From positions 1-33,972 of IMG/VR virus record IMGVR_UViG_3300030090_000144: a DNA stretch of 33,972 bases, one strand, 5' to 3'. Shown here piece after piece: positions 1-33,972 of this stretch; position 1 is the first letter of the stretch, and the number at the start of each line of letters is the position of its first letter. Source of the stretch: a virus. The notes beneath the pieces were generated by a model. It saw only the letters and a list, made by a program, of their open reading frames with translations, did no database searches and had not been told where the DNA came from. The position numbers and the translations under genes are program-made.

Positions 1-131
1 TTGCCGATCAATGCAGATAGCATAATTGTTTTACCAGCACCTGTTGGTGCTACAACAATGGTATTCTTATGCTTGTCTAGTGCATTAGAAGCATCTTGTA
101 CTGCTATTTCTTGATATGGTCTAAGAATCAT
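1..131 (-). CDS. DEAD/DEAH-type helicase, N-terminal fragment
   Basis: Only the first 43 codons are in the window; the gene runs off the left edge. The start is ATG at 131, overlapping the end of the HNH gene by 11 bases, with a weak GGAA ribosome site before it. The peptide begins with an LRPYQ-type Q motif (residues 3-7) and reaches the Walker A motif APTGAGKT at about residues 29-36, the layout of superfamily 2 helicases of the type III restriction (ResIII)/UvsW kind. In a phage such a protein would unwind DNA or branched recombination intermediates. Its position as the last visible gene of the recombination module, after the Sak4-like ATPase, fits that. The C-terminal motifs cannot be seen, so the subfamily is open. 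Confidence 0.85.
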   Translation of the reverse strand, partial: MILRPYQEIAVQDASNALDKHKNTIVVAPTGAGKTIMLSALIG

Positions 132-678
132 TTTGTATTCCATGATGTTTGTGATGACAAGATATACAAAGCAAATCACATTTATCTATTTCTTTTTTTA
201 TTCTCTCCATTGAATGATTTTTTCCAACCATTCTAGAAACATTAGTGATTTTTTCATTCGGATCTCTATGATGAAAATGTAAAATATCAGGATTTTCATT
301 ATATCCACAAACCTTACAACCCACTTCTTTTTTATAAGCACTTATTTGCAATCTTTTTTCAGCTTTACGTCTGGCATTTAATCTATTACTAGCTTTGTTT
401 TTAAATCTTTCATCAGCATCTTTCTTTGATTCTTCTTGTGTTAAGTTCATTTCTAATGAGTGCTTAGTTATAAAGCTTTTTAAATCTTTATTAAAATTGG
501 TATAGTTTTCTAACTTATTTGCTAAGTCTCTAAACTGTGAAGCTAAATGATTAAGTTTAATTTGTTCTTGTACTAATTCGTTAGGATAATCATCTTTTAT
601 AATATAACCATCTAATTTTGTTTTAACTCCGTTCCGAATACCATAAGCATTTTTTACTTGGCTAACTATTTTCATCAT
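121..678 (-). CDS. HNH endonuclease with long helical N-terminus
   Basis: 185 residues. The C-terminal third carries an HNH zinc-finger nuclease: C121-x2-C124, the FHHRDP core at 135-140 (H136, H137) and C171-x2-C174 followed by H175, H178 and H179. Such enzymes nick or cut DNA; in phages they may be free-standing homing endonucleases or packaging/replication helpers. The first 110 residues are charged and helical with no domain I recognise. Two ATG codons stand in tandem at 678 and 675; a GAGGGAC ribosome site lies about 6 bases upstream. The gene sits between the SSB-like gene and the helicase, separated from the former by 105 non-coding bases and overlapping the latter by 11 bases, so it is translationally embedded rather than an obvious recent insertion. 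Confidence 0.85.
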   Translation of the reverse strand: MMKIVSQVKNAYGIRNGVKTKLDGYIIKDDYPNELVQEQIKLNHLASQFRDLANKLENYTNFNKDLKSFITKHSLEMNLTQEESKKDADERFKNKASNRLNARRKAEKRLQISAYKKEVGCKVCGYNENPDILHFHHRDPNEKITNVSRMVGKNHSMERIKKEIDKCDLLCISCHHKHHGIQNDS

Positions 679-783
679 CTGTCCCTCATTGGCTATAAAT
701 GGTGGGTAGTTTTAGGGCATCGCACTACCCAAGCGACTTGCAAGTAGACTAAGGTCAGTTAGCCCTTGCTATGCCTGCCATCA
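679..783. other. 105-base intergenic gap with hairpin and palindrome
   Basis: One of the few non-coding stretches. It contains a 7-bp inverted repeat, gggtagt at about 705-711 and actaccc at 724-730 with a 12-13 base loop, and a perfect 10-bp palindrome acttgcaagt at 736-745. There is no U-tract after the hairpin on either strand, so it does not look like an intrinsic terminator. It could be a leader structure for the HNH gene or a protein-binding site. No ORF longer than nine codons is visible here. Confidence 0.5.
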
Positions 784-1383
784 TTACCTAGCCCAATCAG
801 GTACTGCATTACCATTATTGGTAGGTGCAGGTGATGGTGTGTTAGCTGGTGCAGATCCACTTGGTATGTATCCTTCCATGCCTTGAGTCAATATGACCTT
901 ACATCTATTCTTATCAGAATACTGTGGATCATTTGATTTCTCAATACCGATCTTCACACATACGTTCATGCCATTAATGGATGCAACTCCACCTTTTTGC
1001 ATATCTATTTGCCTAACTGCTTGAGCTTCAGGTGAAGCATCCATTGCTGAAATATTATTATGACTTTCAACAACTGCTTTCAACCACTGCAATCCAATCT
1101 TCTTGGACTTAGATACACCACTATCGTCTTTAGCATCACCATCAAAAAAGTGATTTTGCCAAAACTTACGTTTATCAAATTGACCACCAATAATGGTGTA
1201 CTCAACTTCAAGCCACTTAGCTGATGTAGTCTGTGATGCCTTAAATATAGGAGCATTACTAAATTCAGGCATTGTAACTGCATTAGGTTTAATTGTAATT
1301 ATTGCTCTTGCAATCGTATTCTCAGGGATTAACTCGAAATCACCTGATGGTGACATATCACCGACATTATTTAAATCAATCAC
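784..1383 (-). CDS. Probable single-strand DNA-binding protein
   Basis: 199 residues beginning at a GTG codon with an AGGAGA site 8 bases upstream; the start overlaps the stop of the Sak4-like ATPase gene by four bases. The body reads like a beta-rich OB-type phage SSB (residues 20-170, with basic and aromatic patches such as KRKFWQNHFF near 70). It is followed by a proline/alanine/asparagine-rich linker and a short conserved-looking end, VPDWAR. Sak4-type annealases are known to work with a phage SSB encoded beside them, so the adjacency is the main argument for function. The tip is not the acidic DDDIPF tail of bacterial SSB. The fold is inferred, not shown by a diagnostic motif. Confidence 0.6.
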   Translation of the reverse strand: MIDLNNVGDMSPSGDFELIPENTIARAIITIKPNAVTMPEFSNAPIFKASQTTSAKWLEVEYTIIGGQFDKRKFWQNHFFDGDAKDDSGVSKSKKIGLQWLKAVVESHNNISAMDASPEAQAVRQIDMQKGGVASINGMNVCVKIGIEKSNDPQYSDKNRCKVILTQGMEGYIPSGSAPANTPSPAPTNNGNAVPDWAR

Positions 1384-2246
1384 TGGACTTCTCCTCTCTC
1401 TGTTGGTTGTGATTGTGGATCAACAAATGTTAAATCCTTTTTCTGTGCAGATCCGTTAAGCTTGTTTATAAGTTTACCAAGATGTGGTTCTTCAACAACA
1501 TCAAGCTTTCCTGATCTATCTTTAGCTGGGTATCCCCACTCGTTAAGAGTTTGACAAACAAAAGCTCTATATGGTTGCACACCATCTCCACCACCCATAA
1601 CTGTCATTGTAATTACTTCATCAACAATACCAGGCAGTTCTCGTGCAGTTTTAGAACCCTCTATTTGTAACTCATAGTTAGTTCGACCATAGTCATCTAC
1701 CTTAGAGTCAAGAATGCCAACTAAAATAACATTCTTATCTCTAATGTGTTGTAAATGAGTAAGCCATGCCATCATTTCTCTTCCGTGCATACCATAGGCA
1801 GAACGAGTATCTACTTTACCTGATCTTTCTATAATATTATCGGGATGTGACATACAGTATTGAAAACACAAACGTCCTGCAACTGTAATACTATCAACAA
1901 AAATAGTATCATACTTGCCAAGTTTTTTGTGAAATTCATCACCATGTTCCTGCATGACTCTTTCATAATGAATATGATCATAAGGCTCTCTTGACAGTGA
2001 CGGATTAACACCACCAATGTAACAAACAAAATCACGACATTCTTGCCATGTATTTGGTCTAATTACATCAATTGGAAAATCCTTAATAGCAGTGTCACCT
2101 GCCTCAAGGTCAATGAACAATGTTTTATCAGGATCAAGGGTTCGGGCAAGAGTTGTCTTGCCCACACCACTTTGACCACAGATGACCATCTTATGACCTC
2201 TTTTTTCTGCCATACGTTGTTCGGCAGTTATTATTTGTAAAGCCAA
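1380..2246 (-). CDS. Sak4-like RecA-fold ATPase (recombinase/annealase)
   Basis: 288 residues. Walker A is GQSGVGKTT at residues 24-32 and Walker B is TIFVDS at 114-119, the arrangement of phage Sak4/AAA_24 proteins, which are short RecA-like ATPases acting in single-strand annealing with an SSB. I place the start at a TTG codon (2246-2244) because a GAGGAGG ribosome site lies 6 bases upstream and residues before the first ATG (residue 12) belong to the usual beta-strand before Walker A. The gene directly follows the 144-residue gene and overlaps the SSB-like gene by four bases, so the three are probably translated together from the promoter at 2722-2749. Confidence 0.85.
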   Translation of the reverse strand: MALQIITAEQRMAEKRGHKMVICGQSGVGKTTLARTLDPDKTLFIDLEAGDTAIKDFPIDVIRPNTWQECRDFVCYIGGVNPSLSREPYDHIHYERVMQEHGDEFHKKLGKYDTIFVDSITVAGRLCFQYCMSHPDNIIERSGKVDTRSAYGMHGREMMAWLTHLQHIRDKNVILVGILDSKVDDYGRTNYELQIEGSKTARELPGIVDEVITMTVMGGGDGVQPYRAFVCQTLNEWGYPAKDRSGKLDVVEEPHLGKLINKLNGSAQKKDLTFVDPQSQPTERGEVQ

Positions 2247-2681
2247 TTAAGCCTCCTCTTGTTGTACAAGATCAACATTAATAGTGCCTTGCTCGACAGT
2301 TCTAGCTGGTTGAAGCTTTTCTACTATAGCTGGAGGAGCATTTGTATATTTCCTCTCGTCAACAGAGTATGTGACTTTTGCATAGTGTCTAGCATCATCA
2401 GCATCCATACTATCGAAAGCATCTCTTAATGCTTGTTGATCCCATGTTACTTTTTTTGCTATGGAGACCTTAACTTTATCTTCTTGATCAGAAAATACAG
2501 TAGTCGTACCGAAATCTTTGCCTTGTCTCTGCAAATCTTCACGAGCAATACTAAAGTATCTATCGGTAAGATAGCCGTTAAGCTCTTCCATTTTCTTTTT
2601 ATATTGATCAATCTCACGTTTTATAGACATCTTTGCCTGTAAAAGTTCGTGATCACTCATGTCATAGAAATTCTGTTCCAT
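2247..2681 (-). CDS. Conserved-type protein of unknown function in the recombination operon
   Basis: 144 residues, ATG start with GTGAGG five bases upstream. The first 45 residues are a charged helix (likely coiled coil), followed by a beta region around KVKVSIAKKVTWD (69-81) and a helical/acidic end. I do not recognise a named family with certainty. It is the first gene after the strong promoter at 2722-2749 and directly abuts the Sak4-like gene, so a role in recombination or nuclease control is a reasonable guess from position alone. Confidence 0.65.
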   Translation of the reverse strand: MEQNFYDMSDHELLQAKMSIKREIDQYKKKMEELNGYLTDRYFSIAREDLQRQGKDFGTTTVFSDQEDKVKVSIAKKVTWDQQALRDAFDSMDADDARHYAKVTYSVDERKYTNAPPAIVEKLQPARTVEQGTINVDLVQQEEA

Positions 2682-2709
2682 ACTAACCTCACTTTCGTTA
2701 AAATTTCTA

Positions 2710-2717
2710 CTTGCAAG
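2710..2717. promoter_or_regulatory. Perfect 8-bp palindrome at predicted transcription start
   Basis: CTTGCAAG reads identically on both strands and lies about 5 bases downstream of the -10 box of the promoter at 2722-2749, over the expected transcription start. A 12-base match CTTGCAAGTAGA recurs in opposite orientation at 737-748, in the other larger gap of this module. It is a candidate operator, possibly for the ribbon-helix-helix protein encoded nearby. The 8-mer also occurs inside coding sequence near 11201 and 31230, so chance is not excluded. Confidence 0.3.
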
Positions 2718-2721
2718 GTTA

Positions 2722-2749
2722 AATATAGCGATGATTACAACAATGTCAA
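2722..2749 (-). promoter_or_regulatory. Sigma-70 promoter for the recombination operon
   Basis: Read on the minus strand: a perfect TTGACA -35 box (2744-2749), 16 bases, then TATATT (2722-2727), a 5/6 match to the -10 box. It is in the 79-base gap between the DUF1064 gene and the 144-residue gene, about 40 bases before the latter's start. It would drive the 144-residue protein, Sak4-like ATPase, SSB, HNH and helicase as an early operon by host RNA polymerase; no phage RNA polymerase gene is visible. Confidence 0.65.
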
Positions 2750-2760
2750 TAGCTAAACTA

Positions 2761-3138
2761 TCATTTTTTTTTGTATGATAGATGAATGTCTATATTATGT
2801 ATGGCTTTCATCATCTTTTTTTTTAGCTTAAACTCAGGTGTCAACACACCTTTTGCGTCCTCTACAACCAATCTTGAGAAACCATCTTCTTCTTGTTGTA
2901 AGTATCTAAAGTCGGCTATGTAATCACAAATTTTTACATCATTAATAGATAATTCATATTTAATTTGACGCTCTAACTCTGTAACAACACCAGCTCTTTC
3001 CATAGCTTTTAGTTGTCCCCATCTCTCTGCTTCCCACCTAGAATCAAACTTTAATCCCATAGCAATGGTTTTTTTTGCAAAATACTTATTGTTGCTTCTT
3101 CTAGTCTTTTTGGGTATAAATGGGTATGTATGGGTCAT
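2761..3138 (-). CDS. DUF1064 family protein, nuclease candidate
   Basis: 125 residues. The FDSRWEAERW segment (31-40), YIADFRY with D76, and VVEDAKG (91-97, E93 and K96) followed by a lysine-rich helix are the hallmarks of DUF1064, a phage family placed with the PD-(D/E)xK nuclease/Holliday-junction-resolvase-like fold. The plausible metal ligands are E36, D76, E93 and K96. It probably processes DNA during recombination or replication. The start at 3138 has no ribosome site: the bases before it are the complement of the GGAGG of the opposite-strand gene at 3151. Downstream ATG 27 would cut into the conserved block, so 3138 is kept. Confidence 0.8.
   Translation of the reverse strand: MTHTYPFIPKKTRRSNNKYFAKKTIAMGLKFDSRWEAERWGQLKAMERAGVVTELERQIKYELSINDVKICDYIADFRYLQQEEDGFSRLVVEDAKGVLTPEFKLKKKMMKAIHNIDIHLSYKKK
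3092..3120 (+). promoter_or_regulatory. Sigma-70-like promoter for the plus-strand regulator gene
   Basis: TTGCTT (3092-3097), a 17-base spacer and TATAAA (3115-3120) precede the GGAGG (3139-3143) and ATG (3151) of the only plus-strand gene. It lies inside the antisense of the DUF1064 N-terminus. The -35 box is a partial match, so this is moderate evidence. Confidence 0.45.
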
Positions 3139-3150
3139 GGAGGTAGTATA

Positions 3151-3363
3151 ATGACAGATATTTCAAAATTCAAGTCTGTTGGCTTAGATCGCAAAAGTTA
3201 TGATAAATTAATTAAGATATGTGAGCATCAAAGACGAAACATTAGGCAACAATTAAGTCTTATGATTGATCAAGAGTTTGATAAAGAAGAATATAATAAA
3301 TATAAAACTAAGGTAACAAGTTTAGGATTAGGTGCTATCAATAGCATTCATACGAGAGATTAG
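3151..3363 (+). CDS. Small ribbon-helix-helix-type DNA-binding protein candidate
   Basis: 70 residues from the ATG at 3151, chosen because GGAGG stands 7 bases upstream; the longer open frame from 3130 adds only an untranslated-looking stretch. Residues 7-44 (strand around KSVGLD, helix SYDKLIKIC, turn at HQRRNI, helix RQQLSLMIDQEF) follow the strand-helix-helix pattern of Arc/CopG-type repressors, which bind short palindromes as dimers. It is the only gene on this strand, starts 12 bases from the oppositely oriented DUF1064 start, and its last 36 bases overlap the lysozyme gene tail to tail. A regulator of the early/late boundary is the obvious hypothesis; the fold call is by eye. Confidence 0.6.
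   Translation: MTDISKFKSVGLDRKSYDKLIKICEHQRRNIRQQLSLMIDQEFDKEEYNKYKTKVTSLGLGAINSIHTRD
3290..3319 (-). promoter_or_regulatory. Weak promoter candidate for the DUF1064 gene
   Basis: On the minus strand TTGTTA (3314-3319), 18 bases, TATATT (3290-3295). It would give the DUF1064 gene a transcript with a long leader that is antisense to the plus-strand regulator. The -35 is poor and the spacing long, so this is tentative. Confidence 0.2.
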
Positions 3364-3777
3364 ACGATCAGCGCGTTTGGTTACCTGCTTGTGCCACTTC
3401 GAGTCTTCCATTTGAATTGCACATTCTTTCCAGTTTCTTTCAGCCACAGCTTTACATAGCTTTCTAAATTTAGATAGGCGTGGTCTACCAAGATTAAACA
3501 TCATGTTTGCCAGAATCTGCTGTGCCTCTTCTGGTAAATCTTGAAAGTTACCGAATAATTGTTCGCACTCATCAATCGTAATCTGGATGTCTTTATCAAA
3601 CAATTCGTTGACTCTCTCTTCTGATACTGGTGTTCCAACTGGCTTACCATACTCTTCATCCCACTCGTTTATAAGGTGACCAATTCCTAGCGTGGGTAGG
3701 TTAAGGTGGTCTAAATAAATAGAATTGACACAGCCCTCATCAACTTTGAGGGTGTCTCTTAGCTGTTCTACGTTCAT
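3328..3777 (-). CDS. T4-type lysozyme (endolysin, GH24)
   Basis: 149 residues, close to the 164 of T4 lysozyme. E14, D23 and T29 (in KVDEG, YLD, LPTLGIGHL) reproduce the catalytic triad with exactly the spacing of T4 E11-D20-T26, and GIGH follows as in the family. It cleaves the N-acetylmuramic acid-N-acetylglucosamine bond of host peptidoglycan at lysis. There is no signal peptide, so it needs a holin; the 3-TM holin is far away at 28224-28619. Its start overlaps the stop of the 1056-residue virion protein by four bases, so it is the last gene of the long late operon. Confidence 0.95.
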   Translation of the reverse strand: MNVEQLRDTLKVDEGCVNSIYLDHLNLPTLGIGHLINEWDEEYGKPVGTPVSEERVNELFDKDIQITIDECEQLFGNFQDLPEEAQQILANMMFNLGRPRLSKFRKLCKAVAERNWKECAIQMEDSKWHKQVTKRADRLISRMNAIDST

Positions 3778-6700
3778 TGTGTTCCTCTTCTTCTCTGTGC
3801 TATGGCTATATCAGTAGGGTTTAATCCTAATGAAAAGGCATTAGCTGGATTCGTAACATCTATGTTTCCTAATGTTGTGCCAGATACTGGTTCTGGTATC
3901 TTTAATTGACTCAAAGGTACATTAGGTCTAGTTGGTTGTAAGAATGTAGATAGATTGCCAGTCTTTAAATCTTCAGCCTTTATGTCTGGCAACTTAACAT
4001 TTAAACCTTGACTCTCAAGAAATGCTTGAGCTTGACTCTCTGCATTATCAATAGTTTCTTGCATTGTTTGTCCTATTCCAATGCTAAGAGCTTTACCTAT
4101 AATAGATCCATATTCTCTTGCTCTTTCAGCAGGTTTTTTAAATTGATCTAAAACAACACCATTATATTGTTTTAGTATGTCATCATAATATCCATTAGAT
4201 AAAAGCCTGTTACCTAAAATACTAAATTTCACAAGTTTACCTACGTTTTGGAATGGAGAAGCAGCTATATTAGCGGCAACGAGATCACCACCTTCAGCAG
4301 TTCTGGCATTAAATTTAAGTATCCTACCAAAGTTTTTCATATTGTTACCAACTTCTTTACCAAAAACTGTAACAAGTTTATTGTCTTTGGAAGCCGCTAG
4401 TAGTCTGTCAGCAAAAGCATTTAGAGATTTGCCATCAGTCATTATAGATTCACCAAAATCATCTATAATACTGTTAATGTAATAGCTCCTTATTTTGTTT
4501 AAGGCTTGCTCACCATTTTGACCTTGTTTCTTAAAATACTCTATTACTGGTTTTATCTGTGAGTTTTTAGTTGTTTTTTGCACAAGAAAACGAGCTGCCT
4601 CAACTGGATCTAAATCACCAGTATCATCAGCCAACTTTCTAAGAACTACATTTTTTTGATTAGCGGCTAATCTTTTTTGTGTGGTTGCTAATGCTTCTAA
4701 CTTTCTAACGAGTAAAGCATTCGATGTTGTATCACCTTTGATATTTCTAAACTGTCTAAGAACTTGTGGAGATTCCAAACCTGTAATTTTCACAGATCCT
4801 ATTTCATCTGCTAGTTTAAGTATCTGATCTGTTTCTGCTCCGAACAATTCTTTAGCAGTCGTTCCTAAATTTTTAATTGATTGTGCAAATTTCTCAGAAT
4901 TAAAGTTTTTAACATTTGTAAAATTACTTATTCCAGATTTTTTAAGAGCTTCTTCTAATGTATGATTGGCGGCTCTTGCGACAAATTCATCAGCTAATTG
5001 CGCTCCACCACCATATTCTGTGATAAATTTTCTAGCTTGTTGAATAAATTCAGGATTATTATTTTTTACGACATTCTCATAAATATCAATATTTTGTGGT
5101 ATTTCATCAACAATGTCGCCAGGTTGTCTTTTATATTTTTCTAAATTTTTAATTGTTTTTGAAGCATTTAAATCTTCAATAAGTTTTCTTCCTAAGAAAA
5201 ATTTTGTTTGTGCATTTTTTATTGCTTTTCCAGCATTTTTAAATTTTTGAGCGTCAGCAGGAGATAATGATTCTCTTGCTATTATCTCTCTAAATGTTGC
5301 ACTATTTTCATCACCCATTTCTTTAAAAATTTTGTCAACTTGATCAAGTAATCCATCACCATCTTTTGTAACAAGTTCTCCACGAACTGTTTTTGAAGTA
5401 GGTGGTAATTCCATTCTTATATCACTTAATGTTTTTCTTAAATTGTATATCTGATTAAAAGAAGCTTTTTTGTTGAACGCCGCTCCTCCAACATTTTCTA
5501 CGGCTGCGATAATTTGTGATATACTTTTTCCGTCTTTTGTGCCAGCGGCTATTGAAGATCCATAGTCTCTTTTAAGTCTTTTAATTGTGTCTTTAAATCT
5601 ACCAGTAGTTATAAAAGCATCACCACCTAAACTTGAATTTCTTAACACTTTATCAACTGCAGCAAATTTACCTGAAATCATTTCATCAAAATTGATAGAT
5701 GCGTCTCTAATAATTTCAAATAAATCACTCTCAACATTTGAATTTCTAACTCCAGCTTGTTTAAAAGCATTTACAGAATCTTCTAAATGTTTAACGACTG
5801 CACCTGATAATTGTTCTTCTACATTTAAAAGTTTAGTATTGTTTTCAACCATGCCATCTTTAAGTATTTGTCCTACATCTGCATCAATAACGTCATCTGT
5901 AACACCATACTTTTGTTTATAAGCATCAAGTAATGTTTTAATTTGATCATTGTTGTTTTTCAATCGATCAGATGTTTTAAATATTTTTTCACCAATCGCT
6001 TGTATTCTAGCTACAAGTGATGGTGCTTTTATTGCTGATAGAGTTGGTCTTACACCAAATCCACCACGAACAACTGTTCCGTCTGGCTTTGTCACAACGC
6101 GACTTGTGGCAGCTATTTGTTCATCAGCAGATAATTTTGCAAAATCTTTTGGCTTAATTATATTACCAGCTTCATCAATAGGTTCTGATATAGATTGTCC
6201 TGCTGTGGTTGCTTCTTTAGAAGTTAATCCCTTGCCAGGTGTAACTCCTCTTCGTGCAAATCTAAAAGCTGCTACTGCTCCACCAAGCAATCCTTCACCT
6301 ACAAATCCGTAAGCAAATTCTCTACCTATGTCTTTAGCTATCTCTTCTCCTGATTGTTTTGATACACCAGCTAAAGCTTCAACACCTTCTTCAATAGCTT
6401 GTCCACTACCAGCTCCTACTCCAGCACCAATGGCTGCACCAAGAACAGGTATTGGTATCAACAGTTGACCTGCTATTGCTCCACCTATACCAGTTATTAG
6501 TTCTGGTGCTATACCAGATAAATCTGAGAAATCGTAACGACTGAATCCTTCTTCATCTATGAGTATATTTTTATCTGTCTCTTGTCCAAATTTTGAAGCT
6601 CCAGTTGGAGTTAGAGCTAATCTACCTCTGTTGTCTCTAGTAAAATCATCATCTGACAAATCAAACTTTCTTAATATAGCCTCTTCTTCTTCTTTTGTTT

Positions 6701-6944
6701 CAGCTACTCCGAGTGCAGCTCTCAGTGCATTGTTCTTAATTCCTGTTTCGACATCGAACAATTGTTTGTTTTTTTCTGGTGATGGCTCAGTTGTTTGTGC
6801 TGCTACTTCTTCAGCTTTTTTTGATTCAGCAAGTTTCTGTTGCACTATCTGATTAATAGCAACCTGTTCTTCTTCGGTAGGCTCATTACCTTCAATCTCA
6901 AAATTAAAGCTTTCATTAGGTAAATTTATTTTTATCTTTGCCAT
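3774..6944 (-). CDS. Large internal virion (DNA ejection) protein candidate
   Basis: 1056 residues, the largest gene here. The N-terminus is acidic and helical; residues 145-183 and 212-227 are glycine-zipper/hydrophobic stretches (GIGGAIAG, GAAIGAGVGAGSGQ) able to insert into a membrane, and the remaining 800 residues are charged and helical. This architecture, and the place after the tail genes, fits podovirus ejection proteins that leave the virion with the DNA and form a conduit across the cell envelope. No lytic transglycosylase motif was recognised. The start shares one base with the stop of the 612-residue gene (TAATG). Function is inferred from architecture and order. Confidence 0.65.
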   Translation of the reverse strand: MAKIKINLPNESFNFEIEGNEPTEEEQVAINQIVQQKLAESKKAEEVAAQTTEPSPEKNKQLFDVETGIKNNALRAALGVAETKEEEEAILRKFDLSDDDFTRDNRGRLALTPTGASKFGQETDKNILIDEEGFSRYDFSDLSGIAPELITGIGGAIAGQLLIPIPVLGAAIGAGVGAGSGQAIEEGVEALAGVSKQSGEEIAKDIGREFAYGFVGEGLLGGAVAAFRFARRGVTPGKGLTSKEATTAGQSISEPIDEAGNIIKPKDFAKLSADEQIAATSRVVTKPDGTVVRGGFGVRPTLSAIKAPSLVARIQAIGEKIFKTSDRLKNNNDQIKTLLDAYKQKYGVTDDVIDADVGQILKDGMVENNTKLLNVEEQLSGAVVKHLEDSVNAFKQAGVRNSNVESDLFEIIRDASINFDEMISGKFAAVDKVLRNSSLGGDAFITTGRFKDTIKRLKRDYGSSIAAGTKDGKSISQIIAAVENVGGAAFNKKASFNQIYNLRKTLSDIRMELPPTSKTVRGELVTKDGDGLLDQVDKIFKEMGDENSATFREIIARESLSPADAQKFKNAGKAIKNAQTKFFLGRKLIEDLNASKTIKNLEKYKRQPGDIVDEIPQNIDIYENVVKNNNPEFIQQARKFITEYGGGAQLADEFVARAANHTLEEALKKSGISNFTNVKNFNSEKFAQSIKNLGTTAKELFGAETDQILKLADEIGSVKITGLESPQVLRQFRNIKGDTTSNALLVRKLEALATTQKRLAANQKNVVLRKLADDTGDLDPVEAARFLVQKTTKNSQIKPVIEYFKKQGQNGEQALNKIRSYYINSIIDDFGESIMTDGKSLNAFADRLLAASKDNKLVTVFGKEVGNNMKNFGRILKFNARTAEGGDLVAANIAASPFQNVGKLVKFSILGNRLLSNGYYDDILKQYNGVVLDQFKKPAERAREYGSIIGKALSIGIGQTMQETIDNAESQAQAFLESQGLNVKLPDIKAEDLKTGNLSTFLQPTRPNVPLSQLKIPEPVSGTTLGNIDVTNPANAFSLGLNPTDIAIAQRRRGTQ

Positions 6945-8782
6945 TATTTAACCAAAGTATAAGTTAATGTTCCATCATCAGCAGTTGATACGTTAAACTT
7001 AGGTCCTGACTTACCAAACTGTTCAACAGTTCCTGCTTTAAGTTCTCTCTGCGCCCTCTCAAACTGATCGTCAGTTAAATAACTATTTCTATCCTTAAAA
7101 CCTGTAAGTGTATTTGTTATCTGATCTTGTGTCTTAGCAAATATCTGATCAATTTCGTTTATTCTTTGTAATGACTCTTGAGGATTTGCAAATAAATCTA
7201 CTTCTCCTAACGACTCTCTTAAAAGGTCAACGTCTTTATTAGATATACCATTACCTGTTTCTTGTGTTAAAAATCTTTTATACTCATTAATTAAAGTCCT
7301 ATTTAGAATTGAAATTAATCTATCTCTCCCAACACCTTTTACAAGCTGTGCCTCTCCATTTTTATCTACTGTAACAAGATCTTTAAATAATTTTTTAGGA
7401 TCTAATCCAATAGCAACACCGATGTTTTTTACTTTAGTAAAAACTTGATCAACTAATGGAGATCCAGTATCAGAACCTAAATCTTGAACTAATCCACTAA
7501 TACTACTTAATGTATTTCTTGCTCTTGTAATATTGCCATAAGCATCTTTAAATCTTCTAATGTCATCAGGTGCTTGTGTGTAAACAAGAGGATTACCTAC
7601 ACTTGCATCTTTTCTTAAAGCCTTTTGAATTTTTAGACCTGACTGTCCATCAATAGGTGCAAATCCTTGGTTCTTTGTTATCTCAGACAGTTTTGCTTTT
7701 CCTTTTTGATACTCAAGTAATTTCTTTTCAGTAAACTCTAATTCTTTTAATTCAACAGCATTTAGATGTTTGGCGGCTGCTAGTCTCCTAGCTTCAGCTT
7801 TACCTCTAAACTCTTTGCCAAGACTTAGTAAAGCTAATCTTTTTTCTTTGTTCAGAGCAGCTAATGCTTTTGTATCAGCCATCTTCTGTCCTAGTGCAAA
7901 CTTACCAGCGGCTAATTGACCAGCTCTTGCTTTGTCTTTTGCTCTCTCAAAAGCAGGTAATGTTTCTTCTCCTGCTCTACCAACTTCTGTAAGTATTTTA
8001 GATAAATCGAAGCCCTTACCAGCTCTGTTTTGCATTAGTTTTAATCCAAGAGCCATAAGAGCTGATTTGTTATCAGGCTCTCCTGTTATATCTATACCAG
8101 TTGCTTTTTGAAAATCTGCTTTATACTCTTCAATACTTTTAGGTTGAGCTTTTGTTATTTCATCACTATATAATTCTTCTGTTTCTGCCATAGTTTCAGT
8201 AAATAAATTTTGTAATGCTTTTTGTTCTTTAGCTAAAGTTGTTTCAGGAGTTGCTTCCTCTTCTGGAGCTAATGAGCCAGGTTCACCAACATCACTATAG
8301 TCTATGTCTGCATCAGAACCTGCTGCTATTTCAAATTGATCATCTAATTCTGTTTTCTTGTCAGCTCCTAAACCAGATACATCTTGGTCAATACCAGCAG
8401 ATTTATCACCCAATTGTGCAGAGTCAACAGTAGATGCTCCTTCAACATTGCTTAAACTTTTAGATGCTAATTCTTTTTCTTTTTCTGCAATTCTTTGTTT
8501 GTTAATTGCATCTTGATTAATAAAATTTTGTACATCATCAGAAAAAGAAATAGGTCCTAATCCAAGTTGTGATAATTGAGTCTGTCCTTTTTGTGTATCT
8601 AAATCTTGACTCAATATAGCTCTATTTTTTTGAGCTTGTTCTTCTGCTAATTGTTGAGCTAAAGGTTTAACTCCTATTCTTTCAAGTAAAGAACCTAACA
8701 AACCCATTTGACTTGTAGGAGTAGATGAAACGCCAGGTGAGCTTACAGTTAATCCAGAAGTTAATGTTGGTGTTTTTGCCAT
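6944..8782 (-). CDS. Virion protein, probable ejection-complex member
   Basis: 612 residues, rich in Gln, Lys, Ala and Leu, predicted mostly helical. The first 120 residues are low-complexity (Ser/Thr/Gly then Gln-rich), 120-220 acidic, and 250-400 a long basic Ala/Lys helix region (for example AEARRLAAAKHLNAVELKELEF near 330). It has no membrane segment and no domain I recognise. It stands between the Gln-rich 306-residue protein and the 1056-residue glycine-zipper protein with near-zero spacing, matching the three-gene ejection set of many podoviruses. Confidence 0.55.
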   Translation of the reverse strand: MAKTPTLTSGLTVSSPGVSSTPTSQMGLLGSLLERIGVKPLAQQLAEEQAQKNRAILSQDLDTQKGQTQLSQLGLGPISFSDDVQNFINQDAINKQRIAEKEKELASKSLSNVEGASTVDSAQLGDKSAGIDQDVSGLGADKKTELDDQFEIAAGSDADIDYSDVGEPGSLAPEEEATPETTLAKEQKALQNLFTETMAETEELYSDEITKAQPKSIEEYKADFQKATGIDITGEPDNKSALMALGLKLMQNRAGKGFDLSKILTEVGRAGEETLPAFERAKDKARAGQLAAGKFALGQKMADTKALAALNKEKRLALLSLGKEFRGKAEARRLAAAKHLNAVELKELEFTEKKLLEYQKGKAKLSEITKNQGFAPIDGQSGLKIQKALRKDASVGNPLVYTQAPDDIRRFKDAYGNITRARNTLSSISGLVQDLGSDTGSPLVDQVFTKVKNIGVAIGLDPKKLFKDLVTVDKNGEAQLVKGVGRDRLISILNRTLINEYKRFLTQETGNGISNKDVDLLRESLGEVDLFANPQESLQRINEIDQIFAKTQDQITNTLTGFKDRNSYLTDDQFERAQRELKAGTVEQFGKSGPKFNVSTADDGTLTYTLVK

Positions 8783-8791
8783 GTAACTACC

Positions 8792-9712
8792 CTATTTTGA
8801 TTGACCACCAAAAGGTGCTATATTTGACAATGTAGTATAAGCACCAACACCTTGTAAGAATGGATTAGCACCAGGTGTTGTTGCCTGTTGGAACGTAGAA
8901 GGTATTGAAGCACTTGGCATACCTTGAAGTAAGTTTTGTCCTAATTGCAACCTTGTGAATGGTTCTTGTGCCTGTTGCATTAAATTCTGACGTTGTGCAT
9001 CTAGTTGTGCTTGTTGTTGTCCTTGTCTCAATGCACCGAGTTGTGATAGTTGAGATATATCTGCTTGACCTAATGCTTGTTGTAGTCTGCCTAAATCACC
9101 TGTTGTTCCTGCTAATGAACCAAAAGCTTGACCTAGACCACCAGAGAGTCTTCCTGCATTTTGTGCAGCTTGTAAAGCTGATTGAAAACCTGATGACAGC
9201 AATCTTGATAAAGTATCACCTTTGACTTGTTGCAAGCCTCTTTCTGTTTCAGCTCTTTGCACACCTTCTCTTGATCCACCAAAAGCTCCAGATCTAACTG
9301 CTGCTGCACTAGCTCCAGCTCTTCTTAGATCAGCCTGTCTGTTAAGTTGATCCATAGTGGCATCAATGACTTGTTGTTGAAATGGGTTTTGAAATTTCTC
9401 AATTGCTTCAGGTTGTAAAAATTGCATACCTTGAGTCAACGCTTGTTGTCCAGCTAAAGCTTGATCTGCTGCACCTTGAACAAATGGTCTAAAAGAACCA
9501 ACTAAATTTTCACCTAAAGAAATAGCACGAGATCGAAGCGGATCCATTCCTGCAATTTGAAAACCTGGCAAATTTAAAGGAGAATCTAGTAAACCAGGTG
9601 TGGTCTGTGTATCACCATCAAACGTACCAAATCCAGTTTGCAGTAGTCTTTTCTGTAAACCCTCCAAAAATGGAGGTAATCTCTGTATATTTTCGACTGT
9701 TTGTGTTGCCAT
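8792..9712 (-). CDS. Gln/Ala-rich virion protein, probable ejection-complex member
   Basis: 306 residues. The middle has RAGASAAAVRSGAFGGSREG (about residues 131-150), a stretch I associate with internal virion/tail proteins of marine podoviruses, followed by Gln-rich amphipathic helices (LGQADISQLSQLGALRQGQQ). Size and position resemble the small ejection proteins (T7 gp14 class), but there is no sequence motif that proves this. The start overlaps the previous stop by one base. Confidence 0.55.
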   Translation of the reverse strand: MATQTVENIQRLPPFLEGLQKRLLQTGFGTFDGDTQTTPGLLDSPLNLPGFQIAGMDPLRSRAISLGENLVGSFRPFVQGAADQALAGQQALTQGMQFLQPEAIEKFQNPFQQQVIDATMDQLNRQADLRRAGASAAAVRSGAFGGSREGVQRAETERGLQQVKGDTLSRLLSSGFQSALQAAQNAGRLSGGLGQAFGSLAGTTGDLGRLQQALGQADISQLSQLGALRQGQQQAQLDAQRQNLMQQAQEPFTRLQLGQNLLQGMPSASIPSTFQQATTPGANPFLQGVGAYTTLSNIAPFGGQSK

Positions 9713-10512
9713 TACGCTCTAGCCTCCAAGTTATCCATCATATTATAGGCTCTTTGTATTCCTTTACGTTGATCCCCATCACCTAAACCTTTTACAGCAT
9801 CCTTTGTTAACACAAACTCTCCAGCCATTAACATGGCAGGAACATCATCTTTTGTGCCTGAACCTTCTGATGGATCTATACCACCTGTTCGTCTTGGAAA
9901 TCCCATCTCACCACCTTCTTTGGCAAATGTAATACCACCAAGTTTGCCACCAGGTCCTCCAGCACCAAAAGGTCTTCTTTCAAACTCTGTTCTTGTGTCT
10001 TCATCTTCATCACCACCAGATAATAATTGTGCTATCAAACCTGCTGTCAAACCCTCACCTAATGGTGTGTTTAATAGTCTTGCAAACAAGTTGTCACCAC
10101 CAACTCCAGCAGATTTTAATAACTCTGCGCTAAATGTTTTTGGTTTAAATGTTTCTGCTATTTGTTGTGATGCTTGCTCGGTAGGCACAGAACTTACACC
10201 CATTTTTTTTGCAATATCAGGATTACTAGGAGTAGGTTGTGTTGATCCACTACGAACAATTGTTCCCTCTCCACCTTGAGGAACAGCTTGTTCTGCGCCT
10301 CCAAAACGATCAAAAGCAGCACCACCAACTCCTGCAATTAAAGCATTTCTAAGCGCATCTTTAGTTTTACCACCAGTTAATTTTGATGTCAAAGCTCCAG
10401 TAACAGCTCTACTAATAAATGGACTAGCACCAAATTGCGCTCCTATGCCAGGTCCTAAAGTAGCTCCTATTAAAACGGGTGCTATATCTTTTAATAATCT
10501 TCCTAAACTCAT
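9712..10512 (-). CDS. Virion protein with C-terminal GTKDDVPAMLMAGEFV motif
   Basis: 266 residues. Two glycine/alanine hydrophobic stretches in the first 75 residues (GATLGPGIGAQFG, NALIAGVGGAAFDRFGG) suggest membrane contact. The C-terminal part carries SGTKDDVPAMLMAGEFVLTK, a motif widely seen near the end of phage tail and tape-measure-like proteins, where it is followed by a helical end. Preceding it is a KEGGEMGFPRRTGG patch related to the GG motif of small proteins elsewhere in this window. Likely a tail or ejection component; exact role unknown. Confidence 0.6.
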   Translation of the reverse strand: MSLGRLLKDIAPVLIGATLGPGIGAQFGASPFISRAVTGALTSKLTGGKTKDALRNALIAGVGGAAFDRFGGAEQAVPQGGEGTIVRSGSTQPTPSNPDIAKKMGVSSVPTEQASQQIAETFKPKTFSAELLKSAGVGGDNLFARLLNTPLGEGLTAGLIAQLLSGGDEDEDTRTEFERRPFGAGGPGGKLGGITFAKEGGEMGFPRRTGGIDPSEGSGTKDDVPAMLMAGEFVLTKDAVKGLGDGDQRKGIQRAYNMMDNLEARA

Positions 10513-10544
10513 AGCCCTATGTTACCTTACTTTTTATAATACGT

Positions 10545-10772
10545 CTACGTCTTAACTTTAACAGTTCCGTTATCGTTAAATAAAGCACCTACTTCTAAGC
10601 CTGTATCACTCGTAGGCAAATCGGTCAAAGTAATTTTTGTCCCTCTTAACTCACCTGGATTTTGTAATTGTGTCACAAGCTGACTTAAACTTCTAACCAT
10701 CTCATTAAAATATTGAACGTCATATTCATCAGGTGGCAGGGAAAAATTTGGTGGTACTAATTGTCTGCTCAT
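10545..10772 (-). CDS. Small virion/tail-associated protein
   Basis: 75 residues: a helical N-terminus (NEMVRSLSQLVTQLQNPG) and a beta-like C-terminal half with DLPTSDTGLEVGALFNDNGT, a sequence style common in marine phage tail regions. It overlaps the end of the tail protein gene by four bases (ATGA). No enzyme motif is present. It may be a trimeric tail or fibre connector; the role is unproven. Confidence 0.6.
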   Translation of the reverse strand: MSRQLVPPNFSLPPDEYDVQYFNEMVRSLSQLVTQLQNPGELRGTKITLTDLPTSDTGLEVGALFNDNGTVKVKT

Positions 10773-12322
10773 CTGTCACCATCCTGTCTTATATCAACTC
10801 TATTCGTTCCTAATCTCCAGTTAACACCTTGTGTTGTACTCTCTACTCTTAACCCAAATGATCTACCACGCAATCTTAAATGATTTAGTTCAGTTGTTGG
10901 GGATACAGTGTTTGTTGATGTTTTAACAAAACCACCATTTGGAGTTCTTTGTGCTTTTAGCGAAAAGACTGCTTGTTTATTATCATTACCGATACCAGTA
11001 TCACTATTATCAAAACTTACATCTGGTATCATTCTTCTAATAAATACAAATTGATCTCCATCTTGTATGTCAATCGGACTTGATTCGATAAATGATGTAA
11101 ACGCAGTGCCGTCATTATCATTGCCTTTTTCATGGTTGTATACAAGATTAGAGTCAGTTGACATTGGATATTGGTAAACACCTCTGTCTACCCATGAAGA
11201 TCTTGCAAGATTTCCTACATACCATATCTTTTGATCATAATTATACACTACATATCTGTCATTTTCATCTGTGCCACCATTAGCACCAGAATTAGTCGCA
11301 GATGGATAAAACCAAAAAATTTCACCAAAAGCTGAATTAATTCCTGCATAAACTTTATCTGATTGTGTTTCATTGAAATCTTGAAAGACATGATCTCTTA
11401 CAGAACAAGGTAAAACTTGAACACGACCATCATAAACATAAAATCTGTCATATCCCATCCAAAACACACTATCTCCTACGGCTAATGCAGAATTAAATCC
11501 TCTAACTGTAATAGCACTTGCTAATTGATTTATTCCGAAAGTAAATGGAGGTCCTATAAATTGCATACTATGAACAGATGAATCTGTTAAAACAATCATC
11601 TCTCGTCTTGTTTTTACAGCAGTTACAATTTCAGATCCTGAACCTATTCTTAAACTGCCAGCAGTGTTAGTTGCCGTTGGTGTCCAAAAGAAAGGATTTT
11701 CTTGTGAACTAAAACGAACAAGCAATCTATCTTGAACTGTTTCACCTATTGGATTTGCACCAAAACAAATAACATGACGATCTCGTTCAGATACAATAAC
11801 TTTACGAGACTTTGTTGGTGCAGCATCTGATAATTCAATTAAATTTTTTGCTCTTGTACCTGTACCAAGAGTCTTATCCCAATAAAAAACAAAACCATCT
11901 CTTTGATTAAAAATCAAATCTTCTCCAAAATTATCTTGCGACCATAAACGCAAAGTACCACCACCAGCAGTTTCTCCAGCAGGATCACCCCAACCTGAAC
12001 CTCCAACAAAAGAACCCCACACTCCAGCACCCCAACCATCACCAGGCACAACTGTATTAATACCTACGTTAAGTTGATATTCTGCATCAGCAGTACCAGC
12101 ACTAGACAAAGCAGTATCAGCGTTAGCACTAATGGTAATAACGTAACTATTAGAATCTGTTATAGATTGTATCTCAAATTCATTATTAAGTTTTGAATTT
12201 AAAGCAGTATTACCTGTGTTAGCATTACTAAATGTAACAAAACTACCAAGTATAGCACCATGACTAGTATCATTTACAGTAACGCTCGTGCTTGATGTTG
12301 ATGTAATAAATGTTATAGCCAT
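10769..12322 (-). CDS. Tail protein, C-terminal part of a split gene
   Basis: About 517 residues, starting from ATG 12322, one base after the stop of the upstream gene (TAATATG). An open frame exists from a GTG at 12340 but has no ribosome site. The protein has GWGAGVWGSF and LRLWSQDNFGEDLIF, SERDRHVICFGANPIG and VFWMGYDRFYVYDGRVQ segments, a beta-propeller-like pattern I know from a widespread marine podovirus tail protein, probably a tail hub or stabilisation protein. In related phages as I remember them this is one long gene that begins like the 191-residue gene at 12324-12899; here the two halves are separate frames. Confidence 0.7.
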   Translation of the reverse strand: MAITFITSTSSTSVTVNDTSHGAILGSFVTFSNANTGNTALNSKLNNEFEIQSITDSNSYVITISANADTALSSAGTADAEYQLNVGINTVVPGDGWGAGVWGSFVGGSGWGDPAGETAGGGTLRLWSQDNFGEDLIFNQRDGFVFYWDKTLGTGTRAKNLIELSDAAPTKSRKVIVSERDRHVICFGANPIGETVQDRLLVRFSSQENPFFWTPTATNTAGSLRIGSGSEIVTAVKTRREMIVLTDSSVHSMQFIGPPFTFGINQLASAITVRGFNSALAVGDSVFWMGYDRFYVYDGRVQVLPCSVRDHVFQDFNETQSDKVYAGINSAFGEIFWFYPSATNSGANGGTDENDRYVVYNYDQKIWYVGNLARSSWVDRGVYQYPMSTDSNLVYNHEKGNDNDGTAFTSFIESSPIDIQDGDQFVFIRRMIPDVSFDNSDTGIGNDNKQAVFSLKAQRTPNGGFVKTSTNTVSPTTELNHLRLRGRSFGLRVESTTQGVNWRLGTNRVDIRQDGDR

Positions 12323-12323
12323 A

Positions 12324-12899
12324 TTAAGAACCACCCACACTAATACTTAAATCATTTACTGATACAGTAACAGTTCCAACTGCTGAAGTCATAGCTAAAT
12401 TAGCTGAAACTGGTGGTGTGCTTACTGTAACTGTGCCAAGAGATGCAGTCGCTATTATTCTTAAACCTTCTACTGGATCATTTGACTCTACGCTCACTGT
12501 TCTAGCTAGATCTACTGTTGCTGTACCAACTGATCCAGTTCCTGCATTCCCAGTGACTATTGATTTAACTACACCACCCTCTAAATCAAAGACAACTACA
12601 TCATTTACAACTTTACGTCTAAGTGGTGTTATATCGTTATAACCTTCTGATTCTTCTATGTAGAATTTTATCTCTGTACCAATGCCCAGATAGCTGTTGC
12701 CTTGAAGGTTTGCCCAAGCATGAAGTGATCTTGAAGAGCCTAAAAAAGTAGAGCTACTGTATTTTTCCCAACCACCTAATTTTTCTGGGTATCCGAAACG
12801 AAAACGAACAAGATCGCAATCATTCCAACCACCTTTGTTTGAATAAGAAGTTGTTTCTTTATTTATGCCTGGTCTAAATTTTAAAGACGTTATAGGCAT
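12324..12899 (-). CDS. Tail protein, N-terminal part of a split gene, with repeat-module end
   Basis: 191 residues. Residues 1-95 (LKFRPGINKET, GGWNDCDLVRFRFGYPEKLGGW, SRSLHAWANLQGNSYLGIG) look like the start of the tail protein whose remainder is encoded next door at 10769-12322. Residues 118-181 instead hold three copies of a Gly-Thr-Val-Thr-Val type module (GSVGTATV, ATASLGTVTVS, TSAVGTVTVS), and the frame ends shortly after. The downstream gene begins one base after the stop, so both halves can be made in equal amounts. Whether this is a functional two-chain protein or a broken gene cannot be decided from sequence alone. Confidence 0.7.
   Translation of the reverse strand: MPITSLKFRPGINKETTSYSNKGGWNDCDLVRFRFGYPEKLGGWEKYSSSTFLGSSRSLHAWANLQGNSYLGIGTEIKFYIEESEGYNDITPLRRKVVNDVVVFDLEGGVVKSIVTGNAGTGSVGTATVDLARTVSVESNDPVEGLRIIATASLGTVTVSTPPVSANLAMTSAVGTVTVSVNDLSISVGGS
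12360..12452 (-). repeat. Two VGTVTV peptide modules in the tail gene
   Basis: ATASLGTVTVSTP at 12414-12452 and TSAVGTVTVS at 12360-12389 are degenerate copies of one short beta-strand module. The first closely matches, also at base level, the end of the gene at 20402-20716 (module at 20405-20443). The segment between the copies, PVSANLAMTSA, resembles PVSANTPVSLAMTSA in the gene at 17419-18291. Confidence 0.65.
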
Positions 12900-12901
12900 T
12901 A

Positions 12902-13456
12902 TTAAGCCTCATCTGGAAAATCATATATAGGTGCATTACCCGTTGGATTGCCATCACTGTCTACTGGTGCATCGAACAATGCCATGAACTCTTTGAGATT
13001 AGAGCAATTATTAATCTTTGTTTCTATTGTATCACAAGCACTTCTAATTTTGTCTCTGTATGTGCTTGTAGCACTAGCTATTGCAGTCCCTTTTTCTGCT
13101 TTACGAGTTACTTCCCAATCAGATTTTTGTAGCAAACTATTTGTTGTTGTTTTAGTTCTTGCTATCCAGATAGATTTTAGACCAAGCTCAACTGCTTGTT
13201 TACCAGTGGTAGGGTCAATAATTGCTTTACCATCACTATCAACTGCATTTTCATCTGTTAATTTTTTCTCTACATCTTTTGCCAAATAAAATCTCATGTC
13301 AAAAGTTTCTACAACTGGATCATCTTCCCAAACTAATCCAGCAGACTTTTTCTCTGCATCTGTGAGATTACCCCACTGCTTTGGATATTTTGTGCCTGTA
13401 TCACTCACCCATGCTTTTCCAGTTGGTATAGTTCTTCCATTGTGTTTCCAAACCAT
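12902..13456 (-). CDS. Tail-fibre assembly (chaperone-like) protein candidate
   Basis: 184 residues with AGGAGA before the ATG. The centre and end, with RTKTTTNSLLQKSDWEVTRKAEKG (about 101-124) and TYRDKIRSACDTIETKINNCSN, follow the pattern LLxxSDWxxxRxxExGxxI...YRxxiR seen in phage tail-fibre assembly proteins of the DUF4376/gp38-like group. It directly follows the 881-residue fibre gene, the usual position for such a chaperone. The N-terminal VWKHNGRTIPTGKAW segment is also typical of proteins that sit next to fibres. The role is by similarity of pattern only. Confidence 0.55.
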   Translation of the reverse strand: MVWKHNGRTIPTGKAWVSDTGTKYPKQWGNLTDAEKKSAGLVWEDDPVVETFDMRFYLAKDVEKKLTDENAVDSDGKAIIDPTTGKQAVELGLKSIWIARTKTTTNSLLQKSDWEVTRKAEKGTAIASATSTYRDKIRSACDTIETKINNCSNLKEFMALFDAPVDSDGNPTGNAPIYDFPDEA

Positions 13457-13465
13457 ATTTATCTC

Positions 13466-16111
13466 CTATCTTGCGTTTGCATACTTAAAAGGTTGTTCGG
13501 CAAATGCCATGTATATAAAATCACCCCCAGCAGGATGATCGTGATATCCAGAAAATTGTTTGCATTTAAAACCATTTGCATAAAAATCTATACTATAAGG
13601 TGTTTGTTCAGTGCCGTATGAATTAGCTCTTAATACTTTATGAGTTGGATTGTCTGGATCTCTTGCTCTATCACGAATTGTCCACTCACCACTACCAGTA
13701 TATTTAATCATAAGCCATGCTGGTCTAAATCCTGTAAAAACAAAAGTACCATCTTCATCATCACTTCCTCCTCCACTACCACTTCTAGCGTTATATCCAC
13801 CAAACTTTGAAAATCCATCTATCTCAGCAAAACAATACGCAACAAAATCTTTAGAAGCAGTACTAATATTCCCTGCATCATCAGTACATAGTTGTATTGC
13901 TGTCGTTGTTGGCTCTGAATCAAAAACTGTTGAATTAGTAAACACAGAAGAGTTTTCTTCTAATTTTAAAAATTTATTATCATTAAAAGCATTTGCTGAC
14001 AACCCTTGATGACCTACTATCCATTCTGTACTATTATCAGTTCTTTGTTTTATTATAATCCAAGCTGGTTTTTTACCTAAACCATGAGCTATAGTTGTCG
14101 CTGCACTTTGACCAGTGTATGTTACAATACTAAATCCTGCTGTTGTATTAGCTTGTATTACACTATCTAAGTTACCAATACTCGTTGAACTTGCATCATT
14201 CGTAGTGGTTGTGCCACCATTTGCTTTCCAACACCAAGCAACATAAGTTTTATTAAGAACATTATGATTTGTAGATGTTCCTAATCTAAATCCATCTGAA
14301 TTAAATGCTTTTATACCTGCTGTATCATTTGATTCTTGACCATCAAGATCTGAAAATAAATCCTTACCTACACCTCTTGATGAATCTGTTAATGTGTTAC
14401 GCACATTTTCAGTTCTACTTTTTTTCCAAACCCAATCTGGTTGAAAACTCAAACCTGATATGTCTTCATTATCATTACCAGTGCCAGTATAAAGAAGAAC
14501 ATCAAAATGGTCTTTTGGTTCTATTATATCTGGGTCAACCATGTTGCTTGAGCATAATGCAAGACAGTTTGTTGGCACATCAAATAAAAACTTACCTTTG
14601 CCATTTGCATCATTTTTGTCTGTTCCTGGTGCAGTTTCATTCCCATCAAATGTTGGATCTTGACCAAAATTAAAATGCACTGCTGATGCGGCATAACCAG
14701 CATATGGTTGCCACTTATAATTAGTCAAATCAAGTGTCATTATAGGATTATCACCAGTTGAAGGATTACCAGTATTACCCGCTGCGTTTTTTAGATATGT
14801 TCCTTCTCTGTGCATAAAAACTTTACCATCAGATAAAATTGCCATTCCCCCTACATCACCTGCACTAAAAACAGTATTTCCACTTGTTAGATCATCTGAT
14901 GCACCAACTTGATTTGTAGTATGCACAAAATAATTTGCTGCAACTTGAAGCATTGCTTTTCGTGGAAATTGATAACTAGCCACTCCTGCACCATTAGCAG
15001 AGTTATTAGCGAAACTACTTGTTGCAAGAAGACCAACATAAAGTCTACTTGCATCTATAGTGACACATCTAAATTCAAAATATACACCACCCTCTGATGC
15101 AACTTCATTTATTGTATGAGTACCAATATGATGTGTTTGGTTACTAGTGCTACCATTAGTAGTAGCTAATAAATTAGCATTAGTAGTAGTACCAACCACA
15201 TCAGCAGTTTGTCCATATCTTCTATCTTCAGCGTTTATTGTGCATACATTGTTTTCAGGACAATCAAAATTATTGCAGTCAGATGCTAATATATTGTTTG
15301 ATGTCCAATGATTATTATTACCACTGCTATCTGCACCTACTGTTGATGATGATCCACTTCCAACACTTTCATTATCAAACTTCAAATGGTAACCCTCATT
15401 ACCATGAGAACCAGTATAAGCCTTTGGAATCCAAATACCTTTGTTTGTTTCGCCAAAAGAATTTATATTAAAAGAGGTGTTTGCCGTTCCACTTGTATCA
15501 GAAAAAAATGATAACCCATCAACTGAATGAAACTCTGCTAAACAACCATTGATTCTGTACGCTGAGTTTAGTGATGCTTGATAGTCACCTATTCTTTCTA
15601 CTGTAGTTCCTGGACTTGTGTTATAAAAGTTCATTGCTAGTTGAGCGTTTTGACTAGGGTAAGTAGTAGTGTCATACTCAGTTTCTCTTTCGCCATTTAC
15701 ATAAACTATTATTCTATCTGCGGCAGTTCCTTGTGTTGTGTCGATTGCAACTACAAAATGATACCAAGCAGTTGGATCTCTAAACTTTCTTGTGGTAATA
15801 ACATTATGAGTTGTTGCATCATCTACAACACCTTGTATTTGTATCCGATGACTAGATAGAGCTATCACAATAGTATCAGCATAAGGTCCGTTATCACCTT
15901 TTGAGTAAAAATAGTGATTACCACTATCTCCTTGTAAATCAAAAAATTTTACCCACCATGACCAAACATTTTTTTGTCTGTCACCCCCTGAACTTCCTAT
16001 AGTTCTGTTTAAAGTAGCATCTGAACCATTCATTCTAAGTGAGTTTTGAACAACACCTTTGTATACCCCTGAACTTACCTCTCCTGCACCATTTGCTTTT
16101 ATTAAACTCAT
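13466..16111 (-). CDS. Large tail fibre/receptor-binding protein (LamG-like, SPRY-like, triple C-terminal repeat)
   Basis: 881 residues. Residues 45-205 resemble a LamG/concanavalin-like jelly roll (WSWWVKFF, WYHFVVAIDT, IIVYVNGERE). About 335-485 resemble a SPRY-like beta sandwich (GGVYFEFRC, YVGLLA, DVGGMAILSDGKVFM). The C-terminus holds three degenerate copies of a ~100-residue unit: 536-629, 659-766 and 786-873, each with a Y/F-TG opening, a P-x-W segment and an aromatic closing strand (YVAWCWKA, FVAYCFAE, FIYMAFAE). This last unit matches what I know as DUF7483 in marine phages. Sugar-binding folds plus position beside the fibre chaperone candidate suggest host receptor binding. ATG with AGGAA upstream. 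Confidence 0.75.
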   Translation of the reverse strand: MSLIKANGAGEVSSGVYKGVVQNSLRMNGSDATLNRTIGSSGGDRQKNVWSWWVKFFDLQGDSGNHYFYSKGDNGPYADTIVIALSSHRIQIQGVVDDATTHNVITTRKFRDPTAWYHFVVAIDTTQGTAADRIIVYVNGERETEYDTTTYPSQNAQLAMNFYNTSPGTTVERIGDYQASLNSAYRINGCLAEFHSVDGLSFFSDTSGTANTSFNINSFGETNKGIWIPKAYTGSHGNEGYHLKFDNESVGSGSSSTVGADSSGNNNHWTSNNILASDCNNFDCPENNVCTINAEDRRYGQTADVVGTTTNANLLATTNGSTSNQTHHIGTHTINEVASEGGVYFEFRCVTIDASRLYVGLLATSSFANNSANGAGVASYQFPRKAMLQVAANYFVHTTNQVGASDDLTSGNTVFSAGDVGGMAILSDGKVFMHREGTYLKNAAGNTGNPSTGDNPIMTLDLTNYKWQPYAGYAASAVHFNFGQDPTFDGNETAPGTDKNDANGKGKFLFDVPTNCLALCSSNMVDPDIIEPKDHFDVLLYTGTGNDNEDISGLSFQPDWVWKKSRTENVRNTLTDSSRGVGKDLFSDLDGQESNDTAGIKAFNSDGFRLGTSTNHNVLNKTYVAWCWKANGGTTTTNDASSTSIGNLDSVIQANTTAGFSIVTYTGQSAATTIAHGLGKKPAWIIIKQRTDNSTEWIVGHQGLSANAFNDNKFLKLEENSSVFTNSTVFDSEPTTTAIQLCTDDAGNISTASKDFVAYCFAEIDGFSKFGGYNARSGSGGGSDDEDGTFVFTGFRPAWLMIKYTGSGEWTIRDRARDPDNPTHKVLRANSYGTEQTPYSIDFYANGFKCKQFSGYHDHPAGGDFIYMAFAEQPFKYANAR

Positions 16112-16120
16112 ATTAAGTTC

Positions 16121-17419
16121 CTACGTTAGTGCTGCCGATGCTGATACCAGAATAGTATCATTACCACTGGCTGCCGTTACATAATAAGCTAAATGATATG
16201 TACCACTTGTTGATAATGTTGTAAGCACATCTGCATTTATAGCTACAAGTGCATTTGCAGTAATTGTATGATTACTTGCATTTACAAATTTTATGTTACC
16301 AGATTGTCCAGCGGCAGCGTTACTAAATGTAATCTCTGTGTTACCACTGGTGGTGCAAGTAAAATCATTACCTACTGCTAAATCAAAACTACCATCGTTT
16401 TCTGCCGTAACTGTTACACCTACAGACCTACCAGTAACCTCAACATCGTTACTTACTGTAACCTTAGTTGATGCAGTAAGGTCTATTGTTGGTGCAGTAA
16501 TTTCTACCTCTGTATCTGCATCCACATCTAGTTGCCCGTCTGTGCTAGAGCTTACAGATAAAGCACTATCTCTGAACGTCAACTTAATTGCATCATTTAA
16601 TAGTAAAGCTGAGTTATGCACATGAGTTAAGTTTACATCATTGTTTTCACCAAAATTTAAAACTGCACTATCGGAAGCTAAACTTAAATCATCGCCAACT
16701 TTTAGATCGCCAGATACATCAACTCTCGTACTGGCATTTAAGTCTATTATTGCTTCACCATCTATTGTTAGCGTGCCATCAGCAGATTGTTGTATAAAAC
16801 TAGCAGCGTCACCAAATGTAAGTTTGTTTGTGCCATTTAACGTAAGTCCAGTTCCGTCTGTATGTGTTAATGTAGTATCGGTATCTGATCCAAAACCCAG
16901 CACTGCACTATCTGATTTAAGAGTTAAATCATCTCCAACAATTAAATCGTCATCTACTGTTAGATCAACGGCAGCTAGATGTGCAAAAGCATCCACTACA
17001 TTTGCTGAACTCCCACCTCCATCTAAATAAACTGCTTTAGTTGTGCCAGGTGTTATTGTTACATTACTTCCAGAACCTTGAGATATGATAATGTTTTGTG
17101 AACCACTTGTACCATTTTCTATAAAATGTAATCGTCTAATATCATTAGGTGATATTGTGATTGTACAAGCACTATCTAATGTTCCAGTGTATTTAACATA
17201 CATGGCTCTAACACCATCATTGCCACTACCACCATCACTAGCTCCATCTGCTATTACACTTGCATGAGTATCAGCGTTAGTCGTTATTGCCTCTGTACCA
17301 AAACCTAATGCTTCACCTATAAGTTCTAAGTTTGTATTAGTTTTAGTACCCCAGTTACCCGACTGTTCACCAGTAGCCATTTCTTCGAGTCTTAAATTGT
17401 TTACAAATGTACTTGGCAT
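16121..17419 (-). CDS. Tail fibre protein with two-copy 80-residue repeat
   Basis: 432 residues. The N-terminus (STFVNNLRLEEMATGEQSGNWGTKTNTN, 3-30) is the type that attaches phage fibres to the baseplate or tail. Residues 156-322 are two tandem copies of an 80-residue unit with VGDDL-x-L-x-SDSAVL...LTH...LTF, rich in Asp and short beta strands, as in a triple-stranded beta-helix shaft. The end (GNDTILVSASAALT) is Ala/Ser-rich. It probably forms a slender trimeric fibre. The start overlaps the previous stop by one base. Confidence 0.75.
   Translation of the reverse strand: MPSTFVNNLRLEEMATGEQSGNWGTKTNTNLELIGEALGFGTEAITTNADTHASVIADGASDGGSGNDGVRAMYVKYTGTLDSACTITISPNDIRRLHFIENGTSGSQNIIISQGSGSNVTITPGTTKAVYLDGGGSSANVVDAFAHLAAVDLTVDDDLIVGDDLTLKSDSAVLGFGSDTDTTLTHTDGTGLTLNGTNKLTFGDAASFIQQSADGTLTIDGEAIIDLNASTRVDVSGDLKVGDDLSLASDSAVLNFGENNDVNLTHVHNSALLLNDAIKLTFRDSALSVSSSTDGQLDVDADTEVEITAPTIDLTASTKVTVSNDVEVTGRSVGVTVTAENDGSFDLAVGNDFTCTTSGNTEITFSNAAAGQSGNIKFVNASNHTITANALVAINADVLTTLSTSGTYHLAYYVTAASGNDTILVSASAALT
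16454..16954 (-). repeat. Two tandem 80-residue repeats within the fibre gene
   Basis: Residues 156-235 and 236-322 of the fibre align with a period of 80: DDDLIVGDDLTLKSDSAVL versus SGDLKVGDDLSLASDSAVL, LTHTDGTGLTLN versus LTHVHNSALLLN, then KLTF. The copies differ at many residues, so the duplication is old. Confidence 0.7.
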
Positions 17420-18291
17420 TATGCGACCTCTCTCCAGTTAGCTGTTTGATTTGGAACTATTAAACTATATACTAGTTCCTCTCCAGTGCTACCAGTAGCA
17501 CTAACTCCCGTTAAAGATACCACAGTTTGTGGTACTGTGACAACATCCTTTATAGATGCTTGTAAAGCAGGTAGTCTATCATTATAATCAGAAGGAACTA
17601 CTTCCGCTGTTGTAACAACAACAACATCATCATTGTTAAATGCACTTGTCATTGCAAGGCTTACTGGAGTGTTAGCAGAAACTGGCGCACCAGTTGTTGT
17701 CTCTACATTAGGAATACCATGAGTATTTAAAGTTGCACCCATGAGAGCATGATTGCTACATTGATAAAATAATGTTGGCGCACCATCAGCTACAGTTATT
17801 TCTGTGTAAGCTCCAGCTTGTCCAGCAGTGCCATTTGTCGTTACACCAGTTGTATATTCACCACCAGTTTTGTCGGCAGCAGTGTAAATTCTTAATGGAT
17901 GTCCATCATTACTAGCATCACTTTGATCGAATCTATAAGTATTGCCTTCATATAAAGTTAAAACAACATCTGCTGATGCTGTTGAGCCACCAATAGCGTA
18001 CTTGTTAGTAGATCCTTGATTGTAATATGGATGATTTGATGGATTACCAGAAACAACAGTAACAGTATATGTTACTGTACTAGCACCCGTTTGACTTATA
18101 GCAGTGGTTGCAGAAACACCTGATACGTTAACAAAAATACCTGGCACACCAACTACAGAGTTAACAGAAGCTGTTGCCTTTATTTCTGGTAAAGAAGGTG
18201 GATCATAACGAATTACAACAGGAGTTTCTTCATTCCAAGCACCATCATTCCATGCACCTCTACCCCAACCTTGTAAGGTAGTGTTTGACAA
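17419..18291 (-). CDS. Tail/fibre-associated protein with cupredoxin-like domain
   Basis: 290 residues. I take TTG 18291 as start, with AGGA nine bases upstream and the previous stop two bases before it. The N-terminus GWGRGAWNDGAWN (8-20) is a repeated W-G motif typical of marine phage tail proteins. Residues 105-192 read as a cupredoxin: LYEGNTYRFDQSD, DGHP (H131), then FYQCSNHALMG with C178, H181 and M184. His plus Cys-x2-His-x2-Met is the type-1 copper ligand set with amicyanin-like spacing. Residues around 40-80 and 193-290 hold GVSAT and PVSAN beta modules. Probably a virion surface protein; copper binding is an inference from ligands. Confidence 0.7.
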   Translation of the reverse strand: MSNTTLQGWGRGAWNDGAWNEETPVVIRYDPPSLPEIKATASVNSVVGVPGIFVNVSGVSATTAISQTGASTVTYTVTVVSGNPSNHPYYNQGSTNKYAIGGSTASADVVLTLYEGNTYRFDQSDASNDGHPLRIYTAADKTGGEYTTGVTTNGTAGQAGAYTEITVADGAPTLFYQCSNHALMGATLNTHGIPNVETTTGAPVSANTPVSLAMTSAFNNDDVVVVTTAEVVPSDYNDRLPALQASIKDVVTVPQTVVSLTGVSATGSTGEELVYSLIVPNQTANWREVA

Positions 18292-18292
18292 T

Positions 18293-18745
18293 TTAGGCTA
18301 TCCTTATAATCGCATTACTTGCATCAGCAGTTGGAAACTGAATTGTGAATGTGCCTGATGTTGATGTTTTGTTTGATACAAAATCTAAAACACATACTGC
18401 TTTATTACTATTAGTATCGTTGTATATCAAAGCACCCATTGCAGTAATTGATGCAGTTGTGAAACTTAAGTCTGCAAAATCTGTAAAAGCAGTTGTTCCA
18501 GAAGTTGTTGGTGCAACTTTAGTTAAAGTACCACCTCCAGTAGCATAAGTGCCAGTTGAACCTACTTCACCAGTTGTTGTAAACGCAGTAGTCGTAGCTC
18601 CTAATGTTGCAGTAGTAGAAGATTTACCTCCACTGCCTTCTGCATATAACGCTAATTTAAAAGCATTTCCATTAGTTGCAAAATTGTGTGTACCTAACAT
18701 TAACTCTTGTTTAAATGCAGTACACATTGCTTGTGCTATAGCCAT
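18293..18745 (-). CDS. Conserved marine-phage virion protein, unknown role
   Basis: 150 residues. A short helical start (AIAQAMCTAFKQELMLGTHNF) is followed by Ser/Thr/Gly-rich beta strands and the end FTIQFPTADASNAIIRIA. I have the impression of a family common beside tail genes of marine podoviruses; no known domain is visible. It sits two bases before the cupredoxin-like gene and is almost certainly a structural component of the tail. Confidence 0.6.
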   Translation of the reverse strand: MAIAQAMCTAFKQELMLGTHNFATNGNAFKLALYAEGSGGKSSTTATLGATTTAFTTTGEVGSTGTYATGGGTLTKVAPTTSGTTAFTDFADLSFTTASITAMGALIYNDTNSNKAVCVLDFVSNKTSTSGTFTIQFPTADASNAIIRIA

Positions 18746-18746
18746 A

Positions 18747-19034
18747 TTAGAGTCTCCTTATATATTCAGCCGTTTCCTTTTGACCACTTGATCTCAAAGC
18801 TTGTATAATTGTAGCACGCTCTTCCTTTCTTGCCAAGATAAGATAATAATAGATTATTCCTTTGAGTTGTTCTCTAAATAATTTAGCTTGTTGCTTTACA
18901 TGAGGAGGTGCATTATCTGATATACTTGCAATTTTATCTACTGCTAAATCTGCAATCTGTTCATTTTTTAATCCTCCTTTTTGTGAAGTCATAACATTAA
19001 CACTGCCTATCTCTGATACATTTACACTAAACAT
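18747..19034 (-). CDS. Small helical protein of the tail block
   Basis: 95 residues with GAGGAG seven bases before the ATG. The first 25 residues are beta-like, the rest three helices rich in charged residues (NEQIADLAVDKIASISDNAPPHV, QAKLFREQLKGIIYYYLILA, ERATIIQALRSSGQKETAEYIRRL). It overlaps the upstream gene by eight bases. It looks like a conserved phage protein of unknown function; a small connector or chaperone is possible. Confidence 0.6.
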   Translation of the reverse strand: MFSVNVSEIGSVNVMTSQKGGLKNEQIADLAVDKIASISDNAPPHVKQQAKLFREQLKGIIYYYLILARKEERATIIQALRSSGQKETAEYIRRL

Positions 19035-19749
19035 TTTTTTTCTCCTCGTAAGTTACGCCAGGTATATCCTCTCTACCAACAATATTTGGTGTCGAGTCTA
19101 ATGGATCTGGTGGATCTAATTTTGATTTTCTTGTAATTAACATACTGCCATTCGTTGCAGTAGAAACTAAAGGATCTTCTAATCTGTGATATCCATAAAA
19201 TTTTTGATCATCTGGCACATTTGTATCTAATAAAGATGAATTATAAGCAATATTTAATTTAATACCTTTTGTTGCCGCTATAGCCAGCCAAAACTCACAA
19301 CAGCCTCTTCCAGCTTCAGCAAAAGATATATTTTTGTGTGTAAAATCCATTCCATATAAATGTAACTCTTTAACATCTATATATATTGCGTATGCTAGTG
19401 CATATGCCACTGTGTTATTAAGATAAGTAAAACCAACTTTTTTTAAAACGTCTTGTAATGGATATTCAATCACATCAGGACATCTTTTATCTAACGTGCA
19501 GGAAAAAATTGGCACGTTTAATTTAACTTGCAATCTTTCAGCCATAATATCTGTTTGCTTGCCAGCATTAGGTGTATCAAGAAATCTTGATGGTGGATCT
19601 AACATAAAACACTTATCGTGATAAATGATGGAAGACATTGAGTTAATAGCCCAAACTTCATCAAACTTCTCACTACGCATTCTACTTCTTATATATTCGA
19701 AACCACTGTTGCCGAGTGCAACAATAGCAACGCTTTTAATTTTTTTCAT
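19027..19749 (-). CDS. DUF115-like (Rossmann-type) enzyme candidate in the tail block
   Basis: 240 residues. It opens with a beta strand and glycine loop, SVAIVALGNSGFEYI (6-20), then EVWAIN, FMLDPP, and LHLYGMDFTH (near 130) followed by AEAGRGCCEFWLAIAATKGIKLNIA. This order, a glycine loop, an N-terminal Asp, a GMDF motif and an Arg-Gly/Cys-Glu helix, recalls DUF115/MptE-like and related sialyltransferase-like proteins. It has no signal of a structural protein, yet lies between head-tail adaptor and tail genes. A nucleotide-sugar or modification enzyme acting on virion or host glycans is possible; the family call is tentative. Confidence 0.5.
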   Translation of the reverse strand: MKKIKSVAIVALGNSGFEYIRSRMRSEKFDEVWAINSMSSIIYHDKCFMLDPPSRFLDTPNAGKQTDIMAERLQVKLNVPIFSCTLDKRCPDVIEYPLQDVLKKVGFTYLNNTVAYALAYAIYIDVKELHLYGMDFTHKNISFAEAGRGCCEFWLAIAATKGIKLNIAYNSSLLDTNVPDDQKFYGYHRLEDPLVSTATNGSMLITRKSKLDPPDPLDSTPNIVGREDIPGVTYEEKKNV

Positions 19750-19760
19750 TTTGCTACCTT

Positions 19761-20405
19761 TTATTGTTTTGGAACTCTGACCAGACCCTCCCTTAAAGCA
19801 TCTGTATTTTCTTGTCCCTCACCATATACTTTAAGTCTACTCATGGCTTCTGTAAATCTTGCAGTATAAAGTTGTATTAAATCTGACTCACCTTTCATAA
19901 AAGTATATGCCTCAACAAGTGAAGCATACAACAAGGCATCAGGTGCATTTGTGCTTATCCATGTGCTTCCTGAATTATCAGTCGTTAACGAAGCAGGTCT
20001 ATAATAATAATGTAATTCAACGGCATAGCTGGAGTCTGGAGTTGGTGCAACTATAAATGTATTAACATCAAATGATGAATAAAATCTAGGGCTACCAGTT
20101 GTGCTTGGATTTGGAGTAAACTCCTGAATATAATTAACATCTTTTTGTAGCAAAAAAACATTTGCACTATCTTTAACATAAGACAAAGAAAAAGTTGCTA
20201 AATAATCAGATGGTTTTTCTAAAAATTTATTGCCACTTGTCATTGTTCCAGTGACATTTTTTCTAAAATAATCTAAATCAACAACTTTAAATATTCTCTC
20301 TTCAGCATTTTTTATGAAGAAAGGTATCTCTGCTACAAAAGTTGCTTCATCATTCTGTGTCCACTCTTGTATTGATGCTGTCAATGTAGTTAAGGTAAAA
20401 CTCAT
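19761..20405 (-). CDS. Head-tail adaptor/tail completion protein candidate
   Basis: 214 residues. Features: FVAEIPFFIKNAEERIFKVVDLDYFRKN (23-50), then GNKFLEKPSDYLATFSL, VELHYYYRPASL and APDALLYASLVEAYTFMKGE. This mixture of an N-terminal helix pair, beta sheet and a C-terminal helix matches a common podovirus protein I know as an adaptor or tail-tube-like component. The start overlaps the 104-residue gene by four bases. It stands next to the second adaptor-like gene (20716-21384), as expected for the portal-tail connection. Confidence 0.65.
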   Translation of the reverse strand: MSFTLTTLTASIQEWTQNDEATFVAEIPFFIKNAEERIFKVVDLDYFRKNVTGTMTSGNKFLEKPSDYLATFSLSYVKDSANVFLLQKDVNYIQEFTPNPSTTGSPRFYSSFDVNTFIVAPTPDSSYAVELHYYYRPASLTTDNSGSTWISTNAPDALLYASLVEAYTFMKGESDLIQLYTARFTEAMSRLKVYGEGQENTDALREGLVRVPKQ

Positions 20406-20716
20406 GTTGTACTCACTGTAACTGTTCCAACAGACGCTGTTGCACTAAAACTTGTTAATAAAGATCCTATGTTTCCTAATCCAGTATTAGTGTAAACAAT
20501 AAATTTTTTATTGTCATCTTTTACATCTGGTCTTGCATCTCTAATAGCTTCAAGATCTGTTCTTATTCTTGGTGGAGTTAGTTGTGGATGTTTTTCTTCA
20601 TATTCATCATAACCAACTATGCTACCATTCCACTCTTTTCTCATATCTCTTATTCTGTAACGGAATCCAGAACGATCTGATATTCTATAAGCATATTTAC
20701 CTTTAGCAAAAGCCAT
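20402..20716 (-). CDS. Small neck/tail-region protein, zinc-less variant
   Basis: 104 residues. The start MAFAKGKYAYRISDRSGFRYRIRDMRKEWNG and KHPQLTPP belong to a phage protein family in which, as I remember it, some members carry CDRCGF and CPEC zinc ligands. Here the same places are S-D-R-S (13-16) and no CxxC remains, so no zinc ribbon can form. The last 13 residues, ATASVGTVTVSTT, are the same beta module found in the tail gene at 12324-12899. Located between the two adaptor-like genes with TAATG and ATGA overlaps; function unknown. Confidence 0.65.
   Translation of the reverse strand: MAFAKGKYAYRISDRSGFRYRIRDMRKEWNGSIVGYDEYEEKHPQLTPPRIRTDLEAIRDARPDVKDDNKKFIVYTNTGLGNIGSLLTSFSATASVGTVTVSTT
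20405..20443 (-). repeat. VGTVTV module copy at a gene end
   Basis: ATASVGTVTVSTT forms the C-terminus of the 104-residue protein. It matches ATASLGTVTVSTP at 12414-12452 in another gene, about 8 kb away, at most codons. See the split tail gene. Confidence 0.6.
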
Positions 20717-21384
20717 TATCCAACCTTATAATAATCTAACTTTGGTGTAATACTAAATGAGGATCTATCTCTGTCTTCACCTATAGCTCTTTCAAACTCC
20801 TCTTCGTATACACTTTTTAATAATTGTATTCTATCTGGCGCACGTTTCATAGCTATGTAATAAGCTAATCCAGCAGTGAGACATGGAAAAAATCTAAAAG
20901 GCACTTCAAGTGTATTCACTTGAGTATCAGCATCTTGCATTCTTGTTAAAGCATCATAAACTAAAACATCAGTACTATTCTCAGGTGTTGGATATAATTT
21001 TAAATTTGGTGTTATCTGTCTATCTAAAAAATATTGTGTTGCTCGACCTGTTGTTGATTTAGTTGGAATGTTTAAATAAGTGTCTCTACTTATTCTACTC
21101 ATACTAAAATCAGTGCCTGATCTTCTTACAACTACTGATAAAACATCAATTATATCAGTTCCTAAACTATATTCAGCAGTCCCTGAAGTAAGAGATTGTG
21201 TTCTCTGTTCAATAGTCCATTGGTTCAAGCCACGATTTGCCCACTCTGCCAACATAATGTTCATAGAACGTCTGGCTGTTTGCAAATCGTAACCTGTCCT
21301 AGCTTCTAAACCACATCTTTCAAAAGCCTCTTCAATGTACTCTGCAACATCTAATTCAAAATTATTTGAACTTGAAGTTGCCAT
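20716..21384 (-). CDS. Head-tail adaptor (P22 gp4/T7 gp11-like) candidate
   Basis: 222 residues. Helical start FELDVAEYIEEAFERCGLEARTG, then TARRSMNIMLAEWANRGLNQW (37-57), a signature of podovirus adaptor proteins that dock under the portal and begin the tail. The middle is a beta region (AEYSLGTDIIDVLSVVVRR) with NLKLYPTP, and the end is helical (PDRIQLLKSVYEEEFERAI). It starts one base from the end of the Met/Lys/Gly-rich small gene. Fits with 19761-20405 as a pair of connector proteins. Confidence 0.7.
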   Translation of the reverse strand: MATSSSNNFELDVAEYIEEAFERCGLEARTGYDLQTARRSMNIMLAEWANRGLNQWTIEQRTQSLTSGTAEYSLGTDIIDVLSVVVRRSGTDFSMSRISRDTYLNIPTKSTTGRATQYFLDRQITPNLKLYPTPENSTDVLVYDALTRMQDADTQVNTLEVPFRFFPCLTAGLAYYIAMKRAPDRIQLLKSVYEEEFERAIGEDRDRSSFSITPKLDYYKVG

Positions 21385-21551
21385 TAGGCTTTACCACCCT
21401 TCTTCATTTTTTTAGCCATGCCACCACCACGCATTTTCTTCGCAGCCATGCCACCACCTCTCATTTTTTTTACTTTGCCACCCATCATCATTTTAGCAGC
21501 TTTTTTGAGTTGATCACCCATAGCATTCATTTTTCTTGGACTCATTGCCAT
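21384..21551 (-). CDS. 55-residue Met/Lys/Gly-rich basic protein
   Basis: ATG at 21551 with AGGAGA five bases upstream; stop TAA shares a base with the next ATG (TAATG). The peptide is repetitive: MMMGGKVKKMRGGG followed by MAAKKMRGGGMAKKMKKGGK, with 12 methionines and no aromatic or cysteine. It overlaps the end of the 183-residue gene by 10 bases. Coupling on both sides and the ribosome site make translation likely. A DNA-binding or capsid-packing peptide would fit its charge; nothing more can be said. Confidence 0.65.
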   Translation of the reverse strand: MAMSPRKMNAMGDQLKKAAKMMMGGKVKKMRGGGMAAKKMRGGGMAKKMKKGGKA

Positions 21552-22093
21552 TTTAGTCTCCTATAGTAAGTTTCACGTTGCTTATAAATGTCTTCAACAT
21601 CGTACCTATTATAATAATTATCATAATATCCAAGTTTCTTCAATTTATTTGCACTTTCTTGAAGCTTACTCAGTCTTTGTACGAATATTAAAGAATATTC
21701 CTCACTAACAACTTCGTCAAATGAACCATCATCTATAAGCTCATTAACGTCATCATCAGGATGGAATCCCATTAACCAAATGTCTCTTTGGTCAAACTTG
21801 TTTTGATGTATTAATTCATTTAAATTTGTTAAGTTGTTATGAAAAATTTGATTGTCTTCATAACATAAATCAATAACTATTACTAAGTCTTTGGAATCAT
21901 GGAATTTATTTATTAAAGAATAAACTATGTCATAATTGTTCGTAGTCTTTAGGGCAAAACCAACTTTATTATTTTTCCAAGCAGCTTTTGCATAAGGACA
22001 TGAGGGTAAGTTATTATAATTTTCATTAGGAATTTCTAAGGCATATTTAGACCAAGATTTAATTTCATCACAAATTTTTTGTTCTAAACTCAT
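21542..22093 (-). CDS. Uncharacterised protein with LPSCPYAKAAW motif
   Basis: 183 residues, more acidic and AT-rich than its neighbours. LPSCPYAKAAWKNNKVGF (29-46), LVIVIDLCYED and IWLMGFHPDDDVNELIDDG are the recognisable segments, suggesting an alpha/beta domain; the C-terminus is a Tyr-rich charged helix. I recall similar proteins in marine phages without an assigned function. It overlaps the DUF5872-like gene by four bases and does not look like a structural protein. An enzyme or regulator is possible. Confidence 0.65.
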   Translation of the reverse strand: MSLEQKICDEIKSWSKYALEIPNENYNNLPSCPYAKAAWKNNKVGFALKTTNNYDIVYSLINKFHDSKDLVIVIDLCYEDNQIFHNNLTNLNELIHQNKFDQRDIWLMGFHPDDDVNELIDDGSFDEVVSEEYSLIFVQRLSKLQESANKLKKLGYYDNYYNRYDVEDIYKQRETYYRRLKWQ

Positions 22094-22371
22094 TTTTTCT
22101 TTCTTCGCCTTACTGCTTGAACTCGTCTTGGCTTACCTGCTGGTTGACCTAATCTTTTCTTTTGAGCTATACGTTTTCTTTTTTCAGAAGCTGACATTTC
22201 TGATCCAGTTTTTGGAGTTTTACTGGATATTCTTTTTGATGGTCTGCAATAAGGTGTACCACGTTTTTCACCCTTTTGTCTGCCACAAGGCTTGCCAGTT
22301 CTTTGATCTTTCCAATCTTCTTTAAACCATCGTTTAAGAGAGAGACCAGCTTTTGTTTTACGAACAGCCAT
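22090..22371 (-). CDS. Small basic Cys-containing protein (DUF5872-like)
   Basis: 93 residues. LKRWFKEDWKDQRTGKPCGRQKGEKRGTPYCRPSKRIS carries the W-F-K-E-x-W-x-D and PCGR...YCRP pattern of a small basic family common in cyanophages, marine phages and some giant viruses (DUF5872, from memory). The end is almost pure Lys/Arg. It forms a run with the next five small basic genes. Role unknown; DNA packing or virion internal peptide is a guess. Confidence 0.7.
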   Translation of the reverse strand: MAVRKTKAGLSLKRWFKEDWKDQRTGKPCGRQKGEKRGTPYCRPSKRISSKTPKTGSEMSASEKRKRIAQKKRLGQPAGKPRRVQAVRRRKKK

Positions 22372-22655
22372 TATCTAAACTTTGTTACTTTTCTTCTATT
22401 GTTCATAACGACACCACAACCTCGTGCAATGTTTGGATTTTTTGTTTTTCTTTTACGAGTTCTTTTTGGCACAGAACCACCATTCTTTAGCTCAATTACA
22501 CCACCTTCTGCCTTTTTTTTAGCTTTCTTTTTGCCACCAGTTCCGTAGTTGGCTGCTCCTACCTTTCGGCATTTAGCAATAGCTCCTGAAGCATAAGCTG
22601 ATGGAAAAACTCTGTAACGAGCTTTAACTTTATGATAACAAGCGTCTTTAGGCAT
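22371..22655 (-). CDS. Small basic protein with KDACYHKVKARY motif
   Basis: 94 residues. The N-terminal KDACYHKVKARYRVFPSAYASGAIAKCRKVGA block is strongly conserved in marine phages and some large eukaryotic viruses as I know them, with two cysteines. The middle has AEGGVIELKNGGS, the GG motif repeated elsewhere in this window, and the C-terminus is NIARGCGVVMNNRRK, resembling RGRGIARPGTG at the end of the gene at 32760-33203. Overlaps the previous gene by eight bases. AAGGAAG precedes the ATG. Confidence 0.75.
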   Translation of the reverse strand: MPKDACYHKVKARYRVFPSAYASGAIAKCRKVGAANYGTGGKKKAKKKAEGGVIELKNGGSVPKRTRKRKTKNPNIARGCGVVMNNRRKVTKFR

Positions 22656-22833
22656 AATATCTTCCTTTCAATACTTTCCAACAGGTACACCAATATTTTC
22701 TTTTCATGCACTGTGGGCAATCACTTAATGGTTTACCTTTTGCTCTTAGAACTTCTCCTTTTTTTAGCGGCACAATGTGCTTTTTCAGAAAATCCTTTAG
22801 GTCTTCTGCAATTGATTTTTCTCTTCCTCGCAT
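22648..22833 (-). CDS. Small zinc-finger-like protein
   Basis: 61 residues. A helical start, then CPQCMKRKYWCTCW with C39-x2-C42-x6-C49-x-C51, able to hold one zinc ion. GGAG lies directly before the ATG with short spacing. Its first 101 bases are read in a second frame by the gene at 22733-22900, so the two share DNA. Both frames look like real proteins: this one by its cysteine cluster, the other by a conserved motif. Confidence 0.6.
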   Translation of the reverse strand: MRGREKSIAEDLKDFLKKHIVPLKKGEVLRAKGKPLSDCPQCMKRKYWCTCWKVLKGRYYA

Positions 22834-22900
22834 TACTCCACTTCCTTTTCTGGGGAGGTTTTGACACTTGACGTGACATTTGTGACCTGCCCATAACCAT
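22733..22900 (-). CDS. Small basic protein INCRRPKGFSEKAHCAAKKRR, overlapping gene
   Basis: 55 residues from ATG 22900, which overlaps the stop of the membrane-protein gene (TAATG). The C-terminal half, KRKWSNARKRKINCRRPKGF followed by SEKAHCAAKKRR, matches a pattern I know from many marine phages (I-N/D-C-x2-PKGFS-x-KAHCA). That conservation is the reason to call it, although it shares 101 bases with the zinc-finger-like gene in another frame. No clear ribosome site besides coupling to the upstream stop. Role unknown. Confidence 0.6.
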   Translation of the reverse strand: MVMGRSQMSRQVSKPPQKRKWSNARKRKINCRRPKGFSEKAHCAAKKRRSSKSKR

Positions 22901-23058
22901 TAGAAAAACTTCTCAAGAACTGCTACTCCTATGATAACTCCATAAATACCCCATAAACGAGTATCTAATTTGTTAAGTTTATTGTTTATACCATCAAATC
23001 TAGCATTACATACTGACTCATGTTTTTCCAACATTTTTAATAATTCTTTACTTGTCAT
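22900..23058 (-). CDS. 52-residue single-pass membrane protein
   Basis: ATG 23058 directly follows the TAG of the DUF6321 gene. Residues 1-34 are a charged helix (KHESVCNARFDGINNKLNKLDTR) and 35-52 a hydrophobic segment (LWGIYGVIIGVAVLEKFF) ending at the stop. The layout, short amphipathic helix then one terminal membrane segment, is like XhlA/haemolysin-type phage lysis accessory proteins. It may help the holins or anchor to the host membrane. Too short for firm assignment. Confidence 0.6.
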   Translation of the reverse strand: MTSKELLKMLEKHESVCNARFDGINNKLNKLDTRLWGIYGVIIGVAVLEKFF

Positions 23059-23343
23059 CTAACACTTCCATCTTCTTCTTGCTTGCCTTAAACGACTATT
23101 AGGGTTTTTAGCCGCTTTTGGAAACTTCTTCATTTGACCTGCTGATCTGGCACAGAATGACTTTCTTCTTTTCGCTGCTTTACTCCCAGCTTTAACTTTA
23201 CCTGTAACAGCAGTTTTAAGCTTACTGCCTGGATTTTCACGTCTGTAACGAGCAACACCAGCTTTAGTCATTCCCGCTCCACTTTTTGTGGAACGGAAAT
23301 ACTTTTTAGTTTTAGGAGGCTGTTTATCCTGCTTCCTAGCCAT
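23059..23343 (-). CDS. DUF6321 family small basic protein
   Basis: 94 residues. GMTKAGVARYRRENPGSKLK (24-43), then RRKSFCARSAGQMKKFPKAAKNPNSRLRQARRRWKC, matches the pattern G-L-x-x-x-G-R...SFCAR-x-x-x-M...DPxSRIxxxLRxWxC of DUF6321, seen in marine viruses. The two cysteines (C64, C94) are the conserved ones. Highly basic, so nucleic-acid contact is likely; no proven function. Start overlaps the previous stop by one base. Confidence 0.8.
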   Translation of the reverse strand: MARKQDKQPPKTKKYFRSTKSGAGMTKAGVARYRRENPGSKLKTAVTGKVKAGSKAAKRRKSFCARSAGQMKKFPKAAKNPNSRLRQARRRWKC

Positions 23344-23744
23344 TAATAGCTCTTTCTGACCTGCATAATAACAGTGTAAGTATCTGCTGAACTATGTCCC
23401 ACAGTTGTAAACATAATATCACCAGTTACTCCAGAACTAGCTGGATTTACTAAACCACCAAATGATGTGTAATCGTGATGTCCACTTTGATTTTCACCAA
23501 GCTCAATACAAAAGTCATCTGTAGAAGCATCGAATAAAATTTTAACTTTCATTCCATTACACTGCCACCACATTTTTTCAATAGTAACTCTTGTGCAAGC
23601 CTCACCACGAACATTTTTGGATAATTCAGAAACATCAATTTTTTTTACTGCACTTTCACCTGTTCCATCAGAGATATTAGTAAATTTAAAAACAGCGATC
23701 TGATTACCATCTTGGAAGGTTTCCGCGGTAACTGCGTCTGCCAT
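23343..23744 (-). CDS. Beta-rich virion protein, decoration candidate
   Basis: 133 residues. QIAVFKFTNISDGTGESAVKKIDVSELS (14-41), VTIEKMWWQCNGMKVKILFD and GDIMFTTVGHSSADTYTVIMQ give an almost all-beta protein with no charged helix. It is a pattern I have seen in marine phage structural genes without an assigned role. It lies just after the head genes, so a capsid decoration or head-tail surface protein is plausible. Confidence 0.6.
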   Translation of the reverse strand: MADAVTAETFQDGNQIAVFKFTNISDGTGESAVKKIDVSELSKNVRGEACTRVTIEKMWWQCNGMKVKILFDASTDDFCIELGENQSGHHDYTSFGGLVNPASSGVTGDIMFTTVGHSSADTYTVIMQVRKSY

Positions 23745-23756
23745 ATTACTCTCCTA

Positions 23757-24386
23757 TTAGTAAACTGAATATTCTATTTCAAGTGTAGCACGAAAAGCTG
23801 TTAAAGCTGTATCACAAGCAGCACCTGCACATAAATATAAATTTTTACTTGCTATGGCTGCATTTATGTTTGGCTCAAACACATGAAAAGTACCAGCAGT
23901 TGCATCTAAATCTATATCTATCTCTGTTACAGAGTCTGTTGCAGATATTCTTGGATTAAAAGAAGCTACTCCTGCACCGACAATCTCTGTTCCAGATGAT
24001 ATTGCAGTATTAGTTGCAGTGCCAGATGTTGCACTTAATTGTAGATTAGCTACAGATTGTGCATCACTTGCTGCCGCAGTTGTAATACCTATAACTACTT
24101 TATGAATAAAAAACTTACTTGCAGTTACTAAAGCATCTGGATGATCTGTATTTAAAGCACCTAATTCAACTAAAACATCATCATCTGCATATGTAGTGTC
24201 TGCTGCGTTAGTATCAGCAAGACTTATTGCAAATGTTTGAATCTTTCTTGTACCCATAGATATTAGTTGTCCAGTTGAATTAACTGAAAAACCAGTCTCT
24301 GTTACTGCACCAGTTGTTGTGTTTTTATTGATTACGTTAAATCCACCCTCGGAACGGACTGGACCTGAAAAGGTTGTATTAGCCAT
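23757..24386 (-). CDS. Head-associated beta protein, decoration or fibre candidate
   Basis: 209 residues with AAGGAG before the ATG. The start ANTTFSGPVRSEGGFNVINKN is typical of small marine phage structural proteins; the rest is Ala/Thr/Asp-rich beta sequence without cysteine motif except near the end (LYLCAGAACD). It is the first gene after the terminator that follows the major capsid gene, hence a head decoration protein candidate; the role is unproven. Confidence 0.6.
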   Translation of the reverse strand: MANTTFSGPVRSEGGFNVINKNTTTGAVTETGFSVNSTGQLISMGTRKIQTFAISLADTNAADTTYADDDVLVELGALNTDHPDALVTASKFFIHKVVIGITTAAASDAQSVANLQLSATSGTATNTAISSGTEIVGAGVASFNPRISATDSVTEIDIDLDATAGTFHVFEPNINAAIASKNLYLCAGAACDTALTAFRATLEIEYSVY

Positions 24387-24412
24387 GTTAATCTCCTTGT
24401 CTCGGCTACTGT

Positions 24413-24428
24413 CGAAGTTAATTCTTCG
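24413..24428 (-). promoter_or_regulatory. Small hairpin in the leader of the 209-residue gene
   Basis: CGAAG (24413-24417), 6-base loop, CTTCG (24424-24428), in the 116-base gap after the capsid gene. It lies about 25-40 bases before the ATG. It might protect the 5' end of a processed transcript or modulate translation. No convincing promoter is visible in the gap, although a TTGACG occurs without a matching -10 box. Confidence 0.3.
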
Positions 24429-24450
24429 TCAAGGTAATTTAAGTATATAC

Positions 24451-24478
24451 AAAAAAAAGGGGTCTGAAAAGACCCCTT
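24451..24478 (-). terminator. Intrinsic terminator after the major capsid gene
   Basis: On the minus strand a 9-bp stem AAGGGGTCT/AGACCCCTT around a TTTC loop is followed by eight T residues. The orientation is right for transcription arriving from the capsid gene 25 bases upstream. On the plus strand no U-tract follows, so it acts one way. As no clear promoter follows, it probably lets part of the polymerase through, giving more capsid mRNA than tail mRNA. Confidence 0.9.
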
Positions 24479-24502
24479 AATAAAAAACGAACAATTGTTC
24501 GC

Positions 24503-25411
24503 TTATGCGCCTGGTGATCCGAACACACATCTTGGATCTGAAAAACCAAAGGCATAACGCTCTCTAGCTTTGTATCTCATGTTACCAGTATCGAAATCAG
24601 CTTCCATACTTGTACTTAATGGTGTTCTCTCAAAATATTTAAAGCCATTAGGTGCATCTGTCTTAATGAAAAACGCATCTGTATCTGTTAAGAAGTGGTT
24701 AATAGTATAACCCTCTGGTAACATACCCATGTTTTTAATTGCGTTTAGATCATTATCAGAAGTACCAACTCTTAATGTTGACTCTAATAATCTGTCAGCC
24801 ACAAACTGAAGTGCAGGAGGAATAATAAGCTTTGTTCCTCTCAATGCTACAATCATGTTTCTCTCATCAACAAAATTAGAAATGTCAATTAGTGCATTTT
24901 CTAATGATGTTTCATTCAAGTCTGCTGCAGTTGATGGTTCATTTCTAAATGTACCACCACCACCTAGTGGGTGATCTGTAGCACATAGCTCTTTACCATC
25001 ACCACCAGTAAAGCTTGAATCGAAAGCATTATTTAAAGTAGCAGCAGCTTTTACCTGCTTTGTGTGTGACATCGACCTTGCTAATGCTCTTGTATATCTT
25101 CTACCGAGTTGGTCATACAAGTTGTCTTCCATTGCTTCTTCTGTTAAGGCGAAAGCCAATGAAATTGTTTCCATTGTATAACGTGAAGTATATACTTCGT
25201 TTGCATCATCAAAGGCAACACCAGCACCTTCTGACTTAGTTTGTGCATTACCAAATCCACTTAACATTACCTCTTCTTCGAAAGCTCGATCTGAAGTTTC
25301 TGTCTCATAAATTTCAGTATGCTGATTGTCGTAACGATCATATTCCATGCCGAATAAAGCGTTAAGACCAGGTTCTAGTTCTTTAACTAGTTGCGCTCTT
25401 GATATAGCCAT
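24503..25411 (-). CDS. Major capsid protein
   Basis: 302 residues, the expected length for a HK97-fold shell protein without a cleaved delta domain. Segments: TETSDRAFEEEVMLSGFG (37-54), YTMETISLAFALTEEAMEDNLYDQ (77-100, the long spine-like helix start), TDHPLGG, LIIPPALQFVADRLLES and the end GNMRYKARERYAFGFSDPRCVFG. It follows scaffold and head genes and is closed by the terminator at 24451-24478. The GroES-like protein upstream probably helps its folding with host GroEL. No frameshift or second product seen. Confidence 0.85.
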   Translation of the reverse strand: MAISRAQLVKELEPGLNALFGMEYDRYDNQHTEIYETETSDRAFEEEVMLSGFGNAQTKSEGAGVAFDDANEVYTSRYTMETISLAFALTEEAMEDNLYDQLGRRYTRALARSMSHTKQVKAAATLNNAFDSSFTGGDGKELCATDHPLGGGGTFRNEPSTAADLNETSLENALIDISNFVDERNMIVALRGTKLIIPPALQFVADRLLESTLRVGTSDNDLNAIKNMGMLPEGYTINHFLTDTDAFFIKTDAPNGFKYFERTPLSTSMEADFDTGNMRYKARERYAFGFSDPRCVFGSPGA

Positions 25412-25424
25412 ATTCTAATCTCCC

Positions 25425-26009
25425 TTACGCTAATCCTGCACCCTTTTGTCCAAATATGCTATTTTGAATAACAACTTGAACATTGGTTGCATCGGAACTT
25501 ACATCGCTGTTCTCTGGATCTTGCGAAATATCAATCGCTTTCAGAGGTAAACCAGCAGTGGTCGCACCTGTTGCCACATCCAATTCTGCACCAGAAATAC
25601 CAGTTACAGTAGAACCTGAACTTGTATATACGATGTCAAAATTACCAAATAAATCTGCAATAGGAAATGCAGCGTTACCTTGAATTTCATATATGACATT
25701 TGGATCGTCAATAATGAAAGCCTCAATGTCTGACGCATTTGTGCTTGCAGGATAAAAATTTGAAAAAGTTTCCTTTTTCGTGGTTGGGTCAGTAAACCTA
25801 CAACCATTGAACACTCCAACTATTGGAACAGTACCACCATCAGCGTGTACTTCTACAGTACCACCAGTGACTTGTGCAACCATGTCACCTTGGAAGATAG
25901 CAGTTCCGTAATTGGCAGCGATTCTATATCGGCTTTGTCCACCATGAAAGGCTTGTCCACCTATCATTTTTAAAGGACGTAATCCGAAAGCAGCATCTTG
26001 ATTTGCCAT
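25425..26009 (-). CDS. Head protein directly before the capsid gene
   Basis: 194 residues, almost all beta, beginning NQDAAFGLRPLKMIGGQ and containing YRIAANYGTAIFQGDMV and AFIIDDPNVIYEIQG. This is a frequent partner gene of marine podovirus capsid proteins. It probably forms capsid decoration or stabilising knobs, since it lies between the scaffold block and the shell gene; direct evidence is lacking. Confidence 0.65.
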   Translation of the reverse strand: MANQDAAFGLRPLKMIGGQAFHGGQSRYRIAANYGTAIFQGDMVAQVTGGTVEVHADGGTVPIVGVFNGCRFTDPTTKKETFSNFYPASTNASDIEAFIIDDPNVIYEIQGNAAFPIADLFGNFDIVYTSSGSTVTGISGAELDVATGATTAGLPLKAIDISQDPENSDVSSDATNVQVVIQNSIFGQKGAGLA

Positions 26010-26029
26010 TTAAGTCTCCTTAAAAAATA

Positions 26030-26491
26030 CTAATTATCACTTTTCTTTCCACCAAATCGAACTTGTGATTTTCTCTCTGGTTTCAAGATCCTTCCAGCAG
26101 AAGATTCAGGTTGGCTTGCCAACTCTTGATCATAAACTGCCATTTGATTTGAAGTTTTTTTACGGAAATATTCATTCCTACTATCAGCAACTTCCTCTGG
26201 TATTCGTGCTAACAAAAGACCACCTTGACCGATTACTCCAGCATTTTTGCCTTCATCAATTGTTGGGGTTTCGAAATCAGGATATTCCTCTGCACGCACT
26301 AATTCATATCCCTCTCTTCTTCGCTTAAAGACATTTGATTTATCATCATAGTCCATTACACGTTCTCTGATCCACCTGTGTTTATACCCAACAGGAGCTT
26401 CGGGTGCATCAAGGGTTGATGGTGGCTTCCAATCAGTATTTCTTTCCTGTTTTTCACGAGTAGCAGACTCTCGATTTGATCTATCAGCCAT
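26030..26491 (-). CDS. Conserved head-module protein of unknown function
   Basis: 153 residues with AGGAG before the ATG. Recognisable conserved-looking blocks are APVGYKHRWIRERVMDYDD (32-50), RRREGYELVRAEEYPDFETP (57-76) and NAGVIGQGGLLLARIPEEVADSR. It is charged, mixed alpha/beta and has no enzymatic motif. It sits between the scaffold candidate and capsid decoration genes, so it may be a minor head or scaffold-linked protein. Confidence 0.65.
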   Translation of the reverse strand: MADRSNRESATREKQERNTDWKPPSTLDAPEAPVGYKHRWIRERVMDYDDKSNVFKRRREGYELVRAEEYPDFETPTIDEGKNAGVIGQGGLLLARIPEEVADSRNEYFRKKTSNQMAVYDQELASQPESSAGRILKPERKSQVRFGGKKSDN

Positions 26492-26492
26492 C

Positions 26493-27398
26493 TTATGCTC
26501 CTTTTTGCAATTTTAATTTTTGCTGTGCATATTTCTCATATGGCACACCAAGTTTATCAGCAGTTCTTCTTTCACTTTCGCTGAGAACAACTCTCTGTTT
26601 TCGTCCAGTTTTGACAGAAGCTCTGCCGTTTACAGGTGCAACAGTTTGGACATTACTGTTGTTCTGATCTGATGGAAATAATTTAGCCATTTCTTTATCT
26701 ATTTCTTCATAATATCTGTCATCTGTGGCATCATACATATTTGACACCTTTTTATCAGCTAACATTAAAGCTAAATTTTTCTCTATTTCATCATCTTTAC
26801 CATACCAAGGGTTTCTTGCAATCCATGCTTTTATTTTAGGATTATCTTCTATAGATGGTTGTTTTACTTGTTGCGTTTGACTGCTTTGTCCCTCATTTTT
26901 TTGAGTTGCTTTTTCTTGCTCTCTTTGTTGCTTGAGAACTCTAAGTCTTTCTTTTTCAATATTGACTTGAGTAAGAGCAGAGTTTGCTTCAGCAATTTTT
27001 TCAACATCTTGAGCATCATAAGCCTCCTTTAACAGTTGTTTGACTTGTGCTTCTTGAGATTGTATTCGTGTGTCAAACTCATTAGTGTAACCATTAGTAT
27101 ATGTTTCAAGTTGCTTTCTGAGTTTTTTGTTCTCTTCTTCAACCTGCTTACCATAAGTTATGGCATTGTTTGCATCATCTTCTGCCGCTTTTCTTTTGGC
27201 AGTTAGTGCATCAATTCTTTTTTGAACCTTCTCACTATAAGACTCATGTTCGTCAGACTCTTCAGTACGAACAATTGTCTGTTCTTTATTTTCAGATTCA
27301 GTTTCTTTTGGAGCAGTTTCTTGATTCTCATCAAGCTCCACTACAAATTCATTCTCGTTAGAGACTTCTTCTACTTTATTTTCTTGTACTTCATTCAT
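26493..27398 (-). CDS. Scaffold protein candidate
   Basis: About 301 residues. I choose ATG 27398 because GGAGG lies 5 bases before it; an ATG at 27401 has the site too close and a GTG at 27410 overlaps it. Residues 1-55 are very acidic, 60-165 a coiled coil (KVQKRIDALTAKRKAAEDD, RIQSQEAQVKQLLKEAYDA), then a Gln-rich linker and a basic C-terminus (RKQRVVLSESERRTAD). Acidic start, long coil and basic capsid-binding tail, placed just before head genes, are the profile of phage scaffolds. Confidence 0.75.
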   Translation of the reverse strand: MNEVQENKVEEVSNENEFVVELDENQETAPKETESENKEQTIVRTEESDEHESYSEKVQKRIDALTAKRKAAEDDANNAITYGKQVEEENKKLRKQLETYTNGYTNEFDTRIQSQEAQVKQLLKEAYDAQDVEKIAEANSALTQVNIEKERLRVLKQQREQEKATQKNEGQSSQTQQVKQPSIEDNPKIKAWIARNPWYGKDDEIEKNLALMLADKKVSNMYDATDDRYYEEIDKEMAKLFPSDQNNSNVQTVAPVNGRASVKTGRKQRVVLSESERRTADKLGVPYEKYAQQKLKLQKGA

Positions 27399-27409
27399 CA
27401 TTACCTCCA

Positions 27410-27886
27410 CTATACATATGAAATATCTGCTGGGTCAAGTATTGTTGCTATAATATTATCGTCATTTATAATTCTTAGCTCAAGACCATCCACTTTGAAC
27501 CTATTTCCAGCATATCTACCCATAAGCACCCAATTCTTCTCAGAACAGTATGCTCCATTTGGGAATTTATCAGAATCTTGATAAGCATCAGCACCTAGCT
27601 TAACAACGTAAGCTACAACTGTTGCAAAAGACTCACGATCTCTAGTTGCATCAGGAATAATTATTCCTCCCTTTGTCTTTTCAGACAAATAATATGGAAT
27701 TACAAGTATTCTATATCCTGTTGGTTGAGGTAATCTTTCTAATATAGATACATCTAGTTTAGATGGATCTTTAGAGTTTTTATTGGCTTCTTCTTTGTTA
27801 TCAAAAGCTTTTGATATGGCTTTTGGAGTTGGATTTACTGCTTTTTGTGCCAAAATCCGATCTGGCACATACAACTTTTTAGTCAT
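27410..27886 (-). CDS. GroES-like co-chaperonin (Cpn10)
   Basis: 158 residues. Residues 52-150 follow GroES: PTGYRILVIPYYLSEKTKGG, then IIIPDATRD (mobile-loop-like GGIII at 73-77), VVAYVVKLGADAY, NWVLMGRYAGN and a closing DGLELRIINDDNIIATI. The first 50 residues are an added charged extension not in bacterial GroES. In T4 the phage co-chaperonin gp31 adapts host GroEL for folding the capsid protein; the position beside the scaffold and shell genes suggests the same here. Ring assembly cannot be judged from sequence. Confidence 0.9.
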   Translation of the reverse strand: MTKKLYVPDRILAQKAVNPTPKAISKAFDNKEEANKNSKDPSKLDVSILERLPQPTGYRILVIPYYLSEKTKGGIIIPDATRDRESFATVVAYVVKLGADAYQDSDKFPNGAYCSEKNWVLMGRYAGNRFKVDGLELRIINDDNIIATILDPADISYV

Positions 27887-28070
27887 CTTCTATACCTTTC
27901 ATCGAGGTTCTTAATTCTTCTTCAATCCAGGTTAGACCTCGTATTTCACCTGTTATTGCTCGATAGTCTTCCATTGATCCTATCGCTCCATCAGCCAAAG
28001 ACTCACTTAATTGTTCTTTTCTTTGACGTATGTTCTTGTACAAATGCTCTGCTAATTTAACTCCATCCAT
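27879..28070 (-). CDS. Small helical protein beside the co-chaperonin
   Basis: 63 residues from ATG 28070, chosen because GAGGGAG is 7 bases upstream; a GTG at 28076 lies on top of the site. Two charged helices (VKLAEHLYKNIRQRKEQLSESL and DYRAITGEIRGLTWIEEELRTSM). I know similar short helical proteins in marine phages, without function. It overlaps the GroES-like gene by eight bases. Confidence 0.6.
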   Translation of the reverse strand: MDGVKLAEHLYKNIRQRKEQLSESLADGAIGSMEDYRAITGEIRGLTWIEEELRTSMKGIEDD

Positions 28071-28224
28071 TATCACTCTCCCTCAATGTTGTCATACACA
28101 TAGGGCATTTATATTCTTTGTAAGTGTAAATACCATACTCTGGTATAGGCTCTTCATGCTCTACTTCTTGCATTGCTATTTTATGTATCCAACAAATTGC
28201 AATTTTCTTTTTTTCCTCTTGCAT
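28057..28224 (-). CDS. 55-residue zinc-type small protein
   Basis: ATG 28224 overlaps the stop of the holin gene (TAATG); the end overlaps the next gene start by 14 bases. The peptide has CWIH (C11, H14) and CPMC (C40, C43), enough for one zinc site, with an acidic YGIYTYKEYK linker. The ribosome site is weak, so translation is probably coupled. Unknown function, possibly nucleic-acid or protein contact. Confidence 0.55.
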   Translation of the reverse strand: MQEEKKKIAICWIHKIAMQEVEHEEPIPEYGIYTYKEYKCPMCMTTLRESDNGWS

Positions 28225-28619
28225 TACTTAGTTAAGCCTTTTTGCTTCTCATAGGTTCTGAGTCCTCCAATTCCTAGCATTCCACCGAGAACAGTTAAAA
28301 GTGTACCCATATCAAAATCAGGCAAATCTGGTAACTCTGCACCAGCAAAAGATGCACCAAATATAATTAGGTCTTTTACAATAAAGTGATAGGCGAAAGC
28401 AATCGCACAGACCCACCCAACTGCTGGTCGCCAGCCGCCCTTAAATATAGAACCACTAGCAGCTTCAGCTTTATTAATTTCTAACTGTGCAAGCAGAGCC
28501 TCCTGCGCGTGTTTTTCAGACATCGTGGCTATCTCGTGGGCGAGCTTTGCTTTTTGATCTGCGTCTGGGATAAATTTATCTAAAAGTCCTGTGACAGGAC
28601 CTATAAGTGCTTGTAACAT
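28224..28619 (-). CDS. Holin of the 3-TM superfamily
   Basis: 131 residues. An amphipathic start (ALIGPVTGLLDKFIPD), a charged helix, then WRPAVGWVCAIAFAYHFIV (63-81), a second hydrophobic stretch around DLIIFGASFAG, and LLTVLGGMLGIGGLRTYEKQKG (107-128). WRP-x-x-GW and GLRTxEKxKG are hallmarks of the Holin_3TM family shared with gene-transfer-agent holins. It makes holes in the inner membrane so that the lysozyme reaches peptidoglycan. The lysozyme is about 24 kb away in the same operon, so the two lysis genes are separated. Confidence 0.85.
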   Translation of the reverse strand: MLQALIGPVTGLLDKFIPDADQKAKLAHEIATMSEKHAQEALLAQLEINKAEAASGSIFKGGWRPAVGWVCAIAFAYHFIVKDLIIFGASFAGAELPDLPDFDMGTLLTVLGGMLGIGGLRTYEKQKGLTK

Positions 28620-28628
28620 GGCTACCTC

Positions 28629-28826
28629 CTAGTACACTTTCACTCTTTTTGGATTAATATTTGGTATGATTTTACACATACATTGATAGTTTTCAACTTC
28701 TTTCGGAATATTTATGTTTTGATCACTTAATCTTTTTGAATAATACAAGCAATCATTTACATTTTTAAAGTACACTCCTCCGTTATAAATATCGTTTAAA
28801 TAACACATGAGCATAAATACAGTCAT
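28629..28826 (-). CDS. Small protein with short hydrophobic N-terminus
   Basis: 65 residues starting TVFMLMCYLND, then YFKNVNDCLYYSKRL and a basic end (INPKRVKVY). The first residues could be a short membrane-targeting or signal-like segment with no clear cleavage site. Overlaps the basic gene to its right by four bases. I recall comparable proteins in marine phages; function unknown. Confidence 0.55.
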   Translation of the reverse strand: MTVFMLMCYLNDIYNGGVYFKNVNDCLYYSKRLSDQNINIPKEVENYQCMCKIIPNINPKRVKVY

Positions 28827-29107
28827 TTTTTTCTAGCACGTTTAAGAGATGCTTTTGCAGATTTAGCTATTCTAACTACCTCTGCTTTTTTCATTACTTT
28901 TGCCCTTTGTTCCATGACAGTAAGGATTTGAATTTTTCTAGCATAAGGTTTATTAATTCTTTTAACTTTTGCAACTGTTGCACGAGCATCAGCAGGAGTT
29001 GCAAATTTAATCCTAACAGTGTCTTTTGGATTTTCATCAGTATAGAGTCTTCTACCTGAACCTTTAGGCTTTTTGCCTGTACCAGTTTTTGGATCTTTTT
29101 TTGCCAT
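28823..29107 (-). CDS. Small basic DNA-binding-like protein
   Basis: 94 residues, 33% Lys/Arg. KKPKGSGRRLYTDENPKDTVRIKFAT (12-37), then ADARATVAKVKRINKPYARKIQILTVMEQRAKV is a strongly conserved-looking block in marine phages. It suggests a helix-rich nucleic-acid-binding protein with a lysine tail. It may compact DNA in the head or bind host DNA; neither is shown by a motif. Confidence 0.65.
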   Translation of the reverse strand: MAKKDPKTGTGKKPKGSGRRLYTDENPKDTVRIKFATPADARATVAKVKRINKPYARKIQILTVMEQRAKVMKKAEVVRIAKSAKASLKRARKK

Positions 29108-29114
29108 TTATAAA

Positions 29115-29342
29115 TCATTTCTTATCGTTACTACCATGACTATCCCCTTTATGTTCGTGACCCATCCAAATACCGAAAACGCCTGTCATAACGCCCATGA
29201 CAACTGATACAAACGCGGATTGACTGGCAGTTGGTGAATCAAGTTGCATGAACCATTCTGCACATCTCCAAGACATTAATGTGCTTACCAACATCATTAA
29301 TCTAGGAAGTATTTTCCATTTTAAAAAAGTATCTACACTCAT
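29115..29342 (-). CDS. Small two-helix membrane protein, holin-like candidate
   Basis: 75 residues: basic start FLKWKILPRLM, first hydrophobic helix MLVSTLMSWRCAEWFM, second VVMGVMTGVFGIWMG and a charged tail HEHKGDSHGSNDKK. The shape is that of a class II holin. A 3-TM holin is already present, so this could be a second holin, antiholin or another membrane factor. Confidence 0.6.
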   Translation of the reverse strand: MSVDTFLKWKILPRLMMLVSTLMSWRCAEWFMQLDSPTASQSAFVSVVMGVMTGVFGIWMGHEHKGDSHGSNDKK

Positions 29343-29539
29343 TTTAATAAAATTTCGTTTAAGCCAAAACCCTCTAATAATATTAAAGTAAAAAATAATA
29401 AAAGAACACCACCAGCAATAAGTTTTCCACTAAAATTAGTTGATCCTATTTTTATAGCAACGAACTCATTACCTAATATTCTTAGCGATAATTCAAAACT
29501 ATTTTCATCAATCTTTAATTTAACTGGTTTTTCAATCAT
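29339..29539 (-). CDS. Small single-pass membrane protein
   Basis: 66 residues. Residues 1-40 are mixed beta/charged, and GKLIAGGVLLLFFTLILLEGFG (38-59) is one strong membrane segment with NEILLK outside. It overlaps both neighbouring genes by four bases (ATGA). It lies among three other membrane genes, so lysis or envelope interaction is likely. Confidence 0.6.
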   Translation of the reverse strand: MIEKPVKLKIDENSFELSLRILGNEFVAIKIGSTNFSGKLIAGGVLLLFFTLILLEGFGLNEILLK

Positions 29540-30018
29540 CTTCTACCCTCTTTATAAACCCAAGCAAGAAAAAACAAAAATCCTACTACTGTAAAAGCTA
29601 AAAAAGTCCAGCCTATGGCTTCCCAAATTTTTCTAACAAATTGTTGTCTATCATATATTTCTTTTTTTCTTTCTAACCTAATTTTAGCTTCCATCTCTAA
29701 AATTTCATTCCAAGATTTAGGTCCGTAGTGAAAATTTATAAAAGTCTTTAACTCTTGACGCTGGGCTTCTAATTTTTTTTTTGCTGTAAATGCCTCGATA
29801 GCACTGGCTTCTATTTCATTACCTTTAAATAATTTTCTAAGTGGAGAGGCATTTTTTGCAGATTTTTCTGCATTATCAATATCACTTAACGCTGTCATCC
29901 AGCGTCCTAAATCTCTGCCCATAGACTCTATTTCACGTCCAGCTTGAAACCCACGTTTAATTGCATTGAATGCAGTATTTGCTGCCGTTATGGCTACACC
30001 TATGGTCGCAGGATCAAT
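29536..30018 (-). CDS. Membrane-anchored coiled-coil protein, probable non-AUG start
   Basis: The first ATG (29922) gives 128 residues, but the frame stays open upstream for 32 more codons, IDPATIGVAITAANTAFNAI, then KRGFQAGREIES, matching the N-terminus I know for this marine phage family (M-IDP...). A GGAGG (30025-30029) lies 6 bases before ATT 30018 and 3 before ATC 30021; TAA closes the frame shortly above. So translation probably starts at ATT (or ATC), giving about 160 residues. The rest is charged coil (KAKLEAQRQELK-like region) and a C-terminal membrane segment WTFLAFTVVGFLFFLAWVY. Likely a virion- or lysis-linked membrane protein. Confidence 0.6.
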   Translation of the reverse strand: MDPATIGVAITAANTAFNAIKRGFQAGREIESMGRDLGRWMTALSDIDNAEKSAKNASPLRKLFKGNEIEASAIEAFTAKKKLEAQRQELKTFINFHYGPKSWNEILEMEAKIRLERKKEIYDRQQFVRKIWEAIGWTFLAFTVVGFLFFLAWVYKEGRR

Positions 30019-30030
30019 GATAAACCTCCA

Positions 30031-30270
30031 TTAAAAAACACCTTTAAATTTTTGTGGTTTAGCTATATCAGAAAACCTTTTAATTATGCCACCACTACGT
30101 TTTTTTTGTGGTTTTTTTACTTTTCTTTTTTGGCTTTGAGGTTTTGACTTTTTCTTCCCTGCTTTCGTTAGTGCTATTGCTATTGCTTGCTTCTGTGGAT
30201 ATTTCTCCGACCTCAATTTCCTTATATTCTGGCTGATTGTTTTCTGGCTCTTGCCTTTTTTCAACGGCAT
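30031..30270 (-). CDS. Small basic protein [16 protein letters not shown]
   Basis: 79 residues. [20 protein letters not shown] followed by [17 protein letters not shown] (3-39) is a well known short phage motif (helical, basic). The C-terminus is Lys/Arg/Pro-rich and ends [25 protein letters not shown] precedes the ATG by seven bases. It shares 176 bases, in another frame, with the gene at 30095-30352, and both have ribosome sites. DNA contact is likely; no function is proven. Confidence 0.8.
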
Positions 30271-30352
30271 TACCTTGCTCCTTTGCTATCCTCCTTTGAA
30301 TTTTTTTTTGTTTCTCAACTACATAAATCTTTTCTCTAACAGAACTTGACAT
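30095..30352 (-). CDS. 85-residue charged protein, overlapping gene
   Basis: ATG 30352 with AAGGA eight bases upstream, just after the portal stop. The first 28 residues ([21 protein letters not shown]) lie outside the next gene; the rest shares DNA with 30031-30270 in another frame and becomes acidic ([18 protein letters not shown]), then Lys-rich ([13 protein letters not shown]). The N-terminal helix looks like a real protein. The overlap region has biased composition, so its constraints are unclear. Confidence 0.55.
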
Positions 30353-30355
30353 GGT

Positions 30356-32755
30356 TTATCCTTTCATTTCTTTGAGAGAAGCTATATCTCTCTTTGTTTG
30401 ATCATTTTGATTTGCTATTTCTTCTTGTTGATCAAGTCTTTGTTGATCAAGTAATACATCGTTTCTTTCTTTTTCCTTTTTAAACTCTTGCTCTACTTCA
30501 AATTGTTGCTGTCTTTGAGCTACTTCTTGCCCTCTTAATGCTAATTCTTGTTTTCTTATAGATACAAGAGGATCTTCAGAAGGTGGTGGAGTAATAGATT
30601 GTGCATATTGTTCACTAACTTCACTTGCTATCTCAGCAGATCTTGATGCAACTTGTGTTTGAAATTGTTGCATGGCATTTGGATCTTGTTGCATCATGGC
30701 TTGTTGCTCTGGTGTCATGTTAGCACTTATTTCTTGTTGTGCCTGTATCTCAGACATCATGGCTATATGCTCAGATATGTGACCTTGAAGTGTCATAACG
30801 ATTGAAGCATTTGATTGAGCAATGGGTGTGGCTATCATGGCTAAATGTGCTGATATGTGTGCCTGATGATTTTGCTCTGGAAATGCCTGTAATCTTGCAC
30901 CTCTAAGTGCCTCTTGATTTTCCTTTGCTGGATTCATGGGCATTGGTTGTGGAGGTGGCTGTATTATTGTATCAATATTAGTCACACCCAATGCTTCATA
31001 CATCTTTCTATATGCCTGATACATACCATTAGGTCCGTGTATATCAGGATTGCTTTGAGCTAATTGTAATTGAGTTTGTGCCAAAGCAATACGTTGGGAC
31101 ATAGAAAATATATTTGGATCTGATACAGGCAATACATCAATTCTTTGATCAAAATCAGTTTGCTTGATTTCGGGGGGCGCACCTGGCACTTGATACGGAT
31201 ACATAGGCACGCCCATTGCAAATATTCTTGCAAGTATTTTAAATTCTACTTTTTGTGAGTAATGCAGACGTTTATGTATTGCAGACATGACTTTTGTGCC
31301 ACGTTCCATAATAGCCATTGTCGTGCCTACAGGAGCATTGCCCTGCATCTCACCCACCTTCATATCAGCCATAGATGCAAAACGTCTACCTGAATCAATT
31401 AATGTTCCCAAAAGAGAATATAAAGTTTGTGATGGTTCTTTAAATGGCAATGGCATTATGGCTTGACGTAAATCCATACCAACCATATCTACATCTCTGA
31501 ACTCACCAGGATTAAGAGGTGTTTCATCATCTCTTATTCTTGCACCTCGTGCTTTAAATCCAGCAGGTAGATTTGATAATGTTCCTGCGTCTATTAATTG
31601 TCTAAGTATTGATGTTGAGGCTCTTGATAAGCCTCCTATCATATGCGTAAGACCAAAGCCATAAAAGCCAAGACCAGGCAAAAACTTATAGTGAACAAAG
31701 TAAGGTATTTTACTGCGTAACGGATCGGCTTCGTTGAAATTCCTCTTGATCGATAATACTTCACCAGATTTCTCCAATATTGTAACGATATAAGGCATTT
31801 TCAATCCAGTAGCTTCGCCCATCTGGTTCATGTCTTCAAAACCTGGCAAATCTAAATCGGTGTGTATTTCGTATAATGTTAATTCTTCGTTGTAAGTTGA
31901 TTCTGAATGAATGCCTTCAATATCTTTAATTGTTTCTCTTACCTCATTGTAATCTGCTCCATCGGAATCAGATGTAGGTAACTCAATGTCTTTGTAAAAC
32001 CCAGATAGTTGCAACTTTCTTATTTCATTCGAGTCCATGCGAATAACATGACATATCCTCGTTGATGTCTTTAGGTCTGTTGCATTGTAAGGAACAATTA
32101 AGTCCTCTGCATGAACAAACTTTGACACTGCTCGTTGCAATGATGGGTCAAAATAAACTTTTTTAAATGATGATCCAACGATTGGAAGGTAGAATAACAT
32201 CTGATCCAACTCTGGATCATACTCTTCCATCTCGTAGGTTATTTGGTAATTCATAAAATTTTTAACACGTTCAGCCTGTGCTAATACTTCAGGAGTTTCT
32301 TGTCCAATAATGGCTGTCTTAACAGGACCTCCAGCAGGTAGTAATTCTCTATAAGCCTGTGCTTGAAACTGTGTAACAGATTCAGCAAGTAAAGGATGAA
32401 CAATACCAGATGCACCCTCAAAGGGTTCGGCTCTGTCTTCGTAGTTCATTCCTAGTAATTCTAATCCACTTTTATATTGATCTTCCCACTCTTTTCGTGA
32501 GTTTATATCCTCTTGTACTTCATTGACCATCTCAGATGATATACGACCAAGCTCTGTGTCATCAATAAATTCTGCAAGGTTTGCATTGAAAGGAACTTGT
32601 ATCGGAGCAATCTGTTCTTCCATTTCTCCAATAACAACAGAGCCATCATCCATTTCTGTGATGTTATCGCCTATAGGTGCTTCTTCTATCTCAATGGATG
32701 TGACACCTTGAGGTGCGTCTAAGTTTTCTACTCCGTCTACCTTTTCAATAGCCAT
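30356..32755 (-). CDS. Portal protein
   Basis: 799 residues. The core (from EDINSRKEWEDQYKSGLELLGM near 82, through PFEGASGIVHPLLAESVTQFQAQAYRELLPAG, LPIVGSSFKKVYFD, FVHYKFLPGLGFYGFGLTHMIGGLSRASTSILRQLIDAG and GNAPVGTTMAIMERGTKVMSAIHKRLH) has the wing, stem and clip-type blocks of long podovirus/P22-like portals. The 12-mer forms the DNA entry vertex, motor dock and tail platform. The last 190 residues, rich in Gln, Met and His (QAHISAHLAMIATPIAQ, QGHISEHIAMMSEIQAQ), would build the helical barrel in the head and act as pressure sensor. No truncation seen; terminase is probably right of the window. Confidence 0.9.
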   Translation of the reverse strand: MAIEKVDGVENLDAPQGVTSIEIEEAPIGDNITEMDDGSVVIGEMEEQIAPIQVPFNANLAEFIDDTELGRISSEMVNEVQEDINSRKEWEDQYKSGLELLGMNYEDRAEPFEGASGIVHPLLAESVTQFQAQAYRELLPAGGPVKTAIIGQETPEVLAQAERVKNFMNYQITYEMEEYDPELDQMLFYLPIVGSSFKKVYFDPSLQRAVSKFVHAEDLIVPYNATDLKTSTRICHVIRMDSNEIRKLQLSGFYKDIELPTSDSDGADYNEVRETIKDIEGIHSESTYNEELTLYEIHTDLDLPGFEDMNQMGEATGLKMPYIVTILEKSGEVLSIKRNFNEADPLRSKIPYFVHYKFLPGLGFYGFGLTHMIGGLSRASTSILRQLIDAGTLSNLPAGFKARGARIRDDETPLNPGEFRDVDMVGMDLRQAIMPLPFKEPSQTLYSLLGTLIDSGRRFASMADMKVGEMQGNAPVGTTMAIMERGTKVMSAIHKRLHYSQKVEFKILARIFAMGVPMYPYQVPGAPPEIKQTDFDQRIDVLPVSDPNIFSMSQRIALAQTQLQLAQSNPDIHGPNGMYQAYRKMYEALGVTNIDTIIQPPPQPMPMNPAKENQEALRGARLQAFPEQNHQAHISAHLAMIATPIAQSNASIVMTLQGHISEHIAMMSEIQAQQEISANMTPEQQAMMQQDPNAMQQFQTQVASRSAEIASEVSEQYAQSITPPPSEDPLVSIRKQELALRGQEVAQRQQQFEVEQEFKKEKERNDVLLDQQRLDQQEEIANQNDQTKRDIASLKEMKG

Positions 32756-32759
32756 AATC

Positions 32760-33203
32760 TTACCTTATTGTAAATCCAGTGCCTGGTCTTGCTATGCCTC
32801 TACCACGACATATATTTTTACTTTTTTTGCCTTTGACATCTCCACCCATACCAAACTTCTCAGCTAGATCTGGATTCATATTTTGTTGTACAGACTCAGG
32901 CAACATTGAAAAACCCTTAAACTTTGGTGGAACTGCTTTACCTCCAGATTTTGCCTCACCACCACCTTGCATTTCTTTAGCTTTATTTTTTTCAATAGCT
33001 TGTGCTAAACCACCTTCTCTATTCATACTATAACCACCTGCATCCTTAATTTTTTTTCCTAAAATTCTTAAATCAGATCTAATTTTACCTGCTGTATCCA
33101 GTTGACTAGATGATGTATATTTATCCATAGGTATGGCTAATAACTTATCCTCTAATGCTTCATATTCATCATAAAGCTTTTTTAATTTTGGTTTCATTGC
33201 CAT
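32760..33203 (-). CDS. Basic Gly-rich protein with GRGIARPGTG end
   Basis: 147 residues. A helical start (KPKLKKLYDEYEALEDKLLAI), REGGLAQA, GGGEAKSGGKA, EKFGMGGDVKGKK and a terminal NICRGRGIARPGTGFTIR. The GG-rich patches repeat the motif of other small proteins here, and the RGRG/GTGF end resembles the end of the gene at 22371-22655. It sits directly before the portal. A minor head or DNA-binding protein is a guess. Confidence 0.55.
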   Translation of the reverse strand: MAMKPKLKKLYDEYEALEDKLLAIPMDKYTSSSQLDTAGKIRSDLRILGKKIKDAGGYSMNREGGLAQAIEKNKAKEMQGGGEAKSGGKAVPPKFKGFSMLPESVQQNMNPDLAEKFGMGGDVKGKKSKNICRGRGIARPGTGFTIR

Positions 33204-33204
33204 A

Positions 33205-33633
33205 TTACTCTCCTGTCTCTGGGTTAACCATAATTGATTTTGTCATGTCTACAACTCCACCCTCTTTCATCATTTTGGGCATAATTGTATTTTTGTCTAT
33301 ATTCATACTTGTTGGCTTAGTTATGCTTGCACTTTGTATAGTTAACTTGACTGGTTTTGTTTTAACTTTTTTAGATTTAACAGTTTTTTTGAGTTTTCTT
33401 AAAACTGCAGCATCTTCTTTTCTTCTCTTATCACCAATAGGATCAGCAGATGCAAGACCACCTAATCTTAACAATTTCAATTGTTTCATCTTAGTCATGT
33501 CAATAGTTTTTACTGGAGGTGTGTCTGTAATCCTCTTACCAGCTTTTATCTTACCAAAGTTCTTACCAGGCACTGGTTGTCCTCGTCCAGCTAACTCTGC
33601 ATAAGCTCTTCTTCTATCTGCTTCGTCTGACAC
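33205..33633 (-). CDS. Basic protein with C-terminal EGGVVDMTK motif
   Basis: 142 residues: charged start DEADRRRAYAELAGRGQPVPGKNFG (3-27), lysine-rich centre (KLKKTVKSKKVKTKPVKL) and MMKEGGVVDMTKSIMVNPETGE at the end. The GGVVDMTK block is shared with GGEVMDMTK in the next gene. No known domain. It forms a mini-operon with its neighbours before the portal. Confidence 0.55.
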   Translation of the reverse strand: MSDEADRRRAYAELAGRGQPVPGKNFGKIKAGKRITDTPPVKTIDMTKMKQLKLLRLGGLASADPIGDKRRKEDAAVLRKLKKTVKSKKVKTKPVKLTIQSASITKPTSMNIDKNTIMPKMMKEGGVVDMTKSIMVNPETGE

Positions 33634-33917
33634 TATCTCATACCTTTGAATTTACCACCACGACCACCGATGACACCACCCATGTTCATCTTTTTAACTT
33701 TACCACCATCCATCATACCGACAGGTTGTGCCTTAGTCATGTCCATAACTTCACCACCCATTTCTTTTTTATTCATCATCGCGGCTAAAGTTTTCATCAT
33801 GGCTTCATCAATGCCGTTTGACATTGGTGGTTTTATATCTCTTATAGCTTTAGCTAATTTATCAGCATCTGTCTTTGACAGTGCTTTTCTAATATTTTTT
33901 GTAACTTTATCTGCCAT
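33633..33917 (-). CDS. Met/Gly/Lys-rich small protein
   Basis: 94 residues. The first half is helical (KNIRKALSKTDADKLAKAIRD, EAMMKTLAAMMNKK); the second half repeats GG motifs: EMGGEVMDMTK, MMDGGKVKKMNMGGVIGGRGGKFKG. It resembles the 55-residue protein at 21384-21551. Its start overlaps the preceding stop by one base. Function unknown. Confidence 0.6.
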   Translation of the reverse strand: MADKVTKNIRKALSKTDADKLAKAIRDIKPPMSNGIDEAMMKTLAAMMNKKEMGGEVMDMTKAQPVGMMDGGKVKKMNMGGVIGGRGGKFKGMR

Positions 33918-33972
33918 TAGTAATACTCCATCTTTCTTCTATAAACTGGTTCTTGTTCATCGTCATCAGGAG
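33917..33972 (-). CDS. C-terminal fragment of an upstream gene
   Basis: Eighteen complete codons enter from the right edge and end in TAA, sharing a base with the next ATG: PDDDEQEPVYRRKMEYY and stop. The acidic, Tyr-rich end gives no identity. As the terminase is not in the window it could lie here, but a small accessory gene is equally possible. Confidence 0.6.
   Translation of the reverse strand, partial: PDDDEQEPVYRRKMEYY

Follow-up and report, generated by a model that had tools for sequence, protein, structure and literature searches.

Residues 70-192 of the protein encoded at 17419..18291 on the minus strand of the window (the whole analysed stretch of DNA, an IMG/VR virus record of 33,972 bases) are likely to be a cupredoxin-like module that binds copper and is displayed on the surface of marine phage virions. 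Computation shows that the ligands are present, that the fold is predicted, that the site is retained across deep divergence, and that the module occurs in different carriers. We consider it quite probable that the predicted site is occupied by copper and highly probable that the domain is exposed on the virion; the carrier appears to be a virion structural protein, judging from where its gene lies and from the naming of relatives as virion or tail proteins. In the open-access literature we found no earlier report of a phage cupredoxin, although one may have been published elsewhere.

The carrier protein and its predicted copper ligands

The carrier is a protein of 290 aa with a TTG start codon, preceded at a distance of 8 nt by AAGGAT, as read from the sequence. 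It contains a single Cys (178), four His residues (87, 131, 181 and 191) and, besides the start, two Met residues (184 and 214). The translation of the ORF confirmed the residues and positions on which the original prediction was built, with H131 in DGHP and the other three in FYQC(178)SNH(181)ALM(184)G. His131 (17899..17901) is the predicted N-terminal Cu ligand, Cys178 (17758..17760) the predicted Cu thiolate ligand, His181 (17749..17751) the predicted second His ligand and Met184 (17740..17742) the predicted axial ligand; these codons, like the parts of the carrier described below, lie on the minus strand. His87 (SNHPYYN; 18031..18033) is located outside the predicted site and is found in 28/28 clusters of close kin and in 20/54 divergent clusters.

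The domain (17716..18084) is preceded by an N-terminal region (residues 1-69; 18085..18291) with a GWGRGxW motif and VTGVSATT-type repeats, which is variable (27-92% identity in kin), and followed by a C-terminal region (residues 193-290; 17422..17715) composed of variable repeats that lead into a conserved PNQxANWxEVA end. Conservation in close kin covers the domain and the final 35 residues of the protein, and the surrounding repeats drift. The protein gp68 of the pelagiphage HTVC027P (5919-6884 of locus L426) resembles the carrier in its gene position after a 150-aa protein, in three motifs of the GWG-x-W type, similar to the N-terminal GWGRGxW, and in the GWREVVA end, but it lacks the cupredoxin domain.

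The pattern H-x(25-70)-C-x2-H-x2-M is present in 498 of the 507 domain-bearing ORFs, compared to 3 of the 3173 unrelated ORFs (at least 100 aa) from the same loci, where the three instances are one redundant antisense ORF. Therefore, the ligand pattern is not due to chance.

Predicted fold and structural relatives

The domain was modelled by AlphaFold2 for residues 66-195 with alignment A2 (a domain alignment of 64 divergent relatives) as a beta-sandwich with pLDDT of 90.6 and pTM of 0.85, while the model of the full-length carrier is confident over the cupredoxin-like domain only. The model reproduces the beta-rich region postulated from the sequence, with nine strands between residues 72 and 191; the extent of about 90 residues ascribed to it fits the high-confidence core, but not the whole domain, which covers approximately residues 70-192. 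Cupredoxins have a His before a strand, a Cys ending the penultimate strand, and a His and a Met in the loop before the last strand. In the domain model, His131 directly precedes strand 133-136, the penultimate strand (174-178) terminates in Cys178, and the loop ahead of the last strand (186-191) holds His181 and Met184, so the predicted strand placement of the four residues is the cupredoxin arrangement. The domain thus exhibits the order typical of cupredoxins, i.e. His followed by Cys-(x)n-His-(x)n-Met/Gln within the loop that leads to the last strand, and it is predicted to adopt the Greek-key beta-sandwich fold of this superfamily.

The comparison with known folds, originally proposed as a check, came out in favour of a cupredoxin: the best 50 matches of the modelled domain in the PDB according to Foldseek are mostly cupredoxins or multicopper proteins, with probability mostly in the range of 0.9-1.0. 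Matches in the PDB comprise AcoP, amicyanin, the Nitrosopumilus purple cupredoxin, laccases, nitrite reductase, nitrosocyanin and pseudoazurin, as well as pseudoazurin and nitrite reductase with engineered amicyanin loops and azurin with a CAAHAAM loop. Their scores are moderate, with the best E-values of about 0.001-0.003, no PDB match with E below 0.001, and TM of about 0.4-0.6 (by target up to 0.63). AcoP of Acidithiobacillus (7z3b, 7z3i) is among the best structural matches by E-value, and the purple cupredoxin of Nitrosopumilus maritimus (5fc9) is among the best by target TM (0.63); however, both are cellular proteins with 11-17% sequence identity to the phage domain. Among viral models, Foldseek identified marine-phage tail fibres and virion proteins, and also pithovirus "beta-sandwich" proteins (A0A481Z6J5 and A0A481Z7Q7 in BFVD), which match the domain model with a target TM of 0.66-0.72.

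In amicyanin, the ligands of the loop are C92, H95 and M98, while plastocyanin and pseudoazurin have a longer spacing. The Cys-His-Met spacing of the phage domain (+3, +6) equals that of amicyanin, as stated in the original prediction, and the likeness to the Paracoccus protein extends to the predicted fold and the N-terminal His. In a profile alignment with three cupredoxins, which is weak (probability 17%), H131 falls on H53 of amicyanin and the Cys-His loops coincide. On the other hand, the identity to amicyanin in the structural alignment is about 17-20%, the segment between the first His and the Cys comprises 47 residues in the phage domain and 39 in amicyanin, the phage domain has no sequence-family match, and amicyanin is a periplasmic electron carrier, whereas the phage domain is a part of a virion-type protein.

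Searches of sequence families were negative for known cupredoxins. PF00127 (Copper-bind: plastocyanin, amicyanin, pseudoazurin) gave no match to the carrier even at E of 10, with positive controls, Pfam contained no family for the carrier protein, and the Pfam and NCBIfam matches of the 64 relatives were scattered and weak, with no cupredoxin family among them. PF25489 (At5g54830-like domain) is matched weakly by gp9-like proteins and by five members of A2 (best E 0.0012), but these matches are below the curated cut-off and the window protein has none. Searches of PDB sequences with the carrier and two alignments yielded one pseudoazurin below the threshold and otherwise noise. No cellular relative was revealed by two scans of the genomes of bacteria and archaea, and plasmids were likewise negative; since the genome scans used short, narrow peptide patterns, the domain may nonetheless have a cellular origin.

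Conservation and loss of the site

All four ligand residues are invariant in 28 clusters of close kin, and they are common to two sub-types of these kin that diverge strongly at residues 137-168. Scans with four divergent seeds added 320 contigs. In the divergent set obtained with an ordinary profile and clustered at 70%, 53 of 54 clusters possess the ligands, whose four columns rank within the six most conserved residues, alongside Y176 and F121.

When the ligand columns were masked in the homologue search to reduce circularity, 375 unique full copies from marine phage loci were found, of which 330 keep H, C and H, 35 lack all three, and 10 are mixed; because all four seeds were ligand-bearing, the natural share of ligand-less copies may exceed 10%. 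Eleven unique sequences, belonging to one cyanophage baseplate subgroup, possess Gln in place of the axial Met and retain H-C-H. Gln is a natural axial alternative in type-1 sites, as known from stellacyanin. The ligand-less copies are domains of the gp10-type baseplate proteins and PSS2 gp080, in which G116, Y119, F121, P172 and L174 are kept (Y119, F121 and P172 at 92-100%). We rejected the scenario in which each ligand-less copy represents an independent loss: a tree calculated without the ligand columns requires only three label changes, of which one stems from a false match (L142), leaving support for about two loss events. Free loss of the four residues in homologues, which had been named in advance as an argument against the copper site, is refuted by their fixation in close kin and by the nearly always joint retention or loss of H-C-H. 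In the homologous sequences, the ligands thus appear to be conserved in the manner expected of a type-1 copper site.

Genomic neighbourhood of the carrier gene

The portal and capsid proteins of the window are closest to those of pelagiphages HTVC027P and HTVC023P, phage 023Pt_psg01 and phage DSL-LC04, and its portal and adaptors are of the SU10 type. The carrier gene is located in the adaptor/tail-fibre block, in the order of two adaptors, a 150-aa protein (18293-18745), the carrier, a 432-aa protein (16121-17419) and an 881-aa protein, the last of which has matches among the PHROGs of virion structural proteins and tail fibres. Kin retain these neighbours, with matches to the 150-aa protein in 81 of the tested loci and to the 432-aa protein and one of the adaptors in 78 each.

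Other genes of the window deserve a brief comment. In most of the kin with adaptors of 94-99% identity, the 881-aa DUF7483 protein (13466-16111) reaches only 34-52%, and this pattern resembles that of a host-range gene. A 240-aa protein of the adaptor/tail block (19027-19749) is present in 75 kin loci, and a search for its family returned no match. A GroES-like (Cpn10) protein is encoded at 27410-27886; phage 023Pt_psg01 likewise has an annotated co-chaperonin GroES upstream of the head genes.

Distribution of the domain among marine phages

Sequence comparisons suggest that the domain is a mobile module, which recurs in tail, baseplate and adaptor proteins of many unrelated marine phages; the original prediction was blind to this wide spread and to the movement between virion proteins. 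The domain occurs in 347 phage records, whose names derive from Synechococcus, Prochlorococcus, Pelagibacter, Methylophilales or marine samples, and its carriers are annotated as tail fibre, baseplate wedge tail fibre connector or virion protein. In Fussvirus S30C28 it occupies residues 486-572 of a 622-residue frame, close to the C-terminus, in a protein that also possesses the T7 tail-fibre N-terminal domain, while in S-RIM2, P-RSM4 and S-SM1 it forms the end of gp9. The copy of 023Pt_psg01 is fused to the beginning of an adaptor homologous to the one encoded at 20716-21384 of the window. This 023Pt_psg01 ORF (4950-6047 of locus L085) thus has the domain at the N-terminus of an SU10-type head-tail adaptor, where the window has two separate genes.

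The domain of the window protein is homologous by sequence to those of the marine cyanophage tail fibre and of the T4-type proteins gp9 and gp10 (PHROGs 30742, 27200, 693, 677 and 32294), and the tail-fibre profile PHROG 30742 matches the carrier with E of 2.7e-34 over residues 48-188 only. The gp9 and tail-fibre copies keep the ligands, and gp10 has additional ligand-less copies. However, these cyanophage carriers differ from the window protein, and their PHROG-type annotation contains no description of copper binding. Tandem cupredoxin-like copies are found in gp10-like cyanophage baseplate proteins (L278, L273, L343 and other loci, and S-SM1 protein 104 in L429), with one copy bearing H-C-H-M, in some proteins one bearing H-C-H-Q, and the others ligand-less.

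Possible function and alternative explanations

The retention of the site, the replacement of Met by Gln, the joint loss of the ligands and the fold match together argue for a working type-1-like copper site, while the repeated transfer between exposed parts of the virion argues for a display role, and the combination of the two favours a copper-binding contact or stability module, in support of the original interpretation. We envisage that the cupredoxin-like beta-sandwich would bind one copper ion at a type-1-like site formed by H131, C178, H181 and M184. In the window, the domain would have entered a modular tail-region protein between its repeats, and elsewhere it would have been joined to tail fibres, to the baseplate proteins gp9 and gp10, or to the head-tail adaptor. 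On the outward-facing side of tail appendages, the copper-loaded domain could serve as a contact module, in which the metal would lock a stable binding surface and might itself join in docking to a component of the host envelope. A role in host contact or stability seems most likely, and we tentatively put forward this contact-module mechanism as the likeliest one.

It could be argued that the domain is a plain display or adhesion beta-sandwich, in which H, C, H and M are structural and the virion carries no metal. The fold indeed works without the site, because the ligand-less cousins in gp10 and PSS2 gp080 remain conserved, and Ig-like domains are also found, at lower rank, among the PDB matches. 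However, H, C and H are kept or lost jointly, Met is swapped to Gln, the core residues persist when the site goes, and a lone invariant Cys in an exposed protein would be hard to account for, which makes this explanation improbable. As to the identity of the metal, cupredoxins can bind Zn in vitro, and a site for zinc or iron could be either structural or used for iron piracy in the manner of the Ferrojan horse idea. A precedent for metal on marine phage tails exists in the HxH iron-binding sites proposed for the tail fibre of a marine phage (PMC11705849). Nonetheless, the HxH motif is absent from the window protein, its His-Cys-His-Met/Gln residues with the +3/+6 spacing are the set of type-1 copper, and the nearest folds are copper proteins, so we regard zinc or iron as very unlikely.

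Type-1 sites are usually electron carriers, and the domain might be redox-active on the virion, exchanging electrons with a partner on the host surface or in the periplasm, or removing superoxide or NO, during adsorption. Oxygen-producing cyanobacteria are among the hosts, but so are SAR11 and Methylophilales, and no obvious surface redox partner is common to them. Moreover, a partner enzyme was not recognised in the window, and the occurrence of the domain in fibres, baseplates and adaptors is more in keeping with contact or structure. Surface electron transfer or redox chemistry is therefore possible, but less likely than a contact module, and on the whole we find such a role distinctly unlikely. 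Some cyanophages carry petE (PMC3037559), and the gene could in principle be a host-derived auxiliary metabolic gene, such as one for plastocyanin, misread as a tail gene. This explanation has a negligible probability, given the lack of a match to PF00127, the embedding of the domain in a larger carrier, the position in the adaptor/tail block kept in kin, and the homologues, which are tail or virion proteins; a free-standing phage plastocyanin was rejected by both gene position and sequence.

Implications for marine phages

In cells, type-1 copper sites are known to serve as electron-transfer centres. A conserved type-1-like site carried by the tails of phages abundant in the ocean (T4-like cyanophages and phages of SAR11 and methylotrophs) would be a new use of the fold; copper would then enter the models of phage adsorption and of marine metal cycling, and a domain currently annotated merely as a tail fibre or hypothetical protein would be accounted for. 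The copper-site interpretation is directly testable on cultured phages. A much broader proposition, which we regard as rather doubtful, is that in several unrelated lineages of marine phages the fibres, baseplates and adaptors expose cupredoxins loaded with copper, which would be used to recognise or enter the host. If true, there would be a copper counterpart of the Ferrojan horse idea, with virions constituting a pool of organically bound copper in seawater.
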